Positions 1 through 64,000 of a DNA stretch of 64,000 nucleotides are shown in pieces. This DNA comes from Dehalobacter sp. Lineage in GTDB: Bacteria > Bacillota > Desulfitobacteriia > Desulfitobacteriales > Syntrophobotulaceae. Made by a program: the position numbers and the translations under genes. Position 1 is the first letter of the stretch. Each line of letters begins with the position of its first letter. The stretch is taken from the NCBI GenBank assembly GCA_023667845.1, contig JAMPIU010000143.1, positions 126,574-190,573 on the forward strand, read 5' to 3'. The notes beneath the pieces were generated by a model that saw only the letters and a list, made by a program, of their open reading frames with translations, made no database searches and was not told the DNA's origin.

Positions 1-1678
1 CCTTTTGGTTAAGATAGAACCGCATACCCATGCAGTGGGGGAGTGTTACCGCTGTTCCACAGTGGTTGAGCCCCGGGTTAGCAGGCAGTGGTTTGTCAAA
101 ATGAAGCCTTTAGCTGAACCGGCAATCAAAGTCGTGCAGGATGGCGATCTACAGTTTGTGCCCGACCGTTTTGCCAGGATCTATACAGGCTGGCTGGAAA
201 ATATCCGGGATTGGTGTATATCGCGGCAGCTCTGGTGGGGTCATCGTATTCCGGTTTGGTATTGTCAGGATTGCGGAGCTGAAGTTTGCGTGAAAGAGGA
301 TCCGGCGGCATGTCCGAAATGCGGAAGCCATCACCTGCAGCAGGATCCCGATGTTCTGGATACGTGGTTTTCTTCAGCACTCTGGCCATTCTCAACCATG
401 GGATGGCCCGAAAATACCGCTGAACTGAAACAGTTTTATCCGACGAGTGTTCTGGTTACCGGCAGGGATATTATTTTCTTCTGGGTAGCCCGGATGATTT
501 TTATGGGACTGGAATTCCGGGAAGATGTTCCGTTCCACAAGGTGATGATTCACGGGTTGATTCTTGACCCGCAGGGGCGCAAGATGAGCAAATCACTTGG
601 CAACGGTGTCGATCCGATCGAAGTCATTAATCAATATGGCGCGGACACCCTGAGGTTTATGCTGATCACCGGCAACACACCGGGTAATGATCTGAGATTC
701 CATTTTGAAAAATTAGAGTCCACCAGAAACTTTTTGAATAAAATCTGGAATGCCTCCCGTTTTGTGCTGATGAATCTGGAGGACTACCAATCGGAAGCTA
801 AGGAACAGCCTGCCGGACCGTACGCTGCTGAGCTTACCCTGGCAGACAAATGGATCCTGTCACGCTATGAAGATACGGTTCAGAATGTCACGGCCGCTTT
901 AGAGCGCTTTGACCTTGGGGAAGCCGGCAGACTACTCTATGAATTTATCTGGAATGAATATTGTGACTGGTACATCGAGCTGACTAAAAAACGACTTTAT
1001 ATGAAAGAAAACCAGTCTGAACGCCAGACCGCCCAGCGCATTCTCTTTGAAGTGCTGGAAGGTACAATGAGACTGATTCACCCGTTTATGCCGTTCTTAA
1101 CTGAGGAGATCTGGCAGCATCTGCCCATCAAAGGAAAGACGATTATGCTCAGCTCCTGGCCGCAGGTTGAAGGATATCGCAACGAGCAGGTTGAAAAAGA
1201 TATGAATGTCCTGATGGATATTATCCGGGCAGTGCGCAATATCCGGGCGGAGATGGGTGTCGCTCCGGGCCGCAGGGCAGATATCCTGCTCGTAGCTCCC
1301 GAAAAAGATATGCTCTCGGTTCTACAAAGCGGTCTTGCGGATATCCGGCAGCTTGCAGTTGCGGAAAACATCACAATTTTACAGCAGATGGAGAATAAGC
1401 CGCCGCAGTCTGCCAGTACGGTTCTTACTGGTGTTACCGTTTATATACCACTGAAAGGGCTGCTTGATTTGGACAAAGAAGTGGCCAAGGTCCGCAAGGA
1501 AATCGAAAATATGATCAAGGAACAGAAAAGGCTGGAAGACAAGCTCGGCAACCCAGGGTTTACCTCGAAAGCGCCGGAAGAGGTTGTTCAAAAGGAAAAA
1601 GAGAAACTGGATGATATCATGGTCAGAATGCGTTCTCTAAAACTCAGATTATCCGATTTAAGCGAAGAGCTTGAATAA
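1..1678 (+). CDS. valS: Valine--tRNA ligase, C-terminal part (5' end outside window)
   Basis: Class I aminoacyl-tRNA synthetase that charges tRNA-Val in the cytoplasm. The reading frame is open from the first bases, so the true start lies upstream of the window and about 560 C-terminal residues are seen. A zinc-ribbon-like CxxC...CxxC stretch lies around nt 265-330. The KMSKS signature is encoded at nt 581-595 and is followed by the anticodon-binding domain. The last ~70 residues are a charged helical coiled coil typical of ValRS, which separates it from IleRS and LeuRS. folC follows 21 bp downstream, an arrangement common in Firmicutes (valS-folC), so the two are probably co-transcribed. Confidence 0.96.
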   Translation, partial: LLVKIEPHTHAVGECYRCSTVVEPRVSRQWFVKMKPLAEPAIKVVQDGDLQFVPDRFARIYTGWLENIRDWCISRQLWWGHRIPVWYCQDCGAEVCVKEDPAACPKCGSHHLQQDPDVLDTWFSSALWPFSTMGWPENTAELKQFYPTSVLVTGRDIIFFWVARMIFMGLEFREDVPFHKVMIHGLILDPQGRKMSKSLGNGVDPIEVINQYGADTLRFMLITGNTPGNDLRFHFEKLESTRNFLNKIWNASRFVLMNLEDYQSEAKEQPAGPYAAELTLADKWILSRYEDTVQNVTAALERFDLGEAGRLLYEFIWNEYCDWYIELTKKRLYMKENQSERQTAQRILFEVLEGTMRLIHPFMPFLTEEIWQHLPIKGKTIMLSSWPQVEGYRNEQVEKDMNVLMDIIRAVRNIRAEMGVAPGRRADILLVAPEKDMLSVLQSGLADIRQLAVAENITILQQMENKPPQSASTVLTGVTVYIPLKGLLDLDKEVAKVRKEIENMIKEQKRLEDKLGNPGFTSKAPEEVVQKEKEKLDDIMVRMRSLKLRLSDLSEELE

Positions 1679-1699
1679 ATCTGCAAAGGATTAAGGATA

Positions 1700-3025
1700 A
1701 TGACGGAATACGAAAAGACATTGGAATATATTAAGAATCTGACGAAGTTCGGCATTAACCTCGGACTGGAGCGGATCAAGGCTTTGCTGGATCGTCTGGA
1801 CCACCCGGAAAAGAAATTGAAAGTGATTCATATCGGCGGCACCAACGGGAAGGGATCGACGACGGCAATGCTTCAGTCGATTATGAAGCAGGCCGGTTAT
1901 CGCGCGGGAATGTTTACATCCCCCCACCTTCATGATTTCCGGGAAAGAATCACGATCAACGGAGAGATGATCTCGCCGGAAGATGTGGTTTCAGGGATCA
2001 ATAAGCTAAAACCCCATCTGGAGGAAATGGTGAGTCTCGGGATTGAACATCCGACTGAATTTGAAGTCTGTACGGCGCTGGCCCTGTGTTATTTTGCTGA
2101 AAGACAACCCGATCTGGTCCTTCTGGAGGTTGGTCTCGGCGGTGAAATTGATTCCACCAACGTCGTTACTCCTTTAATATCTGTGCTGACCAGTATTGGC
2201 ATGGATCATATGGATTATCTTGGAGATACGCTTCAAGCAATTACTGGGGTAAAGGCCGGCATTATTAAGGATGGCGTTCCAGTGGTCACTTCCTCGGACA
2301 AGCCGGAAGTTCTGAAGGTCATCGAGGAACGGGCTGCCCAAAAAGGATCCAGAATGATTGAGGTAGGCCGCGATGTACATTGGCGGCACCCGGGTGATGG
2401 TTCGCAGCGTTTTGGCTATGAAGGCTTGTGCTGGTCTTATCCGGACCTGGAGCTCGCGCTTCTTGGGGAACATCAGTTTACCAATGCAGCGGCTGCGCTA
2501 GCTGTCTGTGAAGTATTAGTTGAAACGTATTCCCTGGATATATCTGAAAGTGCTGTCAGGGAAGGTCTCAAAGCAGTCCGCTGGCCGGGCAGGCTGGAAC
2601 TCTTGCTGCGGAATCCGAGAGTTCTTCTGGACGGGGCACATAATGCCGATGGGATGATGTCTCTGGCTAAGGCGCTGCAGCAGTACGCCGGCGGACCTTT
2701 GAGAAGAAACAGGCTGTTGCTTTGTCTTGGCATGCTCAGGGACAAAGAAATAGAAAAAGCCGTTGAGATTATCGCACCGCTGGCCGATAAAATCATCGTG
2801 ACCAAGCCGGATTCCCCAAGGGCTGGTGACTGGGAGTATGTAGCCAGAATCGCGGAGAAGTATCTAACGCAGGAAAACGTATTGACGGTTGAAGATCCTG
2901 CGGGAGCGGTAAGAAAAGGGCTTGAAATAATGAAGCCGGGTGATCTGCTTTGTGTCACCGGCTCCTTGTACATGATCTCCGGGGTAAGAAAATTTTTGCT
3001 GGATCATTATACGCATCAAGAATAA
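1700..3025 (+). CDS. folC: Folylpolyglutamate synthase / dihydrofolate synthase
   Basis: Mur-ligase family enzyme that adds glutamate to dihydropteroate or folates using ATP. The protein has 441 residues, the normal family length. The P-loop GGTNGKGST lies at residues 46-54. The family motif with TSPHLHDFRERI follows at about residues 74-85, and the C-terminal Mur-ligase domain contains DGAHNADG. It starts with ATG after an AAGGAT-type ribosome site. Its 3' end overlaps by 10 bp the 3' end of a convergent gene on the other strand. Assignment is secure. Whether it is bifunctional (FolC) or only an FPGS cannot be told from sequence alone. Confidence 0.95.
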   Translation: MTEYEKTLEYIKNLTKFGINLGLERIKALLDRLDHPEKKLKVIHIGGTNGKGSTTAMLQSIMKQAGYRAGMFTSPHLHDFRERITINGEMISPEDVVSGINKLKPHLEEMVSLGIEHPTEFEVCTALALCYFAERQPDLVLLEVGLGGEIDSTNVVTPLISVLTSIGMDHMDYLGDTLQAITGVKAGIIKDGVPVVTSSDKPEVLKVIEERAAQKGSRMIEVGRDVHWRHPGDGSQRFGYEGLCWSYPDLELALLGEHQFTNAAAALAVCEVLVETYSLDISESAVREGLKAVRWPGRLELLLRNPRVLLDGAHNADGMMSLAKALQQYAGGPLRRNRLLLCLGMLRDKEIEKAVEIIAPLADKIIVTKPDSPRAGDWEYVARIAEKYLTQENVLTVEDPAGAVRKGLEIMKPGDLLCVTGSLYMISGVRKFLLDHYTHQE

Positions 3026-3915
3026 TCCCACTTCACGCAATTTCTGCCGTGTTTTTTTGCTTGGTACAAGCAGGCATCGGCTTTTTCCAATATGCTATGA
3101 CAGTATTCGTAATTGGCCGGTATCATACTGTATCCGCCCACACTGACGGTCAGAGCAGCGTGGCTGCCGGCGGGATTGTTGAACAGTTGGGATATACTGA
3201 CATGGTAACGTATTTTTTCGGCGATTTCACTTCCGGCAGCCGCATCCGTATCCGGAAGAATCACGACAAATTCCTCTCCGCCATACCTGGCCACAAATTC
3301 GTGAGGTTCATTCAAGCATGAGCGGATGATCTGGGCAACTTTAACAAGCGCTTCATCGCCTTTGGAGTGCCCATGCTGGTCGTTGAATTTCTTAAAGAAA
3401 TCAACATCAATCATGATCAGCGAAAGCGGACGCTTGTTGGTGGCTGCAAAGCCAAATTCGGCAGCAAGTTTTTCTTCGAAAAATCGCCGGTTTGGGATCT
3501 CGGTAAGACCATCCAGGTGAGACATTCTTTCCAAGAGTTTTTGCTGATGGATGAACCGTAAAGTGTTCTTGACCCGGGCCTGAATGATTGTTGGCTTAAA
3601 AGGTTTGGTGATATAATCTACAGCACCCAAATTAAACCCTTTTTCTTCATCTTCAATGGAGTCAAGGCTTGTCAGGAAAATAACGGGGATGTTCCTGGTC
3701 CGTTCATCGTATTTTAGCTGTCTGAGAACTTCATAACCATCCATTTCTGGCATTACGATATCCAGCAGGATCAGGTCAGGAGAGCACCTTCTTAGCAATT
3801 CCAGGGCTTGTCTGCCGTTTCTGGCAGAGAGAAACTGATATTCAGCTAAAGTTTTTTTAAGAAAAATAAGATTAAAGTCCTGATCATCCACTGCAAGAAT
3901 CAAATATTCTTCCAT
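3016..3915 (-). CDS. Response regulator with GGDEF (diguanylate cyclase) output domain
   Basis: PleD-like two-domain signalling protein predicted to make cyclic-di-GMP when phosphorylated. Residues 1-120 are a receiver domain with the acidic pocket DDQD near residue 10, phospho-acceptor D52 in LLDIVMPEMDG and K104 in YITKPF. Residues 130-299 are a GGDEF domain whose active-site loop reads GGEEF (212-216), an active variant. The allosteric RxxD I-site expected just before the loop is absent (the equivalent residues are PHEF or similar), suggesting weak product inhibition. I chose the ATG at 3915 because AAGGAAGG lies just upstream. An in-frame extension to 4002 is possible but has no ribosome site. 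No histidine kinase is adjacent. Confidence 0.9.
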   Translation of the reverse strand: MEEYLILAVDDQDFNLIFLKKTLAEYQFLSARNGRQALELLRRCSPDLILLDIVMPEMDGYEVLRQLKYDERTRNIPVIFLTSLDSIEDEEKGFNLGAVDYITKPFKPTIIQARVKNTLRFIHQQKLLERMSHLDGLTEIPNRRFFEEKLAAEFGFAATNKRPLSLIMIDVDFFKKFNDQHGHSKGDEALVKVAQIIRSCLNEPHEFVARYGGEEFVVILPDTDAAAGSEIAEKIRYHVSISQLFNNPAGSHAALTVSVGGYSMIPANYEYCHSILEKADACLYQAKKHGRNCVKWDYS

Positions 3916-4090
3916 ATCGGCATATCCTTCCTTATTGGGATACTTATTTTTCCAGGAAATATTATAACATATTATGGAACTAAAATTTATTTTTATTTGC
4001 ACAATATTTAAGCGCTGATTATATTACCATGTACTAATTATTGCAGCTCCTTCATATGATCGGAATAGAATGATTTGAAGGAGTTGCCTG

Positions 4091-4798
4091 ATGGGAAAAA
4101 AATATAGATCAGGTGTTTTGATTTCAATTATAATGGTAATACTAGGATTATCTGCTGTCGGCTGGTTTGTATGGTATACTGGAAAGATGTTTGTCGGGCT
4201 TGTTTCCTCAGAGACCGCCGTTACCTCAGAAAACCCGTCAGAAACAAACAGTGAGATTCTCAACTTGCCAGAAATCAAACTTTGGACCTGTCAAATCGGT
4301 GTTTATAAGGATAAAGAAAATGCCGAAGCATTGCTGCAGAATTTGCATAACAAGGGCTGGCAGGCCGTGATCATCAGTAAGGAGCCTTATCAGGTTGCGG
4401 TGGGTGCCTTTGGCTCCGATGAAGAGGCGCTTTTTTGTTACCAGGGCTTATTGGAAAACGGTATTGATTCATGGGTCAGGGAAGTGACGTATCCTGCTTT
4501 GCACTATAAGGTCAGCGGCAGCGAAACGGAAACGGTTCTGGAAATCCTCGAGCTGGCGAATTCATTATGTGCAGGTCTTGGACAAGACAATGGTCAAACT
4601 GATGCCGCAGAGAAAATTCAGGATGTTAAAGACAGCGATTATCCGGAAGATTTCAGGCATTTGCAGGATAATTTGAGCGCCCTTAATGCTTCCCTGGATG
4701 GACAGGGGAATCTTCAATATAAGTATAATCAGCAGCTTCTTCAAGTCTTTGCTGAGTATAAAAGGGTTACTTACAAGTATTTTGAACAGAATCCCTGA
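4091..4798 (+). CDS. Membrane-anchored SPOR-domain protein
   Basis: A 235-residue protein with a short basic N-terminus, one transmembrane helix at about residues 8-30 (rich in I, V, L, G) and then a SPOR repeat at about residues 58-130 (starts WTCQIGVYKD, contains YQVAVGAFGSDEEA). SPOR domains bind peptidoglycan lacking stem peptides at division septa or in spore cortex. The C-terminal third is acidic and helical with no recognised domain. A strong GAAGGAG ribosome site precedes the ATG. It stands alone between a divergent response regulator and rex. The exact role is unknown; a cell-wall or septal accessory function is inferred. Confidence 0.8.
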   Translation: MGKKYRSGVLISIIMVILGLSAVGWFVWYTGKMFVGLVSSETAVTSENPSETNSEILNLPEIKLWTCQIGVYKDKENAEALLQNLHNKGWQAVIISKEPYQVAVGAFGSDEEALFCYQGLLENGIDSWVREVTYPALHYKVSGSETETVLEILELANSLCAGLGQDNGQTDAAEKIQDVKDSDYPEDFRHLQDNLSALNASLDGQGNLQYKYNQQLLQVFAEYKRVTYKYFEQNP

Positions 4799-4861
4799 TT
4801 ATTTTGGGTAGGGTCAAAAAACATGATTAAACAGTAATATCTTGCATTTCCTTCGGTTTAA

Positions 4862-4889
4862 TTGCATTTTCTTTAGGTAGTGATATAAT
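4862..4889 (+). promoter_or_regulatory. Predicted sigma-A-type promoter of rex
   Basis: TTGCAT (4862-4867), a 16-bp spacer and a perfect TATAAT (4884-4889) lie about 25-40 bp before the rex start. No clear Rex operator was recognised around it. Confidence 0.55.
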
Positions 4890-4928
4890 TAACTTATCTT
4901 TGAAGTAGACGAAATGGGGGATTTGGAT

Positions 4929-5561
4929 TTGAAAACCTTGAAAATTCCTGAAGCAACGATTATACGGCTTTCCGTATATTCTCGTTATTTGACAGAGATA
5001 GACCGCAAAGGAATCATAACGATTTCTTCAGGTGATATTGCTGAAGGAGTAGGCGTAAGTCCTGCTCAGGTTCGTAAAGACCTTGCTTATTTTGGGGAGT
5101 TTGGGATTCGCGGAGTAGGTTACAATGTCAAAGACTTGCATAAAAATATTCTTCGGATCATGGGTCTCAGCAATGAGTGGAGCGTCTGCCTCGTAGGATT
5201 GGGCAACCTCGGACTGGCCCTGAGTACGTATAAGGGTTTTAAAGAACGCGGATTTTCGATTATTAATATTTTTGACAATGATCCCCAAAAAACTGGGATG
5301 AAGATTAACGATATCGAAGTATTGCCGATTGAAACGATGGAAGAAGTCGTCGCCCAAAACCAGATTCAGATCGGGGCAATAACTGTCCCTGCGTCTGCGG
5401 CCCAGGAAATTGCCGATAAACTTGTTAAAGGCGGAGTCCAGGCCATTTTGAATTTTGCACCTGTGGTTTTAAATGTTCCTCCCACTGTGGAACTCAGAAA
5501 TGTGGATTTGTCTGTAAACCTTGAAGTGCTGACATTTAATCTGGGCGGGAAAATGGCATAG
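4929..5561 (+). CDS. rex: Redox-sensing transcriptional repressor Rex
   Basis: DNA-binding repressor that senses the NADH/NAD+ ratio and controls fermentation and respiration genes. Residues 1-80 form a winged helix ([16 protein letters not shown], then [17 protein letters not shown], the conserved recognition region). Residues 85-210 are a Rossmann domain with GLGNLG near residue 92 for NADH binding, and the C-terminal swapped helix is present. I prefer the TTG at 4929, which follows a GGGGGA ribosome site and gives the usual Rex N-terminus [11 protein letters not shown]. The in-frame ATG at 4914 would place the start on top of that site. Monocistronic, with its own promoter and terminator. 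Confidence 0.95.
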
Positions 5562-5590
5562 AACCTAGAATCGATCATTTGTATATGAAG

Positions 5591-5631
5591 GAAGGTATTC
5601 CAGATACGCTAACGCTGGATGCCTTCTTTTT
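5591..5631 (+). terminator. Intrinsic terminator after rex
   Basis: Imperfect 12-bp stem, GAAGGTATTCCAG (5591-5603) with CTGGATGCCTTC (5615-5626), one bulged base, followed by a T-run. Confidence 0.8.
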
Positions 5632-5744
5632 CTGTTCTAAAATGGATTAAGGCTTTATTAATTTTGTATTTACAGGTAAAATAAGTTATTAAACATTTTT
5701 AAGCAATTTATCAGATGCACAGAGAGCTTTTGGGAGGGAAGAGA

Positions 5745-7346
5745 ATGGCAGACAAGCGTATTTCAATTTACGACACGACGCTGAGGGACGGAGCTCAGGG
5801 AGAAGGCGTTCACTTCTCAGCCAAAGATAAACTTTTCTATATGCAGAAAATGATTGAAGCCGGCATCGACTATGTGGAAGCCGGCTGGCCGGGTGCGAAT
5901 CCCAAAGATGATGAGTTTTACCGTACGATGGCCTCCTGGGCGGATTCTGCCGAAAATCAGGACTGGCGTTTGCGGACGAGGGTCGTTGCATTCGGCAGCA
6001 CTTGCAGGGTCGGCGAATCTCCGGAGAAAAGTGATTCATTGAACGGACTGATTGCTTCAGGAGCGAATACCCTGACGATTTTTGGGAAGACATGGAAACT
6101 TCATGTTGAAACGGTCTTAAGAACAAGCCCACAGGAAAACTTAAGAATCATCAGAGAATCTGTTGAATATCTTGTGAAAGCCGGCAAGGAAGTCTTCTTT
6201 GATGCAGAACACTATTTTGACGGTTGGCAGGACGACCCTGCATTTGCGTTAAGCTGTCTGGAAGCCGCCATGCTTGGTGGAGCGAAAGGACTTGTCCTCT
6301 GTGACACGAATGGCGGTACCTATACCAGGGAGATCACGAACGGGGTGCAGATTGTCAGGCAGGAGCTTTTCCCTGCCATACTTGGTATTCATACTCACAA
6401 TGATGGAGGGCTGGCTGTCGTAAATACGCTGGCGGCTGTTGAGGCAGGAGTGAATCAGATCCAGGGAACCTGGAACGGCTTCGGGGAACGTTGCGGCAAT
6501 GCGAATTTAAGCACACTGATACCCTGGTTGCAGCTGAAATTAGGCTATCAACTGCTTGAACCTGAGGTTCTGCACAATATTTCTTATTTAAGCAGGTATG
6601 TGGCGGAACTCGCCAATTATCCGTTTGATGAGAAACAGCCGTTTGTGGGCAGAAGCGCTTTTGCTCATAAAGCGGGTATGCATGTCGATGCGGTCATGAA
6701 GAATAACAAAACCTTTGAGCACATTGACCCTGCTTCGGTCGGGAATGAACGCCGGGTTCTGATCTCCGATCAATCCGGAAAAGCAAATTTGTGTTTGAAA
6801 ATGCGCCGGTTCAAACCTGAGATTGAAAAAGATGATCCGCTCGTGGAACAGGCGATGGAAAGAATTAAGAATGCCGAAAACGAAGGATTCCAGTATGAGA
6901 CGGCAGAGGGAAGCCTGGATCTGCTATTACTGGAGATCCTCGGCAAATACGAACAGCCGTTTACACTCGAAGATTATCACGTTTGGAGTGATCCGCTGCG
7001 CGGTGAGCTTGACTCTGTAGCGGTTGTGAAAGTGCAGGTCGGAGACAAGCAGGTTCATATTGCAGCCGAGGGAGACGGGCCGGTTCATGCGCTTGACCAA
7101 GCTCTCAGAAGCACTTTGGGTGCCTTTTTCCCGGCTATTGAAGAGAGTGAGCTGACGGACTATAAAGTTAGGGTTCTTGACGGTTCCCGGGGCACAGGTT
7201 CAGTTGTCCGGGTTGTGGTTGAAACAAAGCATGGCGTCAATACTTGGGGAACGATCGGGGTATCCAGCAATATTATTAAGGCCAGCGCCAAAGCGCTGCT
7301 TGATGCGCTCTATCTGGTTATCTTGAGCTCTCAGGGCAAGGCATAG
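5745..7346 (+). CDS. cimA: (R)-citramalate synthase (CimA/2-isopropylmalate synthase-like)
   Basis: Condenses acetyl-CoA and pyruvate to citramalate, the threonine-independent entry to isoleucine synthesis. The protein has 533 residues, which fits the TIGR00977 citramalate synthase family. The N-terminal HMGL-like TIM barrel contains YDTTLRDGAQGEGVHFSA (metal site and catalytic Arg) and the HTHNDGGLAVVNTLA metal ligands. The C-terminal ~130 residues are a LeuA-type allosteric domain, expected to sense isoleucine. I chose the ATG at 5745, preceded by GGGAGGGAAGAG. An extension to 5715 has no ribosome site. Distinguishing citramalate from homocitrate or isopropylmalate synthase rests on family resemblance. 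Confidence 0.88.
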   Translation: MADKRISIYDTTLRDGAQGEGVHFSAKDKLFYMQKMIEAGIDYVEAGWPGANPKDDEFYRTMASWADSAENQDWRLRTRVVAFGSTCRVGESPEKSDSLNGLIASGANTLTIFGKTWKLHVETVLRTSPQENLRIIRESVEYLVKAGKEVFFDAEHYFDGWQDDPAFALSCLEAAMLGGAKGLVLCDTNGGTYTREITNGVQIVRQELFPAILGIHTHNDGGLAVVNTLAAVEAGVNQIQGTWNGFGERCGNANLSTLIPWLQLKLGYQLLEPEVLHNISYLSRYVAELANYPFDEKQPFVGRSAFAHKAGMHVDAVMKNNKTFEHIDPASVGNERRVLISDQSGKANLCLKMRRFKPEIEKDDPLVEQAMERIKNAENEGFQYETAEGSLDLLLLEILGKYEQPFTLEDYHVWSDPLRGELDSVAVVKVQVGDKQVHIAAEGDGPVHALDQALRSTLGAFFPAIEESELTDYKVRVLDGSRGTGSVVRVVVETKHGVNTWGTIGVSSNIIKASAKALLDALYLVILSSQGKA

Positions 7347-7569
7347 GCTTTTGCATTTTTGTCGTAAAAGTGTCAATACACGCTGGACTTGTCAAAAAAA
7401 GGGAATAGTGCTAGACTGATAGAAGACTTAACAGCCGGGGGACGATAACCCGGCTTGTTAATATTATTCTTCCGTAAGGGCCGTATGATTACTTGATCTT
7501 TTTGGGCAGGTCTGCGTGCCACAAGTTTGTAAGCATTATCATAGCTTACATTGATTAAGGGTGTGACAG
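7347..7569 (+). promoter_or_regulatory. Structured leader between cimA and maf, with promoter
   Basis: This gap holds a good promoter, TTGTCA (7389-7394), 17-bp spacer, TAGACT (7412-7417). Just downstream is a GC-rich hairpin of about 10 bp (7430-7439 with 7449-7459, GCCGGG/CCCGGC core), then about 110 nt of untranslated sequence with a second small GGCA/TGCC hairpin near 7505-7520. It does not match a riboswitch class I know. The hairpin could also end cimA transcription, although only a weak T-rich tail follows. Confidence 0.45.
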
Positions 7570-8175
7570 ATGATGTTGGTTTTGGCTTCGGCTTCGCCGC
7601 GGAGGCGTGAGCTTCTGGAGGAATGGGGATATGACTTCAGACTTGTCAGCACTCCGGTCGACGAGTATCTTCCGCCAGATGTTTGGCCTGAGACAGGCGT
7701 ACAGGGTCTTGCCAGACGCAAGGCGCTTTCCGGATTTGAAGCGTGGCTTGATTTAAGTGGTTCGGCTGATGATTTGGTTTTAGGCGCCGATACCATTGTG
7801 GTGCTGGACCATATTGTGCTCGGAAAGCCTGCTGACGAGGAGGAAGCGGAACGAATGCTTCTTAACTTAAGCGGAAAAACCCACCGGGTAATGACCGCGA
7901 TTGCGTTAGCCGCAATGGACAAGGTTCGTCAGCAGATCAGCGTGGAGACTGCTGTTGAGATTACAACTGTGTCTTTTCGGGAGCTGAAGGTTCAGCAAAT
8001 CAAGGATTATATTACGACAGGGGAACCGATGGATAAAGCAGCCGCTTACGGGATTCAGGGCGGAGCTGCCGGGTTTGTGACAGCAGTCAGCGGTTCCTGG
8101 TCGAATGTGGTCGGACTGCCGATGGAGCTTCTGGTGCGAAAGCTTGAGGATAAGGGGATTTCCCCTAAAAAATAA
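7570..8175 (+). CDS. maf: Maf-family nucleoside triphosphate pyrophosphatase
   Basis: House-cleaning hydrolase that converts dTTP/UTP or modified NTPs to the monophosphate and pyrophosphate. It has 201 residues, normal length. Signature LASASPRRRELLEEWG is at the N-terminus, and LGADTIVVLD and GKTHRVMTAIAL follow, as does the conserved YGIQGGAAGF near residue 157. ATG at 7570 is followed by a second ATG at 7573; either is possible, and GGGTGTGACAG lies upstream. The gene heads the maf-radC-mreBCD order known from Bacillus and Clostridia, and radC follows after about 30 bp. Confidence 0.94.
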   Translation: MMLVLASASPRRRELLEEWGYDFRLVSTPVDEYLPPDVWPETGVQGLARRKALSGFEAWLDLSGSADDLVLGADTIVVLDHIVLGKPADEEEAERMLLNLSGKTHRVMTAIALAAMDKVRQQISVETAVEITTVSFRELKVQQIKDYITTGEPMDKAAAYGIQGGAAGFVTAVSGSWSNVVGLPMELLVRKLEDKGISPKK

Positions 8176-8204
8176 AAGATACCTTGAAGCATGAGGGAAA
8201 AGGG

Positions 8205-8888
8205 ATGAATTACCGCCGGCTAAAGGACTTGCCTGAAGATTTAAAACCAAGGGAACGTCTTCATCAGCATGGTCCGGAAAACCTGTCCACCAAAGAAATA
8301 CTGGCGATACTGCTGAGGACCGGTTCAAGAGGGGAAAATGTCCTGGAACTATCTGAACGAATCTTGACGGAAACGGGCGGACTGACTGGCCTGGCCAGAT
8401 TATCCGTTGATGAATTAAAACAGGTTCACGGCATAGGGCCGGCCAAAGCGGCTCAAGTCAAGGCAGCCTTGGAAATCGGCAAACGGAGTGTCTGCGCTGA
8501 TCCTATGTCACGCCCGGTGATCAACACGCCATCAGACGCGGCCGATCTGGTCATGGAGGAGATGCGGAAGCTCGACCGGGAACACTTCAGGATCATACAC
8601 TTAAGCACCCGAAACAATGTACTGGGTATAAGTCCTGTATCGGTCGGGTCTCTCAATTCATCCATTGTGCATCCCAGGGAGTGTTTTAAGGATGCCATCC
8701 GGCGTAACACGAATACAATTATTTTGCTGCATAATCATCCGAGCGGCGATCCTTCGCCCAGCAGGGAAGACCTTGATATTACCAAAAGGCTTGCCGAAGG
8801 CGGAAAAATATTAGGGATTGAGGTATTGGATCATATCATCATCGGGGATAAAAAGTATGTCAGCCTGAAAGAACAGGGGATCATCTAG
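8205..8888 (+). CDS. radC: RadC-family JAB/MPN domain protein
   Basis: 227-residue protein. The N-terminal half has a helix-hairpin-helix region (VDELKQVHGIGPAKAAQVKAA). The C-terminal half is a JAMM metalloprotease-like fold with the zinc motif HNHPSGDPSPSREDLD near residue 175. Despite the name, a direct DNA-repair role is unproven for the family. I chose the ATG at 8205 (start MNYRRLKDLPEDLKPRERL) because GAGGGAAAAGGG directly precedes it; an in-frame ATG at 8184 lies upstream. Its position before mreB is conserved in Firmicutes. Confidence 0.93.
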   Translation: MNYRRLKDLPEDLKPRERLHQHGPENLSTKEILAILLRTGSRGENVLELSERILTETGGLTGLARLSVDELKQVHGIGPAKAAQVKAALEIGKRSVCADPMSRPVINTPSDAADLVMEEMRKLDREHFRIIHLSTRNNVLGISPVSVGSLNSSIVHPRECFKDAIRRNTNTIILLHNHPSGDPSPSREDLDITKRLAEGGKILGIEVLDHIIIGDKKYVSLKEQGII

Positions 8889-9119
8889 CCCGACCTTTAG
8901 CCTAACAATACCACTGTCGAAAGATGACCACAAATATAAAAAAATATTGAAAAATAGGAAATATTCATTAATTTGATGCAAAAAAATGATATAATAAAAC
9001 GATGCCATAGCAATACGAAATATGGTATGAAAAATTCCACTTTGTGGGAGACTGAGAAAAGACTGCCAGGCATCACTTGAAATTTGAAATGATTTATCTT
9101 GAAGGGAGATTTACAAAAC

Positions 9120-10136
9120 ATGGTTTTTTCCAAGGACCTCGGAATCGATCTGGGAACCGCCAATACCCTTGTACATATGAAAGGCAAAGGAATCATAGTA
9201 CGGGAGCCTTCAGTGGTTGCTATGGATATAGAGAAGAATGAGCCTCTGGCGGTTGGAGACAGAGCCAAGGAGATGATCGGAAGAACTCCGGGAAATATTG
9301 TTGCAATCAGACCGTTGAAAGACGGCGTAATCTCGGATTTCAATGTTACTCAAAAAATGCTTAAATATTTTATCAACAGGGCTTTAGGATCAAAATTCTT
9401 ATTTGCGCGGCCCCGGGTCGTCATTTGTGTGCCATCCGGAGTTACCGCAGTTGAAAAAAGAGCTGTCAAGGAAGCAGCTCTTGCAGCCGGAGCAAAAGAT
9501 CCGATCATTATGGAAGAGCCGATGGCTGCCGCCATCGGAGCAGGTCTGCCCGTGAGCGATCCTACCGGGAATATGATTGTCGATATCGGCGGAGGCACAA
9601 CTGAAGTCGCCGTGATCTCGATGGGAGGCATCGTTACAGCCGGCTCGATCCGGGTAGCCGGAGATGAGATGGATGATGCCATTATTGCGTATATCAAGAA
9701 AACTTATAACCTCTCCGTCGGTTATCAGTCGGCTGAGAACATCAAAATGGAGATCGGAGCGGCCTATATGCCGGAAAAAGGTTTGACGTATGCCATCAAA
9801 GGACGCGATCTCCTGACAGGTCTCCCCAAGAACGTTGAGATTACTTCCGAAGAAATTGTTGAAGCCTTAAATGAGCCGGTAAATGCTATCGTTGATGCGG
9901 TAAAGAACTGCCTTGAGAAAACGCCTCCGGAACTGGCGGCAGATATCATGGACAGAGGCATTATTATGGCGGGAGGCGGATCACTGTTAAGAAATCTGGA
10001 CAGGCTAATTGCCGATCAGACAGGGATACCCGTCCACCTTGCTGAGGACCCGCTTTCCTGTGTTGCACTGGGTACCGGTAAAGTGCTTGAGAATGAGGAA
10101 ATTCTAAGAAGGATTGCCGCTATGCAGAAGAATTAA
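9120..10136 (+). CDS. mreB: Rod-shape-determining actin homologue MreB
   Basis: Cytoskeletal ATPase that forms membrane-associated filaments and directs lateral wall synthesis. 338 residues. Phosphate-1 motif [11 protein letters not shown] at residues ~8-18, phosphate-2 [16 protein letters not shown], and the adenosine motif [14 protein letters not shown] near residue 283 are all intact. I chose the ATG at 9120 ([12 protein letters not shown]). The TTG at 9099 would sit upstream of the GAAGGGAG ribosome site. First gene of mreB-mreC-mreD-mrdA. The 231-bp gap before it has a TATAAT (8990-8995), but I could not pair it convincingly with a -35 box. Confidence 0.97.
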
Positions 10137-10154
10137 AAGCGGGAGGAGAAATCG

Positions 10155-11021
10155 GTGGGGAAAAAAATAAATCCCATGGGTATAGCCGTTCTCGTTTTTG
10201 CTGTTCTGCTGATCACTTTGACGACGATCCATTTGACCGGACTCGGCAGTCAGTCTCCGAACCCTGTCGGGAACGCCATGCAAAGAGTACTTTCACCGAT
10301 AGAAAGTGCGATTTGGAATCTGGGAGATGGGATTAAAGATAATTTTCGGGCGATTTTCAGTTTTCGGACTGTCAAAGCAGAAAATGAGGAACTTCGTAAA
10401 CAGGTAGAAACGCTCACGGGAGACAATCTTCAGCTCAAACAACAGGTACTGGCTGCCCTGCGCTATCAGGAACTTGATGCTGTTTTTCAAAGTCCCTCGC
10501 TGGAGAACTATGAGAAAATTGGTGCCACCATTATAAACCGTAATCCTTCAGCCTGGTATCAGACAGTCACCGTCAATAAAGGCAGTGATCACGGCGTAAA
10601 AGTGGATGATCCTGTTGTTGCCAATTTGGGTCTGGTCGGGAAAGTCATTTCTGTAACCCCGAAGACCTCGGATGTTTTACTGCTACTCGACGGAGAGGGA
10701 CAGGTTGGCGCCTTTGCCAGGGGTAATAAAGGTGAGGCGATTTTTGGGATTGTCAAAGGTACGTATAAGAAAAACACCAGGCTGAATTCCTCAGGAGAAC
10801 TCGAAATGAATTTCCGGCAGGACGATGAAGTCAATGCAGGAGATTTGGTATATACTTCGGGTTTAGGAGAGGTCTATCCTAAGGACATTCCGATTGGTGT
10901 TGTTACCGAGATTAAAATTGATGCGAAAGGCTTGCTGAAAGTAGCCTCGATCGAACCCATTGTTGATTTTGATTCTCTGGAGGAAGTCTATGTAGTGAGC
11001 ATTCCGGAGGGCAGTCGATGA
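10155..11021 (+). CDS. mreC: Rod-shape-determining protein MreC
   Basis: Bitopic membrane protein linking MreB to the periplasmic or external face of the elongasome. 288 residues: a transmembrane helix at about 9-28, a coiled coil at about 70-105 (AENEELRKQVETLTGDNLQLKQQ) and the beta-rich MreC fold, including NKGSDHGVKVDDPVVAN and GEVYPKDIPIGVV. GTG start after GGGAGGAG. Its stop overlaps the mreD start by 4 bp (ATGA), indicating translational coupling. Confidence 0.95.
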   Translation: MGKKINPMGIAVLVFAVLLITLTTIHLTGLGSQSPNPVGNAMQRVLSPIESAIWNLGDGIKDNFRAIFSFRTVKAENEELRKQVETLTGDNLQLKQQVLAALRYQELDAVFQSPSLENYEKIGATIINRNPSAWYQTVTVNKGSDHGVKVDDPVVANLGLVGKVISVTPKTSDVLLLLDGEGQVGAFARGNKGEAIFGIVKGTYKKNTRLNSSGELEMNFRQDDEVNAGDLVYTSGLGEVYPKDIPIGVVTEIKIDAKGLLKVASIEPIVDFDSLEEVYVVSIPEGSR

Positions 11022-11533
11022 AACGTTTTATCGTAATGTTACTGATTCTTATTGTCTGTCTCATCCTCCCGGGGACAATCTTCCATTATTGGTCATGGGC
11101 CGGCATAAAACCTGATTTGGCCATGCTCTGGGTTATTTATATCGCTCTGCATCACCGGCCGGCTCAGGGAATTGTGTATGGGTTTGTGATCGGCCTGATT
11201 GTGGATTTCTATCTCGGAAGGTATATCGGACTCTATGCGATCATTTTAGCTGTGGTTGCACTGCTGATCAGTATGCTTCAGCAGCGCTGGTACAGAGAAA
11301 ACATTCCCCTTACCATGGTGCTCGTCTTTATCGTAACGGTTCTTGGGCAGACCCTGATGGCCTTGATTGCAACCACCGCTGGACTTAACTGGTACCTCGG
11401 CGATGCCGTAAAGGTCATTCTGGGCATTTCTTTCTACAACTGCCTATTGGTTCCGCTTACCTATCCCTTCGTCCACAAGTCTTTTACAGAAGGAATTTTG
11501 CAGCCTAAAAAGAAGATCGAACAACAATTATAG
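11018..11533 (+). CDS. mreD: Rod-shape-determining protein MreD
   Basis: Polytopic membrane protein of 171 residues with about five hydrophobic segments, the usual MreD size and pattern (WAGIKPDLAMLWVIYIAL, YGFVIGLIVDFYLGRYIGL). It acts with MreC and MreB in wall elongation. The ATG overlaps the mreC stop codon. Sequence conservation in MreD is low, so the call rests on topology plus position. Confidence 0.92.
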   Translation: MKRFIVMLLILIVCLILPGTIFHYWSWAGIKPDLAMLWVIYIALHHRPAQGIVYGFVIGLIVDFYLGRYIGLYAIILAVVALLISMLQQRWYRENIPLTMVLVFIVTVLGQTLMALIATTAGLNWYLGDAVKVILGISFYNCLLVPLTYPFVHKSFTEGILQPKKKIEQQL

Positions 11534-11572
11534 TGTTGGTTAAACATGATTGCTTAATAGGAGATGAACACG

Positions 11573-13651
11573 ATGGAAGAAAGGGAGAGACAACCTTATC
11601 AGAGACGATTAACCGGGCTTAGTGTGGTTGTCGTCCTTCTTTTTTTAATTTTAGGATTTAATCTGTGGTGGCTGCAGATTGCCAAAGCCTCTTATTATTC
11701 GGACCTGGCGGCCGGTAATGTGATGAAAACGGTCACGACGTCCGCGGTCCGCGGAGAGATTGTGGACAGCAACAATATCGTTTTGGCCCAAAGCGTGCCG
11801 AGGTTTGCGCTGACCCTGGACTGGACGGACCTGCAGAAAGTGAACACCAACTGGAAAGATGTTGTTGCTAACCTCGCAGAATATATTAAACCGTACTGGC
11901 CTTATCCAAACCAATCGGTAGAATTGATTACCGAGGATCTTTTGGTGATGATTCGTAACCAGCAGTGGAAGAGCTACAAGACGGTTGTCATTCTGGAAGA
12001 TATACCGAAAGAACTACAGGCGATTATCGCCGAGCACAGCAATGAGCTGCCCGGCGTCAGCATTGAACCGATAGCGGAAAGGGTTTATCCGCAAAAGACA
12101 CTGCTTGGTCAGATCTTGGGCTATGTTAGGGAAATAAGCGAGAGTGAAATTGAACAATTCAATGAGCAGGCAGAGTCCAATGATGACGAATATCGCTACA
12201 CGCAGGGTGACCTTGTAGGGAAAATGGGCGTGGAAAAAAGTTACGATACCTGGCTGCGCGGCAGTCATGGCGTAGAAATTGTCAGCGTCGACGGCAACGC
12301 GAGACCGATCGACAAAGAAACGCTCCAGGAAGCCCAGGCAGGTTGTACCCTGCAGCTGACCATCGACAGCAAGATGCAGCGTGTCGTGGAGAACGAACTG
12401 GACAGAGTGATCAAGGATATTCAGAAGACCCATCCCGATGCCCAGGCCGGCGCGGCGGTAGTCATCGATGTTAATACAGGCAAAATACTGGCCATGGCTT
12501 CCCGTCCTTTCATGGATCCGAATGACCTAATCGGGAAAATTTCGGAGGAAACTGCTCAAAAGTATTTCAGCAGTGAAGATGCCGCGTCATTCAACCGGGC
12601 GCTGACCGGTACGTATCCACCCGGCTCAACGTTTAAGATGATTACCGCCATGGCCGCTCTGGAAGCAGGCGTAGTTACCCCGGATGATGCGTTTGACGAT
12701 AGGCTGTCTTCCCTGGGCTCACCAGAAGTACAGAGCGCAGGTGTTGCTGAATGGGGCAACAACTATTTTCGCATGGTGAACCTTTACAGCGGTCTTGCCC
12801 ACTCCTCAAATATCTATTTCCAGATTGTCGGACGGCGGGTTTTCGAGAAAGATCCGGAGCTGATTAAGAAAATCGCCAATGAATTTGGTTTGGGGGTTAC
12901 TAGCGGTGTAGATTTACCGTATGAAGCGGAAGGAAATGTGCCTTCCCCGGCCTGGAAGAAATCTTATTATAAACCCTACTACGATAAAAAGAGAGAAGAA
13001 AAACTTCAGGAAATTGGGGATAAATATGCGCAGCTTCTGGCCAGTGCAAAAGATCAGGATGAGAAAAATAAGCTTCAGCATGATAAAGAAGATGAAATTG
13101 CTCAGGCCGAACAGGAATATAAAAATAACATTAATGAGTATGTAAACTGGCGGTTGTACGACAGTTATAACAGTTCGATTGGTCAAGGTGCAAACCACTA
13201 TTCAATTCTTCAGATGGCTAACTATGTCGCGACCATTGTCAATGGCGGAAAACATTACAAGCCCTATGTTGTGGACAAAATTCTTGACCCTGTGACCGGG
13301 AAAGTCGTCCAGCAGAACCAGCCGGAAGTTCTAAACGAAGTTTCTGTTTCCCAACAAAATATTGAAACGATCAAAAAAGCAATGTCGGAAGTAACGAGCG
13401 GTGAGGGGACAGCGGCCTGGCTTTTCAGAGATATACCGGAGTTCACCGGCGGCGGCAAGACCGGTACGGCCCAGATCGGTTCGAAGGGAACATCCAAAGA
13501 AGAAGCTTATAACGGGATGTTTATCGCGTTTGCACCGTATGACAATCCTCGGATCGCATTTGCCGGCGTGGTGGAATATGGCGGACACGGCAGTGAAACA
13601 TCGGGTTATGTCGCGAAAGCAGCATTTAAATATTATTTTGGCTGGAAATAG
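11573..13651 (+). CDS. mrdA: Penicillin-binding protein 2 (elongasome transpeptidase) with a coiled-coil insertion
   Basis: Class B PBP that crosslinks peptidoglycan with RodA during elongation. 692 residues: a transmembrane helix at about 15-37, the PBP dimerisation domain, and a transpeptidase domain with active-site S352 (STFK), S411-S412-N413 and K629-T-G. A very charged, Lys/Glu/Gln-rich helical segment at about residues 470-525 lies between the SxN and KTG motifs. It is not part of the standard fold and is described separately. I chose the ATG at 11573, 9 nt after AGGAG, over the ATG at 11564. Last gene of the mre unit; a terminator follows. Confidence 0.94.
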   Translation: MEERERQPYQRRLTGLSVVVVLLFLILGFNLWWLQIAKASYYSDLAAGNVMKTVTTSAVRGEIVDSNNIVLAQSVPRFALTLDWTDLQKVNTNWKDVVANLAEYIKPYWPYPNQSVELITEDLLVMIRNQQWKSYKTVVILEDIPKELQAIIAEHSNELPGVSIEPIAERVYPQKTLLGQILGYVREISESEIEQFNEQAESNDDEYRYTQGDLVGKMGVEKSYDTWLRGSHGVEIVSVDGNARPIDKETLQEAQAGCTLQLTIDSKMQRVVENELDRVIKDIQKTHPDAQAGAAVVIDVNTGKILAMASRPFMDPNDLIGKISEETAQKYFSSEDAASFNRALTGTYPPGSTFKMITAMAALEAGVVTPDDAFDDRLSSLGSPEVQSAGVAEWGNNYFRMVNLYSGLAHSSNIYFQIVGRRVFEKDPELIKKIANEFGLGVTSGVDLPYEAEGNVPSPAWKKSYYKPYYDKKREEKLQEIGDKYAQLLASAKDQDEKNKLQHDKEDEIAQAEQEYKNNINEYVNWRLYDSYNSSIGQGANHYSILQMANYVATIVNGGKHYKPYVVDKILDPVTGKVVQQNQPEVLNEVSVSQQNIETIKKAMSEVTSGEGTAAWLFRDIPEFTGGGKTGTAQIGSKGTSKEEAYNGMFIAFAPYDNPRIAFAGVVEYGGHGSETSGYVAKAAFKYYFGWK

Positions 13652-13668
13652 TCATATAAATAAGAAAT

Positions 13669-13696
13669 ACCGGGGAATTTGATCCTCGGTTTTTTC
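13669..13696 (+). terminator. Intrinsic terminator after mrdA
   Basis: 8-bp stem ACCGGGGA (13669-13676) with TCCTCGGT (13683-13690), one G-U pair, then six T. It separates the mre unit from minDE. Confidence 0.85.
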
Positions 13697-13887
13697 TCTT
13701 TACGAAAGGAAAAGCAAAAGGGATTGTAGAATCTTCTTACACAGAAACAGATCAAAGCTTACGCTGGGCTAACAAGGTACTGGTTGAAATTCTGAAGAGG
13801 GGATTTATTTTTTACTTAGCAATGGTAAATTATAACTAAAATGTAAGACAATGCATTAACCATTTATGATGAAAGGCAGGCTTGGTT

Positions 13888-14682
13888 ATGGGTGAAACAA
13901 TTGTAGTAACTTCAGGGAAAGGTGGCGTAGGAAAAACTACTACAACAGCAAATTTGGGGACAGCCCTGGCTTTTGCCGGATTTAAAGTTGTATTGGTCGA
14001 CACGGATATCGGCCTTCGCAATCTTGATGTTGTTATGGGCCTCGAGAATAGGATCGTCTATGATATTGTCGATGTTACAAGCGGCAGCTGCAGGATCAAA
14101 CAAGCACTTATTAAGGACAAGCGGTTCAACAGCCTGCATTTGCTTCCGGCTGCTCAGACGAAAGACAAAACAGCAGTAAGCCCCGATGAGATGGAGGTTC
14201 TCTGCGAAGAGCTCCGTGAAGAATTTGATTATACGCTGATCGATTGTCCGGCTGGGATTGAGCAGGGCTTTTACAATGCAATCGCCGGTGCGGACAAAGC
14301 AATTGTCGTTACGACGCCGGAGGTCAGTGCAGTCCGCGATGCCGACAGAATTATCGGACTATTGGAAAGTTCGGATCTGCGTAATCCAAAACTAATTATT
14401 AACAGAATCAGACCACGGATGGTTAAACAAGGGGACATGATGGACATTGAGGATATCGTTGATATCTTGGCTATTGATCTTCTCGGTGTGGTACCGGAGG
14501 ACGAGAAGATTATTGTATCGACCAACAGAGGAGAGCCCGCAGTCATGGACGGCGTTTCCAAAGCGGGCGAAGCTTACCGGAGGATTGCACAGAGGGTAAG
14601 AGGCGAAGAAGTCCCATTAATGAACCTGGATGTATCGAATTCCCTGATGGATAAACTGAAAAATTTAGTTGGCATACGCTAG
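13888..14682 (+). CDS. minD: Septum-site-determining ATPase MinD
   Basis: ParA/MinD-type membrane-associated ATPase that places the division site. 264 residues. Deviant Walker A GKGGVGKTTTTANLG at residues ~10-24, switch DTDIGLRNLDVVMGLENR, and a C-terminal amphipathic targeting helix (SLMDKLKNLVGIR). I chose ATG 13888; TTG 13882 is an in-frame alternative. minE follows after 23 bp. In many relatives minC precedes minD, but here the 236 bp upstream hold only the mrdA terminator and untranslated sequence. Confidence 0.96.
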   Translation: MGETIVVTSGKGGVGKTTTTANLGTALAFAGFKVVLVDTDIGLRNLDVVMGLENRIVYDIVDVTSGSCRIKQALIKDKRFNSLHLLPAAQTKDKTAVSPDEMEVLCEELREEFDYTLIDCPAGIEQGFYNAIAGADKAIVVTTPEVSAVRDADRIIGLLESSDLRNPKLIINRIRPRMVKQGDMMDIEDIVDILAIDLLGVVPEDEKIIVSTNRGEPAVMDGVSKAGEAYRRIAQRVRGEEVPLMNLDVSNSLMDKLKNLVGIR

Positions 14683-14705
14683 CCCTGCACTGGGGGGAGG
14701 TAATT

Positions 14706-14999
14706 ATGTTGTGGGAATTATTATATCGTGTGCTGGGCAAGGACAATTCCGGAAGCCGTAGTCAGGCCAAAGATCGGCTGCGGCTGGTTCTGGTTCATGA
14801 CCGTGCCACGATATCGCCCTACCTGATGAATCGCTTAAAAGAAGATCTGGTCAAGGTGATATCAAATTATATGGTGATTAACGAAGAGGGATTGGAGGTA
14901 TACCTGAATCAAGATGAGAAGGAAGTCGCGCTGATGGCCAGTGTTCCTGTAAAGAAAATTAGAAGGGACTATATGGAGAGAACACAGTCGATTTCGTGA
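14706..14999 (+). CDS. minE: Cell division topological specificity factor MinE
   Basis: 97-residue partner of MinD that stimulates its ATPase and drives oscillation. The N-terminal contact helix is followed by AKDRLRLVLVHDRATISPYLMNRL, then the beta-rich dimerisation domain. The Arg/Lys-rich RLRLVLVHDR strand is characteristic. A GGGGGGAGG ribosome site precedes the ATG. It presumably forms an operon with minD, ended by the hairpin at 15020. Confidence 0.93.
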   Translation: MLWELLYRVLGKDNSGSRSQAKDRLRLVLVHDRATISPYLMNRLKEDLVKVISNYMVINEEGLEVYLNQDEKEVALMASVPVKKIRRDYMERTQSIS

Positions 15000-15019
15000 G
15001 TAAACTGCTCAAGTCAAAC

Positions 15020-15048
15020 AAAAAGGAAGCATTAAGCTTCTTTTTTTG
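15020..15048 (+). terminator. Intrinsic terminator after minE
   Basis: GGAAGC/GCTTC(T) stem with loop ATTAA, extended by A-run/T-run pairing, followed by seven T (15041-15047). Confidence 0.82.
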
Positions 15049-15183
15049 TGAACAAGACTTTACATGGGTGTATCGGAACTTGAAGTTTAGGATTGATTTA
15101 CAACAATTTTAAGACGTAAAGTCCAAGGGTTTTTGGAAACGAATCCAGGAACTCTTCTTATTTTGATGGTTAGCCTCCAACCA

Positions 15184-15245
15184 GGCCTGTCCCAAAATCG
15201 ACACCAGTGTCGATTTTGAATGCGCATTCGAATTTGGGACAGGCC
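15184..15245. repeat. 62-bp nested palindromic element
   Basis: Perfect 13-bp outer inverted repeat: GGCCTGTCCCAAA (15184-15196) with TTTGGGACAGGCC (15233-15245). Inside are two further perfect hairpins: ATCGACAC/GTGTCGAT (15197-15204, 15207-15214) and the 12-bp palindrome GAATGCGCATTC (15218-15229). There is no T-run, so it is not a normal terminator. The arms resemble insertion-sequence or MITE termini (inference). It lies in the 419-bp minE-rodA gap; besides the minE terminator and the rodA promoter I see nothing else there. Confidence 0.85.
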
Positions 15246-15355
15246 ATCTATATGAGGTTTGTCACACTCGTAAGCCTGAACGGTTGGAGTTGGGCCAGTA
15301 TGAAGATTTTCAACGCATTTTACTAAGAAAAAACCCTTTACTTGTCAAGTTATCA

Positions 15356-15383
15356 TTGTGAATGAAGATATCTGTGATATAAT
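15356..15383 (+). promoter_or_regulatory. Predicted promoter of rodA
   Basis: TTGTGA (15356-15361), 16-bp spacer, perfect TATAAT (15378-15383), 36 bp before the rodA start codon. Confidence 0.55.
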
Positions 15384-15418
15384 CTTGGTTAGCAGTCTAT
15401 ATATGGAGTATTTCAGAT

Positions 15419-16591
15419 ATGATAAAGGAAAGAGATTGGAATTCTATCAGAGGTCTCGATCTTGGAATGGTCCTGGCAGTTGTGCTGCTTTTAGGGGCGA
15501 GCCTGCTGATCTTAAGCACGGCTTCCATTAATGTTATGGCGTCAGACCCGTATCATTATGTGAAAACTCAGGTGGTCTGGATCGCTACAGGAATTGTTCT
15601 TACAGTCATTGTTGCGTTTACTGATTATGAAAACTATAAAAAGATTGGTATCTGGATCTACGCTTTCAATATATTCCTGCTTCTTCTCGTTTTTGCTTTT
15701 GGTTCTGAAGCGAAGGGTGCGCAGCGCTGGATACCTATCACCTCTACGCAAAGCATTCAGCCCTCGGAATTTGCCAAAGTGCTGCTGATTGTTACGTTTG
15801 CCAGCTTTCTCAATGAGAGGGAAGGAAAGCTGAATAATGTAAAGGATTTTATTCTACCCCTGCTGTTTGTACTGCCGCCTACTTTATTAATATTTCTTCA
15901 GCCTGATTTGGGGACTGCGATGGTGTTCGGGGCGATTTTCATTGGAATGATGTTTGTTGCCGGAGCGAATCCGATTAAATTTGGGGCGGTGATTGTCGGC
16001 TGCATTGGGGCGGCCGTTGGTGCTGTTGCATTGCACTTAGCCACGAACCTTCCCGGACCGCTGAAATTTCTGGAAGGATTGCCGTTGCCTTTGAAAGATT
16101 ATCAGATTAACCGGTTTATTGCTTTTCTGGATCCCGCCAAGGATACTTCAGGGGATGGATATCATGTTATTCAGTCGGTTTGGGCCATAGGTTCCGGAGG
16201 CATTTGGGGCAAAGGGTACCAGCAAGGCACCCAGGCCCAGTATAATTTTTTACCTGAGCATCATACAGACTTTATTTTTTCAGTTGTGGGCGAGGAATTT
16301 GGCTTTATCGGAACATCGATACTGTTGTTTATATTCTGCATCCTGCTTTTGCGGATGGTTACCGTAGCCACCAAATCGAGAGACAGGTACGGGGTACTGA
16401 TTGTCTCCGGAGTCGTATCAATGATTGTTTTCCATGTTTTCATCAATGTTGGGATGGCTTCAGGAATCATGCCTGTCACCGGAATTCCTCTGCCGTTTAT
16501 TACTTCCGGCGGCAGCTCGATGTGGGCAAATATGCTCGCGGTCGGGCTGGTCTTAAGCGTAAGTCTCAGAGGAGAACGACGAATGTTCTGA
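15419..16591 (+). CDS. rodA: RodA/FtsW-type peptidoglycan glycosyltransferase
   Basis: SEDS-family membrane enzyme that polymerises lipid II; it pairs with a class B PBP, here probably the product of mrdA. 390 residues with about 10 transmembrane segments. Conserved AQRWIPITSTQSIQPSEFAKV, FLQPDLGTAMV (catalytic Asp) and the GIPLPFITSGGSS signature near the C-terminus are present. ATG at 15419 with GGAG upstream. Position after minDE favours RodA over FtsW or SpoVE, but the three are hard to separate by sequence. Confidence 0.92.
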   Translation: MIKERDWNSIRGLDLGMVLAVVLLLGASLLILSTASINVMASDPYHYVKTQVVWIATGIVLTVIVAFTDYENYKKIGIWIYAFNIFLLLLVFAFGSEAKGAQRWIPITSTQSIQPSEFAKVLLIVTFASFLNEREGKLNNVKDFILPLLFVLPPTLLIFLQPDLGTAMVFGAIFIGMMFVAGANPIKFGAVIVGCIGAAVGAVALHLATNLPGPLKFLEGLPLPLKDYQINRFIAFLDPAKDTSGDGYHVIQSVWAIGSGGIWGKGYQQGTQAQYNFLPEHHTDFIFSVVGEEFGFIGTSILLFIFCILLLRMVTVATKSRDRYGVLIVSGVVSMIVFHVFINVGMASGIMPVTGIPLPFITSGGSSMWANMLAVGLVLSVSLRGERRMF

Positions 16592-16646
16592 CACCTTCAA
16601 TGACAAAAGTTAACAAGCCATTATTCGAATCTGTAAAGAAATTTGT

Positions 16647-16682
16647 AAAAGAACATTTTCGTCAGGAAGATGTTCTTTTTTG
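16647..16682 (+). terminator. Intrinsic terminator after rodA
   Basis: 10-bp stem AAAAGAACAT (16647-16656) with ATGTTCTTTT (16670-16679) and continued T-run. Confidence 0.8.
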
Positions 16683-16749
16683 CGTATTTGTTCATATTCT
16701 TTATTAGGGTTGTCTCCCTGAAGGAAAACCTTTATAAGGCGGTGGATGA

Positions 16750-17499
16750 ATGGATCCGTTTGAGCGCTGGGATGACTGGGAATTTGAAAAGGCTGCCCGG
16801 GAGATCGGACGTGGTTATAGGGATGATCAGGAATATGTCAGGAGCAACTGGAAAGATCGTCGGACTTATTTTAATGAAAAAACTTCCGGAGGTCTTTTGG
16901 CCGGTTGGAACGGCAGTCAGAAAAGAGTACTTCTTTCGGCTTTTTTGTTTTTAACGATTGTTTTCAGTGCCAGCGGAGAGGACCTTGTTTCCAAAGGCGT
17001 CTATGCTGTTTATCAAGGCGGTATGAGCAGTGGAAATATCTATGTGGCACTAAACACGATGGCAAAAGAAGCAATAGGCCTTCAGAACTCTGAAAGCCTG
17101 CCGGTGAATTCTGTAAAAGAAGAGATTTTTTATCCACCTGTAGCCGGAGCTGTCAAGGTAGCGTTTGAGAGCAAAAATGAGGATGGGACGATCAGCAGCG
17201 GCATTGAAATTGAAAGTGCGCTGGGGACTGCTGTGCTCTGCCCCCAGGAAGGAGTTGTACTCGAAGTCAGTGAAAATGAAAAATTCGGAAAAGTGATACG
17301 GATCAACTTTGGCAATGGCTGGGAGGGCCTTTTGGGGAATTTTGGCGATATTAATGTTGAACGGGGTGAACCTGTTTCGATGGGAAAAAAATTGGGGACA
17401 GTCGGAGTCAGCTCAGCACGGGAAAAACCCTGGCTCTACCTAGAACTGCAAAAAGACGGTCAGCCGGTCGACCCCTTGACATACCTAATTCAGAACTAG
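16750..17499 (+). CDS. spoIVFA: SpoIVFA-like protein with degenerate LytM/M23 domain
   Basis: 249-residue membrane protein. A charged cytoplasmic N-terminus (~55 residues) is followed by a transmembrane helix (VLLSAFLFLTIVFSASG), a linker, and a C-terminal M23/LytM fold at about 150-249. The zinc ligands are missing: the position of the catalytic HGNG reads NFGNG and the terminal HxH position reads WLYLEL, so it should not be a peptidase. In Bacillus, SpoIVFA holds and regulates the intramembrane protease SpoIVFB, and the next gene here is that protease. The call combines this domain layout with the conserved position. AAGGCGGTGG precedes the ATG. Confidence 0.82.
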   Translation: MDPFERWDDWEFEKAAREIGRGYRDDQEYVRSNWKDRRTYFNEKTSGGLLAGWNGSQKRVLLSAFLFLTIVFSASGEDLVSKGVYAVYQGGMSSGNIYVALNTMAKEAIGLQNSESLPVNSVKEEIFYPPVAGAVKVAFESKNEDGTISSGIEIESALGTAVLCPQEGVVLEVSENEKFGKVIRINFGNGWEGLLGNFGDINVERGEPVSMGKKLGTVGVSSAREKPWLYLELQKDGQPVDPLTYLIQN

Positions 17500-17578
17500 T
17501 ATATAAATTCAAAAATTCCGATTGTACTTAGTACTTTTAATCGATCTGCCAGGGATGGGGAGAAAGAGGGAGATGAAG

Positions 17579-18436
17579 ATGAAAGTTAAGGTTCACCCGA
17601 CCTTTATCATCCTATTAATCCTATGTATGCTTGCCGGTCAGGTTGTCAGGGCACTTCTAGTCTTTGGCCTGGTTATTGTTCATGAAGCCTGTCATATACT
17701 TGCTGCAAGAGGTTACGGGATCAGGTGTAGGAGTATCGAGCTCTATCCCTATGGGGGGACGGCCGTTCTTGACGACAGCTTTGAAGGGAAAAAGAAGGAG
17801 GAGACAATCATTGCCTTTGCTGGTCCAGCCGTCAATATCGTGTTATTCTTCTTCATTCAGATTCTTCGCGAAAACGGCATTTTGAACGGAGCATGGGCAC
17901 TGGAATTTGCCAAAACAAATTTCTGGCTGGCAGCCTTTAACCTGCTTCCTGTTCTGCCGCTTGACGGCGGCAGAATGGTCCGTGGCCTGCTGGCGGGGTC
18001 TTTTGGCTTTGTCCCGACCACCCGGCTCCTGGCGGCAGCCGGTAAATGCCTTGGGGGTGTTTTTATTTTCGCTGGTTTCCTGATGCAGGGAATGGGCTTC
18101 TATATTTATGAACCGGTTCTTTTTATTGTTCTTGGCATCTTTTTCTGGATTGGCAGCGGCAAAGAGCTGGACAATGCCAGAATTGTTTTTTTAAAGCAGC
18201 TCTGCCGCAAGAAAGAGCGTCTTTTGGCGCAGGGGTTGATGCCCGGAAGGAGTCTCGCGGTAAGTAGGGACACTGCGCTTAAACAGATTATTGATAAGTT
18301 TTCTGCTGATCATTTCAGTCTCGTCAGTGTAATGGGTAAAGACGGTAAGATCGAAGGAACGCTAAGTGAGACTGAAGTTATTCAGGGCATGATGGACTTT
18401 GGACTCAATTGCATGGTCGGAAGATTAAAGGAATAA
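17579..18436 (+). CDS. spoIVFB: Intramembrane metalloprotease SpoIVFB (M50 / site-2 protease)
   Basis: Membrane-embedded zinc protease that cleaves pro-sigma-K in the mother cell during sporulation. 285 residues. The zinc motif H35-E36-A-C-H39 lies in the second hydrophobic segment; the third ligand is D129 in LLPVLPLDGG. A C-terminal CBS-like module at about 215-285 (LAVSRDTALKQIIDKF) matches the regulatory ATP-sensing domain of the family. I chose the ATG at 17579, about 8 nt after GAGGG; ATG 17573 is closer to the site and a far-upstream start at 17522 is unlikely. Operon with spoIVFA. Confidence 0.92.
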   Translation: MKVKVHPTFIILLILCMLAGQVVRALLVFGLVIVHEACHILAARGYGIRCRSIELYPYGGTAVLDDSFEGKKKEETIIAFAGPAVNIVLFFFIQILRENGILNGAWALEFAKTNFWLAAFNLLPVLPLDGGRMVRGLLAGSFGFVPTTRLLAAAGKCLGGVFIFAGFLMQGMGFYIYEPVLFIVLGIFFWIGSGKELDNARIVFLKQLCRKKERLLAQGLMPGRSLAVSRDTALKQIIDKFSADHFSLVSVMGKDGKIEGTLSETEVIQGMMDFGLNCMVGRLKE

Positions 18437-18517
18437 AAAAGATCATATAGAATGGAATACTGTGGTAATGATTCAAAAGCATGTAAATATCATGCACCGG
18501 TAAATATGGAGGAGCAT

Positions 18518-19066
18518 TCAGACCGGGAAGCTCATTCGGTATTCCCTGATTAATGTGCTAAAACTTCCTGGGTCAGCACCCTGAAGGATCATAGCTTGGG
18601 ACTTCTCAAAAAGGTGTTTGTGGACATCTTCTCTGTCACCCAGAAAGCGAATCATCTTTTTCAGACCAGGATCGCTGGTCATTGTCAAATGTGTGTCATA
18701 AAGCATTTTTGCGCGGATCTCAGCTTCAGCATCGGCCTGCAGCATCGCAGCAGGATCAAGGCTTTGATCGACATAGGTCAGGTTCCAGGGTATACCCTCG
18801 GAATTGACGTAGCAAAGTGGTGGTCCTCCAAGTCTGTTGACCGCCTCAGCAATCATCTCCATATGGCTATGTTCTTCTGCTGCGATAAGACCCAATAACT
18901 CCCTTACAAAGTGGTTGGGCATATTAGCACGGTGATTCATATACTGGGTGGCTGCGGAGAACTCGCTATCTTTCCCGCCGTAATGTTCCAGCATGATCCG
19001 GCCGAACTGCGGGTCGGGATAATTGACTTCTACTGGAAATAACAGCGCATCGGCATATTTGAACAT
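18518..19066 (-). CDS. Manganese catalase-family protein, CotJC-like
   Basis: 182-residue ferritin-like four-helix protein resembling spore-coat CotJC and manganese catalases. Likely dimetal ligands: E in GKDSEFSAATQY, the EExxHxE motif AAEEHSHMEMIAE, E in AEAEIRAKMLYD, and E/H in DREDVHKHLFEK. The N-terminus FKYADALLFPVEV and the GIPW segment fit CotJC. I chose the ATG at 19066 because TTGGAGGGAAAG lies just before it; an extension to 19093 lacks a ribosome site. CotJA and CotJB are not adjacent. It may be a spore-coat or general peroxide-detoxifying enzyme. Divergent from ogt. Confidence 0.82.
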   Translation of the reverse strand: MFKYADALLFPVEVNYPDPQFGRIMLEHYGGKDSEFSAATQYMNHRANMPNHFVRELLGLIAAEEHSHMEMIAEAVNRLGGPPLCYVNSEGIPWNLTYVDQSLDPAAMLQADAEAEIRAKMLYDTHLTMTSDPGLKKMIRFLGDREDVHKHLFEKSQAMILQGADPGSFSTLIREYRMSFPV

Positions 19067-19228
19067 AACTTTCCCTCCAATACTTCTTTTCACTTGCTTT
19101 CATACGAGCAATTACTGTATTATATTATCCTATCTGAGAATTGGTCACTCTGTCTTTTCAGCTCCGAAGAGGGTTGGACTGGCAGACCGGCTATTCAAAT
19201 AGGTGAAGGGAGCTGGTACCCTATCAAC

Positions 19229-19864
19229 ATGAAAACGAACACGACCTATACCTGCACTGTGAATACACCTCTTGGAAAAATGACAGCTGCGGCAGTCCAA
19301 GATGAGCTAAGCGGTTTATGGTTCATTGGCCAGAAGCATTATCCTGTCGTTACTTCCGAATGGACAGAGAATCCGGAATATCCCGTTTTTGAGACGCTGC
19401 GTCGGCGGCTGGATTTTTATTTTTCGGGACAAGAAGGACAAACTTGGGAAGAGGAACAGGCAGCAAGCACGGCAAGAAACGCGAAAGGTATCATGGCAGG
19501 TATTTCAGTCCCCAAAATGGATTTGTGTCTGGCTCCTGCGGGAACCGACTTCCAAAAGACTGTCTGGGAGATCCTGCTGCGGATATCGTATGGAAAAGTC
19601 ATAACTTACGGGGAAATTGCCCAACGTATTGCCCTGGACCGGGGGTTAACCTCGATGTCCGCCCAGGCGGTAGGCAGTGCAGTCGGGCATAATCCGATCT
19701 CCATTTTGATTCCGTGTCACCGCGTGATTGGCGGCAATGGAAAACTTACCGGTTATGCCGGCGGCCTGGAAAAAAAGGAAGCCCTCCTGCGTCTGGAAGG
19801 TAGGTCTTTGCTTAAGAATAAGGTGTTGTGCTATAATAATTTATCCACAACAAAAATACTTTAA
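19229..19864 (+). CDS. ogt: Methylated-DNA--protein-cysteine methyltransferase
   Basis: Suicide repair protein that transfers the alkyl group from O6-alkylguanine to its own cysteine. 211 residues. N-terminal ribonuclease-like domain, then the DNA-binding domain with TDFQKTVWEILLRISYGKVITYGEIA and active site C163 in IPCHRVIGGNG, followed by LTGYAGGLEKK. An unusual ~25-residue linker (EEEQAASTARNAKGIMAGIS) joins the domains. I chose the ATG at 19229 because the conserved domain begins right after it. A TTG-initiated extension to 19094 is open but looks non-homologous. Confidence 0.9.
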   Translation: MKTNTTYTCTVNTPLGKMTAAAVQDELSGLWFIGQKHYPVVTSEWTENPEYPVFETLRRRLDFYFSGQEGQTWEEEQAASTARNAKGIMAGISVPKMDLCLAPAGTDFQKTVWEILLRISYGKVITYGEIAQRIALDRGLTSMSAQAVGSAVGHNPISILIPCHRVIGGNGKLTGYAGGLEKKEALLRLEGRSLLKNKVLCYNNLSTTKIL

Positions 19865-19871
19865 GAGACCC

Positions 19872-20023
19872 GTCTCTGTAATATATAGACAAACGTCAAG
19901 CGGAGCAGGGATGCAGAGCGCGGCGCCCGACGGCTATGGATGGCCTAGTGTCACGATGTCATGGATGGCATAAAGGCCGGTCAAGGCCGTTATATTGCCC
20001 AAAACCGCTATATATTACGAGAC
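19872..20023. repeat. Intergenic repeat element A bounded by 16-bp inverted repeats
   Basis: GTCTC-T-GTAATATATAG (19872-19888) is mirrored by CTATATATTACGAGAC (20008-20023), one base inserted. The interior carries AGCGGAGCAGGGATGCAG (19899-19916) and TGGCCTAGTGTCACGATGTC (19941-19960). Both words recur, diverged, in other gaps of this window (see repeat family). It fills most of the 193-bp ogt to radical-SAM gap. Confidence 0.6.
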
Positions 20024-20057
20024 CTACCCGGATAAATAGGCCAAGGGGGAAATACAT

Positions 20058-21932
20058 ATGAATCAGAAGGATCATGAATGGATCCGCCAGAAACTCGACC
20101 GGATTTTACCGCAGGTGATTAAGCCTGGTCGTTATGTCGGCGGTGAATGGAATATGATAAAAAAAGACTGGGAAAAGACAGATGTACGGGTGGCATTTGT
20201 CTTTCCTGATGTATATGAAGTCGGCATGTCCAATCTTGCGTTACGTATCCTGTACGGACGTATCAATTCTTATGAAGAGTTTCTCTGTGAAAGGGCCTTT
20301 GCTCCGTGGCCGGATATGGAAGAAAAGCTAAAACAGGGAGGGATCCCGCTCTACACACTGGAATCTTTTCGTCCTCTGCTGGATTTTGATGTGGTCGCTT
20401 TCACGCTGCAATATGAGCTCAGCTATACCAATTTATTAAATGTTCTGAAGCTCAGCGGGATACCGTTAAAATCCGAAGACAGAAAAAACGGGACGGAAAG
20501 CGGGGGCGCGTATCCCTTTATATTTGCCGGTGGTCCATGTGCCTACAATCCTGAACCTCTGGCGCCTTTTGTAGATTTCTTTTTCCTGGGGGAAGGGGAA
20601 GAACAATTTCCCGCAGTTCTTCACGTGATTCAGCAAGCCAGGAAAAACGGAAAACTGAAGGAAGCTATTCTGGTCGAACTGGCCCAGATTCAGGGAATCT
20701 ATGTGCCGGGTTTTTATGAGGCCGAATACAAACCTGATGGTTCGATCCAGCAAATCACAGTTAGGGAAGGAATTTCTGAGACAGTCAGAAAGGCAGTGCT
20801 GCAGGACTTCAGCTCGGCCTACTTCCCGGAAAAAGTGATTGTCCCGTATACGGAGGCTATTCATGACAGGGTAATGCTTGAGGTCATGAGGGGTTGCACC
20901 AGGGGATGCCGCTTTTGTCAGGCCGGAATGATCTACAGGCCGCTTCGGGAACGGTCTCCTGAAGCATTGCTGGAACAGGCGGAGGAATCCATCAAGACCA
21001 CCGGTTATGAAGAAATCTCACTTGTTTCGCTGTCGACCAGCGATTATACTTGCATCAACGGTGTCCTTAAAGGTCTGATGGCTAAAATGGAACCCAAAGG
21101 GGTCAGTGTATCCCTTCCCTCACTCCGCCTGGATTCATTTGATGTTGAGATTGCCGAACAGGTCCAAAAAGTACGTAAATCCGGATTGACCTTCGCGCCG
21201 GAAGCCGGAACCCAGCGCTTAAGGGATGTTATTAATAAAGGCGTAACGGAAGAGGATCTTTTAAGGACGGCGGAAGCATCCTTTAAAGGAGGCTGGAGCA
21301 GTATCAAGCTGTATTATATGATCGGACTTCCGACCGAAACCTATGAGGACCTGGACGGAATCGTCGAACAGGCCAGAAAAGTCCTGGAGTTGTCCAGAAA
21401 ACTTGGAAAACGCGGCTGCAGGATCACGGTATCGGCAAGTTCGTTTGTTCCTAAACCCCACACACCTTTTCAATGGGTGGCCCAGGATTCTATGGTGGTT
21501 CTACGGGAAAAACAGGAATACCTCCGCAAGAGACTGCGGGACTACCGGATTAAATTTATCTATCATGATGTGGAAGCAAGCTTTCTGGAAGCCATATTTG
21601 CCAAGGGTGACCGAAAAGTTGCGGAGCTACTGGAATGGGCGGTTAACGCAGGTTGCAAATTTGACGGGTGGAGTGAGCATTTTCGGTATGATCTGTGGAA
21701 GCAGGGAATGGAGGAAATCGGCATCGATCCGCATTTCTATGCCAACAGGCAGATAGCGGAGGATGAAATTCTTCCCTGGGATCATCTGAGCTCAGGGGTC
21801 AGAAAATCTTATTTGCTTGAAGAATACAAGAAAGCCCTCGCAGAGGCTGTCACGCCTGATTGCCGGGAAAAATGCAGCCACTGCGGAGTCTGTCCGGATC
21901 TGGCCAGACCCGTAAAATTCAGTGCGCCTTAA
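20058..21932 (+). CDS. B12-binding-domain radical SAM protein (TIGR03960 type)
   Basis: 624-residue radical SAM enzyme of unknown substrate. N-terminal ~200 residues resemble the cobalamin-binding-like domain (VAFVFPDVYEVGMSNLALRILY, FIFAGGPCAYNPEPLAPFVDFFFLGEGEE). The [4Fe-4S] motif C280-x3-C284-x2-C287 (GCTRGCRFC) opens the radical SAM barrel. A conserved cysteine cluster CREKCSHCGVC lies at the C-terminus. In Clostridia this gene is usually directly followed by a DUF2344 gene and rng; here a short reversed gene sits in between. A tRNA or rRNA modification role has been suspected from this context but is unproven. Confidence 0.9.
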   Translation: MNQKDHEWIRQKLDRILPQVIKPGRYVGGEWNMIKKDWEKTDVRVAFVFPDVYEVGMSNLALRILYGRINSYEEFLCERAFAPWPDMEEKLKQGGIPLYTLESFRPLLDFDVVAFTLQYELSYTNLLNVLKLSGIPLKSEDRKNGTESGGAYPFIFAGGPCAYNPEPLAPFVDFFFLGEGEEQFPAVLHVIQQARKNGKLKEAILVELAQIQGIYVPGFYEAEYKPDGSIQQITVREGISETVRKAVLQDFSSAYFPEKVIVPYTEAIHDRVMLEVMRGCTRGCRFCQAGMIYRPLRERSPEALLEQAEESIKTTGYEEISLVSLSTSDYTCINGVLKGLMAKMEPKGVSVSLPSLRLDSFDVEIAEQVQKVRKSGLTFAPEAGTQRLRDVINKGVTEEDLLRTAEASFKGGWSSIKLYYMIGLPTETYEDLDGIVEQARKVLELSRKLGKRGCRITVSASSFVPKPHTPFQWVAQDSMVVLREKQEYLRKRLRDYRIKFIYHDVEASFLEAIFAKGDRKVAELLEWAVNAGCKFDGWSEHFRYDLWKQGMEEIGIDPHFYANRQIAEDEILPWDHLSSGVRKSYLLEEYKKALAEAVTPDCREKCSHCGVCPDLARPVKFSAP

Positions 21933-21945
21933 CTTTATACAGAAC

Positions 21946-22368
21946 CTAGCCTTGACTGCAGATGGTCTGGGTGATCCCGATGAAATATTCAGATTCACGG
22001 ATGATGTGTTTGATTACAGCTGCAGCAGTCGGATTCTTCTTGACTGCCTGACTCAAATCTAGAATTTCAAAAAGGAATTTTACAAACCGGCCGCTTTGTT
22101 CAAGAGAAAAGCTGATCAGACGAAGAGCCTGATCGGCGACAACCGGTTGCGTATTGCCATATCTGACCAATGTTTCAGTGAGCTGGATAACCTGGCTATG
22201 CGTCCTTGTCAGAGACCGTTCCCATTCTTTAAGTTCTTCGACAAATTTTCTTTCCAGATCCGGCACAATTTCCCGGATGACGTTCGTATGCTCATATTCC
22301 TGGTGTTTCCAGAAGTTGGCCTCATCCAGCAATCTTAGCGGCGTCTGTTCGCCAGAAGAAAATTGCAT
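21946..22368 (-). CDS. Small helical protein of unknown function (possibly DUF2935/hemerythrin-like)
   Basis: 140-residue all-helical protein. N-terminal LLDEANFWKHQEYEHTNVI places E, H and E-H residues at helical spacing, reminiscent of metal-binding four-helix bundles such as DUF2935, but the match is weak. No membrane segment or signal peptide. A GAGGAGGG ribosome site precedes the ATG at 22368. It is transcribed against its neighbours and separates two radical-SAM-associated genes normally adjacent, so it was probably inserted there. Function unknown. Confidence 0.6.
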   Translation of the reverse strand: MQFSSGEQTPLRLLDEANFWKHQEYEHTNVIREIVPDLERKFVEELKEWERSLTRTHSQVIQLTETLVRYGNTQPVVADQALRLISFSLEQSGRFVKFLFEILDLSQAVKKNPTAAAVIKHIIRESEYFIGITQTICSQG

Positions 22369-22506
22369 TGAAATCCCTCCTCGTTTACAAGTAATGTATT
22401 CGGCTTTTTTACAAACATGCCGGAATAAAGAAAGGCTTTACAACAAAGCTTTGGAAGATAGCTCTGATATTTTTACCTTGGAAAGATTGGAAAAGAGGCG
22501 GTTATG

Positions 22507-23301
22507 ATGAAGATAAGGTTGGCCTACACCAAGAAAGGTGAAGCCCGATATATTGCGCATCTGGATCTAACCAGAATGTTGGACAGGGCCCTGCGCAGAG
22601 CCAAAATTGAAGTGGCTTTTTCCGAAGGATTCAATCCTCATCCGAAGATTGCTTTTGGTCCCCCTTTGCCGGTCGGTGTGGAAGGAGAACAGGAATATGT
22701 CGATATCGAAGTCAAAGAGAATAAAGAACAAGAAAAGGAAGCTATTCGGGAAGAAGCCGGAGAAGCAACAGAAGCCGGGGCATATGATATTGGGAATATC
22801 GTTGAGCGGCTTCAGAGCCAGCTGCCCGAGGGCATAAAAATCATAGGCGCTGGGATCGCAGTAAAGGGAAGCAAGGCACTGATGGCTGTGATTAATCTTG
22901 CCAGATACCGGACTGAAGTGCCTCTCCTTCGTCCGGTCGAGGCAGAAGAACTCCGTAAAGTTTGCCAGAACTGGCTGAACAGGGACGAAGCAACAGGGAT
23001 TCGCTATCAGCAGGGCAAAAAAATAGAGCGGAATATTCGTCCGTTTGTTAAAAACATAACACTGATTTCTGAAGAAGGGGTTATTTCTGGGGATGCTCAG
23101 AATTATCAGGTACAACTGCGCCTGGATATCATTACCGGAAACGCTGGTTCAGTCCGGCCGGTTGAAATCCTGGAAAGTCTGAAAAACATGGAAGGACTTC
23201 CGGTGGATATTTCAGGCGTAACGACAATACGGGAAGGCCTGTTTATCGAACAGTCCGACGGGGTGCTCAGAAACCCACTCGAAGTGATCGCAGCGATATA
23301 G
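22507..23301 (+). CDS. DUF2344 / TIGR03936 radical-SAM-associated protein
   Basis: 264-residue partner of the TIGR03960 radical SAM protein. The N-terminus KIRLAYTKKGEARYIAHLDLTRMLDRALRRA and SEGFNPHPKIAFGPPLPVGVEG are diagnostic. A Glu/Lys-rich stretch at about residues 72-100 looks like an insertion into the fold. I prefer ATG 22507, which is better spaced from AGAGGCGG than ATG 22504. Next to rng, as in many Clostridia, which points to RNA metabolism; the molecular role is unknown. Confidence 0.88.
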   Translation: MKIRLAYTKKGEARYIAHLDLTRMLDRALRRAKIEVAFSEGFNPHPKIAFGPPLPVGVEGEQEYVDIEVKENKEQEKEAIREEAGEATEAGAYDIGNIVERLQSQLPEGIKIIGAGIAVKGSKALMAVINLARYRTEVPLLRPVEAEELRKVCQNWLNRDEATGIRYQQGKKIERNIRPFVKNITLISEEGVISGDAQNYQVQLRLDIITGNAGSVRPVEILESLKNMEGLPVDISGVTTIREGLFIEQSDGVLRNPLEVIAAI

Positions 23302-23352
23302 TGTCATCTTAAAAATTTGGATGTGATACTAAGCCTGAAAGCAGGGATAAGA

Positions 23353-24606
23353 TTGAAAGAGATTGTCATTACCACTGAGGATGATCGGATGAGGGCTGCG
23401 GTACTGGAAGAAGGCAGACTGACAGAAGTCCTGGATGATTCAGGAAGAGAATCCCGTTTGGCCGGCAATATCTACAAGGGGAAGGTCAGTAATATTGTTA
23501 CAGGCATACAGGCTGCTTTCATCGATATTGGGCTCGAGAAGAATGCCTTCCTCTATGCGGGGGATATTGTCAATCCAGAATATGTCCAGGTGCAAAATGT
23601 ACCCGGATCGCCGGTGCCACCGATTGAAAGCCTCTTAAAAGAAGGCCAGGAGGTGATTGTTCAGGTCACCCGGGAAGCTGTCGGTAATAAAGGAGCCAGA
23701 GTTACGACCAATCTTTCACTGCCCGGGCGTTTTGTGGTACTCTTGCCCGGAAACCGCGGATATTTGGGGATTTCACGTAAAATAACGGAGGAAACAGAAA
23801 GAGAACGTCTTAATCAACTTGCCCAGAATCTCAGCATTGAGAATGCTGGTCTGATTGTCCGGACGATGGCGGAAGGCGTCGCGGAAAAAGAACTGGCTGA
23901 TGATATTGAAAAGATTTTAGAAATCAATCAGACCTTAACGGAAAGAATCAAAAGCAAGTCTGGCAAAGGGCTGATTTACAGCAGCAGCGACCCATTGTCC
24001 CGTCTTTTAAGGGAGACAATCGATGAAGAGGTAACCAGGGTTATTACCGATGACGGGGAAATGGCTGAGCTGCTCCGGACAAAGCTCCGGGAAGTCAGAT
24101 GCTCAGTTTCCGGGAAAATATGGACTGATTTTAAAGGGAATTTGTTTGAACGCTATCATATCGGTGATGAAATCCTAAAAGCATTAAAACCCAAGGTTCC
24201 GCTCGAAAGCGGAGGCTATCTGGTGATTGAACAGACTGAAGCCCTGACCGCCATTGACGTCAACTCCGGAAAATACACTGGGGAAAGCTCCCTGCAGCAT
24301 ACCCTGCTGAGTCTGAATATGGAGGCTGCTTCAGAAATATCCAGGCAGATAAGACTTAGAAACCTTAGCGGGATTATTATCGTCGATTTTATTGACATGG
24401 AACAAAATGAGGATTGGAATCAGCTGCTGGAAATGCTGGAAAAGTCTTTTAAACAGGATAAGGTCAGATGTAAAGTAGTGGGCCGCACCAGGCTGGGGCT
24501 CGTTGAGGTAACACGCAAAAAAGAAGGTCAGACCTTAGCTGCCAGGAACACCGAAAAATGCCGGGAGTGCGGCGGAAAAGGCTGGCATGAGAGAAGAATG
24601 AATTGA
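23353..24606 (+). CDS. rng: Ribonuclease E/G family endoribonuclease
   Basis: Single-strand endoribonuclease for rRNA maturation and mRNA decay. 417 residues: an S1 domain at about 25-110 (GNIYKGKVSNIVTGIQAAFIDIG), a 5'-sensor/RNase H-like part, then the DNase I-like catalytic region with the metal-binding Asp in TAIDVNSGKYTG and IIIVDFIDM, and the Zn-link CRECGGKG at the end. I chose the TTG at 23353 (LKEIVITT, the usual MKEI start), preceded by AGCAGGGA. A TTG at 23317 is open but unlikely. It ends just after the Zn-link, as RNase G does, with no RNase E-like scaffold tail. Confidence 0.92.
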   Translation: MKEIVITTEDDRMRAAVLEEGRLTEVLDDSGRESRLAGNIYKGKVSNIVTGIQAAFIDIGLEKNAFLYAGDIVNPEYVQVQNVPGSPVPPIESLLKEGQEVIVQVTREAVGNKGARVTTNLSLPGRFVVLLPGNRGYLGISRKITEETERERLNQLAQNLSIENAGLIVRTMAEGVAEKELADDIEKILEINQTLTERIKSKSGKGLIYSSSDPLSRLLRETIDEEVTRVITDDGEMAELLRTKLREVRCSVSGKIWTDFKGNLFERYHIGDEILKALKPKVPLESGGYLVIEQTEALTAIDVNSGKYTGESSLQHTLLSLNMEAASEISRQIRLRNLSGIIIVDFIDMEQNEDWNQLLEMLEKSFKQDKVRCKVVGRTRLGLVEVTRKKEGQTLAARNTEKCRECGGKGWHERRMN

Positions 24607-24649
24607 ACTGTAGGATTAACTGATTGACGAATATAAGGAAAAATGCTAA

Positions 24650-24772
24650 GATATTAGAACGTGGTGGCTTCTCACCACAACCGCACTTATTAGGTATGAA
24701 CTGGTTTCTTGCCGTTTAAGCGGCAGCGAACCGACCTACGCAGGCGAGTCTGGGACTGGGAGGTGTAGAAAA
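24650..24772 (+). promoter_or_regulatory. Probable ribosomal protein L21 leader
   Basis: The ~165-nt gap before rplU contains a strong hairpin GTGGTGG/CCACCAC-type (about 24661-24679) and a second stem GCCGTTTAAGCGGC (24713-24726), ending in GGGAGGTGTAG before the rplU ATG. This layout fits the autoregulatory L21 leader known upstream of rplU in Firmicutes. Identification is by position and shape only. Confidence 0.5.
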
Positions 24773-25084
24773 ATGTATGTAATTATCGAAACAGGAGGCA
24801 AACAGTACAGAGTTAAGGAAGGCGATGTCATCAATGTTGAAAAACTTGATGCAGCTGTCGGCCAGGTTCTCGACCTGAATCAGGTACTGCTTGTTGAAAA
24901 AGATGGTAATGTAACGGTTGGAGCTCCAGTTGTTGACGGCGTGACAGTTGTCGCAAAAATTCTGGAACAGGGCAAAGGCGACAAAGTCATTGCATTCCGT
25001 TATAAACCCAAAAAACACGTTCGTGTTAAAAAAGGCCATCGTCAGCCTTACACGAAGCTTTCAATTGAAACAATCAATGCTTAA
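24773..25084 (+). CDS. rplU: 50S ribosomal protein L21
   Basis: 103-residue large-subunit protein that binds 23S rRNA. The whole sequence is typical: [18 protein letters not shown] at the start and [20 protein letters not shown] at the end. Ribosome site GGGAGGTG. Followed after 50 bp by rpmA, with no room for the prp protease gene that often separates them in Firmicutes. Confidence 0.98.
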
Positions 25085-25134
25085 TGGTTGAAATTAGAAT
25101 ACGATCAGCATGTTCTTTTTAGGAGGTGATCTTC

Positions 25135-25410
25135 ATGGCCCACAAGAAAGGTGTAGGAAGTACACGAAACGGCAGAGACAGTAATGCGCAAAGACTCGGA
25201 GTCAAACGCTCTGACGGACAGTACGTTTTGGCAGGAAATATTCTTGTTCGCCAACGTGGAACCAAACTCCATCCTGGCAAAAACTGCGGCATCGGCAAAG
25301 ATGATACGCTGTTCGCGCTCACAGATGGTTACGTAAAGTTCGAACGCAAAGATAAATTCCGCAAGCAGGTAAGTGTTCATGCGGAAAACGGGATTACTCA
25401 AGCCCAATAA
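25135..25410 (+). CDS. rpmA: 50S ribosomal protein L27 (without N-terminal cleaved extension)
   Basis: 91-residue protein whose N-terminus reaches the peptidyl-transferase centre. It begins [19 protein letters not shown], directly with the mature-type sequence. The ~9-residue FFA-ending extension that Prp removes in Bacillus and Staphylococcus is missing. The start at 25135 is fixed by a perfect AGGAGGTGAT; the GTG at 25126 lies inside that site. A terminator follows immediately. Confidence 0.98.
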
Positions 25411-25422
25411 CAGATTACACGT

Positions 25423-25456
25423 CATACCCCTGGGTTAGCCCGGGGGTATGTTTTAT
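25423..25456 (+). terminator. Intrinsic terminator after rpmA
   Basis: 12-bp stem CATACCCCTGGG (25423-25434) with CCCGGGGGTATG (25439-25450), loop TTAG, then TTTTATT. Confidence 0.9.
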
Positions 25457-25486
25457 TGTTAATTATCTTTGGTAAGGAGAAGAAAA

Positions 25487-25999
25487 ATGGTCAATCTTGA
25501 TAAAAAGATCCTTTATGAGCAGTTGGATAATTTCCAGATCCTTCGGCATGATTTTCTGAATTATTTTCAGGTCATCAAGGGGTATTTGCAGCTGAATATG
25601 CCGGACAAAGCGTTGGCTTATATTGATGAAGTCCTGGGGGAGATTCGGCCGCAGCAAGATATTTACAAGATTGGCCAAAAAACACTGCTTGGTATTCTCC
25701 TGGGATGGTATTTTAAGCTGCGTCTGAAAGGTGCAGAATTTGTGTTGGATTTTCCTTCGGAAATGAAAAATGAAGAATTTTGGCTTGATCATTGGCAGGA
25801 AGAATATGCCCTGAGTTTTTCTGGATACACTAAAGACTGTTTAGACCTATTCGTGCAGGGAGATCAGGATGTTGAAACATTAATGGCAAAGATCCAGTTC
25901 GGCGTTGTCGGCGGAGGATTTTCCTGCGAATTCAGACTATATAAAGCAGACAATCTTTCTGAGCAGAATGTATATTCCACAGTCTATCGGAAAGCATAA
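25487..25999 (+). CDS. spo0B: Spo0B-like sporulation phosphotransferase
   Basis: 170-residue protein with the SpoOB alpha-hairpin domain: H21 in LRHDFLNYFQVIKGYLQL is the phosphorylated histidine, at about the place used in Bacillus Spo0B and in citrate/malate-type sensor kinases. The C-terminal half is divergent and lacks obvious ATP-binding N or G boxes, as expected for a phosphotransferase rather than a kinase. Position between rpmA and obg is the same as in Bacillus subtilis. ATG 25487 follows GGTAAGGAGAAG; ATG... in-frame alternative at 25469 lacks a site. Sequence similarity is limited, context is strong. Confidence 0.78.
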   Translation: MVNLDKKILYEQLDNFQILRHDFLNYFQVIKGYLQLNMPDKALAYIDEVLGEIRPQQDIYKIGQKTLLGILLGWYFKLRLKGAEFVLDFPSEMKNEEFWLDHWQEEYALSFSGYTKDCLDLFVQGDQDVETLMAKIQFGVVGGGFSCEFRLYKADNLSEQNVYSTVYRKA

Positions 26000-26029
26000 G
26001 TGCTTTCTGATAGGTCTAAGCGCAGCTAA

Positions 26030-26068
26030 GGCTGACGCCAAAGGCTTGGCGCCAGCCAAGTTTTCTTT
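26030..26068 (+). terminator. Terminator-like hairpin after spo0B
   Basis: 12-bp stem GGCTGACGCCAA (26030-26041) with TTGGCGCCAGCC (26046-26057), one mismatch, then AAGTTTTCTTT. Confidence 0.75.
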
Positions 26069-26096
26069 AGAAAAATCCGAATGAAGGGGTTAATGA

Positions 26097-27374
<1,278 letters not shown>

Positions 27375-27375
27375 C

Positions 27376-27666
27376 ATGCTGACAGGCAAACAGAAAAGGT
27401 TTTTAAGGGCTATGGGGAATGAAATGGAACCCATTTTAATCGTTGGCAAAGATGAAATTACAGATAATATGATTAAACAGGCCGCCGATGTGTTGGAGGC
27501 AAGAGAGCTGATTAAGGGACGGGTGCTCCAGAATTGTGCCGATGCCCCGAAAAATATCGCCTCCGAGCTGGCCGAAGCTACCCGTTCAGAATTGGTTCAG
27601 GTGATCGGGCGGAATTTTCTGCTCTATCGGAAGGCCAGCGAAAAACCAAAAATAGAGCTGCCCTGA
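27376..27666 (+). CDS. yhbY: CRM-domain RNA-binding protein YhbY
   Basis: 96-residue CRM domain protein associated with pre-50S particles. Typical MLTGKQKRFLRAMGNEMEPILIVGKDEITDNMI and the GNxxxLYR-like VIGRNFLLYRKA. Only 1 base separates it from the obg stop, so it is translated from the same mRNA, with GGAGGGAGG at the obg end as its ribosome site. Confidence 0.94.
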   Translation: MLTGKQKRFLRAMGNEMEPILIVGKDEITDNMIKQAADVLEARELIKGRVLQNCADAPKNIASELAEATRSELVQVIGRNFLLYRKASEKPKIELP

Positions 27667-27805
27667 CATATTTTTTTTTGCTGCCTTTACGGGGCCGAAT
27701 GCGTCATGCATGACAAAGAACGATTCACTATAGAGGGCGCAGCCTGACGTAAACGGCTATAGGTTACGGAGACTTGCCTAATAATAAAAATTTAGGAGAT
27801 AAATA

Positions 27806-28447
27806 ATGGAACGGAGTGTTCGCGAGTCAATCGCCGGCAGACGCCGGATTGGCATCATGGGAGGAACGTTTAATCCAATTCATTACGGCCATCTGGTGGC
27901 TGCGGAGACAGCCAGGGTCGAATTTGCGCTTGACAAGGTCTTATTCATCCCCACAGGCATTCCTCCGCATAAAGTTGATTACCAGATTGCAAATTCGGAT
28001 CTGCGTTTTGCGATGGTCGAAATATCTATCCGCGACAATGAGAATTTTATCGCATCCAGAATTGAGATCGACAGGGAAGGCCCTTCATACACCTATGACA
28101 CTTTAAAAGCCCTGCATCTGTTGTTCCCCGAACAGGAACTTTTTTTTATCACCGGTTCGGATGCGCTCCGGGATATTTTGAATTGGCGGGAAGCAGAAGG
28201 GATTATTGGAATATCCCAAATTATCGGGGCTTCGAGACCGGGGTATGAAATTGGTGTTTTTTTGGGAGAATTATTTGACAGATATCCTTATGCCCAAAAC
28301 AGAATATTCGAGATGGAAATTCCCGCTCTGGCTATATCTTCGACAGATATCAGAAAAAGGATCTGGAATAACAAGTCTATCCGTTATTTGCTTCCAGAAG
28401 AAGTGCGGCGTTTCATCATAGAAAATAATATTTACATCAGTAAATAA
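27806..28447 (+). CDS. nadD: Nicotinate-nucleotide adenylyltransferase
   Basis: Transfers AMP from ATP to nicotinate mononucleotide in NAD+ synthesis. 213 residues. The nucleotidyltransferase motif GGTFNPIHYGHLVAAE is at residues ~20-35 after a basic N-terminal lead of about 12 residues, and the ISSTDIRKR motif is near residue 175. ATG at 27806 follows TAGGAGATAAATA. It lies upstream of yqeK and rsfS as in Bacillus, with the small RRM gene inserted between. Confidence 0.95.
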   Translation: MERSVRESIAGRRRIGIMGGTFNPIHYGHLVAAETARVEFALDKVLFIPTGIPPHKVDYQIANSDLRFAMVEISIRDNENFIASRIEIDREGPSYTYDTLKALHLLFPEQELFFITGSDALRDILNWREAEGIIGISQIIGASRPGYEIGVFLGELFDRYPYAQNRIFEMEIPALAISSTDIRKRIWNNKSIRYLLPEEVRRFIIENNIYISK

Positions 28448-28451
28448 ACAT

Positions 28452-28481
28452 TTGACTTCCGATAGGATTGTATACTATAGT
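28452..28481 (+). promoter_or_regulatory. Predicted promoter of the RRM-protein gene
   Basis: TTGACT (28452-28457), 18-bp spacer, TATAGT (28476-28481), 48 bp upstream of the start codon. A competing TATACT lies at 28471. Confidence 0.45.
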
Positions 28482-28528
28482 AATAGTTGTTTCATACTAT
28501 AAACAAAATTATTTTAGAGGTGAATTCC

Positions 28529-28783
28529 ATGACAAAAACCCTGTACGTGGGCAATCTCCCCTGGAGTACGACTTCGGAGGAACTGACTGAGTACTTTGCT
28601 CGGTTTGGCAATGTAATCGGCAGCAGAATCATTACCGACAGAGAAACCGGTCGCTCAAGAGGCTTTGGCTTTGTAGAAGTTGCTTCAGAGGACGCCGAGC
28701 GCTTAGCAGAAGAACTTAACGGCAGTGAGTTCAATGGCCGTTCATTGACAGTAAACGAAGCGAGACCTCGCCAAACTGTCTAA
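28529..28783 (+). CDS. Small RRM-type RNA-binding protein
   Basis: 84 residues consisting of a single RNA-recognition motif: RNP2 LYVGNLPW at residues 4-11 and RNP1 RGFGFVEV at about 45-52. Such proteins occur in cyanobacteria and several anaerobes and are often cold- or stress-related; the targets are not known. I chose the ATG at 28529, 9 nt after AGAGGTG; the open frame upstream to 28487 lacks a ribosome site. It has its own promoter and interrupts the nadD-yqeK-rsfS order. Confidence 0.9.
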   Translation: MTKTLYVGNLPWSTTSEELTEYFARFGNVIGSRIITDRETGRSRGFGFVEVASEDAERLAEELNGSEFNGRSLTVNEARPRQTV

Positions 28784-28901
28784 TGTTTTTGGTTAGGGGT
28801 TTCTGTTAAGATAAATTCTGATCTTTAATGAGTCATAGGGCTCTATATAAATAGCACGAAGAATCCTGGTTTATCTTACATTTTCGGACCCTGGACCCGA
28901 G

Positions 28902-28934
28902 AGAATACGGTACAGCAAACTGTACCGTATTCTT
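28902..28934 (+). terminator. Hairpin after the RRM gene, terminator-like
   Basis: Perfect 14-bp stem AGAATACGGTACAG (28902-28915) with CTGTACCGTATTCT (28920-28933), loop CAAA. The tail TGTAGTTT is only weakly T-rich. About 60 nt upstream, TAAGATAAA (28807) pairs with TTTATCTTA (28870), a second possible long-range stem. Confidence 0.55.
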
Positions 28935-28941
28935 GTAGTTT

Positions 28942-29070
28942 GCCCACGGGTGGCCTAATGCCGCGACGTCCGTGGAGAGGAAGGCGTTAAATAGCCTTTA
29001 CGGTGCAGCGTTACCAAGGATGATATAAAGCTGCCGGTATCATGGACGGCAAGGAGCGCTAAACTAAGAG
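28942..29070. repeat. Intergenic repeat element B
   Basis: Carries TGGCCTAATGCCGCGACGTC (28951-28970) flanked by CCACGG and CCGTGG (28944-28949, 28970-28975), then GCGTTAAATAGCCTTTACGG (28984-29003) and TGCAGCGTTACC (29004-29015). The same words, in other order, occur at 40540-40615, and partly at 19941, 33766 and 34960-35010. Non-coding. Confidence 0.6.
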
Positions 29071-29082
29071 AGGTTGAACGTT

Positions 29083-29667
29083 GTGAACGACCGGCTGGAA
29101 TATTTCAGGACTTTAGCCTCACGAAAACTTTCGCTGGAAAGATTTCAGCACACGCTTGGGGTAGAAGCTCTAGCCGTGGAACTTGCCCCGAAGTTCGGTG
29201 TAAAAGAGGGAGATGCGGGCTTAGCTGCGCTTACCCATGACCTGGCTAAGGAGTATATTTATCCGGAACAGCTGAAAAAAGCCCGGGAATGGGGCCTTAT
29301 TCTTTATCCGGAAGATCTGGAAATTCCCCAGGTTATTCACGGAAGAGTCGCAGCTTATATGCTGCAGAACCTTTACGCGATAAAAAACGAGGATGTCCTG
29401 AATGCGGTTGCGAATCATACCTCGGGGAGACCGGGTATGTCCCTTCTGGAAATGTTGATTTACAGTGCCGATCTCACGGAACCCGGGAGGAATTTCCCCG
29501 GTGTAGACAAGCTTCGTCAGAAGTTGTATCATGACCTTAAGACAGGTACACTGGCTTGTGTGGAGCATACCTTGTACTATCTGAAGGAGAACAATAAACC
29601 GATTCATCCGCTGACGATTCTGACGTATGAAGATTTGAAAAATGGAAAAGCGTCTAAAGGAGGTTAG
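29083..29667 (+). CDS. yqeK: YqeK-type HD-domain Ap4A phosphohydrolase
   Basis: 194-residue HD-superfamily enzyme; YqeK proteins hydrolyse diadenosine tetraphosphate symmetrically. Metal ligands: H in RFQHTLGVEALA, HD in LTHDLAKEY, H in VIHGRVAAYM, H in VANHTSG and D in YSADLTEPGR. I chose the GTG at 29083, well spaced from GAGAGG; the TTG at 29074 is too close. rsfS begins 3 bp after the stop, so the two are coupled. Confidence 0.93.
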   Translation: MNDRLEYFRTLASRKLSLERFQHTLGVEALAVELAPKFGVKEGDAGLAALTHDLAKEYIYPEQLKKAREWGLILYPEDLEIPQVIHGRVAAYMLQNLYAIKNEDVLNAVANHTSGRPGMSLLEMLIYSADLTEPGRNFPGVDKLRQKLYHDLKTGTLACVEHTLYYLKENNKPIHPLTILTYEDLKNGKASKGG

Positions 29668-29670
29668 AAT

Positions 29671-30018
29671 TTGGAAATAAGTCATGACCAGCTGCAGAAA
29701 GTAGTTGACTTTATTGATGATAAAAGAGGCGGAAATATTTTGACCCTTGACTTAAAGGGAATATCCGTCATTGCAGATTATTTTATGATTGCCACGGCAA
29801 ACAGCACAACTCAGACCAAAGCAATTACCGAGTACCTTGCAGAAAAATTACCCGAGATCGGGATTTCGGTTTTAAGGATAGAAGGGCTTCCTGAAGCTCA
29901 GTGGGTGCTGATCGACTGTGGGGATCTGGTTATACATATTATGACACCAGATACCAGAGAGTTTTATAGTCTGGAAAGACTGTGGGCCGATGCCCGGGAA
30001 GTCGTATTATATAACTGA
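29671..30018 (+). CDS. rsfS: Ribosome silencing factor RsfS
   Basis: 115-residue protein that binds L14 on the 50S subunit and blocks subunit joining on starvation. Typical GNILTLDLKGISVIADYFMIATANSTTQTKAI, EGLPEAQWVLIDCGDLVIHIMTPDTREFYSLERLW. TTG start after a strong AAAGGAGG. Downstream an A/T-rich palindrome (30017-30045) may help end the transcript before the leuS leader. Confidence 0.95.
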   Translation: MEISHDQLQKVVDFIDDKRGGNILTLDLKGISVIADYFMIATANSTTQTKAITEYLAEKLPEIGISVLRIEGLPEAQWVLIDCGDLVIHIMTPDTREFYSLERLWADAREVVLYN

Positions 30019-30089
30019 TTTTTGATTCTATATAGAATTAAAATCTAAACGATTAAATCATTAATTTGAATATCCAATCTAATATTTTT

Positions 30090-30296
30090 ACGCTTTGAAG
30101 GAAAGCAGTACCTGAAAGGGATGAATCAGAGAGACGGCGGTTGGTGTGAGCCGTTTTCACCAGGCGGGGAACTCGTTCTTGAGCAGTGTCCGGGCAGCAA
30201 CGGATGCCGGTGAGAACCGTTATAATCTTTAAGCGCACAGAATTAGGGTGGTACCGCGGGAGCAAACTCTCGTCCCTTGGGGATGGGGGTTTTTAT
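30090..30296 (+). promoter_or_regulatory. T-box leader of leuS
   Basis: Stem I region with AGTA bulge (30107-30110) and the AGAGAGACGG...GGTTGGTG distal part, a candidate Leu specifier CTC at 30172-30174 (CTT at 30178 is an alternative), the invariant antiterminator sequence AGGGTGGTACCGCG (30245-30258), and a terminator stem ending in TTTTTAT (to 30296). Uncharged tRNA-Leu is expected to prevent termination and raise leuS expression. Confidence 0.93.
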
Positions 30297-30355
30297 CTAT
30301 TTTTGCAGAACAATTAAAGACTGTTCTGTTGGAAAGAACTTTGGAGGTCGGATCT

Positions 30356-32848
30356 ATGCAGGAAAGATATTTGTTCAACGAGATTGAGTCAAAATGGCAG
30401 AAAGCCTGGCTGGAGAACAAAGCAGGAAAAACTGAGGAGAATAGCGGTAAAGAAAAGTTTTATGCACTTGCCATGTTTCCATACCCATCTGGAAATTTAC
30501 ATATGGGACATGTCCGCAATTATTCGATCGTTGATGTGATTGCCCGCTTCAAAAGGATGCAGGGCTATGATGTGCTGCACCCGATTGGCTGGGATGCCTT
30601 CGGCCTTCCCGCTGAAAATGCCGCGATCAAGCATCAGACACCGCCGGCAGAGTGGACCTGGAAAAATATTGCGAACATGAAGCGACAGCTTCAGGAGATG
30701 GGTATTTCCTACGATTGGGACAGAGAAGTTGCAACCTGCCACCCCGAGTATTACCGCTGGACACAATGGATTTTTAATCAGTTCTATCAACATGGTTTGG
30801 TCTATAAGAAGAAGGCCGCTGTAAACTGGTGCCCGTCCTGCGCGACAGTGTTGGCGAACGAACAGGTCGTGGACGGCGCCTGCGAGCGCTGCGATACACC
30901 TGTTACCAAAAAAGATCTGGAACAATGGTTTTTCAAAATTACGGATTATTCGGAGCAGCTCTTAAATGACTTGGATAAGCTTACAGGCTGGCCGGAAAAA
31001 GTAAAAACCATGCAGCGCAACTGGATTGGCCGTTCTGAAGGGGCCGAAGCTAGATTTAAAATTGAAGGCACCACGGATATGATCACTGTATTCACGACCA
31101 GAGTCGATACGATTTTTGGCGTGAGCTATGTGGTTCTTGCCCCGGAACATCCGCTGGTTACACAGCTCGTCAAAGGAACACAGTATGAACAAGGCGTGCT
31201 CGCTTTTATCGAGAAGATGAAAGGCTTGAACGAAATTGCGAGAACCTCATCGGAAGCAGAAAAAGAAGGTATGTTTATCGGAAACTACTGCATCAACCCA
31301 TTAAGCGGAGAGAGGATCCCGATCTGGATTGCCAATTACGTTCTTCTCGAATATGGAACCGGAGCTGTTATGGGGGTTCCGGGACATGATGAAAGAGATT
31401 TTGCCTTTGCCGGGAAGTACGGTCTGCCGATCGCGAGAGTCATTCTTGATCCTAAAGTTTCCACTGCAGATAAAGATATGCCGATGAAAGAAGCGTATAT
31501 TGAAGACGGGACCATGGTCAACTCCCTTGATTTTGACGGACTGGATAACCGGATGGCCTGGGACAGGATGGCTGCCAAACTGGAAAAGCTGCAGCTTGGT
31601 GAGCGTAAAATCAATTACCGCCTTAGAGACTGGCTGATTTCCCGTCAGCGCTATTGGGGTGCGCCTATTCCGATGATTTACTGTGATACGTGCGGCGTTG
31701 TGCCTGTGCCGGATGACCAGCTGCCGGTGCTGCTGCCTGATGATGTCGTGTTCAAGGCCGGTGAAAACCCGCTGACCACTTCCCAGAGCTTTGTGCAAAC
31801 AACTTGTACGAAGTGCGGAGGCCCTGCCAGAAGAGAAACCGATACGATGGACACCTTCATGTGCTCTTCGTGGTACTATCTGAGGTATTGTGACCCGCGG
31901 AATCCGGATAAGGCTTTTGACGAAAAAAACGCTGCCAAATGGATGAACGTCGACCAGTATGTCGGCGGTGTCGAGCATGCGATCCTGCATCTGCTCTATT
32001 CACGCTTTTTTACTAAAGCCCTGAGAGATTTTGGCTACCTCCAGGTGGATGAGCCATTTGCGAATCTGCTTACCCAGGGAATGGTCTGCATGGACGGTTC
32101 CAAGATGTCCAAATCCAAAGGAAATGTCGTCAGCCCTGAGGAGATCATCGGCAAATATGGTGCAGACACGGCTAGAATGTTCATTCTGTTTGCTGCCCCG
32201 CCTGAACGGGATCTGGAGTGGAGCGAACAGGGTGTTGAAGGTTGCTACCGCTTTTTAAACCGTGTCTGGCGGCTTATTGTCCAGTATCAAGCTGCTCTGG
32301 CTTCTGCAGGAAATGGCAGTGCTACACGTGAATCCTTCGCGGAGCTCGATGCCAAAGCCAAACAAATGCGTTTTACCACGCACAGTACCATCAGGAAAGT
32401 TACCAATGATGTCGGCAGCAGATTTAATTTCAATACCGCGATCAGCTCCATTATGGAATTGGTTAACGCGCTTTACCTATATAAAGAAGAAAAAGATGCC
32501 AACCTGGCCGTTGCCAGAGAAGGCATTGAAACACTGCTGAAGCTCTTGGCACCGTTTGCGCCACATATCGCCGAAGAGCTCTGGGCAGAACTTGGAAACA
32601 CCGAAAGCATTCATAAACAGGCTTGGCCCATTGAAGATGAGACGGCGCTGATCGAAGAGGAGATCACGATTATTCTCCAGGTAAACGGAAAAGTTCGCGA
32701 CAAGGTTCAGGTCCCAGCCGAAATTTCTAAAGAGGGACTGGAAAAGATGATTCTGTCTTCAGAAAAAGTCAAACAGCACCTTGAAGGAAAAACCGTCATC
32801 AAAGTGATCACGGTTCCGGGTAAACTGGTGAATATCGTTGTGAGGTAA
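30356..32848 (+). CDS. leuS: Leucine--tRNA ligase
   Basis: Class I synthetase, 830 residues, bacterial LeuRS type. The HIGH motif reads H49-M-G-H52 ([13 protein letters not shown]). The CP1 editing domain includes the threonine-rich TTRVDTIFG segment. A LeuRS-specific zinc-like cysteine pair region (CDTCG, CTKCGG) precedes WYYLRYCDP, and [10 protein letters not shown] lies near residue 583. I chose the ATG at 30356 with TTGGAGGTCGG before it. The frame is open upstream to 30248, but that part is the T-box RNA, not coding sequence. Confidence 0.97.
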
Positions 32849-32854
32849 GACGGT

Positions 32855-33574
32855 TTAAGAAAATAGCTGTTCAAGAGGGACAGACAAGCCTTCAAAATAT
32901 AGAGACTTGACCGTATCGTTGCTCTGATAAACGCGGTATTCCCTGATATCCTGTTCGGCAAAGCAGTATAAATACACTTCTCTGCGCCAGGGATTCACAA
33001 TCCAATATTCCAATATACCGGCCTGCAGATATAAACTTAGTTTTTTCAGCAGGTCTTTTTTTTGTGTTGAATCGGACAATACTTCAAGAACCAGGGTAGG
33101 TACGCCGGTATACCTGCCTTTTTCATTGATATTTTCAGTATCGCAAATCACAATCATATCAGGCTGGACAACATTTTTATTGTCACTGACTGAAAGGGTT
33201 ACGTCGAACGGAGAAGTCAGCGGACGGCATTTCTTGCCTTTGAAATAGTTGTACAGGACATTGGATATTTCCATGATGATGCACTGGTGGTCATAAGTAG
33301 GAGAAGCCAAAAGGTAGACCTCTCCGTCAATATACTCGTAGCGATTTTCACTTGATTCAGAGAGCATTAAAAAGTCTTCATACGTGATCTTTTCTTGGCC
33401 CCAGGAATAGCTTTCAGCTCTTTCAGCAACGACTGAAACATCTTTTCCGGGCTCCTCATAGCGTCTAACGACTACTGTTTTTTTGCCGTTTTTCGTGATA
33501 ATAATGTCTTCAAACCAGGCTAGCTTCAGATAGCGGCCAAAATTATTCTGGGCTTCAGTTGAGGTAATTTCCAT
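32855..33574 (-). CDS. Uma2-family PD-(D/E)XK nuclease fused to a Phd/YefM antitoxin-like N-terminus
   Basis: 239 residues. Residues 1-43 (STEAQNNFGRYLKLAWFED, IIITKNGKKTVVVRRYE) match the DNA-binding and dimerisation half of Phd/YefM antitoxins. Residues ~60-239 are a Uma2 (DUF820) domain: YEYIDGEVYLL, DHQ helix, VVQPDMIVI, then LVLEVLSDST and the Lys of DLLKKLSLY, giving an intact PD...ExV...K nuclease core, and EYWIVNPWRREV. The toxin-binding tail of Phd is thus replaced by a nuclease-like domain. Strong GGAGGTG ribosome site. The promoter is followed by two palindromes, suggesting autorepression. No toxin gene is adjacent. Function unknown. Confidence 0.85.
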   Translation of the reverse strand: MEITSTEAQNNFGRYLKLAWFEDIIITKNGKKTVVVRRYEEPGKDVSVVAERAESYSWGQEKITYEDFLMLSESSENRYEYIDGEVYLLASPTYDHQCIIMEISNVLYNYFKGKKCRPLTSPFDVTLSVSDNKNVVQPDMIVICDTENINEKGRYTGVPTLVLEVLSDSTQKKDLLKKLSLYLQAGILEYWIVNPWRREVYLYCFAEQDIREYRVYQSNDTVKSLYFEGLSVPLEQLFS

Positions 33575-33588
33575 TAGAGCACCTCCAC

Positions 33589-33615
33589 ATTAGCTAATAT
33601 AAAAAATTAGCTAAT
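33589..33615 (-). promoter_or_regulatory. Paired palindromic operator before the Phd-Uma2 gene
   Basis: ATTAGCTAAT occurs twice (33589-33598 and 33606-33615), each a perfect 10-bp palindrome, centres 17 bp apart, together an 11-bp inverted repeat. It lies between the -10 box and the ribosome site, where repressor binding would block transcription. Binding by the gene's own Phd-like domain is inferred. Confidence 0.65.
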
Positions 33616-33618
33616 GCA

Positions 33619-33646
33619 ATTGTAACATATTTACCAATTGTGTCAA
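33619..33646 (-). promoter_or_regulatory. Promoter of the Phd-Uma2 gene
   Basis: On the minus strand: consensus TTGACA (33646-33641), 16-bp spacer, TACAAT (33624-33619), about 45 bp upstream of the start codon. Confidence 0.7.
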
Positions 33647-33664
33647 ATTTAAATATACAGTTAA

Positions 33665-33701
33665 AACCAGCCACGATTCGAATAGAGAATCGTGGCTGGT
33701 T
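33665..33701 (-). terminator. Terminator of the tyrosine-rich small protein gene
   Basis: Perfect 15-bp stem AACCAGCCACGATTC (33665-33679) with GAATCGTGGCTGGTT (33687-33701). Read on the minus strand it is followed by TTTTAACTG. Confidence 0.7.
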
Positions 33702-33765
33702 TGCCACGGAAAATGACACACGAAGTGCCTGGTGTCAACACGTTAGGGATAACAAAGTGTTCAAC

Positions 33766-33792
33766 TGGCCTAATGCTGCGGTGCAATTCAGA
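33766..33792. repeat. Intergenic repeat fragment G
   Basis: TGGCCTAATGCTGCG (33766-33780) differs at one base from element B at 28951-28965 and is followed by GTGCAATTC, close to the GTGCAGCG word of the family. Non-coding, between the terminator at 33701 and the next gene end. Confidence 0.5.
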
Positions 33793-33808
33793 AGATCAGA
33801 ATGAGGAA

Positions 33809-34105
33809 TTAATAATAAGGGTATGGCCTGTAAGGCCCGTACGGGTAAGGGCCATAAGCATAACGGGAGCCGTAGGCCAGGCCTGCCCCGTAAGCAAAAG
33901 GAATACTCAGTGCTAAAGCGGCTATAGCCAGGAACGGAAGAAACAGAAATCCCGGGTTATTGGAATGAAACAGAATACCGTCCTGACGGACTTCAACAAT
34001 TTGTCCGTGGTAGGTTTTACCGTCAAAGAGACTTACTGTGGCCTGATTCCCTGCATAAGGAGCAACAAGTTCATAATTCAGATGGGTTCCTCTAAATAAT
34101 GTCAT
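33809..34105 (-). CDS. Small protein with Sm-like N-terminus, membrane helix and Tyr/Pro/Gly tail
   Basis: 98 residues. Residues ~8-45 (QATVSLFDGKTYHGQIVEVRQDGILFH) look like a short Sm/KOW-like beta barrel. Residues ~50-72 are a hydrophobic helix (FLFLPFLAIAALALSIPFAYG). The last ~28 residues are almost only Y, P, G, A and R (GPYPYGPYRPYPYY), a composition seen in spore-coat and surface proteins. The start is uncertain: ATG 34105 lies about 15 nt from AAGGAGG, while the GTG at 34120 touches it. Function unknown; a coat or envelope role is a guess. Confidence 0.65.
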   Translation of the reverse strand: MTLFRGTHLNYELVAPYAGNQATVSLFDGKTYHGQIVEVRQDGILFHSNNPGFLFLPFLAIAALALSIPFAYGAGLAYGSRYAYGPYPYGPYRPYPYY

Positions 34106-34272
34106 TGGGAGCGAGAGCACCTCCTTGTAAAAATTTGCCAGTTTCGGCTGATATATTCTATGTTTTGGAATAGAAATGGGAACATTCTCATGATCAGGTT
34201 TAAAGTTTAAGCGCGCTGATTAACTTGGAAACGGCAAAAAAATGTGATCCACACAAAGGAATTTGGAAGTAA

Positions 34273-34911
34273 ATGGAGAATAATGGAAAAAGAGGGGGGT
34301 ATGGACGTTTGGAGAAAAAGCTGAGGCTGCTTTGGTGGGGCATTTTGGGTGTATTACTGGTTCTGGCCGTTGTGAAACTGTTTTTGCCAGTAAACAGCCC
34401 GGTTGAAGTTAATCAGGCAGAAGAAAACAGGGAGATTGTGGTTTATATTTCGGGTGCAGTTGTGCATCCCGGTCTTTTGCGCCTCCCTTTGAATGCCAGG
34501 TTGGATGATGCGCTGCAGGCAGCGGAATTGACAGGTGAAGCTGACCTTGAAGTATTGAATCCTGCCCAAAAGCTCAAGGATGGACAAAAAATAATTGTGG
34601 CCTCAAAGAGTACCGGGACGGGTCAATTAACCGGAAATGAGGTCCAAAATAAGACTCAAAATAAGACCGAGAACAGCGTAGCTCAGTCGGCGGGTACAAC
34701 AGACGGATTATCGACAAAAGTCAATATCAATACCGCAGGTATTAATGAACTGGATACTATTCCGGGGATCGGTCCGGCCTTAGCCCAGCGAATTATTGAT
34801 TATCGTACGGAAAACGGGTGGTTCTCCGCACCGGAAGAGATTCAAAATGTTTCGGGGATCGGTTCAAAGACCTATGAGAAAATGGAGAAGTATATCTCTG
34901 TCGGTCCGTAA
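34273..34911 (+). CDS. comEA: Competence protein ComEA
   Basis: DNA receptor for transformation, anchored outside the membrane. 212 residues: a transmembrane helix at about 18-37, an SLBB domain at about 52-105 (VVYISGAVVHPGLLRLPLNARLDDAL), a polar Asn/Gln/Thr linker and a C-terminal double helix-hairpin-helix DNA-binding domain (VNINTAGINELDTIPGIGPALAQRIIDYR, then IQNVSGIGSKTYEKM). comEC follows downstream, separated by 168 bp containing repeat element D. Confidence 0.95.
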   Translation: MENNGKRGGYGRLEKKLRLLWWGILGVLLVLAVVKLFLPVNSPVEVNQAEENREIVVYISGAVVHPGLLRLPLNARLDDALQAAELTGEADLEVLNPAQKLKDGQKIIVASKSTGTGQLTGNEVQNKTQNKTENSVAQSAGTTDGLSTKVNINTAGINELDTIPGIGPALAQRIIDYRTENGWFSAPEEIQNVSGIGSKTYEKMEKYISVGP

Positions 34912-34929
34912 CGTGATAAAACAGTATGT

Positions 34930-35062
34930 CTGAGGCAAGTCTGTGGGCCACAATATCCGCGTGCCATGAAGGACACAATCCGCAAATAGCCGCGCTGCGT
35001 TATCCTGCTCCGCTCATAGCGGAACTGCAGCTCTCAGACTGATCATAGGGTGTTTGCATACT
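34930..35062. repeat. Intergenic repeat element D (reverse orientation)
   Basis: Its reverse complement contains AGCGGAGCAGGATAACGCAG followed by CGCGGCTATTTGCGG. This aligns with AGCGGAGCAGGGATGCAG of element A and with GGTAACGCTGCAC...GGCTATTT on the reverse of element B. Also a local GCTCCGCTCATAGCGGA hairpin near 35010-35026. Non-coding, between comEA and comEC. Confidence 0.5.
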
Positions 35063-35079
35063 AAAATGAAAAAAAGGTC

Positions 35080-37635
35080 ATGAAGGGGCATGAAAGCGTC
35101 ATGAAAGATAAACTGGTCAGTCAGGCTATAGCTGTGCTGACAGGTGGATTGCTGGCCGTTCAAAGTGAAAAAGAAGCAAGAATATTCATATTGGCCATCT
35201 GCTTGCTTTTAGTCATAGGAATCGTGGTTATCTGGAAACCACTCGATTTTTTTGGCAGGGCTTCCAAACCTGAAGCGGTACTGCTGGCCTGCGGGCTTTT
35301 AACAGGTTTTTTGTATGGGATGCCGGCAGAGAACAATATCGCTTCTCCGCTGCTTATAGAAAGAATTGAGATACAGGGCAGACTATCGGATTGGCGGATT
35401 GATGATAAGACCGGTCAGGGGATTTTCATCCTGGAAGATGTTTATCCCGGAACGGAAGAACGCTTGGGGGAAAAATACAGTTTTCGTGTTTACCCCGAAG
35501 AAGATGGGGTGTATATGAAGGGATGGGATCGGGTTAAGCCCGGAGACACCATCTTGGTCACAGCCAGGCTGGAGCATCCCAAACCTCCGGGAACAGAGGG
35601 CGAATTTGACCTTCCGCTTTATTATGCTGTAAGAGGCTTAAGTGGCACGATTACAGCCTTCGGGGAAGCTGATGTACTGGAGGAAGGTGTTCCGGGTTTT
35701 ACCTGAAGGATACGTCAGCATGTACATGATATTCTGACTGCGTCCTGGCCGGAGCAAGCCGGTATTCTTGAAGGAATTTTGTTTGGGGATTCCAGCGGGA
35801 TCTCTGCGAAAACACTGGAGATGTACAAGGCCGCAGGAGTCATGCATGTTTTTGCGGCTTCGGGATCTAATGTGGCCTTTGTGATGGCCCTGGCATGGCT
35901 GTCTCTGTTTGGCCTGCCCCGGAAAGCCAGGATTGTCGCAACGATTGGGGTTATCTTGTGTTATGCAGTCTTATGCAGCGGTAATCCGCCTATCTTAAGG
36001 GCAACCATTTTAGGAACCTCAGTCTTGATCGGCCGCTTAGGCAGTGGAAAGATGTCGCCGCTTAGATGGCTTCTCTTTGCTGCGTTGATTCTTTATTTAT
36101 GGAATCCTTTATTTTTGCGTGATATAGGCTTTCAGCTTTCCTTTGCTGCTACTTGGGGAATGCTGGTTCTATCACCCCAGTTGATGAAAAATGCCTGGTT
36201 CGGCAGGCTGCCTGAATTACTGAGACTACCTGCAGCAGTATCATTTGGCGCTCAGATTGCCGTGATACCCATTATGACGAATGTTTTTCACAAACTGTCT
36301 TTGGCTGGGCTGATCACCAATATATGTATCCTTTTTATGCTCGGCGCGGTTCTGCAGATCGGGCTTATTGGAACGGTATTATCTTTTGTTCCGGGTATCC
36401 CATCCATTTTTTTTCAAGCTGCAGTATGGCTGCTTGAGATCTCTGACCATATATTGACGCTGATTGCATCTTTCCCCTGGGCCTATTTTTGGGTATTGAA
36501 TCCCGGCATGATCTTCTGGATAGCCTGGTATGCACTTTTGGCAGGGGTGTTATTCGGTACGGAAAGAATAAAATTTATTTGGAGCGTACAGATCAGAAGA
36601 CTCAGATCAGCTGCGAAGAGATTACGATTACTGCCCTGCCTGAGCAGAATAGGTGACACACTCAAGCCTGGTAAGAACGAAAATAAGCCGCACCATACGA
36701 AGCCGGGATATTTTAATCTGTGGGCTGCAAAGTTCCTGGATTCTACAAAACAACTAAGTTCTGCGAAACTGTTAAGTTTTATTAAATTTAGATATGTCTT
36801 CGCTTTGCTTATGATGATGCTGCTCTGGCACCCCTGGTCGGCCGGCAAGGCCCTGGAAATTTCGTTTATTGATGTGGGCCAAGGGGACTGTATCCTGATT
36901 CAGACGGCCCGAGAGAACCTGCTTGTCGATACCGGTCCCCGTAAGGAGAACTACAATGCAGCAGAAAAAATTGTGCTTCCTTATCTGATGGAAAAAAGAA
37001 TAGGTAAATTGGCTTTTCTTTTTATCACGCACGAGGATGCTGATCATTTGGGAGGGGCGCAATATCTGCTGGCTAATTTGCCTGTGGCAGAAGTCGCAGT
37101 TCCCGAAGCGGGTGATAGAATAACAAATGAAGAATGGCAGTCGGGAATTCCGGCGGAATATTTCCGGAATTACAAAAAGTTTGTAACCCTCAAGGCAGGA
37201 GACCGTATCCACTTCTTTTCCGGGTTGCAGATCGAGATCATGGCCCCGGTCGAAGAAATAAAGAACACCGGAGCTGACCCAAATAATAATTCTTTGGTTT
37301 TGCAGCTGGAATATCTCGGATGGAAAATTCTGCTTACAGGGGACATGGAAGTAGAAGAAATGGAATCTATATTAGACAGAGGGGCTGACTGGAATTCGGA
37401 TTTTATAAAAATTCCGCATCATGGCGGAAAAGGCTCACTGGATACAGCCTGGTTTGACAGAACCAATCCCCGGGCGGTGTTTGTTTCTGTAGGCAAAAAC
37501 AGCTTTGGCCATCCTTCCCGGGAAGTTATCAGCTATTGGGACCAAAGAGGTGTACCCGTATATCGGACAGATATGGACGGTACAATACAATTAATCATCA
37601 ATAAAAAGGGCTGTAAGATAACGACAGGCAGGTAA
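35080..37635 (+). pseudogene. comEC: comEC DNA-uptake channel gene interrupted by an in-frame TGA
   Basis: ComEC forms the inner-membrane channel for single-stranded DNA. The reading frame 35080-35703 (208 codons: two membrane helices and the DUF4131/OB part) and 35707-37635 are in the same frame, separated only by TGA at 35704-35706. Reading through gives about 850 residues with the full Competence domain (MHVFAASGSNVAFVMAL) and the C-terminal metallo-beta-lactamase domain (DVGQGDCILI, HEDADHLGG, KIPHHGGKGS). In related ComEC a Trp is common at this point, so TGG to TGA is the simplest explanation. Start at 35080 or 35101. A charged ~60-residue insertion lies before the last domain. It could be a pseudogene, a read-through gene or a sequencing error. 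Confidence 0.85.
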
Positions 37636-37719
37636 ACTACTCATTTCTTTTTTATGTAAATTTATGCTATAATCAACAACTGAATGAATAATTCATACGT
37701 TGAAAAGGAGTTATCGATC

Positions 37720-38238
37720 ATGGAAAAACCGATTGTGACGATTGAAATGGCCAACGGGGATGTCATGAAGGCCGAACTTTACCCTGAAATAGCCCCGAAT
37801 ACTGTCAATAATTTTATCTCATTAATTAAGAAGGGCTTCTATGACGGTCTGATTTTTCACAGAGTCATTCCTGGTTTTATGATTCAGGGAGGATGCCCGC
37901 AGGGTTCGGGAATGGGCAATCCAGGCTACAGTATCAAAGGAGAATTTTCCGGCAACGGCTTCATTAATGATCTGAAGCATAGCCGCGGAGTCCTGTCAAT
38001 GGCCCGCTCCAGAATGGCAGATTCAGCTGGTTCTCAGTTCTTTATCATGGTTAATGATGCACCTCATCTAGACGGCCAATATGCAGCTTTCGGCAAGGTG
38101 ATCGAAGGCATGGAATCTGTCGATCATATTGTATCTGTCGAAAGTAACTATCAGGACAGGCCCAATCAGGAACAGGTAATGAAAAGCGTAACCGTCGACA
38201 CCAAAGGTGTAGATTACGCTGAACCGGAAACCGTCTAA
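37720..38238 (+). CDS. ppiB: Peptidyl-prolyl cis-trans isomerase, cyclophilin type
   Basis: 172-residue cytoplasmic cyclophilin (no signal peptide). Conserved GFYDGLIFHRVIPGFMIQGGCPQGSGMGNPGY with the catalytic Arg, then GVLSMARS and SAGSQFFIM and the LDGQYAAFGKVIEGM motif. I chose the ATG at 37720 with AAAAGGAG upstream rather than 37684. A single gene with its own terminator, placed between comEC and holA where it is not part of the usual order. Confidence 0.94.
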   Translation: MEKPIVTIEMANGDVMKAELYPEIAPNTVNNFISLIKKGFYDGLIFHRVIPGFMIQGGCPQGSGMGNPGYSIKGEFSGNGFINDLKHSRGVLSMARSRMADSAGSQFFIMVNDAPHLDGQYAAFGKVIEGMESVDHIVSVESNYQDRPNQEQVMKSVTVDTKGVDYAEPETV

Positions 38239-38384
38239 ATATTTTCGGTCTGAAACATTAAATTTGTCCAGTAAAGACTTAATTTTAATACGGAAATACA
38301 AAAAAATATCAAAGAACATGAATAAAAAGAGGAAGTGCATGGAAATAATACCAAATGAACATCTCTTTTCTCCTCCTCTTTCTT

Positions 38385-38415
38385 TCCCCTTCATCCGTTG
38401 AGGGGGACTTTTTTT
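38385..38415 (+). terminator. Intrinsic terminator after ppiB
   Basis: 9-bp stem TCCCCTTCA (38385-38393) with TGAGGGGGA (38399-38407), then CTTTTTTT. Confidence 0.8.
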
Positions 38416-38440
38416 GTTGTAAGATCCCAATGATCTTTGG

Positions 38441-38469
38441 TTGAAAAGTTATTTGTTCTGCGTTATAGT
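38441..38469 (+). promoter_or_regulatory. Predicted promoter of the soluble chemoreceptor gene
   Basis: TTGAAA (38441-38446), 17-bp spacer, TATAGT (38464-38469). Confidence 0.5.
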
Positions 38470-38530
38470 AGAGATAATTCAAAATAATTACTAAATAGGT
38501 CATTTTGTGAAGAGAGAGGAAGATATTTCT

Positions 38531-39391
38531 ATGGATCTTGCAGAAAACCATGTAAAAAGCTATGAAGAAATCTTGGAAGCCTACGTGATGGTATTAGCCA
38601 ATTTAAAAGAAATAATGCAGGAAGACGTTATGGTGCTGATTACGAATAGGACGGACGCGCTCTGTCACTACTCCGGCTATAAACTTAATACGAAGGTGGA
38701 TTCAAGTTTTAAGGTTAGTGATCACCCTCACCTTGTTGAAGCGATGAGAACAGGTAAAATCAGATCGGATATTATGTCCAAAGAGAGATACGGTATCCCG
38801 TTTGCGTCATTCACATACCCAATTAAAGCACCCGATGGAGAAATCATTGGTTGTGTCGGAATCGGTAAAAGCCTAGAAAAAGAGGGCAGAGTTGAAGAAA
38901 TTTCTCAAGGTTTAGCAGCAACGCTTCAGCAAGCAAACGCCGGATTGCAGGAAGTTGCCTCAGGATCACAAGGGCTTTCTTTCAAAATCAGCAATGTGGT
39001 AAAATCCGCAAATGAATCCGCCGTGAAAATTAAAGAAATTAATAAGGTCATTAGCGCCATTTCTGATATATCCTCACATTCTAACCTGCTGGGTTTGAAT
39101 GCCGCAATTGAAGCGGCCCGCGCAGGAGAACAGGGAAGAGGCTTTGCGGTGGTTGCGGAAGAAATGCGTAAACTTGCCGCCCAAAGTAACGACTCAGCTA
39201 AAATGGTTAACGAAATACTTACTCAGATGAGAGAATCTATTGAAGGCATTATCAACGAAATCAACCAAATTGGCGGTATTGCTGAAAATCAGGCAGCAGC
39301 AACACAGGAAATCACCGCTGCAATCGAGGAAGTAAGTGAAAACTCACAAAACTTGGTTGAATTATCAAAAATAACCTTTGATTACAAATAA
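38531..39391 (+). CDS. Soluble methyl-accepting chemotaxis-type receptor
   Basis: 286 residues with no transmembrane helix. Residues ~15-125 form a PAS/Cache-like sensor ([45 protein letters not shown]). Residues ~140-286 are a short chemoreceptor signalling hairpin with the CheA/CheW-contact tip [36 protein letters not shown]. The signal may be cytoplasmic, such as redox or a metabolite. The ATG at 38531 follows AGAGAGGAAG. No chemotaxis genes are adjacent. Confidence 0.88.
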
Positions 39392-39427
39392 GAGAATTTC
39401 TTCTTAACTTCAAGGAGAAAATAGGAT

Positions 39428-40492
39428 ATGACATTAGATATAATCAAACATGATATAGAGAACCATGGTATTCCCTCCGTTTATCTCTGGTACGGCGAGG
39501 ACCGTTATTCTCTCACCGAGGCTTTGAAACTACTGAAAAATTATTATCTGCTGGATGATCCTTCCGGCAGCAATACAGAACTTCTTAACGGAAAAGAACA
39601 AACCCGGGAAGAAATGATCCAGGCTGCCAATATGACAGCCTTTTTTTCCGGAAAACTAGTGGTTGTTGACGATCTTTCATATTTCAGTACGGGCAGGACC
39701 AAAGGCACTTCCGAACCGGAAAAAAGCACCGAAGAAACAGAACGATCCGATTCAGGGAGAGAAAGCGACCCGGATATCTTGCTGGAATACTGTCTGAACC
39801 CTAATCCGTCCACTTGCCTGGTTCTGATATCGGAAAAAGTAAACAAAGGCAGAAAACTGTTTAAGGAAATCAATAAAAACGGGAAAACAGTGGAATTTGC
39901 TTTTCCGAGGGGCCAGTCGGAATGGATGGCCTGGCTGCAAAAAGAAGCGCTTCAAAACGGGAAGAACCTGAGTGTTCCCGTCGCTTCGTTTCTTCTGGAA
40001 TGGGCTGGTCACCAGACGGGGGCGCTCAGTCAGGAACTGGCCAAATTAGCTCTATATACCGGAGAAAAACAAAACATAGAAATTGAAGATATCCGGAAAA
40101 TAAGTTTGCCGATGATCGAGACGACGGTCTTTGCGATGTTGGATGCCATCGCGGCAGAGAATACCAAAGACGCATTGGCCAGGCTTAGCGAAGTGCTCAG
40201 TCAGGAACATTACCTCAAGGTGCATACCATGATTGTCCGCCATATCCGGCTGTTGCTGGCAGCGAGCATTTGGCGGGCCCGCAAGGGCACAGTCAATGAT
40301 TTTATGGGCACTGCAGGAATCAGGACATTCTTTGAAGGAAATAAACTCTTTCAGCAAGCGGGCTCTTTTTCAGCCAACAGATTGGCTGAGGCCATGGAAG
40401 ATTGTCTTCAGACTGAGCTGGCGTTAAAAAGCAGCGGAGGGAACCCTCAGCTGCTACTGGAAATAATGGTTATACGATTATGTAAGAAATAA
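39428..40492 (+). CDS. holA: DNA polymerase III subunit delta
   Basis: Clamp-loader subunit that opens the beta clamp. 354 residues, AAA+-like fold without ATPase motifs: VYLWYGEDRYSLTEALKLL at the N-terminus, a beta-clamp contact region, and the C-terminal collar helices (MIVRHIRLLLAAS). A Ser/Glu/Thr-rich stretch at about residues 98-118 looks like an inserted loop. The place between comEC and rpsT is the conserved Firmicute order. Confidence 0.94.
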   Translation: MTLDIIKHDIENHGIPSVYLWYGEDRYSLTEALKLLKNYYLLDDPSGSNTELLNGKEQTREEMIQAANMTAFFSGKLVVVDDLSYFSTGRTKGTSEPEKSTEETERSDSGRESDPDILLEYCLNPNPSTCLVLISEKVNKGRKLFKEINKNGKTVEFAFPRGQSEWMAWLQKEALQNGKNLSVPVASFLLEWAGHQTGALSQELAKLALYTGEKQNIEIEDIRKISLPMIETTVFAMLDAIAAENTKDALARLSEVLSQEHYLKVHTMIVRHIRLLLAASIWRARKGTVNDFMGTAGIRTFFEGNKLFQQAGSFSANRLAEAMEDCLQTELALKSSGGNPQLLLEIMVIRLCKK

Positions 40493-40505
40493 CGTAATCA
40501 TAAAA

Positions 40506-40537
40506 AGAGGATGCCTCAGGGTTCTGAGATATCCTCT
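40506..40537 (-). terminator. Terminator of rpsT (possibly bidirectional with holA)
   Basis: AGAGGAT (40506-40512) pairs with ATCCTCT (40531-40537) around an inner CTCAG/CTGAG stem, loop GGTT. On the minus strand TTTTTATG follows. It also lies 14 bp after the holA stop. Confidence 0.7.
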
Positions 40538-40539
40538 CT

Positions 40540-40616
40540 AATGTCTATGGAGCGTGAAGCGTTTAAATAGCCTTCACGGATGCTGCGACGTCCATGGAGG
40601 GACTCGTGCAGCGTTG
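40540..40616. repeat. Intergenic repeat element C
   Basis: Contains GCGTTTAAATAGCCTTCACGG (about 40559-40579; 20 of its 21 bases match element B apart from one insertion), ATGCTGCGACGTCCATGGAG (40580-40599) and GTGCAGCGTTGC (40607-40618). The three words of element B are present in a different order. It fills the gap between the holA/rpsT terminator and the rpsT stop. Confidence 0.6.
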
Positions 40617-40617
40617 C

Positions 40618-40890
40618 TTAGCTGGCTTTATTACTCAAAGCCTGAAATTTTTTGGCCATTCTGGATTTTTTGCGAGCTGCTTTGTTTTTGTGGATCAAAC
40701 CTTTGGCAGCAGCTTTATCAAGTGCACGGGAAGCCTTTTGCAGAGCTTCAACAGCATTTTCAGGATTATTGTTTACAGCTTCCTCAAAACGACGAATAGC
40801 GGTTCGTAAGGAAGATCTGGCAGCAGTATTCTTGGCATTCTGTAATTTGCTTAGTTGGACCCTCTTGATTGCTGATTTAATATTTGGCAT
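40618..40890 (-). CDS. rpsT: 30S ribosomal protein S20
   Basis: 90-residue basic helical protein that binds 16S rRNA. Typical MPNIKSAIKRVQLSKLQNAKN start and KGLIHKNKAARKKSRMAKK end. I chose the ATG at 40890, preceded by GAAGGGGGTGA; the upstream frame to 40938 is not S20-like. Transcribed opposite to holA, as in Bacillus. Confidence 0.97.
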   Translation of the reverse strand: MPNIKSAIKRVQLSKLQNAKNTAARSSLRTAIRRFEEAVNNNPENAVEALQKASRALDKAAAKGLIHKNKAARKKSRMAKKFQALSNKAS

Positions 40891-41109
40891 ACAGTCACCC
40901 CCTTCGAAACATCTAACTACCGCACGTTTTTTAGACAAAAGTTATTTTATCATATTTTAGCAATACTATGCAACTAAATTCTAAAAAAAGAATAACCCGC
41001 CTTTACGGATTACCATGTCAACCCTAAATCTTATACCATCCTGAAATATATTTTACTTTTTTACTATAGTGATACAGAACAAATAGGTACAGAACAAATA
41101 TATTTCTAA

Positions 41110-41139
41110 TTGACGAATCTCAAAACTCTGTGATAATAT
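41110..41139 (+). promoter_or_regulatory. Predicted promoter of the liv operon
   Basis: TTGACG (41110-41115) with GATAAT (41132-41137, 16-bp spacer) or TAATAT (41134-41139, 18-bp spacer), just before the T-box RNA. Confidence 0.5.
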
Positions 41140-41164
41140 AGATTCAAATCAATAACATTATTGT

Positions 41165-41448
41165 ATAAAAGTAATGATGGGGTAAAGTAAACGGTATGAG
41201 CTTTCCAGGGAGGAAACGTCTTAGACTGAAAGCGTTTCTATCGCATTGATCGTTGAAGGTTCACCCCTGAACTTCCGGACTGAAACCTTTGGGTAAGTAG
41301 GCCTGGACGGAGGCTCCCACCGTTAAAAGGGAGGGGGTATAAGGAAGAATAAAGTCCCGTACCTACTGAAAAGTGGGGTCTGCTTAGACCCAAATAGGGT
41401 GGTACCGCGAAGCACTTTCGTCCCTTCAGGGATGAGAAGTGTTTTTTT
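41165..41448 (+). promoter_or_regulatory. First T-box leader of the liv operon, apparent Phe (UUC) specifier
   Basis: Complete T-box: Stem I with AGTA near 41187, then GAAGG-TTC-ACC. By alignment with the ileS leader of this window, where the codon before ACC is ATC, the specifier here is TTC (41260-41262). Stem III-like GACGGAGG...CCGTTA follows, then AGGGTGGTACCGCG (41396-41409) and a terminator stem CACTTTCGTCCC/GGGATGAGAAGTG with TTTTTTT (41412-41447). Confidence 0.88.
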
Positions 41449-41449
41449 A

Positions 41450-41510
41450 GTTGGCTGCAAGGAGCGGCTAGCAAGGCCACGGATGTCCACGGACCACACC
41501 TAAGTTTCAG
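41450..41510. repeat. Possible repeat fragment H between the two T-boxes
   Basis: GCAAGGAGCG (41457-41466) matches element B (29050-29059), and CCACGGATGTCCACGGACC resembles the CACGGATG...GTCCATGGAG words of element C. Weaker than the other members. Confidence 0.35.
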
Positions 41511-41544
41511 CAGGGAAAGATTTCTTTATTCGTACTCTTAAGAG

Positions 41545-41632
41545 AGGGCTGGAGTGATCCGGCTAACTGGGGTGGTACCGCGGAAGGCCACAGCTTTCGT
41601 CCCGGCGAAGGCTGTGGCTTGTTGTTTTCTGG
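41545..41632 (+). promoter_or_regulatory. Second, short T-box module of the liv operon
   Basis: TGGGGTGGTACCGCGG (41568-41583) is the T-box antiterminator sequence, followed by a 13-bp terminator stem GCCACAGCTTTCG (41587-41599) with CGAAGGCTGTGGC (41606-41618) and a T-rich tail. Only ~120 nt separate it from the first terminator, and no Stem I hallmarks (AGTA bulge, specifier-ACC) are seen. Confidence 0.75.
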
Positions 41633-41665
41633 TGTATCAGAAAAATATGAATGTAGGAGTGAAGG

Positions 41666-42859
41666 ATGATGAAAAGAAAGTTCAAAGGTTTCACAGGGAG
41701 TATGGTAGTAGCTTTATTATTGGCGGTCAGCCTGATATTGGGGGGCTGCAGCTCCGGGAAGAGCAGTACGGCAGGCAGTGAGACAGCAGAACCTTACAAA
41801 GTGGGTGCGGTTCTCGATATCAGCGGGACTTCCTCTTCTTTGGGCACACCTGAACGCGATACACTGTTGATGATGGTGGACAAAATCAATGCCGAAGGCG
41901 GTATTCAAGGCCATCCGATTGAACTGATCATTGAGGACAATAAAAGTGATGAGACTGAGGCTGTACTTGCTGCGAATAAGCTGATCGAAAAAGGCGTCCT
42001 TGCAGTTTTAGGCGGCAGCTCCAGCGGAACCTCGATGGCCATCATTAAAACTGTCCAGGATGCGCAAACTCCGATGATTTCTCTGGCAGCAGCCAGCAGC
42101 ATCGTTGAACCGGTTGCTGAAAGACAATGGGTATTTAAAACAGCCCAGAGCGATATTGTCATGATCAATAAAATCATGGAATATCTCAAGAAGAATAACA
42201 TGACGAAGATTGCCTTTATGTATATGAACAATGCCTATGGCGACAATGGCAAGAAGGCCATCAGCGCTGCAGCTCCCCCCAATGGGATCACCATCGTTGC
42301 CGAAGAAAAATTTGACGCGACAGACAATGATATGACGCCGCAATTGACGAATATCAAGAGCAGCGGAGCTCAGGCAGTCGTCGTATGGGCGATTCCGCCT
42401 TCGGCCTCCATCCTGACGAAGAACTATAAAGATCTTGGACTGACGATTCCGCTCATTCACAGTCATGGCGTCGGTAATCAAAAGTTCATCGAACTTGCCA
42501 AGGACGCTGCTGACGGAGTGATCCTTCCAATCGGCAAGCTTCCAGTGGCCGATCAGATTGCGGATTCTGATCCGCAGAAAGCAGTGCTTACAAGTTATAT
42601 CAATGATTACCAAAACAAATACAATACCGCACCCAATTCATTCGGTGGTTATGCGGCAGATGCTTTAAGTCTCTTGGTCAAGGCGATCGAAAAAGCTGGT
42701 CCGGACCGCAGCGCCATTCGGGATGAACTGGAAAAAACGCAGGGACTTGTCGGCGTATCCGGGGTATTTAATATGTCTGAACAGAATCATAATGGCTTAA
42801 GCGAGGATTCCGCCGTTTTGGTTCAGATCGAAGACAGCAAATGGAAAATATTACAGTAA
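41666..42859 (+). CDS. livJ: Amino acid ABC transporter substrate-binding lipoprotein (LivJ/LivK family)
   Basis: 397-residue type I periplasmic-binding protein. Signal peptide with lipobox ILGG-C28, then Ser/Gly/Thr linker and the two-lobed Peripla_BP_6 fold (VGAVLDISGTSSSLG, LAVLGGSSSGTSMAIIKTVQDA, FNMSEQNHNGLSEDSAVLVQIED). Anchored outside the membrane, it delivers the substrate to LivHM. Family members bind branched-chain or aromatic amino acids, amides or urea; the Phe-type T-box upstream favours an aromatic amino acid (inference). A 20-bp near-perfect tandem duplication overlaps the stop codon (42851-42890). Confidence 0.92.
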   Translation: MMKRKFKGFTGSMVVALLLAVSLILGGCSSGKSSTAGSETAEPYKVGAVLDISGTSSSLGTPERDTLLMMVDKINAEGGIQGHPIELIIEDNKSDETEAVLAANKLIEKGVLAVLGGSSSGTSMAIIKTVQDAQTPMISLAAASSIVEPVAERQWVFKTAQSDIVMINKIMEYLKKNNMTKIAFMYMNNAYGDNGKKAISAAAPPNGITIVAEEKFDATDNDMTPQLTNIKSSGAQAVVVWAIPPSASILTKNYKDLGLTIPLIHSHGVGNQKFIELAKDAADGVILPIGKLPVADQIADSDPQKAVLTSYINDYQNKYNTAPNSFGGYAADALSLLVKAIEKAGPDRSAIRDELEKTQGLVGVSGVFNMSEQNHNGLSEDSAVLVQIEDSKWKILQ

Positions 42860-42890
42860 CGAGGGCGAAATTACAGTAACGGAGTGAAAC
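42851..42890 (+). repeat. 20-bp tandem duplication at the livJ stop
   Basis: TTACAGTAAC is followed by GAGGGCGAAA (42851-42870), then repeated as TTACAGTAAC plus GGAGTGAAA (42871-42889). The first copy holds the livJ stop codon, the second provides the GGAGTG ribosome site of livH. Confidence 0.8.
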
Positions 42891-42893
42891 CTG

Positions 42894-43769
42894 ATGGGAG
42901 AACAACTACTGCAGCTATTATTCAGCGGGCTTACGCTTGGAAGTATTTATTCCATTATTGCCCTTATCCTGGTCATCACCTATAAAGTAACAGGCATATT
43001 AAATCTAGCCCTTGGGGAATTTCTGGTTATCGGGGCACTTCTGACGGTCAGTTTCAAATCAATGGGGATGCCGCTAATAGCGGCCTCCCTTCTCGCCATG
43101 GTTGTTGTCGCTTTGTTGGCGGGGGTGCTCGAAAGGCTGACGATCAACCAAGCCAGGGGAGCCAGCAGCCTGACGATGCTGATCATTACAATTGGTATTT
43201 CCATATCCTTAAGGGGACTGGCTCTCCTGATCTGGGGAACGGATACCTACTCTCTGCCCTCCTTTACGGCTAGCGGACCAATCATGGCAGGCGGGGCGGC
43301 ACTCAATCCTCAGAGCATCTGGGTATTTTTGCTGGCAGCGGCAACACTGATCTGCGTCAACACTTTTTTTGGACGGACGTACTGGGGAAAAGCAGTTAAA
43401 GCTTCCGTCCTCAGTCCCATCGGAGCCCAGCTGCAGGGGATCAATCTGAGTACGATTTCCCTAGCCGCATTTGTTTTTTCAGGTGCTCTGGCTACCGCCG
43501 CAGGAATCTGCATCGGACCGGTGACGATGGTCACGTATGATATGGGCTTTATGTTAGGCGTCAAAGGTTTTATCGCGGCAACAATTGGCGGATTGGGCAG
43601 TATATCCGGAGCTGTTCTGGGGGGATTAATCCTGGGGCTTTTGGAAGCCTACAGTTCCGGACTGATTTCCTCCGGGTTGAATGATGCGATCTCTATTGTG
43701 ATTCTTCTTGCAGTCCTTTTAATCAGGCCGGAAGGGATCCTGGGTGCAATCAGCGAGCGTAAAATTTAA
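42894..43769 (+). CDS. livH: Liv-type ABC transporter permease LivH
   Basis: 291-residue inner-membrane permease with about 8 hydrophobic helices, BPD_transp_2 family: GLTLGSIYSIIALILVITYKVTGILNLALGEFLVIGA at the N-terminus and FIAATIGGLGSISGAVLGGLILGLLEAYS near the end (the conserved EAA-like loop contacting the ATPases). ATG after GGAGTG. Works with LivM, LivG and LivF. Confidence 0.94.
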   Translation: MGEQLLQLLFSGLTLGSIYSIIALILVITYKVTGILNLALGEFLVIGALLTVSFKSMGMPLIAASLLAMVVVALLAGVLERLTINQARGASSLTMLIITIGISISLRGLALLIWGTDTYSLPSFTASGPIMAGGAALNPQSIWVFLLAAATLICVNTFFGRTYWGKAVKASVLSPIGAQLQGINLSTISLAAFVFSGALATAAGICIGPVTMVTYDMGFMLGVKGFIAATIGGLGSISGAVLGGLILGLLEAYSSGLISSGLNDAISIVILLAVLLIRPEGILGAISERKI

Positions 43770-43854
43770 TCTTAAAACAGGGTTTCCTTTTGGTATTGAT
43801 TTGATTTCTTTTGAGTAAGATTTACAGCATCATATGGTAAGGAGCGTATCTTTG

Positions 43855-44850
43855 GTGAAAAAGATTATATTTAAATTCAGCGGAGCTGTCATCATGCTGG
43901 TATTGTTGATTATCCCGCTCCTGCTTAACAGCAATTATCTTTATGGATTACTGATTGTTATCGGCCTGTATGCGATCGTTGTCCAGGGCTTGGGAATACT
44001 GATGGGTTATGCGGGGCAGGTGTCGTTTGGTCATGCGGCGTTTTTTGGTTTAGGCGCTTATACGGCCGCGATATTAACGACGCGTTTTCATTGGCCGTCA
44101 CTGTTAGCCCTTTTGGCAGCAATTCTTTTTCCCGGAATTATTGCGGTCCTAATTGGCCGACAGACCCTTAAATTGCGCGAGCTATACCTTGCCCTCGCGA
44201 CGCTCGGCTTTGGGATTTTAGTCCATATAGTATTTACCGAAGGCGGAGAAATAACCGGAGGGCCGTCCGGGATCAGCGGTATTCCGCATCTGGGCATTGG
44301 CAGTCTTATTTTAAACAGTGACAGGAAATTCTATATCCTGATCTGGATCATTCTGGTCCTGATACTGCTGGGAATACGAAATTTAGTCCGTTCCAGAACA
44401 GGCAGGGCCTTATGTGCGATCCGAGAGAGTGAGTATGCGGCAGAAAATGCCGGTATTGACTGTGTTAAGCTTAAGCTGCAGGCCTTTATTTTCAGTGCGC
44501 TGCTTACGGGTTTGGCAGGGGGCCTTTATGCTTTCTATATGACCTTTATCAGTCCGTCACCGTTTACTTTTCATGCTTCCGTCCAGTTTGTACTGATGGC
44601 AGTGATTGGCGGCCTGGGTACCTTTTGGGGACCTTTGCTTGGGGCTGTGGTCGTCGTGGCCTTAAACGAGATATTAAAAGAGTTGATACCGCTCATCGTT
44701 CCCGGAGCCGGCGGTGAATACCAGATCATTATTTACGGAATCATCCTGGTTGCACTCATGATATACCGTCCTCAGGGGTTAAGCAGTATCGGGGAATTCT
44801 TTCAAAGTTCAAAAAAGAGTCTGGTTCAAGATGGAAATGAAGTCAACTAA
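43855..44850 (+). CDS. livM: Liv-type ABC transporter permease LivM
   Basis: 331-residue second permease, about 9-10 hydrophobic helices. Conserved GYAGQVSFGHAAFFGLGAYTAA, ITGGPSGISGIP and AVIGGLGTFWGPLLGAVVVVALNE (ATPase-contact loop). Start uncertain among ATG 43834, TTG 43852 and GTG 43855; the last two follow AAGGAG properly and I prefer GTG 43855 (KKIIFKFSG). Confidence 0.93.
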   Translation: MKKIIFKFSGAVIMLVLLIIPLLLNSNYLYGLLIVIGLYAIVVQGLGILMGYAGQVSFGHAAFFGLGAYTAAILTTRFHWPSLLALLAAILFPGIIAVLIGRQTLKLRELYLALATLGFGILVHIVFTEGGEITGGPSGISGIPHLGIGSLILNSDRKFYILIWIILVLILLGIRNLVRSRTGRALCAIRESEYAAENAGIDCVKLKLQAFIFSALLTGLAGGLYAFYMTFISPSPFTFHASVQFVLMAVIGGLGTFWGPLLGAVVVVALNEILKELIPLIVPGAGGEYQIIIYGIILVALMIYRPQGLSSIGEFFQSSKKSLVQDGNEVN

Positions 44851-44928
44851 CCTATATACAGAACGATGATTCAAATATCAAATAATGATAGATTTGCGTA
44901 TCAATGCTATAGAAGGAGGGAAAGGGCC

Positions 44929-45696
44929 ATGCTTCTGGAGCTACACAGAATTACAAAACATTTTGGCGGCATTATGGCTGTCAAACATGTGTGCTTTGGG
45001 GTTGAAGAAGCAAAAATCACAGCGCTTATAGGGCCTAACGGTGCAGGAAAAACGACGATTTTTAACTTGATTACCGGAATGTATCAACCGGATGAGGGTG
45101 AAGTGTTATTGGAAGGAAAGATGATCACCGGAATGAAGCCGTATAAGACAGCTCAGGCTGGAGTAAGCAGAACTTTCCAGAACCTGCAGCTTTTCGGCAG
45201 CATGACTGTGCTGGAAAATGTTATGACTGGTGCTTACCTGCAGGGAAAAAAAGGCTTCGTCAAGTCGTTTCTTTCTTCCCCTGAACGCTCTGCGGAAGAA
45301 AAGAAAATCAGGGTTGAATCCCTGAAACTGCTTGAAGAGGTTGGTTTAGCGGAGTCAGCTGGTCTGCCGGCAGCAGTTTTGCCGTTTGGACAGCAAAGAC
45401 TGTTGGAAATTGCCAGAGCCCTTGCTTCTCAGCCCAAACTGATCCTGCTTGATGAACCAGCTGCAGGATTAAATGCTGCTGAATCTGAAATCCTGACAGA
45501 ATATTTGAAAAAACTTCGCAGTCAAGGTATGACCATGATAATGATTGAACATGATATGGAAACGGTCATGGAAGCTGCTGATAGGATTGTTGTCCTAAAT
45601 TTCGGGGAGGTGATCACCCAGGGAACCCCGGCAGAAATTCAGGCTCACCCGGAAGTGATCAAGGCCTATCTCGGAGAGGATGAGCAAATTGCTTAG
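44929..45696 (+). CDS. livG: Liv-type ABC transporter ATPase LivG
   Basis: 255-residue ABC ATPase. Walker A GPNGAGKTT near residue 36, LivG-specific SRTFQNLQLFGSMTVLENVMTG, signature loop LPFGQQRLLEIARAL (a normal LivG variant of LSGGQ) and Walker B LILLDEPAAGLN. I chose ATG 44929 after AGAAGGAGGG; the frame upstream to 44866 is not conserved. The livF start overlaps its last 17 bp. Confidence 0.96.
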   Translation: MLLELHRITKHFGGIMAVKHVCFGVEEAKITALIGPNGAGKTTIFNLITGMYQPDEGEVLLEGKMITGMKPYKTAQAGVSRTFQNLQLFGSMTVLENVMTGAYLQGKKGFVKSFLSSPERSAEEKKIRVESLKLLEEVGLAESAGLPAAVLPFGQQRLLEIARALASQPKLILLDEPAAGLNAAESEILTEYLKKLRSQGMTMIMIEHDMETVMEAADRIVVLNFGEVITQGTPAEIQAHPEVIKAYLGEDEQIA

Positions 45697-46408
45697 TGTA
45701 AATGGTCTCAATGTTTATCATGGCTATGTGCATGCGCTGAAAAATGTATCCCTGAATGTCAGGCAGGGAGAATTGCTGGCGATTCTCGGAGCCAATGGCG
45801 CAGGCAAAAGTACCCTGCTAGGGACTCTCGCGGGGTTATACAAGCCTGCTGCAGGAGAAATCATTTTTCAGAACAAAAAGATAGCCGGCAAGTCACCGGA
45901 AAAAATCGTCAGAGCCGGTATCGCTCTTATACCGGAAAAAAGAGAGATATTCAGCGGGCTAAGCGTGATGGATAACCTGATGATGGGGGCTTTTCACCGT
46001 TATCGTCAGGACAAGGCGGATATCCCAAACGATGTGGAGAAAGTCTTGAAATTATTCCCTCTGCTGCAGGGAAGAGAAAAGGATTTGGCCGGTTCTTTAA
46101 GCGGCGGTCTACAGCAGATGCTGGCAATAGGCAGGGCCCTTATGGCCAGGCCCTCACTGCTGCTGCTCGACGAACCTTCCATCGGGCTGGCCCCGCTTGT
46201 CGTACGCGAGATCATGGCGATCCTGGTCGGGATGAAAGAGTCCGGCGTCACGGTCGTACTGGTCGAACAAAATACAAAAGCCGCCTTGAAAGTGGCGGAC
46301 AGTGTACTCGTCATGGAGCGAGGTAGGATTGTTCACTACGGAAGCTCCAAAGAAGCAATCTCGGATGCTCTGCTTCAGGAGGCTTATTTGGGCCGGACCC
46401 GGATGTGA
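45680..46408 (+). CDS. livF: Liv-type ABC transporter ATPase LivF
   Basis: 242-residue ABC ATPase: Walker A GANGAGKST, FSGLSVMDNLMMGAF, signature LSGGLQQMLAIGRAL, Walker B LLLLDEPSIGLAP and the LivF-type VVLVEQNTKAAL H-loop region, where the usual switch-His region reads VEQN as is normal for LivF. Overlaps livG, so coupled translation. Last gene of the operon. Confidence 0.96.
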   Translation: MSKLLSVNGLNVYHGYVHALKNVSLNVRQGELLAILGANGAGKSTLLGTLAGLYKPAAGEIIFQNKKIAGKSPEKIVRAGIALIPEKREIFSGLSVMDNLMMGAFHRYRQDKADIPNDVEKVLKLFPLLQGREKDLAGSLSGGLQQMLAIGRALMARPSLLLLDEPSIGLAPLVVREIMAILVGMKESGVTVVLVEQNTKAALKVADSVLVMERGRIVHYGSSKEAISDALLQEAYLGRTRM

Positions 46409-46448
46409 ATATATTGCGGATTTACCCAGCGTATTTATCGCATAATTT

Positions 46449-47204
46449 CTACCATAATGATTTCAATGGAATAGATAAACCAGTGAAATATGGATGATCT
46501 ACAACATCTTCATCCATGCCTGCTGCAGCTAAGACGTAGGAACCATCCCTGAGTACAAAACATTCGAGGGTTTTCTCAGCCGGATCGACCAGCCAGTAAT
46601 GCGGGATCTTGGTCTTCTGGTAAATCTGCAGCTTCTGCAGACGATCTTTGCGCCTGCTGGATGGGGAAATGATTTCGACTACGATTGTTGGCTGGCCATT
46701 GATACGGGCTTCTTTGATGATCTGTTTTTGCTGCCCGGAAACGTAAAGAATGTCAGGCTGGACCACGTTGATATCTAATAATGTTACATCAAGAGGTGCC
46801 ACAAATACTTCGCCTTCGGGATCATTTCCCCGAAAATGATCTTCAAGAATCCATGTCAACCGAAGCAAAACACGCTGATGGCTGACATTTGGAGCAGGCT
46901 CTTTTACCATAATGCCATCGAGAATCTCGATGCGGTAACCGGGTTCATCAGGTATTTTCAGATAGTCTTCGTAAGTCAGCTTCCTGGAAGATTCTGCGGT
47001 ATATTCGTTTGATTTTTCCTGCACGGAAGAGGCGGTATTTGTGAGTGCGTTGAGAACATCTGCCAGTATATAGCGGTACTGCTTGCCGTTCAACTCGATA
47101 AACGGTATTTTTTTCTCACGTGTATATTTCCAAATAGTCTCGGTTGAAAGATCGAGTGCTTCAGCCAGCGCCTGGGCAGTCATAAGCTCCTTATCCATCG
47201 ACAT
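46449..47204 (-). CDS. Uma2-family PD-(D/E)XK nuclease fused to an excisionase-type HTH
   Basis: 251 residues. Residues ~7-55 are a helix-turn-helix of the excisionase/MerR (HTH_17) type (MTAQALAEALDLSTETIWKY, TREKKIPFIELNGKQYRY). After a ~20-residue polar linker, residues ~75-251 are a Uma2 domain: RIEILDGIMVKEPAP, SHQRVLLRL, VVQPDILYV, IVVEIISPSSRRKDRLQKL with PD, E and K intact, and HYWLVDPAEKTLECF. The ATG at 47204 has GAGGTGAT before it. It is a monocistronic unit between livF and ileS, on the minus strand. DNA-targeted nuclease or regulator is inferred; no partner gene is seen. Confidence 0.83.
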   Translation of the reverse strand: MSMDKELMTAQALAEALDLSTETIWKYTREKKIPFIELNGKQYRYILADVLNALTNTASSVQEKSNEYTAESSRKLTYEDYLKIPDEPGYRIEILDGIMVKEPAPNVSHQRVLLRLTWILEDHFRGNDPEGEVFVAPLDVTLLDINVVQPDILYVSGQQKQIIKEARINGQPTIVVEIISPSSRRKDRLQKLQIYQKTKIPHYWLVDPAEKTLECFVLRDGSYVLAAAGMDEDVVDHPYFTGLSIPLKSLW

Positions 47205-47224
47205 ATCATGATCACCTCAATCAG

Positions 47225-47274
47225 ATTATACAAATTAATACAACCAAAAACAACTAAAAATAATAAAAAATAAC
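47225..47274 (-). promoter_or_regulatory. Promoter of the HTH-Uma2 gene with helically phased A-tracts
   Basis: Minus-strand TTGTTT (47253-47248), 17-bp spacer, TATAAT (47230-47225). Across and upstream of the -35 box the plus strand reads CAACCAAAAA, CAACTAAAAA, TAATAAAAAA, TAAC (47241-47274), four repeats at exactly 10 bp, which should bend DNA. Confidence 0.55.
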
Positions 47275-47336
47275 ATGTACTTAGAAAATAATAGTAAAAA
47301 GCAAATAGTATCTTGTCGTCATCCTCAGCAAGATTC

Positions 47337-47378
47337 AAAAAAAATGCTGGTAACAGTCTGAAAAACTATTACCAGCAT
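47337..47378 (-). terminator. Intrinsic terminator of ileS
   Basis: 13-bp stem ATGCTGGTAACAG (47344-47356) with CTATTACCAGCAT (47366-47378), one mismatch; on the minus strand a run of eight T follows. Confidence 0.85.
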
Positions 47379-47443
47379 CATATCGGTTCAGGGTTACGTA
47401 TTTTTGGGGTTTAGCCCAACATTATACGGTTGAGCCAAAGCAT

Positions 47444-50400
47444 TTAGATCCGTTCGACCCTGACGCCGGAATCATGGTCATTCAGGTTCACCTTAGTCAG
47501 GTCTGCGGTACTCGGTGTTTTTTCGATACTTTCAGCGAGCGTTTCTATTTTGATGTATTCCTGATAGCTTTGAATCGCACTCGTGACTTGGTCATCCCCA
47601 TCGAAATAGATCCTGATGCGGTCCATCATTTCAAAATCATTACTCTTGCGCATCTGCTGGACTTTGGAGACGAGCTCTCTGGCCAGACCTTCATCGATAA
47701 GCTCTCTGGTCAGCGTGGTATCAAGAATAACGAACAGGTTGTTTTCCATTGTGACCGTGAACCCTTCTTTGGCTGAAATCGACACGATGACATAGTCCTT
47801 GACGATATTTAGCTGTTCTCCATCCACATCCGCTGAGAGCGATTCTCCAGCCTCCAGGGCAGCCGCAGCCGTTGAAGCCTCCAGGCTTTCCAGTGCTTTG
47901 CCGAGGAGTTTGATTTTCGAGCCGAAGACGGGTCCGGCAGTTTTGAAGTTTGGCTTTAGAATGAAATTCATGAAGTCGATTAAGTTATTCGCAAAAATAA
48001 CTTCTTTTACATTGAGCTCTTCCTGAATCAGTGGAATCAAATCGGCGATCAGGACTTCATATTTCCCGTCAACTAGGATTTGCTGGATCGGCTGACGGAC
48101 TTTGATCCTGACCTGTTCCCGGGCAGATCTGCCGAGGGTGACTAAATTCCTGACCAAATCCATTCTGTTTTCGACGTTCTCATCGATCATAGTCGAGACA
48201 TATTCCGGATAATCTGCCAGGTGGACCGAAGTCTCACCGGTCAGGTTACGGTAGATTTCTTCCGCCAGATAAGGTGCGAACGGTGCTGAGATTTTGGCGA
48301 TGCCGACCAGGATTTCATACGTGGTGTTATAGACGGCCTTCTTGTCGTCCGACAGGCCGGAATCCCAGAATCTGCGGCGGGAGCGCCGGATATACCAGTT
48401 GGAGAGGTCCTCGCTGACAAATTCCTGTATTTTTCGAACTGCTTTGGTCAGATCATAGACAGCGAGATTGGTCTCAACGTCATTGAGCAGGCCGTGATAT
48501 TTGGAGAGAATCCACCTGTCGAGCTCCGGCCGCTTTTTGTATTCAATATAGAAATCGCTCGGGTCAACCTCATCGGTATTCGCATAGAGCGCAAAAAAGG
48601 TATAGACGTTGCGGAGTGTCCCAAAGAACTTGCTCTGGACTTCCTTGAGGCCTTCGATATCAAAGCGTTTAGGTGTCCAGGCCGGAGACACATAAAGCAA
48701 ATACCATCTGAGCGTGTCGGCGCCGTACTGGTCAAACAGTTCAAACGGGTCTACCGTGTTGCCTTTGGATTTGGACATTTTCTGTCCCTGCTTGTCTAAA
48801 ACCAGATCGTTGACCAGGACCCGCTTATACGGGGAACGGCCCATCACAAAGGTCGAGATCGCGAGCAGGGAGTAGAACCAGCCGCGGGTCTGATCAATCC
48901 CTTCACAGATAAAATCAGCCGGGAACAATTCATGGAAGTTCTCTTTGTTTTCAAACGGATAATGATGCTGAGCATAGGGCATCGCACCGCTGTCAAACCA
49001 GCAGTCGATCACTTCACTGACCCGGGTCATTGGTTTACCGCACTTCTCACAGAGGATATGAACATCATCGACGTAAGGCCGGTGTAGTTCGATGGTTTCG
49101 TCAATTGTTTCAACCGCTTTTTCCACAAGCTCTTTTCTGGAACCAATGGAAGCAGTATGGCCGCATTCGCAGCGCCAGATATTCAGCGGAGTCCCCCAGT
49201 AGCGGTTACGGGACAATGCCCAGTCATTGACATTTTCAAGCCAGTTGCCAAAACGTTTTTCACCGACAAAGTCGGGATACCATTCTACCGTTTTGTTATT
49301 GGCTACAAGCTGGTCTTTCAATTTGGTCATCGCGATGTACCAGCTAGGTTTGGCGTAGTACAGCAAAGGGGTCTGACAGCGCCAGCAGTGCGGGTAATTA
49401 TGCTCCATTTTTTCCTTTTTAAACAGTTTGCCTTCGGCATGCAGCCACTTGATGATATCCAGGTCGGCATCCATCACAAAGCTGTCCTTCCAAGGCGTTG
49501 CGATGAATTTGCCCGATTCGTCCACCGGCTGAAAAACCGGCAGGTTGTACCGCTTTCCGGTGTTATAGTCGTCCTCGCCAAAAGCGGGTGCGGTATGAAC
49601 GATCCCGGTGCCGTCCTCTGTCGTGACATAATCGGCAGTTGTCACAAAAAAAGCTTTTTTGTCGGCGGTTAAAAACGGCATCAGCTGTTCATACTCCATA
49701 TATTCAAGCTCAGTGCCTTTTAATTCCTGCAGGACTTCATAATTGCCGCCGAGTACTTTCGGCGCAAGCGTCTTTGATAAATAATAGATCTCATCATTGC
49801 TGCGGACTTTGACGTAGGTCTCAGTCGGACTGACTGTGAGTGCCGCATTGGAGGGCAGGGTCCACGGTGTGGTCGTCCAGGCCAGGAAATACTCGTCAAC
49901 TCCTTTGCGCTTAAATTTGGCGATGACGGTATTTGTTTTAATTTCTTTATAGCCCAGCGCGACTTCATGGGAAGCAAGTCCGGTTCCGCATCTGGAGCAA
50001 TACGGAAGAATCTTGTGACCTTCGTACATATAGCCTTCTTTGAAGAATTTGTCCAGAATCCACCAGACGCTTTCAATATAATTGTTATCCAGGGTAATAT
50101 ACGGATGATCCAGGTCAATCGAATAACCCATCCGGACCGTCATTTCGCGCCACTGCTTTTCATACGTAAACACAGAGTCGCGGCATTTTTCATTGAACTG
50201 GGCGATCCCATACGCTTCTATACCTTGTTTGTCGGAAAGATTCAGCTGTTTTTCAACTTCGATTTCCACCGGCAGTCCGTGCGTATCCCATCCGGCCTTC
50301 CGTTTGACCTGAAAACCTTTCATGTTCTGATACCGGCAGACGGAATCCTTCAGGGTTCTGGCCATGACATGGTGAATACCCGGCTTGCCGTTGGCTGTCG

Positions 50401-50545
50401 GCGGACCCTCATAAAACACGAACGGTTCCGCGCCTTCACGGTTTTCAATTGTCTTCTGCAGAATATCAATCGAATTCCAGTAATCCGATATTTGTTTTTC
50501 CCGTTCAGCAACGGGCTTTTCAGCTAAAGATTTAAATTTTTCCAT
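47444..50545 (-). CDS. ileS: Isoleucine--tRNA ligase, type 2 (eukaryote-like) with GIHH signature
   Basis: 1033-residue class I synthetase of the IleRS2 branch (EGPPTANGKPG, KAGWDTHGLPVEIEVEK, YCSRCGTGLASHEVALGYKE). The ATP-binding HxGH signature is changed to G56-I-H58-H59 (nt 50380-50369), with the first and third residues swapped; [16 protein letters not shown] is intact. IleRS2 enzymes are known for low mupirocin sensitivity, and the GxHH variant has been linked to very high resistance (from memory). Editing domain and C-terminal tRNA-binding region are full length. It has a T-box leader with Ile specifier. It is not at the usual ileS position near divIVA/lspA, suggesting a moved or second copy. 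Confidence 0.95.
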   Translation of the reverse strand: MEKFKSLAEKPVAEREKQISDYWNSIDILQKTIENREGAEPFVFYEGPPTANGKPGIHHVMARTLKDSVCRYQNMKGFQVKRKAGWDTHGLPVEIEVEKQLNLSDKQGIEAYGIAQFNEKCRDSVFTYEKQWREMTVRMGYSIDLDHPYITLDNNYIESVWWILDKFFKEGYMYEGHKILPYCSRCGTGLASHEVALGYKEIKTNTVIAKFKRKGVDEYFLAWTTTPWTLPSNAALTVSPTETYVKVRSNDEIYYLSKTLAPKVLGGNYEVLQELKGTELEYMEYEQLMPFLTADKKAFFVTTADYVTTEDGTGIVHTAPAFGEDDYNTGKRYNLPVFQPVDESGKFIATPWKDSFVMDADLDIIKWLHAEGKLFKKEKMEHNYPHCWRCQTPLLYYAKPSWYIAMTKLKDQLVANNKTVEWYPDFVGEKRFGNWLENVNDWALSRNRYWGTPLNIWRCECGHTASIGSRKELVEKAVETIDETIELHRPYVDDVHILCEKCGKPMTRVSEVIDCWFDSGAMPYAQHHYPFENKENFHELFPADFICEGIDQTRGWFYSLLAISTFVMGRSPYKRVLVNDLVLDKQGQKMSKSKGNTVDPFELFDQYGADTLRWYLLYVSPAWTPKRFDIEGLKEVQSKFFGTLRNVYTFFALYANTDEVDPSDFYIEYKKRPELDRWILSKYHGLLNDVETNLAVYDLTKAVRKIQEFVSEDLSNWYIRRSRRRFWDSGLSDDKKAVYNTTYEILVGIAKISAPFAPYLAEEIYRNLTGETSVHLADYPEYVSTMIDENVENRMDLVRNLVTLGRSAREQVRIKVRQPIQQILVDGKYEVLIADLIPLIQEELNVKEVIFANNLIDFMNFILKPNFKTAGPVFGSKIKLLGKALESLEASTAAAALEAGESLSADVDGEQLNIVKDYVIVSISAKEGFTVTMENNLFVILDTTLTRELIDEGLARELVSKVQQMRKSNDFEMMDRIRIYFDGDDQVTSAIQSYQEYIKIETLAESIEKTPSTADLTKVNLNDHDSGVRVERI

Positions 50546-50617
50546 AGAGATTCTCCTTTATCAATTCATTAATGACTGTTAGTTCTTCGTCAACGCTCAA
50601 GTTATAATATGAAAAAA

Positions 50618-50910
50618 GTAAAAATCCCTAAGTATAAATAACTTAGGGACGACTAAACCGCGGTACCACCCTGATTATATGTCTGAGGTACATTAAAATA
50701 CGTCAAACACATCACTCTTGCCCGTTAACGCAGGGCAGGCGGAACTTCTTACTGGGACCCTGTTAATTGATCACTTGACAGTGACAAGGTACATATTTCT
50801 GAAGTTCAGCTCCCGGGTGATTTTCACTTGAAAGTCAGCCGCAATCTCTCAGCATTCGATTGCTTTCTGTGGACTTTCTTTTAAGCTACTGTCCCATTCC
50901 TTGCTGCTTG
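50618..50910 (-). promoter_or_regulatory. T-box leader of ileS, Ile (AUC) specifier
   Basis: On the minus strand: AGTAG bulge near 50891, AGAG loop, GAAA-ATC-ACC with specifier ATC at 50821-50819, the conserved AGGGTGGTACCGCGG (50672-50658) and a terminator CCCTAAGT/ACTTAGGG followed by ATTTTTAC (50649-50619). Fits tRNA-Ile control of the isoleucyl-tRNA synthetase gene downstream. Confidence 0.93.
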
Positions 50911-50938
50911 ATACTTGAATTGTCTTCAAATTATATCT

Positions 50939-50968
50939 ATTATATGACATCTCAGGCGAAAATGCCAA
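50939..50968 (-). promoter_or_regulatory. Predicted promoter of the ileS T-box transcript
   Basis: Minus strand: TTGGCA (50968-50963), 18-bp spacer, TATAAT (50944-50939). The remaining 50970-51094 before spoIIP contains no other signal I can support. Confidence 0.5.
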
Positions 50969-51094
50969 GTACATCTTAAAAATTCTGCACGGTATAAATT
51001 CAACGTTAATGCAGGTGTAAATATTAAGGATATTTCAATGTTCTAAGACGGGTTTGTCCTTCATATTCCTAATTATGGAAAGGAGGAGATTATC

Positions 51095-52111
51095 CTGTTT
51101 TTTTGGAATACCCGTCTGAAAGCTGTTGGGGTCATACTACTCTTGGCACTGCTTGCATTTTCTGTTTACTTCTGCATTTCCAATGATAGTTTTCAGTATA
51201 CCATAAAAATACTTTGCGAAAAAAGTTTTCCGTTTGAGCTTCTACTTCTGGAAGGCGCCCCGGGGATGTCTTATCCGCAGCGGACTTATATCAATGATAC
51301 ACGGAATTCCGCTGCAGGGATCGGGATGTATCTGCTGACCGGAGTCAACATATCCGATGCCCGGACGTATTTTTTAAGTTTTTATGCGCCTCCTTCCGAA
51401 GGGCCGACCTGGCTGGGCTGGGCCTATTATCCCAATGATCCTGAAATGGAGGGACCGCTGCTCGAGCCCCTTGATAATCCGTTCTATCATGACCCTGAAC
51501 CAGTTAAAAGTGCGCAGGATGTCCTGGTGGGTATCTATCACACCCACAGTGCAGAGTCCTATTCGGGGGATGGCGGTGCAGATCGGTCAGCTGGAGGTGA
51601 AAACGGAGATATTGTGGAGATTGGACGGCTATTGGCTGAAAAATTGAACCAGGCAGGGATCAATACGGTACATTCCGAGGAGGTTAATGATGCTATCTAT
51701 ATCCAGGCCTACAGTCATTCCTATCTCGTAGCAAAAAAATTACTCGAGGAAAACCCAACAACCCGTTTGCTGATCGATCTTCACCGAGACGGACTTCCTT
51801 CCCAGGTGGGCAAAGATACTGCAAAGATTAACGGACAGGAGTGCGCCAGGGTCATGATTGTGATCGGTCAGAAAAATCAAAACTGGGAAAAGAATGATGC
51901 AATTGCGCGTGAAATTATTAAGATTGCGGAGAAAAATTACCCGGGACTGTTTTTCCCGAAAATTCGCTATGCCTCAGAAGCACGCTATAACCAGTATCTC
52001 ACGGACGGGGCAATCCTGCTGGAAATTGGCAGTCAGCTAAACACGTTGGAGGAAGCACAGGCTGCAGCCGGACCCATAGCCGAAGTATTGAAGGAATATC
52101 TCGGTAAATGA
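51095..52111 (+). CDS. spoIIP: Stage II sporulation protein P (SpoIIP) amidase/endopeptidase
   Basis: Membrane-anchored peptidoglycan hydrolase of the DMP engulfment machine. About 338 residues: an N-terminal transmembrane helix (AVGVILLLALLAFSVYF) and a catalytic SpoIIP domain with the metal and catalytic motifs IYHTHSAESY, LLIDLHRDG and ILLEIGSQLN. Start choice: no ATG, GTG or TTG is well placed; the CTG at 51095 lies 8 nt after a perfect AGGAGG and keeps the full membrane anchor. The first conventional codon (TTG 51143) would lie within the helix. Conserved position before lepA/hemW in Firmicutes; the gpr gene often found upstream is absent. Confidence 0.88.
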   Translation: MFFWNTRLKAVGVILLLALLAFSVYFCISNDSFQYTIKILCEKSFPFELLLLEGAPGMSYPQRTYINDTRNSAAGIGMYLLTGVNISDARTYFLSFYAPPSEGPTWLGWAYYPNDPEMEGPLLEPLDNPFYHDPEPVKSAQDVLVGIYHTHSAESYSGDGGADRSAGGENGDIVEIGRLLAEKLNQAGINTVHSEEVNDAIYIQAYSHSYLVAKKLLEENPTTRLLIDLHRDGLPSQVGKDTAKINGQECARVMIVIGQKNQNWEKNDAIAREIIKIAEKNYPGLFFPKIRYASEARYNQYLTDGAILLEIGSQLNTLEEAQAAAGPIAEVLKEYLGK

Positions 52112-52165
52112 TATAATCTGCAGTAAGTGCATTTCTTTGTATATAGAAAGGTCCTTCAGCATCAC

Positions 52166-53725
52166 ATGACAAACAATCAAAAAATGATGAAAGCGGCAGG
52201 CTTCATGATGGCTGCCAACCTTGTTTCCAGGCTTCTCGGTTTTGTCAGGGAATCCCTGATGGCAGGACTGTTCGGAAAAACGGCGGCTACAGATGCGTAT
52301 AATACGGCTTTTATTCTTCCTGACCTGCTCTACTGGCTGTTGGTCGGAGGGGTGTTGAGTGCTGCCTTTATCCCTGTCCTATCCGAATATATTGCCAAAG
52401 AAAAGGAAAAAGAAGGATGGAAAGTCGTCAGCTCGGTAACCAATGCGACATTTCTTCTGCTCTGTATCCTGGTTATCGCAGGCATGCTGCTGACTCCGAA
52501 GTTTATTGAGATGCAGGTACCCGGATTTAGTCCGGCGAATAAGGAACTTACCATCTATCTTACCCGTATTTTGCTGCTGCAGCCGGTCATTCTGGCTTTG
52601 AGCGGGATTACGATGGGCATCCTGAACTCGTACAAAATATTTTGGCCGTCCGCGCTGGGGACGGTCCTTTACAATGCCAGCGTCATCCTATTTGGAGCGC
52701 TTTGGGCTAATTCCGGTGAAGCCCGGAGTATCTCCGGTTTTGCGTTTGGGGTCGTCATCGGTGCTGCAGCTAACTTTCTTGTTCAGGTGCCTTCCCTGCG
52801 AAAGGTTGGCTTCCGCTACTATCCAATGATCGATCTGAAACATCCCGGGGTCCGGAAGATTATGGTCTTGGCTGTCCCGATGATTATCATGTACACCTTG
52901 AATCAATTTCAAGTCATTGTGAATTCCAACCTCGGTTCTGCGCTTGATCCGGGAAGCTTGACTGCGGTCTGGTACTCTTACCGTCTTTTCCAAGTCCCGG
53001 TCGGAATCTTCGCGCTGGCCATCGGTGTCGCTGTTTTTCCGACCTTAACAGAGCAGGCTGCTCTGAAAAAGGCCAAAGATTTTCTCGAGACGATCTCGAG
53101 TGCAATTCGGCTGATTATCTTTATTACGGTTCCAATATCGATTGGGATGGTCGTTCTGCGCTTTCCTTTGATCCGGGTTCTGTTCCAGCATGGTGAATTC
53201 AGTGCGGGGGATACGGATATCATGGCTGTGCCGCTGCTGTATTTTTCGCTGGGGATTACCGCTCAGGCTATTATTCAGATTCTGCCGCGCGCTTTTTATG
53301 CAATGCAGAACACCTGGATTCCGGTTATTCTTGGTCTCGTCGCCATGGCTGCCAGCATAATCTGGATGTACATTTTAGTAGGTCCTTTGGCTTGCGGCGG
53401 CTTGGCCCTGGCTGTAACTCTCGGAGCCATTATGCAAATGCTCTTGCTGTTTATCGTACTGCGCCGCAAGCTCGGCAAAATTGACGGGCGCAGAATTGCA
53501 GCCGTGTTTGGTAAAACCCTGGCAGCCGCTTTGGCTATGGCAGCTGTCGTCATGATTTGGGCGAATCTGCTGACCATTTGGGTCGGAATTGGCAAAATGG
53601 GCTCCACGATTGTTTTAATCAGCGGAGCACTCGTAGGCATGCTCGTGTTTTTTATAGTTGCCCGTCTGCTGAAGATGGAAGAGTACCAAATGGCCATCGA
53701 GATGCTGATCAAACGACGCAAATAA
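52166..53725 (+). CDS. murJ: Lipid II flippase MurJ (MviN)
   Basis: Polytopic MOP-superfamily transporter of about 519 residues and 14 hydrophobic helices that flips the peptidoglycan precursor outward. Typical AANLVSRLLGFVRESLMAGLFGKTAATDAYNTAF start and VAVFPTLTEQAALKK, FQHGEFSAGDT (conserved Arg/Glu/Asp region). ATG 52166 is preferred; AAAGG lies about 15 nt upstream, and ATG 52184 is an alternative. Inserted between spoIIP and lepA. Confidence 0.92.
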   Translation: MTNNQKMMKAAGFMMAANLVSRLLGFVRESLMAGLFGKTAATDAYNTAFILPDLLYWLLVGGVLSAAFIPVLSEYIAKEKEKEGWKVVSSVTNATFLLLCILVIAGMLLTPKFIEMQVPGFSPANKELTIYLTRILLLQPVILALSGITMGILNSYKIFWPSALGTVLYNASVILFGALWANSGEARSISGFAFGVVIGAAANFLVQVPSLRKVGFRYYPMIDLKHPGVRKIMVLAVPMIIMYTLNQFQVIVNSNLGSALDPGSLTAVWYSYRLFQVPVGIFALAIGVAVFPTLTEQAALKKAKDFLETISSAIRLIIFITVPISIGMVVLRFPLIRVLFQHGEFSAGDTDIMAVPLLYFSLGITAQAIIQILPRAFYAMQNTWIPVILGLVAMAASIIWMYILVGPLACGGLALAVTLGAIMQMLLLFIVLRRKLGKIDGRRIAAVFGKTLAAALAMAAVVMIWANLLTIWVGIGKMGSTIVLISGALVGMLVFFIVARLLKMEEYQMAIEMLIKRRK

Positions 53726-53731
53726 GGAGGA

Positions 53732-53795
53732 CCGGGGGACAAAAGGACTCCCCCTGTCCCCCGGAATTCCGGAGCCGCCTTGCTTTTCAAGGCGG
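53732..53795 (+). terminator. Two consecutive hairpins after murJ
   Basis: First: CCGGGGGACA (53732-53741) with TGTCCCCCGG (53755-53764). Second: CCGCCTTG (53775-53782) with CAAGGCGG (53788-53795), followed by TAGTTT. The palindrome CCGGAATTCCGG (53761-53772) joins them. Together they should terminate murJ transcription; the first looks like a common GGGGGACA palindromic repeat. Confidence 0.6.
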
Positions 53796-53809
53796 TAGTT
53801 TGGTATAAT
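53780..53809 (+). promoter_or_regulatory. Possible promoter of lepA
   Basis: TTGCTT (53780-53785), 18-bp spacer, TATAAT (53804-53809). The -35 box overlaps the second hairpin. Confidence 0.4.
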
Positions 53810-53847
53810 GATATGCTGGCATTATATTCGGGGAGAGAAGAAAATCC

Positions 53848-55653
53848 ATGGCAAACGCTTCATCTAAAATCAGAAATTTTTCGATTATTGCCCATATCGA
53901 TCACGGCAAATCTACTCTTGCCGATCGGCTGATTGAGTATACCGGAACCATGTCCACCCGGGAACTCAAGGAGCAGGTTCTCGACTCCATGGATTTGGAA
54001 CGGGAGCGTGGTATTACCATCAAACTGCAGGCAGTCCGTTTGCGCTACAAGGCAAAAGACGGAGAGGTCTATGAGCTGAATCTGATCGATACTCCCGGAC
54101 ATGTTGACTTTTCTTACGAAGTTTCCCGGAGTCTGGCTGCCTGCGAAGGGGCTTTGCTGGTGGTCGATGCGGCCCAGGGTATTGAGGCCCAGACTCTTGC
54201 CAATGTCTATCTTGCTTTGGAAAATGACCTGGAGATCATTCCGGTTATTAATAAAATAGATCTGCCAAGCGCAGAACCTGACAGAGTCAAACAGGAGATT
54301 GAAGATGTGATTGGGATTGACGCGAGTGAGGCGATCCTCGCATCGGCCAAAATGGGGATTGGGGTCGAAGAGATCCTGGAAGCCATTGTCAAGAGGATTC
54401 CTCCGCCGAAGGGCGATGACGAAGAACCTTTAAAGTCATTGATTTTTGACTCAAAGTTTGATTCCTACAAAGGTGCGATCCCTTATATTCGATTATTTGA
54501 CGGTAAAGTCTCCAAAGGAACGAACATCAGGATGATGTCCACCGGAAAAATGTTTGAAATCACCGAAGTTGGTGTTTTTACCCCAGGAATGACGATTGTC
54601 GATGAGCTGAGGGCAGGCCAGGTTGGCTATATCGCAGGCAGTATCAAGAATGTTGGGGATACCCGCGTTGGGGATACCGTGACGGATAACGACCATCCGG
54701 CTGCGGAACCGCTAGCGGGTTACCGCAAAGCGGTGTCGATGGTTTTTTGCGGCCTTTATCCGGTTGAAACCTCCGACTTTGACAGGCTGAAGGATGCGCT
54801 GGAGAAACTTCAGCTGAATGATGCGAGTTTAATGTATGAAAATGAAACGTCCGCAGCGCTGGGCTTTGGTTTCCGCTGTGGCTTCCTGGGTCTCCTGCAC
54901 ATGGAAATCATCCAGGAGAGACTTGAGAGGGAATTCGGTCTCAGTATTATCACGACTGCACCGAGCGTTGTTTATAAAGTCAATACCACGGCCAAGGAAC
55001 AGATCTTTATTGATAACCCTGCGCTTCTGCCGCCTGAAGGAAAGATCGAATCGATTGAAGAGCCTGTGGTCAAGGCTACGATTATGGTACCCTCCGAGTA
55101 CGTAGGTACCATTATGGAACTGAACCAGGAGAAAAGGGGTACGTTCCTAAACATGGATTACATCACCGCTTCCCGGGTTAGTCTTTATTATGAGCTCCCG
55201 TTAAGCGAAATTGTTTACGATTATTTTGATCAGCTCAAATCCCGAACCAAAGGGTATGCGTCTCTGGATTATGAACTGATTGGATACAAGGAAGCGGATC
55301 TTGTGAAACTCGATATCATGCTGAACGCTGAAATTGTCGATGCACTCTCTTTCATTGTCCATAAAGACAAAGCATATTCCCGTGGACGCAAACTTGTTGA
55401 AAAGCTGCGCAGCCTGATCCCGCGGCAGATGTTTGAGATACCTGTCCAAGCCGTGATCGGAGCAAAGGTCATTGCCAGGGAGAATATCCGGGCTATGCGC
55501 AAAGATGTTCTGGCCAAATGCTACGGCGGTGACATTTCCCGGAAACGCAAACTGCTGGAAAAGCAAAAAGAAGGCAAGAAACGCATGAAACAAGTTGGCA
55601 GCGTGGAAATACCCCAGGACGCTTTCATGGCCGTGCTCAAGATGGACGATTAA
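53848..55653 (+). CDS. lepA: Elongation factor 4 (LepA)
   Basis: Translational GTPase of 601 residues acting on stalled or maturing ribosomes. G1 [14 protein letters not shown] near residue 13, G2 RGITIK, G3 [12 protein letters not shown]4 NKIDL; LepA-specific C-terminal domain with [23 protein letters not shown] follows GGGGAGAGAAG. Conserved lepA-hemW-hrcA-grpE-dnaK order. Confidence 0.97.
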
Positions 55654-55664
55654 TTTTTTGCTTT

Positions 55665-55780
55665 GCTCGGGTTAGACCCTAGGCACCTCCTGCACCGTCG
55701 CCGTGCTCCGCTTGGTGTTGACCATCCATTACGGTGACTTAGTCTGCAGCCTGGGAACGTAAATATTAAAAACCGCTGTA
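55665..55780. repeat. Possible intergenic repeat element E (reverse orientation)
   Basis: Its reverse complement carries AAGCGGAGCACGG and ACGGTGCAGG, sharing the word AAGCGGAGCA with element A (19898) and GGTGCAG with element B. The similarity is short; membership in the family is tentative. It occupies the lepA-hemW gap. Confidence 0.35.
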
Positions 55781-55793
55781 TTAGGTGATTAGC

Positions 55794-57131
55794 ATGACTT
55801 CTTTATATGTTCATGTTCCGTTTTGTATAAAAAAATGTTCCTACTGCGCATTCTATTCGGTGCCTTATACTGCCCCCATTATCGCAGACAGTAGAATATC
55901 CGGTAGCGTAGATGAAGCTGATCATATGTTATTGTCAGACCCGGCCTCCGATTTGGTCTCCGTCTATTTGCACGGACTGGAACGGGAGCTTGAGCTGCGA
56001 GCGAAGGAAGCCCCCCAGGGGGTTTCTTCTCTTTTTATCGGGGGTGGAACACCCACCGTTTTGAATGCAGGTCAGTTTGACCGGCTGCTCAGTCTAATTT
56101 GCCGGTATTATTTTCAGTCCCCGAACCGGACAAACCCAACAGATATTTCTGATCCAATAAAGAATCCCCTTAGCGATGCTTCCGGAAACGGTCAGGTTAT
56201 CGAAAAGACAATTGAGTGCAATCCCGGTACACTCGACCGGGAAAAAATGATAATCTGCCGGACGTACGGGATTAACCGGATATCCCTCGGCGCTCAGAGC
56301 TTTGATGACCGTCTGCTGAAAAGCATCGGCAGAATTCATACCGCGGAAGATATTCACAGGAGCGTCACCCTTGTCAGACAATCGGGGATAGATAACCTGA
56401 ATCTTGACCTGATTTTTGGACTTCCGGGACAGAAAATGGGAGATTGGCAGAATACGCTTCGCCAGGCCATCGCGTTGTGGCCTGAACACCTTTCACTCTA
56501 TGCACTTACGCTTGAGGAAGATACCCCGCTGCATAAAGAATATGCATACAGTCAGGCAGGCAGTCCGGACTGCAAAGAAACCCTGGATGGCTTGAACAGC
56601 CGGAATCGCCTGGATCGTCTGCCGGATGACGATTTGCAGGCCGATATGTACGAATGGGCGGTTTCTTATCTTCAAAGCTGCGGCTATGGTCGCTATGAAG
56701 TTTCCAACTTTGCGAGGCCCGGTTTTGAATGCAAACATAACCGGTCTTATTGGCGAGGGCAGGATTATATCGGTCTTGGACCGGGGGCAGTCTCGTGCCT
56801 GCACAATGCTAGAACCAAGAATACGGAGGATATTGCGGGGTATGCACGGATGCTGGAATCAGGACAAAGGCCTTTGGACCCTTCTGCAACCGAAGTACTG
56901 ACCAGAGAGCAGCAGATCTCTGAATTTATGATGCTGGGGCTGCGTACGGCAGATGGAATCGACACCGTAGAATTTTCTGCCAAATTTCAAACAGAAATTC
57001 AGGATATTTATGGACAAATTTTGCAAAACTATATTGATAGAGATATTTTCCGGCTTGCCGAAGGCAGGTTGAAAATTAACCCTGCCTGCTTTTTCGTGCT
57101 CAATGCGGTTCTGGTGGATTTCATTTTGTAG
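55794..57131 (+). CDS. hemW: Radical SAM haem chaperone HemW
   Basis: 445-residue radical SAM protein of the HemN-like family; HemW binds and delivers haem rather than oxidising coproporphyrinogen. CIKKCSYCAF near residue 12 is the [4Fe-4S] C-x3-C-x2-C motif, followed by LFIGGGTPTVL, RISLGAQSFDD and NRSYWRGQDYIGLGPGAVS. It is about 60 residues longer than usual owing to three polar insertions, at about residues 28-50, 105-130 and 257-280. I chose ATG 55794 after TTAGGTGA; the GTG at 55785 overlaps that site. Confidence 0.92.
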   Translation: MTSLYVHVPFCIKKCSYCAFYSVPYTAPIIADSRISGSVDEADHMLLSDPASDLVSVYLHGLERELELRAKEAPQGVSSLFIGGGTPTVLNAGQFDRLLSLICRYYFQSPNRTNPTDISDPIKNPLSDASGNGQVIEKTIECNPGTLDREKMIICRTYGINRISLGAQSFDDRLLKSIGRIHTAEDIHRSVTLVRQSGIDNLNLDLIFGLPGQKMGDWQNTLRQAIALWPEHLSLYALTLEEDTPLHKEYAYSQAGSPDCKETLDGLNSRNRLDRLPDDDLQADMYEWAVSYLQSCGYGRYEVSNFARPGFECKHNRSYWRGQDYIGLGPGAVSCLHNARTKNTEDIAGYARMLESGQRPLDPSATEVLTREQQISEFMMLGLRTADGIDTVEFSAKFQTEIQDIYGQILQNYIDRDIFRLAEGRLKINPACFFVLNAVLVDFIL

Positions 57132-57196
57132 CTGAATTTAACGATGCTCTAAGCTGAATTGCAGCTGCATTGTACACGATTCGATGATGATTCCTC

Positions 57197-57225
57197 TTGA
57201 CATTATTTTACCATCATGCTAAATT
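57197..57225 (+). promoter_or_regulatory. Promoter of the hrcA-grpE-dnaK operon
   Basis: Consensus TTGACA (57197-57202), 17-bp spacer, TAAATT (57220-57225), 13 bp before the CIRCE operator. Confidence 0.65.
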
Positions 57226-57237
57226 ATGTTCAGATGA

Positions 57238-57264
57238 TTAGCACTCACCTTGGTAGAGTGCTAA
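57238..57264 (+). promoter_or_regulatory. CIRCE operator (HrcA-binding site)
   Basis: Perfect match to the CIRCE consensus: TTAGCACTC, 9-bp spacer ACCTTGGTA, GAGTGCTAA. Placed between promoter and hrcA, so HrcA represses its own operon until heat shock. Confidence 0.97.
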
Positions 57265-57289
57265 CAAATCAATCGGAGGTGGCACTTTG

Positions 57290-58339
57290 ATGGAAATGGA
57301 TGAAAGAAAACACAAGATTTTAAAAGCGATTGTGCAGGATTATATTGCCACCGCGGAGCCTGTCGGTTCCAGAACCGTTTCCAAAAAGTTTGAGCTGGGG
57401 GTGTCTCCGGCGACGATCCGCAATGAGATGGCAGATCTCGAAGAGTTGGGACTTATTGAACAGCCCCATACATCTGCAGGAAGGATTCCTTCCGACTCGG
57501 GCTATCGCTATTATGTCGATTATCTGATGGATCCTTTAAGCCTGAACCATGATGAAAAGAAAAATATCAACCAGGAGATCACCAGCAGACTCAGCGAAGT
57601 GCAGGAAGTCATCGAATACACCGGAAAGCTTATTTCTCAAGTGACGAACCTGACCAGCATTGTACTTGGACCAAAAAGCCGAAGCGGTATTCTAAAGAAT
57701 TTGCATTTTCTCCCCTACGAGCAGGGGAAGGCCATCATGGTGACCGTGAAAGAGAATGGTTCGGTAGAGAATAATATTGTCGATATCGGTCCGGATACAA
57801 GCCCGGAGGAACTTCAGATTCTGGCGAATATTTTCAACCAGAAAATGAGTGGAACCAGGGTACAGGATCTGAAAAAAGGCCTGATCAACGAAATATACAG
57901 CGAGCTCTCCAGAAAACGCCGCATTATTGATGGAATGATGGGTACTCTGGAAAGAATGTTTGATGATAAGGATGGAGAGTCCGAAGAACGGGTCTACCTT
58001 GGCGGGACATTAAATATGCTTGATCAGCCTGAATTCAGGGATATCAATAAAGTGCGAAGTCTCTTTTCCGTATTTGAGGAGAACAATAAGCTGAAGGAGC
58101 TTCTAAGTCATGATCAAAAAGGATTAAGTATCATGATCGGAGCGGAAAATGCTGATCAGGTATTTAAAAACTGCAGTATTATATCTGCAACCTACCAGGT
58201 TAACGGGAAACAGATTGGTTCAGTAGGCGTTTTGGGTCCGACCAGAATGGATTACGGCAAGGCGATCGCGATTGTAGACTATATGACAAACAGCTTGACC
58301 GAATTGCTGACAGAGAGGTACCGGAGGCCCCGGACTTAG
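57290..58339 (+). CDS. hrcA: Heat-inducible transcription repressor HrcA
   Basis: 349-residue repressor of class I heat-shock genes; needs GroEL for folding. Winged helix at 1-75 (DYIATAEPVGSRTVSKKF, VSPATIRNEMADLEELGLIEQPHTSAGRIPSD), then the HrcA GAF-like dimerisation domain. GGAGGTGG precedes ATG 57290 (MEMDERKHK). CIRCE lies 26 bp upstream. First gene of hrcA-grpE-dnaK. Confidence 0.97.
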   Translation: MEMDERKHKILKAIVQDYIATAEPVGSRTVSKKFELGVSPATIRNEMADLEELGLIEQPHTSAGRIPSDSGYRYYVDYLMDPLSLNHDEKKNINQEITSRLSEVQEVIEYTGKLISQVTNLTSIVLGPKSRSGILKNLHFLPYEQGKAIMVTVKENGSVENNIVDIGPDTSPEELQILANIFNQKMSGTRVQDLKKGLINEIYSELSRKRRIIDGMMGTLERMFDDKDGESEERVYLGGTLNMLDQPEFRDINKVRSLFSVFEENNKLKELLSHDQKGLSIMIGAENADQVFKNCSIISATYQVNGKQIGSVGVLGPTRMDYGKAIAIVDYMTNSLTELLTERYRRPRT

Positions 58340-58360
58340 ATCAAGAAGGGAGGCAACTGC

Positions 58361-58936
58361 GTGAACAAAGAAAAAACAAATCAAGCGTCTGCAAACGCTC
58401 AGGAAGATAAAGAATACCAGAACATTGGGCAGGAGAATGAAGAATGCCTGACTGAGGAGATTGATCCTGTCGATCATTTGCAGCGCCTGCGTGAGGAAAT
58501 TGAAGAGCATAAGTCCAAAGCGGAAGACTATTATGCCCAGATGCAAAGACTGAAAGCTGAATTTGACAATTTCCGCAAAAGAACCCAGAAGGAAAAAGAA
58601 GACACTGCCCGGTATGCTTCGGAAAGGGTCATACATTCCTTGCTGCCGGTCCTGGATAATTTTGAAAGAGCAATTGCTTCCAGTCGAAAAAACAACGATT
58701 TTGAAGCATTATCACAGGGTGTGGAAATGATCGAAAGAATGTTTCTGAAAGTCCTGGAAGATGAGGGGCTCAAGATCATTGAAACCGTCGGCCAGGAATT
58801 TGATCCGAATCTCCATGAAGCCCTGCTGAAAGAAGAATCCGACCAGCCGGAGAATATGATTCTGGAAGAACTTCAAAAGGGATATTATCTGAAGGATAAA
58901 GTGATCAGGCCCAGCCGGGTCAAAGTTTCAGGCTGA
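58361..58936 (+). CDS. grpE: Nucleotide exchange factor GrpE
   Basis: 191-residue DnaK co-chaperone that releases ADP. Acidic, disordered N-terminus (~50 residues), a long dimerisation helix (HLQRLREEIEEHKSKAEDYY, AEFDNFRKRTQKEKED) and a C-terminal beta wing (LKVLEDEGLKIIETVGQEFDPNLHEAL). GTG start after GAAGGGAGG. Operon with hrcA and dnaK. Confidence 0.96.
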   Translation: MNKEKTNQASANAQEDKEYQNIGQENEECLTEEIDPVDHLQRLREEIEEHKSKAEDYYAQMQRLKAEFDNFRKRTQKEKEDTARYASERVIHSLLPVLDNFERAIASSRKNNDFEALSQGVEMIERMFLKVLEDEGLKIIETVGQEFDPNLHEALLKEESDQPENMILEELQKGYYLKDKVIRPSRVKVSG

Positions 58937-59027
58937 TAGTATTAAGCTAAATCTCAGTCTGATCAAAGAGTATATGAGTTAAAAGAAACGAAAAATACGA
59001 TATGAGAATTTGCAAGGAGGAAATCAA

Positions 59028-60887
59028 ATGGGTAAAGTAATTGGTATTGACTTAGGAACCACCAACTCTTGTGTTGCAGTGCTTGAAGGTGGTGAACCTG
59101 TTGTAATCCCTAATCCTGAAGGAGCGCGCATTACACCTTCAGTCGTCGGCTTCTCCAAGAACGGCGAGAAACTAGTAGGTCAGGTGGCCAAACGCCAGGC
59201 TGTTTCCAATCCGGACAACACGGTTAGTTCGATTAAGCGTCATATGGGCACAAACTATAAAGTGACTTTGATGGATAAATCCTATACACCGCAGGAAGTA
59301 TCTGCAATGATCCTGCAGAAGCTCAAAGCTGATGCGGAAGCTTATCTAGGGTCTTCGGTCACCCAGGCTGTCATCACCGTTCCGGCGTATTTTACCGACG
59401 CTCAGCGTCAGGCTACCAAAGATGCCGGCACGATCGCGGGTCTTGAAGTTCTGCGTATTATTAATGAACCTACTGCAGCAGCACTGGCTTATGGACTTGA
59501 CAAAGAACATGACCAGACTGTACTCGTTTACGACCTTGGCGGCGGAACATTTGACGTCTCGATCCTTGAACTGAGTCAGGGAATGGTCGAAGTTAAAGCG
59601 ACAAACGGAAACAACCTTCTCGGCGGTGACGACTTTGACCAGCGTTTAATGGATTACATTGTTGCCGAATTTAAAAAGAGCAACGGTGTTGATCTTGCCA
59701 AAGACCGGATGGCCCTGCAGCGTCTGAAGGAAGCTGCTGAAAAAGCCAAAATTGAGCTTTCCGGCGTTGCCCAAACCAATATTAATCTGCCGTTTATTAC
59801 GATGTCTGCTGAAGGGCCGCTTCATCTGGATATGAATATCACCCGCGCCAAATTTGAAGAGCTTGTAGCAGATTTGATCGAAAAAACGATGGGACCTACC
59901 CGTCAAGCGATGGAAGATGCCAAACTTTCCTTCAACGAAATCGATCAGGTGATTCTTGTCGGGGGATCTAGCAGAATCCCTGCAGTCCAGGAAGCCATTA
60001 AGAGAATCAGCGGCAAGGAACCGCATAAAGGTGTTAACCCGGATGAAGTCGTTGCGCTCGGCGCGGCTATCCAGGGCGGGGTTCTGGCTGGTGAAATGAA
60101 AGATATTGTTCTAGTCGACGTTGCCCCGCTTTCCCTCGGGATTGAAACCCTGGGCGGTGTATTCACCAGGATCATTGACCGGAATACGACCATTCCGACC
60201 ACCAAATCCCAAGTCTTTTCGACTGCAGCCGACAGCCAGACTTCGGTAGATATCCATGTGCTTCAGGGTGAGCGCGAGATGGCTGCTTACAATAAGACGC
60301 TCGGCCGCTTCCAGCTTACCGGAATTCCGCCTGCCCCAAGAGGTGTGCCGCAGATCGAAGTCAAATTTGATATTGACGTAAACGGTATTGTACACGTTTC
60401 GGCGAAAGATATGGCAACCGGTAATGAACAGAAAGTAACCATCACGGCTTCAACCGGCTTAAGCAAAGATGAAGTTGAAAAGATGCGTCAGGATGCCGAG
60501 GCCAATGCTGAGAAAGACAAACAGGCCAGAGAACTGATTGATGCCAGAAACCAAGCAGATTCACTCGCGTACCAGGCTGAAAAGACCCTGAAGGACTTTG
60601 AAGGCAAAGGTGACGCCGCCGAGCGGGATGCGATTAAGAAGGCTGCTGAAGAACTCAGAGCCACGGCCGGCAGCGATAATGTCCAGGAAATTAATACAAA
60701 ATCGGAAGCGCTGACCAAAATCCTCTATCCGTTTGTGGAAAAAATGTATCAGCAGCAGGGAGCACCCGGTGCAGGTCCGCAGGGACCTGGCGCGGGACCA
60801 AACCCAGGACAGCAGGATACCGGAGCCGGCAAGGCAGATGACAATGTTGTCGATGCTGAATATACCGAAGTGGACAAGGATAAATAA
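59028..60887 (+). CDS. dnaK: Molecular chaperone DnaK (Hsp70)
   Basis: 619-residue ATP-dependent chaperone. Nucleotide-binding domain starts [17 protein letters not shown] and contains [14 protein letters not shown] and [14 protein letters not shown]; the interdomain linker [11 protein letters not shown] precedes the substrate-binding domain. Gly/Pro/Gln-rich C-terminal tail ends [14 protein letters not shown]. As in other Gram-positive DnaKs, the ~24-residue segment of E. coli subdomain IIA is lacking (inferred from length). AAGGAGGAAATC precedes ATG 59028. Confidence 0.98.
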
Positions 60888-60971
60888 ACAGAATCAGTAT
60901 GAATCAGATCATTTGTTTAATCGATTGATCATGAAGAGTCCGCAGATAACAACGATATTAAAACACAAAAA

Positions 60972-61007
60972 GTACCGGTATTTAGCCTTAAAGCTAAATA
61001 CCGGTAC
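60972..61007 (+). terminator. Strong hairpin after dnaK
   Basis: Perfect 15-bp stem GTACCGGTATTTAGC (60972-60986) with GCTAAATACCGGTAC (60993-61007), loop CTTAAA. There is no T-run on the plus strand; on the minus strand TTTTTGTG follows. It may act as a terminator, a barrier or an mRNA stabiliser for hrcA-grpE-dnaK. Confidence 0.6.
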
Positions 61008-61022
61008 AACGCGCCTTGAATC

Positions 61023-61195
61023 TTAACATATTAATAATAATGGTAGTATAATGATACATTAGAAAGAGTCTATAGGTAATCAAAAGGGTCTAAGGGTGCA
61101 GCAGTATCTTTGGACCTGCTTCGGCATTCGGAGGAATGCAGGTCTTATTTATGTCTCATGCGGTCTTGTATTGATATTTAGGGAGGAGTTTCAGC
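61023..61195 (+). promoter_or_regulatory. Promoter and structured leader of dnaJ
   Basis: TTAACA (61023-61028), 18-bp spacer, TATAAT (61047-61052), then ~140 nt untranslated. In it, GACCTG/CAGGTC encloses an inner CATTC/GAATG stem (about 61113-61146), followed by TTATTTATG, like an attenuator. No CIRCE copy is present. This is the rest of the 315-bp dnaK-dnaJ gap. Confidence 0.5.
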
Positions 61196-61202
61196 TTAAA
61201 TT

Positions 61203-62345
61203 ATGAAACGCGATTACTATGAAGTTCTGGGTGTCAGCAAATCTTCCAGCGTGGATGAAATTAAAAAAGCTTACAGGAAGATAGCAAAGGAAAACCATCC
61301 CGATGTCAAACCGGGAGATAAGCAAGCGGAAGAACGCTTTAAGGAAGCTACTGAGGCTTATGCGGTATTGAGCGATCCGGATAAGAAAGCAAAATATGAC
61401 CAATATGGCCACGCCGGGGTGGACTTTAACGGACAGGGCTTTGGAGGATTTGGCGATTTCTCTGATTTTGCTGATTTCGGCCTTGGAGATGTTTTTGAAA
61501 TGTTTTTCGGCGGGGGTATGGGCGGAGGCTCCAGAAGAAAAGGCCCGGTGAAAGGCGCCGATTTGAGATATGATCTGTCCATCACGCTGCATGAGGCTGC
61601 CTTTGGCATGAAGAAGCAGATTGAAGTTCCGGTCTCAGTATACTGTACCGAGTGCGGAGGAAGCGGTGCAGCTCCCGGCACGAATCCGACCACGTGTTCA
61701 CAATGCGGCGGTACCGGGCAGATCAGGGCAACTCAGCGTACACCGTTCGGGCAAATCGCTACGACCAAGACTTGTGCTGCTTGTGGCGGAAAAGGGACAA
61801 TGATCAGCTCTCCGTGCAGCAAATGCAATGGCAAGGGTAAAGTAAAAGAAGTAAAAAAGATCGAAGTCAATATCCCGGCAGGCACGGAGGATGGATTAAG
61901 TCTGCGTTACAGCGGTTATGGCGAGGCCGGAGAAAGAGGAGGACCGTCCGGAGACCTGTATGTTGTTCTGCTCGTTAAGAAGGATGAATTCTTCCAGAGA
62001 AACGGCAATGATATCTACGTTGAAATTCCGATCACTTTTGTTCAGGCCGCCCTGGGTGATGAAATTGACGTGCCTACCCTTCACGGCGATGTCAAAATAA
62101 AGATACCCGAAGGAACCCAGACATCGAAAGTCTTCAGAATCAAAGGAATGGGTGTTCCTTACCGGAGAGGCAGCGGGTGCGGTGACCAGCATGTCAGGGT
62201 GATTGTAGCAACGCCTACCAAACTCACGGAACGGCAGAAAGAGTTGCTCAGCGAATTTGGAAAAATAACGACCGAAGGCCAGCAGCTTGGTAAAAAATCG
62301 CTTTGGGACAAGGTGAAGGATAATGTCCGGGATGCTATCGGTTAA
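61203..62345 (+). CDS. dnaJ: Molecular chaperone DnaJ (Hsp40)
   Basis: 380-residue type I J-protein. J domain at 1-70 with H32-P-D34, Gly/Phe-rich segment (GFGGFGDFSDFADFG), four zinc-binding repeats CTECGGSG, CSQCGGTG, CAACGGKG, CSKCNGKG at about 143-212, and C-terminal substrate-binding domains. GGGAGGAG precedes the ATG. Separated from dnaK by 315 bp with its own promoter. Confidence 0.98.
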   Translation: MKRDYYEVLGVSKSSSVDEIKKAYRKIAKENHPDVKPGDKQAEERFKEATEAYAVLSDPDKKAKYDQYGHAGVDFNGQGFGGFGDFSDFADFGLGDVFEMFFGGGMGGGSRRKGPVKGADLRYDLSITLHEAAFGMKKQIEVPVSVYCTECGGSGAAPGTNPTTCSQCGGTGQIRATQRTPFGQIATTKTCAACGGKGTMISSPCSKCNGKGKVKEVKKIEVNIPAGTEDGLSLRYSGYGEAGERGGPSGDLYVVLLVKKDEFFQRNGNDIYVEIPITFVQAALGDEIDVPTLHGDVKIKIPEGTQTSKVFRIKGMGVPYRRGSGCGDQHVRVIVATPTKLTERQKELLSEFGKITTEGQQLGKKSLWDKVKDNVRDAIG

Positions 62346-62389
62346 TTGCAGTTTAACGGCGAATAAGATCTGAGAAAAGGGAGTTAGCC

Positions 62390-63316
62390 ATGAATTGGAC
62401 TGAGATAGCGGTAACAGTATCATCTGAGGGAGAGGAGGCTGTTACCGATCTTTTATATCGGATAGGCAGCAAGGGTGTGGTTATCGAATCGCCTGAGCTG
62501 ATTAATGGGTATGTTGAATCCGGGATCTGGGATTATCACATCTATGCGGACTTGGAAGTAACGGGAAAGTGTGTGGTCAAGGGCTATTTCCCGGAGGATG
62601 AAAGCTTAAGTCCCAGGATCGCCTCCTTACGGGAAGAACTTCTGCTCTTCAAGGAATTATTTCCGGACTGGATAGTGGAAACGAATTCCGTGATGGTGAA
62701 GGAAGAAGACTGGGAGAACGAATGGAAGCAATACTTTAAACCAGTCCGAATCGGCAAACGCTTCCTGATCAAACCGACCTGGGAACAGGTGGATACGCAG
62801 GATCAGGTGGTCATCATTGAGATTGATCCTGGGATGGCTTTTGGGACGGGTACCCATCCGACAACCGCTCTCTGCCTGGAGGAGCTGGAAGACCATATTC
62901 AGGAAGGTTCGGACGTCTTTGATATTGGCACCGGCTCCGGGATCCTGGCTGTGGCGGCCGCCAAGCTTGGCGCAAACGTCCAGGCCGGAGACATTGACCG
63001 CCTGGCTGTGCGGATTGCGCGGCAAAATGCAGCGCTGAATCACATGGAAGATAAAATTAAGGTCGAAACGGGAAACCTCGGTGAGGTCTTTACGGGGAAA
63101 GCTGATGTCGTCATCGCCAATATCATCGCGGATGTAATCATTGAACTCCTGCCTTCCCTGCCTCAGCTGATGAAACCGGAGGGTATCCTTCTTGCTTCCG
63201 GCATCATTGATACCCGGGAAGACAATGTTCTGGAAAAAATGAATGCGGCAGGTCTCCGCTGTATCGGAAGGCTTGAAGATGCAGGCTGGGTACTGCTGAA
63301 AGCTACGTTTGCTTGA
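62390..63316 (+). CDS. prmA: Ribosomal protein L11 methyltransferase PrmA
   Basis: 308-residue SAM-dependent enzyme that trimethylates L11. An N-terminal L11-binding domain (WTEIAVTVSSEGEEAVTDLLY), the EEDWENEWKQYFKPVRIGKRFLIKP linker segment and the Rossmann methyltransferase with FGTGTHPTT, DIGTGSGILAVAAAKLGA and the catalytic-loop NIIADVI. AAGGGAG precedes the ATG. Conserved dnaJ-prmA-rsmE order. Confidence 0.96.
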   Translation: MNWTEIAVTVSSEGEEAVTDLLYRIGSKGVVIESPELINGYVESGIWDYHIYADLEVTGKCVVKGYFPEDESLSPRIASLREELLLFKELFPDWIVETNSVMVKEEDWENEWKQYFKPVRIGKRFLIKPTWEQVDTQDQVVIIEIDPGMAFGTGTHPTTALCLEELEDHIQEGSDVFDIGTGSGILAVAAAKLGANVQAGDIDRLAVRIARQNAALNHMEDKIKVETGNLGEVFTGKADVVIANIIADVIIELLPSLPQLMKPEGILLASGIIDTREDNVLEKMNAAGLRCIGRLEDAGWVLLKATFA

Positions 63317-63338
63317 GTGTATTGAGAGAGGGAATCCT

Positions 63339-64000
63339 ATGCACCGTTTTAAAATCTCGTCCCGCGAAAAGGACACTTTTAACATAACCGGAGAAGAACT
63401 TCATCACCTGACGCATGTGGTGCGGCTTGAATGCGGCGCTAAAGTCATGGGCTTTGATAATTCCGGCGGTCAGTGGGTCGGGGTCATTGAAGAACTAGCC
63501 AGGGACTCAGCTCGCTGCAGAGTTGTTGAAGAGGAATTCCCTGACGTGGAAGCAGAGGCAAGGGTATACCTTGTCATGGGACTGGCCAAGGGAGAAAAGA
63601 TGGAGTGGGTCATCCAAAAAGGGACTGAGCTCGGAATGGCCGGATTTATCCCTTTAAGGATGAAACGGTCTGTCCTGCAACTGGAAGGAACTAAAGCACG
63701 GGACAGGGTAGTCCGCTGGCAAAGAATCGCGGCTGAGGCTGTGAAACAATCTCACCGGGTCATCGAACCGGAAATTATGGAAGTAGCCGATTGGACGCAA
63801 CTGAAGGGACTGCTGCCGGCAGAGACGCAGTGGCTGATTCCTTATGAAGATGAAAAGACGCACTCCTTAAAGGAAGTGCTTCAGGGATATGAACCCAGAT
63901 ACCCGATTGCTGTACTTATCGGGGCCGAAGGGGGCTTTGCGCCGGAAGAGGTGGCCTGGGCCGAGGAAAAACTTCAGGCCAGGAGTGTCTCTTTGGGACC
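63339..64000 (+). CDS. rsmE: 16S rRNA m3U1498 methyltransferase RsmE (3' end outside window)
   Basis: First ~220 codons of a SPOUT-fold methyltransferase. The start MHRFKISSREKDTFNITGEELHHL has the PUA-like N-terminal domain (HHLTHVVRLECGAKVMGFD). LVMGLAKGEKMEWVIQKGTELG and the SAM-knot motif LIGAEGGFAPEEV are present. AGAGAGGGAA precedes the ATG, 22 bp after prmA. The gene runs off the end of the window without a stop codon. Confidence 0.93.
   Translation, partial: MHRFKISSREKDTFNITGEELHHLTHVVRLECGAKVMGFDNSGGQWVGVIEELARDSARCRVVEEEFPDVEAEARVYLVMGLAKGEKMEWVIQKGTELGMAGFIPLRMKRSVLQLEGTKARDRVVRWQRIAAEAVKQSHRVIEPEIMEVADWTQLKGLLPAETQWLIPYEDEKTHSLKEVLQGYEPRYPIAVLIGAEGGFAPEEVAWAEEKLQARSVSLG

Follow-up and report, generated by a model that had tools for sequence, protein, structure and literature searches.

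Proteins of the Uma2 family (COG4636, PF05685) are putative PD-(D/E)XK nucleases, of which the structures 1wdj, 3ot2, 6okh and 9y1l have been solved. According to the available text of PMC551604, a PD-EXX-K site with a migrated lysine was predicted for COG4636 by Feder and Bujnicki, and Uma2 was called a likely solo toxin by Makarova and colleagues in 2009 (PMC2701414, available portion). The described members are not said, in the literature available, to carry a DNA-binding head, which agrees with the statement of an earlier sequence-only reading of this DNA that Uma2 domains are mostly described as stand-alone proteins. The words 'fusion', 'Phd' and 'helix-turn-helix' do not occur in the available text of PMC551604 on COG4636, and neither a headed Uma2 protein nor Uma2 autoregulation is described in the titles and abstract openings of the papers found on Uma2 outside subscription journals.

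On the DNA-binding side, BldC assembles on direct repeats as a head-to-tail multimer whose protomers are spaced by one helical turn, and it may repress by promoter coverage (PMC5859096, available text). RdfS and Xis share the BldC fold class (PMC11963761, available text). Regulatory and toxic parts are joined in one chain in EzeT of E. coli, whose head quenches the toxin in cis (PMC4963859, available text), and type II toxin-antitoxin systems (Phd/YefM) are two-gene operons with a neutralising segment in the antitoxin.

The window (the whole stretch of DNA analyzed, 64,000 nucleotides) contains a gene, here named HTH17-Uma2, whose C-terminal domain is a clear member of the Uma2 family and which adds to the members described in the available literature a head and a head-matched promoter motif (Table 1). 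The sequence-only reading had placed a Uma2 protein with an HTH_17-type N-terminus and a linker at 46449-47274. Both domains were found above their Pfam cut-offs (HTH_17, 29.4 bits against 27; Uma2, 118.7 bits against 27, covering positions 2-171 of the 172 in the profile). The interval was correct in part: 46449-47204 is the open reading frame, while the 70 bases from 47205 to 47274 are promoter region and carry no protein. The same domain search identified the protein at 32855-33574, with which the first had been compared, as a Uma2 protein with a different N-terminal DNA-binding head (Phd/YefM-like).

Table 1. Features of the two headed Uma2 genes of the window and of their upstream regions
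Feature	Position	Strand	Basis or remark
HTH17-Uma2 gene	46449-47204	-	251 aa; ATG at 47204, stop codon ends at 46449
Winged HTH head (HTH_17, residues 7-51)	47052-47186	-	Pfam; AlphaFold2; Foldseek to Xis and BldC
Linker, variable, probably disordered (residues 53-76)	46977-47048	-	Low pLDDT; low identity
Predicted Uma2 PD-EXX-K nuclease domain (residues 79-247)	46464-46970	-	Pfam; invariant residues; Foldseek
-10 element TATAAT	47225-47230	-	Sequence and family alignment
TTGTTT at the -35 place (weak)	47253-47248	-	17-bp spacer to TATAAT
Predicted operator, three 10-bp direct repeats (AGTTGTTTTT, GGTTGTATTA, ATTTGTATAA)	47226-47255	-	Sequence; family-wide array
Terminator-like hairpin between ileS and HTH17-Uma2 gene	47343-47379	-	One found; shuffles mean 0.7
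Second headed Uma2 gene, Phd/YefM-like half and Uma2	32855-33574	-	Pfam; NCBIfam
Predicted Phd-head operator, two TTAGCTAA palindromes (33590-33597, 33607-33614)	33590-33614	-	Motif match

Conservation was determined from an alignment (A2) of the window protein with 68 full-length HTH17-Uma2 relatives, in which the HTH_17 and Uma2 models both match all 69 members (E <= 0.001). None of the 69 rows departs from E93, H109, P150-D151, E177 or K191, and the earlier remark that PD, E and K residues are kept was borne out in this alignment. D151, E177 and K191 fit the PD-EXX-K site with migrated lysine predicted for COG4636. The mean pairwise identity in this alignment was 0.40 for the linker, 0.73 for the head and 0.69 for the Uma2 domain.

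The full-length AlphaFold2 model (mean pLDDT 78.8, pTM 0.63) consists of a winged helix, a disordered linker (pLDDT below 50 for residues 56-72) and a Uma2 fold, and thus agrees with the assignment of the head to the HTH class. In the head, helices 10-17 and 21-29 are followed by wing strands 36-38 and 42-46 and by helix 47-58, which together with the HTH_17 match gives the helix-helix-wing-helix topology common to BldC and Xis. By Foldseek, the Uma2 half matched the solved Uma2 structures 6okh, 9y1l, 3ot2 and 1wdj, and the Pukovnik Xis and BldC-DNA complexes were among the top head matches of the full-length model. When the head was modeled separately (pLDDT 82.9), Xis, BldC, RacA and MerR-type structures were near the top of the list. 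TM scores to BldC and Xis were about 0.68-0.77 in both directions with weak E values of about 0.02-0.06; the head fold fits MerR regulators, whose binding sites are palindromic, about as well. The head sequence compared with solved structures returned nothing useful (a repeat protein, a collagen adhesin, and CadR at E 0.16).

Upstream of the HTH17-Uma2 genes, 10-bp direct repeats with the consensus AGTTGATTTT were identified in phase with the -35 and -10 elements. Among 95 upstream regions (those of the 97 distinct HTH17 proteins minus two with N upstream), GTTG pairs at a distance of 10 bp were found 49 times (shuffle mean 0.43, maximum 2), at 20 bp 30 times and at 30 bp 28 times (shuffles about 0.4 each); one pair at 10 bp was found on the opposite strand. 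Alignment of the 89 usable regions on TATAAT places the unit starts at -55, -45, -35, -25 and -15, and the unit at -25 provides the -35 box (spacer, 17 bp). Based on a matrix built leaving out relatives of more than 80% identity, the three-unit array score was significant (p <= 0.02) in 93 of the 95 promoters, part of this score being the promoter itself since the array includes the -35 box. Compared with 422 control upstream regions of the same contigs, the score exceeds their 99th percentile for 94/95 HTH17, 2/31 Phd-Uma2 and 0/18 headless genes; one GTTG pair at 10 bp is found among the controls. Owing to their relatedness, the 95 promoters reduce to 26 representatives at below 70% protein identity, of which six have the exact 10-bp GTTG pair, and the support therefore comes from degenerate, matrix-scored units. 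The matrix and motifs were found and counted on the same data, save for the step of leaving out relatives and for 17 further Phd-Uma2 loci (see below).

The window's own units occupy 47255-47246, 47245-47236 and 47235-47226, as two good units and a weak third, and the array covers the -35 element and runs into the -10 element. The match to the array pattern at 47231-47255 is unique in the window at up to one mismatch (shuffle mean 0.12) and is the only exact one in its own genome. The promoter formed by TTGTTT and TATAAT was missing from the output of the promoter scan. Judged by sequence, the predicted target of HTH17-Uma2 would resemble those of BldC and Xis in its direct repeats, spaced by about a turn of the helix; the head fold and the array, arrived at by independent routes, point to the same BldC-like binding mode. 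The difference is that BldC and Xis are small, act as separate proteins and serve regulons or attachment sites, whereas the HTH17 head is fused to a Uma2 domain and the exact array lies only at its own gene.

The Phd/YefM-like head of the second gene scored 27.1 bits with the Pfam Phd model, below the cut-off of 29.8, and 23.5 bits with the NCBIfam model phd_fam, above the cut-off of 20.8. A third Uma2 protein in the same genome is also Phd-headed. In all five subtype-A proteins scanned, the Phd profile was matched only to position 44 of 74, a part which we take to be the DNA-binding half and not the toxin-binding half; this fits autorepression, because a DNA-binding half would suffice for self-repression. 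TAGCTA was found in 28 of 31 Phd-Uma2 upstream regions (27 of them with two or more copies, usually as TTAGCTAA) and CGTACG in the other three. These hexamers occur in 0/95 and 1/95 HTH17 upstream regions, respectively, and in none of the 18 headless ones. A second Phd subtype (B) carries TCGTACGA-like sites.

A wider and rougher classing gave the following counts. The 97 HTH17 genes had a two-unit iteron in 55 cases, TAGCTA in one and CGTACG in one; the 29 Phd-A genes had TAGCTA in 29 and an iteron in one; and the 13 Phd-B genes had CGTACG in nine, an iteron in one and TAGCTA in one, the last being the mislabeled L131, which was called Phd-B by regular expression and has subtype A tree neighbors and a TAGCTA operator. 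The 36 headless genes were mostly without motifs (TAGCTA 3, CGTACG 1, iteron 1), with three of these rows being label errors (the HTH17 protein L207_1180, wrongly placed among the headless ones, and the truncated L027 and L118). One further row, outside these four classes, was unclassed. In the 17 further Phd-Uma2 loci, whose head subtype was set by HMM and which include two near copies of a known locus and two loci with sites seen earlier, TAGCTA was present in 12/12 of subtype A and 0/5 of subtype B. Three of these five have the exact CGTACG and, by eye, the other two have near variants (such as CGTGCG or CGCACG). At the level of sequence, then, each head type goes with its own promoter motif.

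The occurrence of these motifs was determined in 12 genomes that carry the gene. The exact three-unit array gave nine hits, some overlapping, in seven of the 12, and all lie 45-69 bp before the start of an HTH17-Uma2 gene; five genomes are without an exact array, and the reversed pattern gave two hits. Pairs of TTAGCTAA were found at 15 places, spread over 11 of the 12 genomes, and 14 of these places directly precede a listed Phd-Uma2 gene. The pair at G095:C1:1152371-1152388 is not before any listed Phd-Uma2 gene.

We consider it probable (about 0.72) that each head represses the gene that encodes it and does not aim the nuclease elsewhere. Autoregulation is favored, and fits better than targeting, because head-matched motifs lie at the genes' own promoters and exact arrays nowhere else in the 12 genomes. 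The proposal of the sequence-only reading that a modular family lets different heads direct one nuclease is thus kept in its first half, exchangeable heads (HTH_17, Phd subtype A and Phd subtype B) being found on one nuclease domain. Its second half, that the heads aim at different targets, is not supported, given the pairing of each head type with a motif at its own gene's promoter and the lack of further exact iteron arrays, with a single stray TTAGCTAA pair, in the 12 genomes. HTH17-Uma2 would then be a single-gene, self-regulated nuclease. Its BldC/Xis-like winged helix would bind the row of 10-bp repeats, one repeat per helical turn, and the occupied array, overlapping the gene's own -35 and -10 elements, would block transcription and keep the nuclease scarce. 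The Uma2 PD-EXX-K domain, presumably DNA-cutting and connected to the head by the flexible linker, would act as a solo toxin or defense effector, produced when the repressor has been depleted or taken away. Other Uma2 proteins may meet the same problem with Phd-A heads and TTAGCTAA pairs, or with Phd-B heads and TCGTACGA-like sites.

In a bolder reading, which we regard as less likely than not, the head would coat its own promoter and silence the gene, and the many Uma2 paralogs of a cell would be under separate control. Removal or titration of the head, by proteolysis or by an invader carrying the sites, would give a burst of nuclease. Some bacteria have very large numbers of Uma2 proteins, and matched head-operator pairs would be a first regulatory handle on them, predicting which promoters are of interest, that these nucleases are worth silencing, and that paralogs with different heads do not cross-regulate. 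The gene's own promoter would serve as a simple in vivo reporter for what induces the nuclease. Under the bolder reading, Uma2 nucleases would form a self-limiting effector system made of a single gene, every exchangeable head coming with its matching operator; a toxin-antitoxin logic would then be contained in one polypeptide, and in a very large family.

That the heads instead guide the nuclease to target DNA (phages, plasmids or chromosomal sites) is very improbable. The architecture, a predicted sequence-specific head on a flexible linker to a nuclease domain, is consistent with such a role, as is the PADLOC match of the Uma2 half to the candidate PDC-S03 (131 bits; the head weakly matches mad1, the regulator of MADS, at 32.8 bits). 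We take this label to mean a phage-defense candidate; no paper describing PDC-S03 was found, it is a candidate label only, and HTH17-Uma2 is without constant partner genes nearby. However, exact arrays are confined to the gene's own promoter in the 12 genomes, and cleavage of its own operator would be self-destructive. In its own genome, near-matches at up to two mismatches numbered 77 against 66 for the reversed-pattern control, which is too close to be an excess, and in viral contigs two array patterns matched 3 and 0 stretches, the second pattern being itself an array variant and hence no control. Array-guided targeting in the chromosome or in viruses was rejected, as no clear excess of sites was found. 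Equally, the 10-bp period might reflect promoter architecture (phased, bending T-tracts) or the site of another regulator, unrelated to the head, since the units contain helically phased T-tracts and the -35 box is one of them. This is very unlikely: the most informative array positions are the two G's of AGTTG and not the T-tract, the single GTTG pair at 10 bp in 422 control regions argues against a general promoter property, and other-headed Uma2 genes lack the array and have other motifs.

If the Uma2 half were a dimerization or effector domain, the protein would simply be a transcriptional repressor. The available Uma2 literature is without reported nuclease activity, and catalysis has been lost in some PD-(D/E)XK folds (PMC551604, available text), but the invariance of E93, H109, D151, E177 and K191 and their fit to the COG4636 site argue for a kept nuclease, and no regulon is seen, the exact array being only at the gene's own promoter; we regard a plain repressor as quite unlikely. 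A fused toxin-antitoxin, in which the head silences the nuclease in cis as in EzeT and is relieved by proteolysis of the head, is unlikely. One relative does bear a Phd antitoxin-type head, the solo-toxin proposal for Uma2 fits it, and toxin-antitoxin fusions are on record (PMC4963859, available text). Against it stand the Phd match that stops at position 44 of 74, the predicted disorder of the linker and the frequency of headless Uma2 genes, which are common. To our knowledge, HTH_17 is not a neutralizing domain. Where EzeT is similar in joining a regulatory and a toxic part, the HTH17 evidence indicates DNA binding at the own promoter and not quenching in cis. Autoregulation shares with type II toxin-antitoxin systems an antitoxin-type DNA-binding domain, a predicted operator at the own promoter and the apparent autoregulation of a would-be toxic nuclease. 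It differs from them in that headed Uma2 is one gene with no conserved partner in 78 loci, and in that the Phd match of Phd-headed Uma2 is confined to the N-terminal half of the profile.

The fusion is not confined to one assembly. With the full protein as query, some match was found in 62 of 100 relative genomes and a near-full-length HTH17-Uma2 protein in 23, the own genome included. A relative is encoded by 430 stretches of the genome collection; the best 80 of these 430 match nearly end to end without exception, and the taxa include Syntrophomonadaceae, Peptococcaceae, Halanaerobiales and other records. Across all loci, 106 full-length HTH17-Uma2 frames representing 97 distinct proteins were gathered. 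The HTH17-Uma2 fusion is therefore an old, widespread chromosomal family and not a single-assembly oddity. Strong matches to the head profile were found only in long frames of fused size (41 genomes). A small frame with weak head similarity (G000:C117:20630-20758, 22.6 bits) is the sole other head-like match in its genome at E <= 0.001.

No relatives were found to be encoded in viral contigs, and matches in plasmids and phages were weak and nearly all over the Uma2 part; a phage or plasmid origin is thus unsupported. Nor was an excisionase role supported, given these results and the absence of a constant neighbor such as an integrase in 78 loci. Clustering of the neighbor proteins (loci L034-L113, those without a kept family frame being dropped; in 77 the family gene falls in the central cluster) revealed no conserved neighbor gene in the approximately 78 loci, nor a constant companion methyltransferase as in restriction-modification systems. 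The most frequent neighbor family was ABC-type, at scattered positions in 17 of 78 loci, and the others were in six or fewer. A second Uma2 frame is present in eight of 80 HTH17 loci (L035, L046, L051, L052, L086, L089, L096 and L113), and in L207 Phd-A, HTH17 and Phd-B Uma2 genes lie within about 5 kb.

Within the genus the gene adjoins ileS in G000, G002 and G004. In the window ileS, named from reading its protein and not from a family search, is upstream on the same strand, and given the hairpin between the two a separate transcription unit is likely. The dN/dS over the gene was 0.09-0.13 in three genus members. Based on these values, the placement by ileS and the spread of the family, HTH17-Uma2 is probably a vertically kept, yet dispensable, chromosomal gene. 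At the corresponding place downstream of ileS, the genus member G001 (L168) has an apparent decayed HTH17-Uma2 remnant and G003 an unrelated gene.

Comparison of the window with L171 (G004) over 46449-47600 revealed mostly 93-100% identity in the 3' part of the gene and at the end of livF, against about 40-93% at the end of ileS, in the promoter and in the head. This shift in identity resembles the trace of a homologous recombination tract with one end inside the gene. Because synonymous divergence from G004 is high in the head, an exchange of heads between genus members was considered; it was rejected since the divergence also spans ileS and the intergenic region.

A midpoint-rooted tree was constructed from 92 Uma2 domains, comprising 25 of the 97 HTH17 (mostly a random draw), 18 of the 29 Phd-A and the complete sets of 13 Phd-B and 36 headless domains. 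In this tree HTH17 and a few headless domains fall on one side (100/99), and Phd and most headless domains on the other (100/99). As the two headed groups are opposite in the tree, each with headless relatives, heads were probably fused to Uma2 more than once. The survey of heads covered Bacillota; in 20 long-frame Uma2 stretches no head types beyond HTH17 and Phd were found, the extra length being, by eye, open frame before a headless protein. In an engineered strain of Thermoanaerobacterium saccharolyticum, 20 clustered variants at about 40% frequency were recorded in the Uma2 gene Tsac_2318 (PMC6997586, available text), which may represent gene conversion between paralogs.
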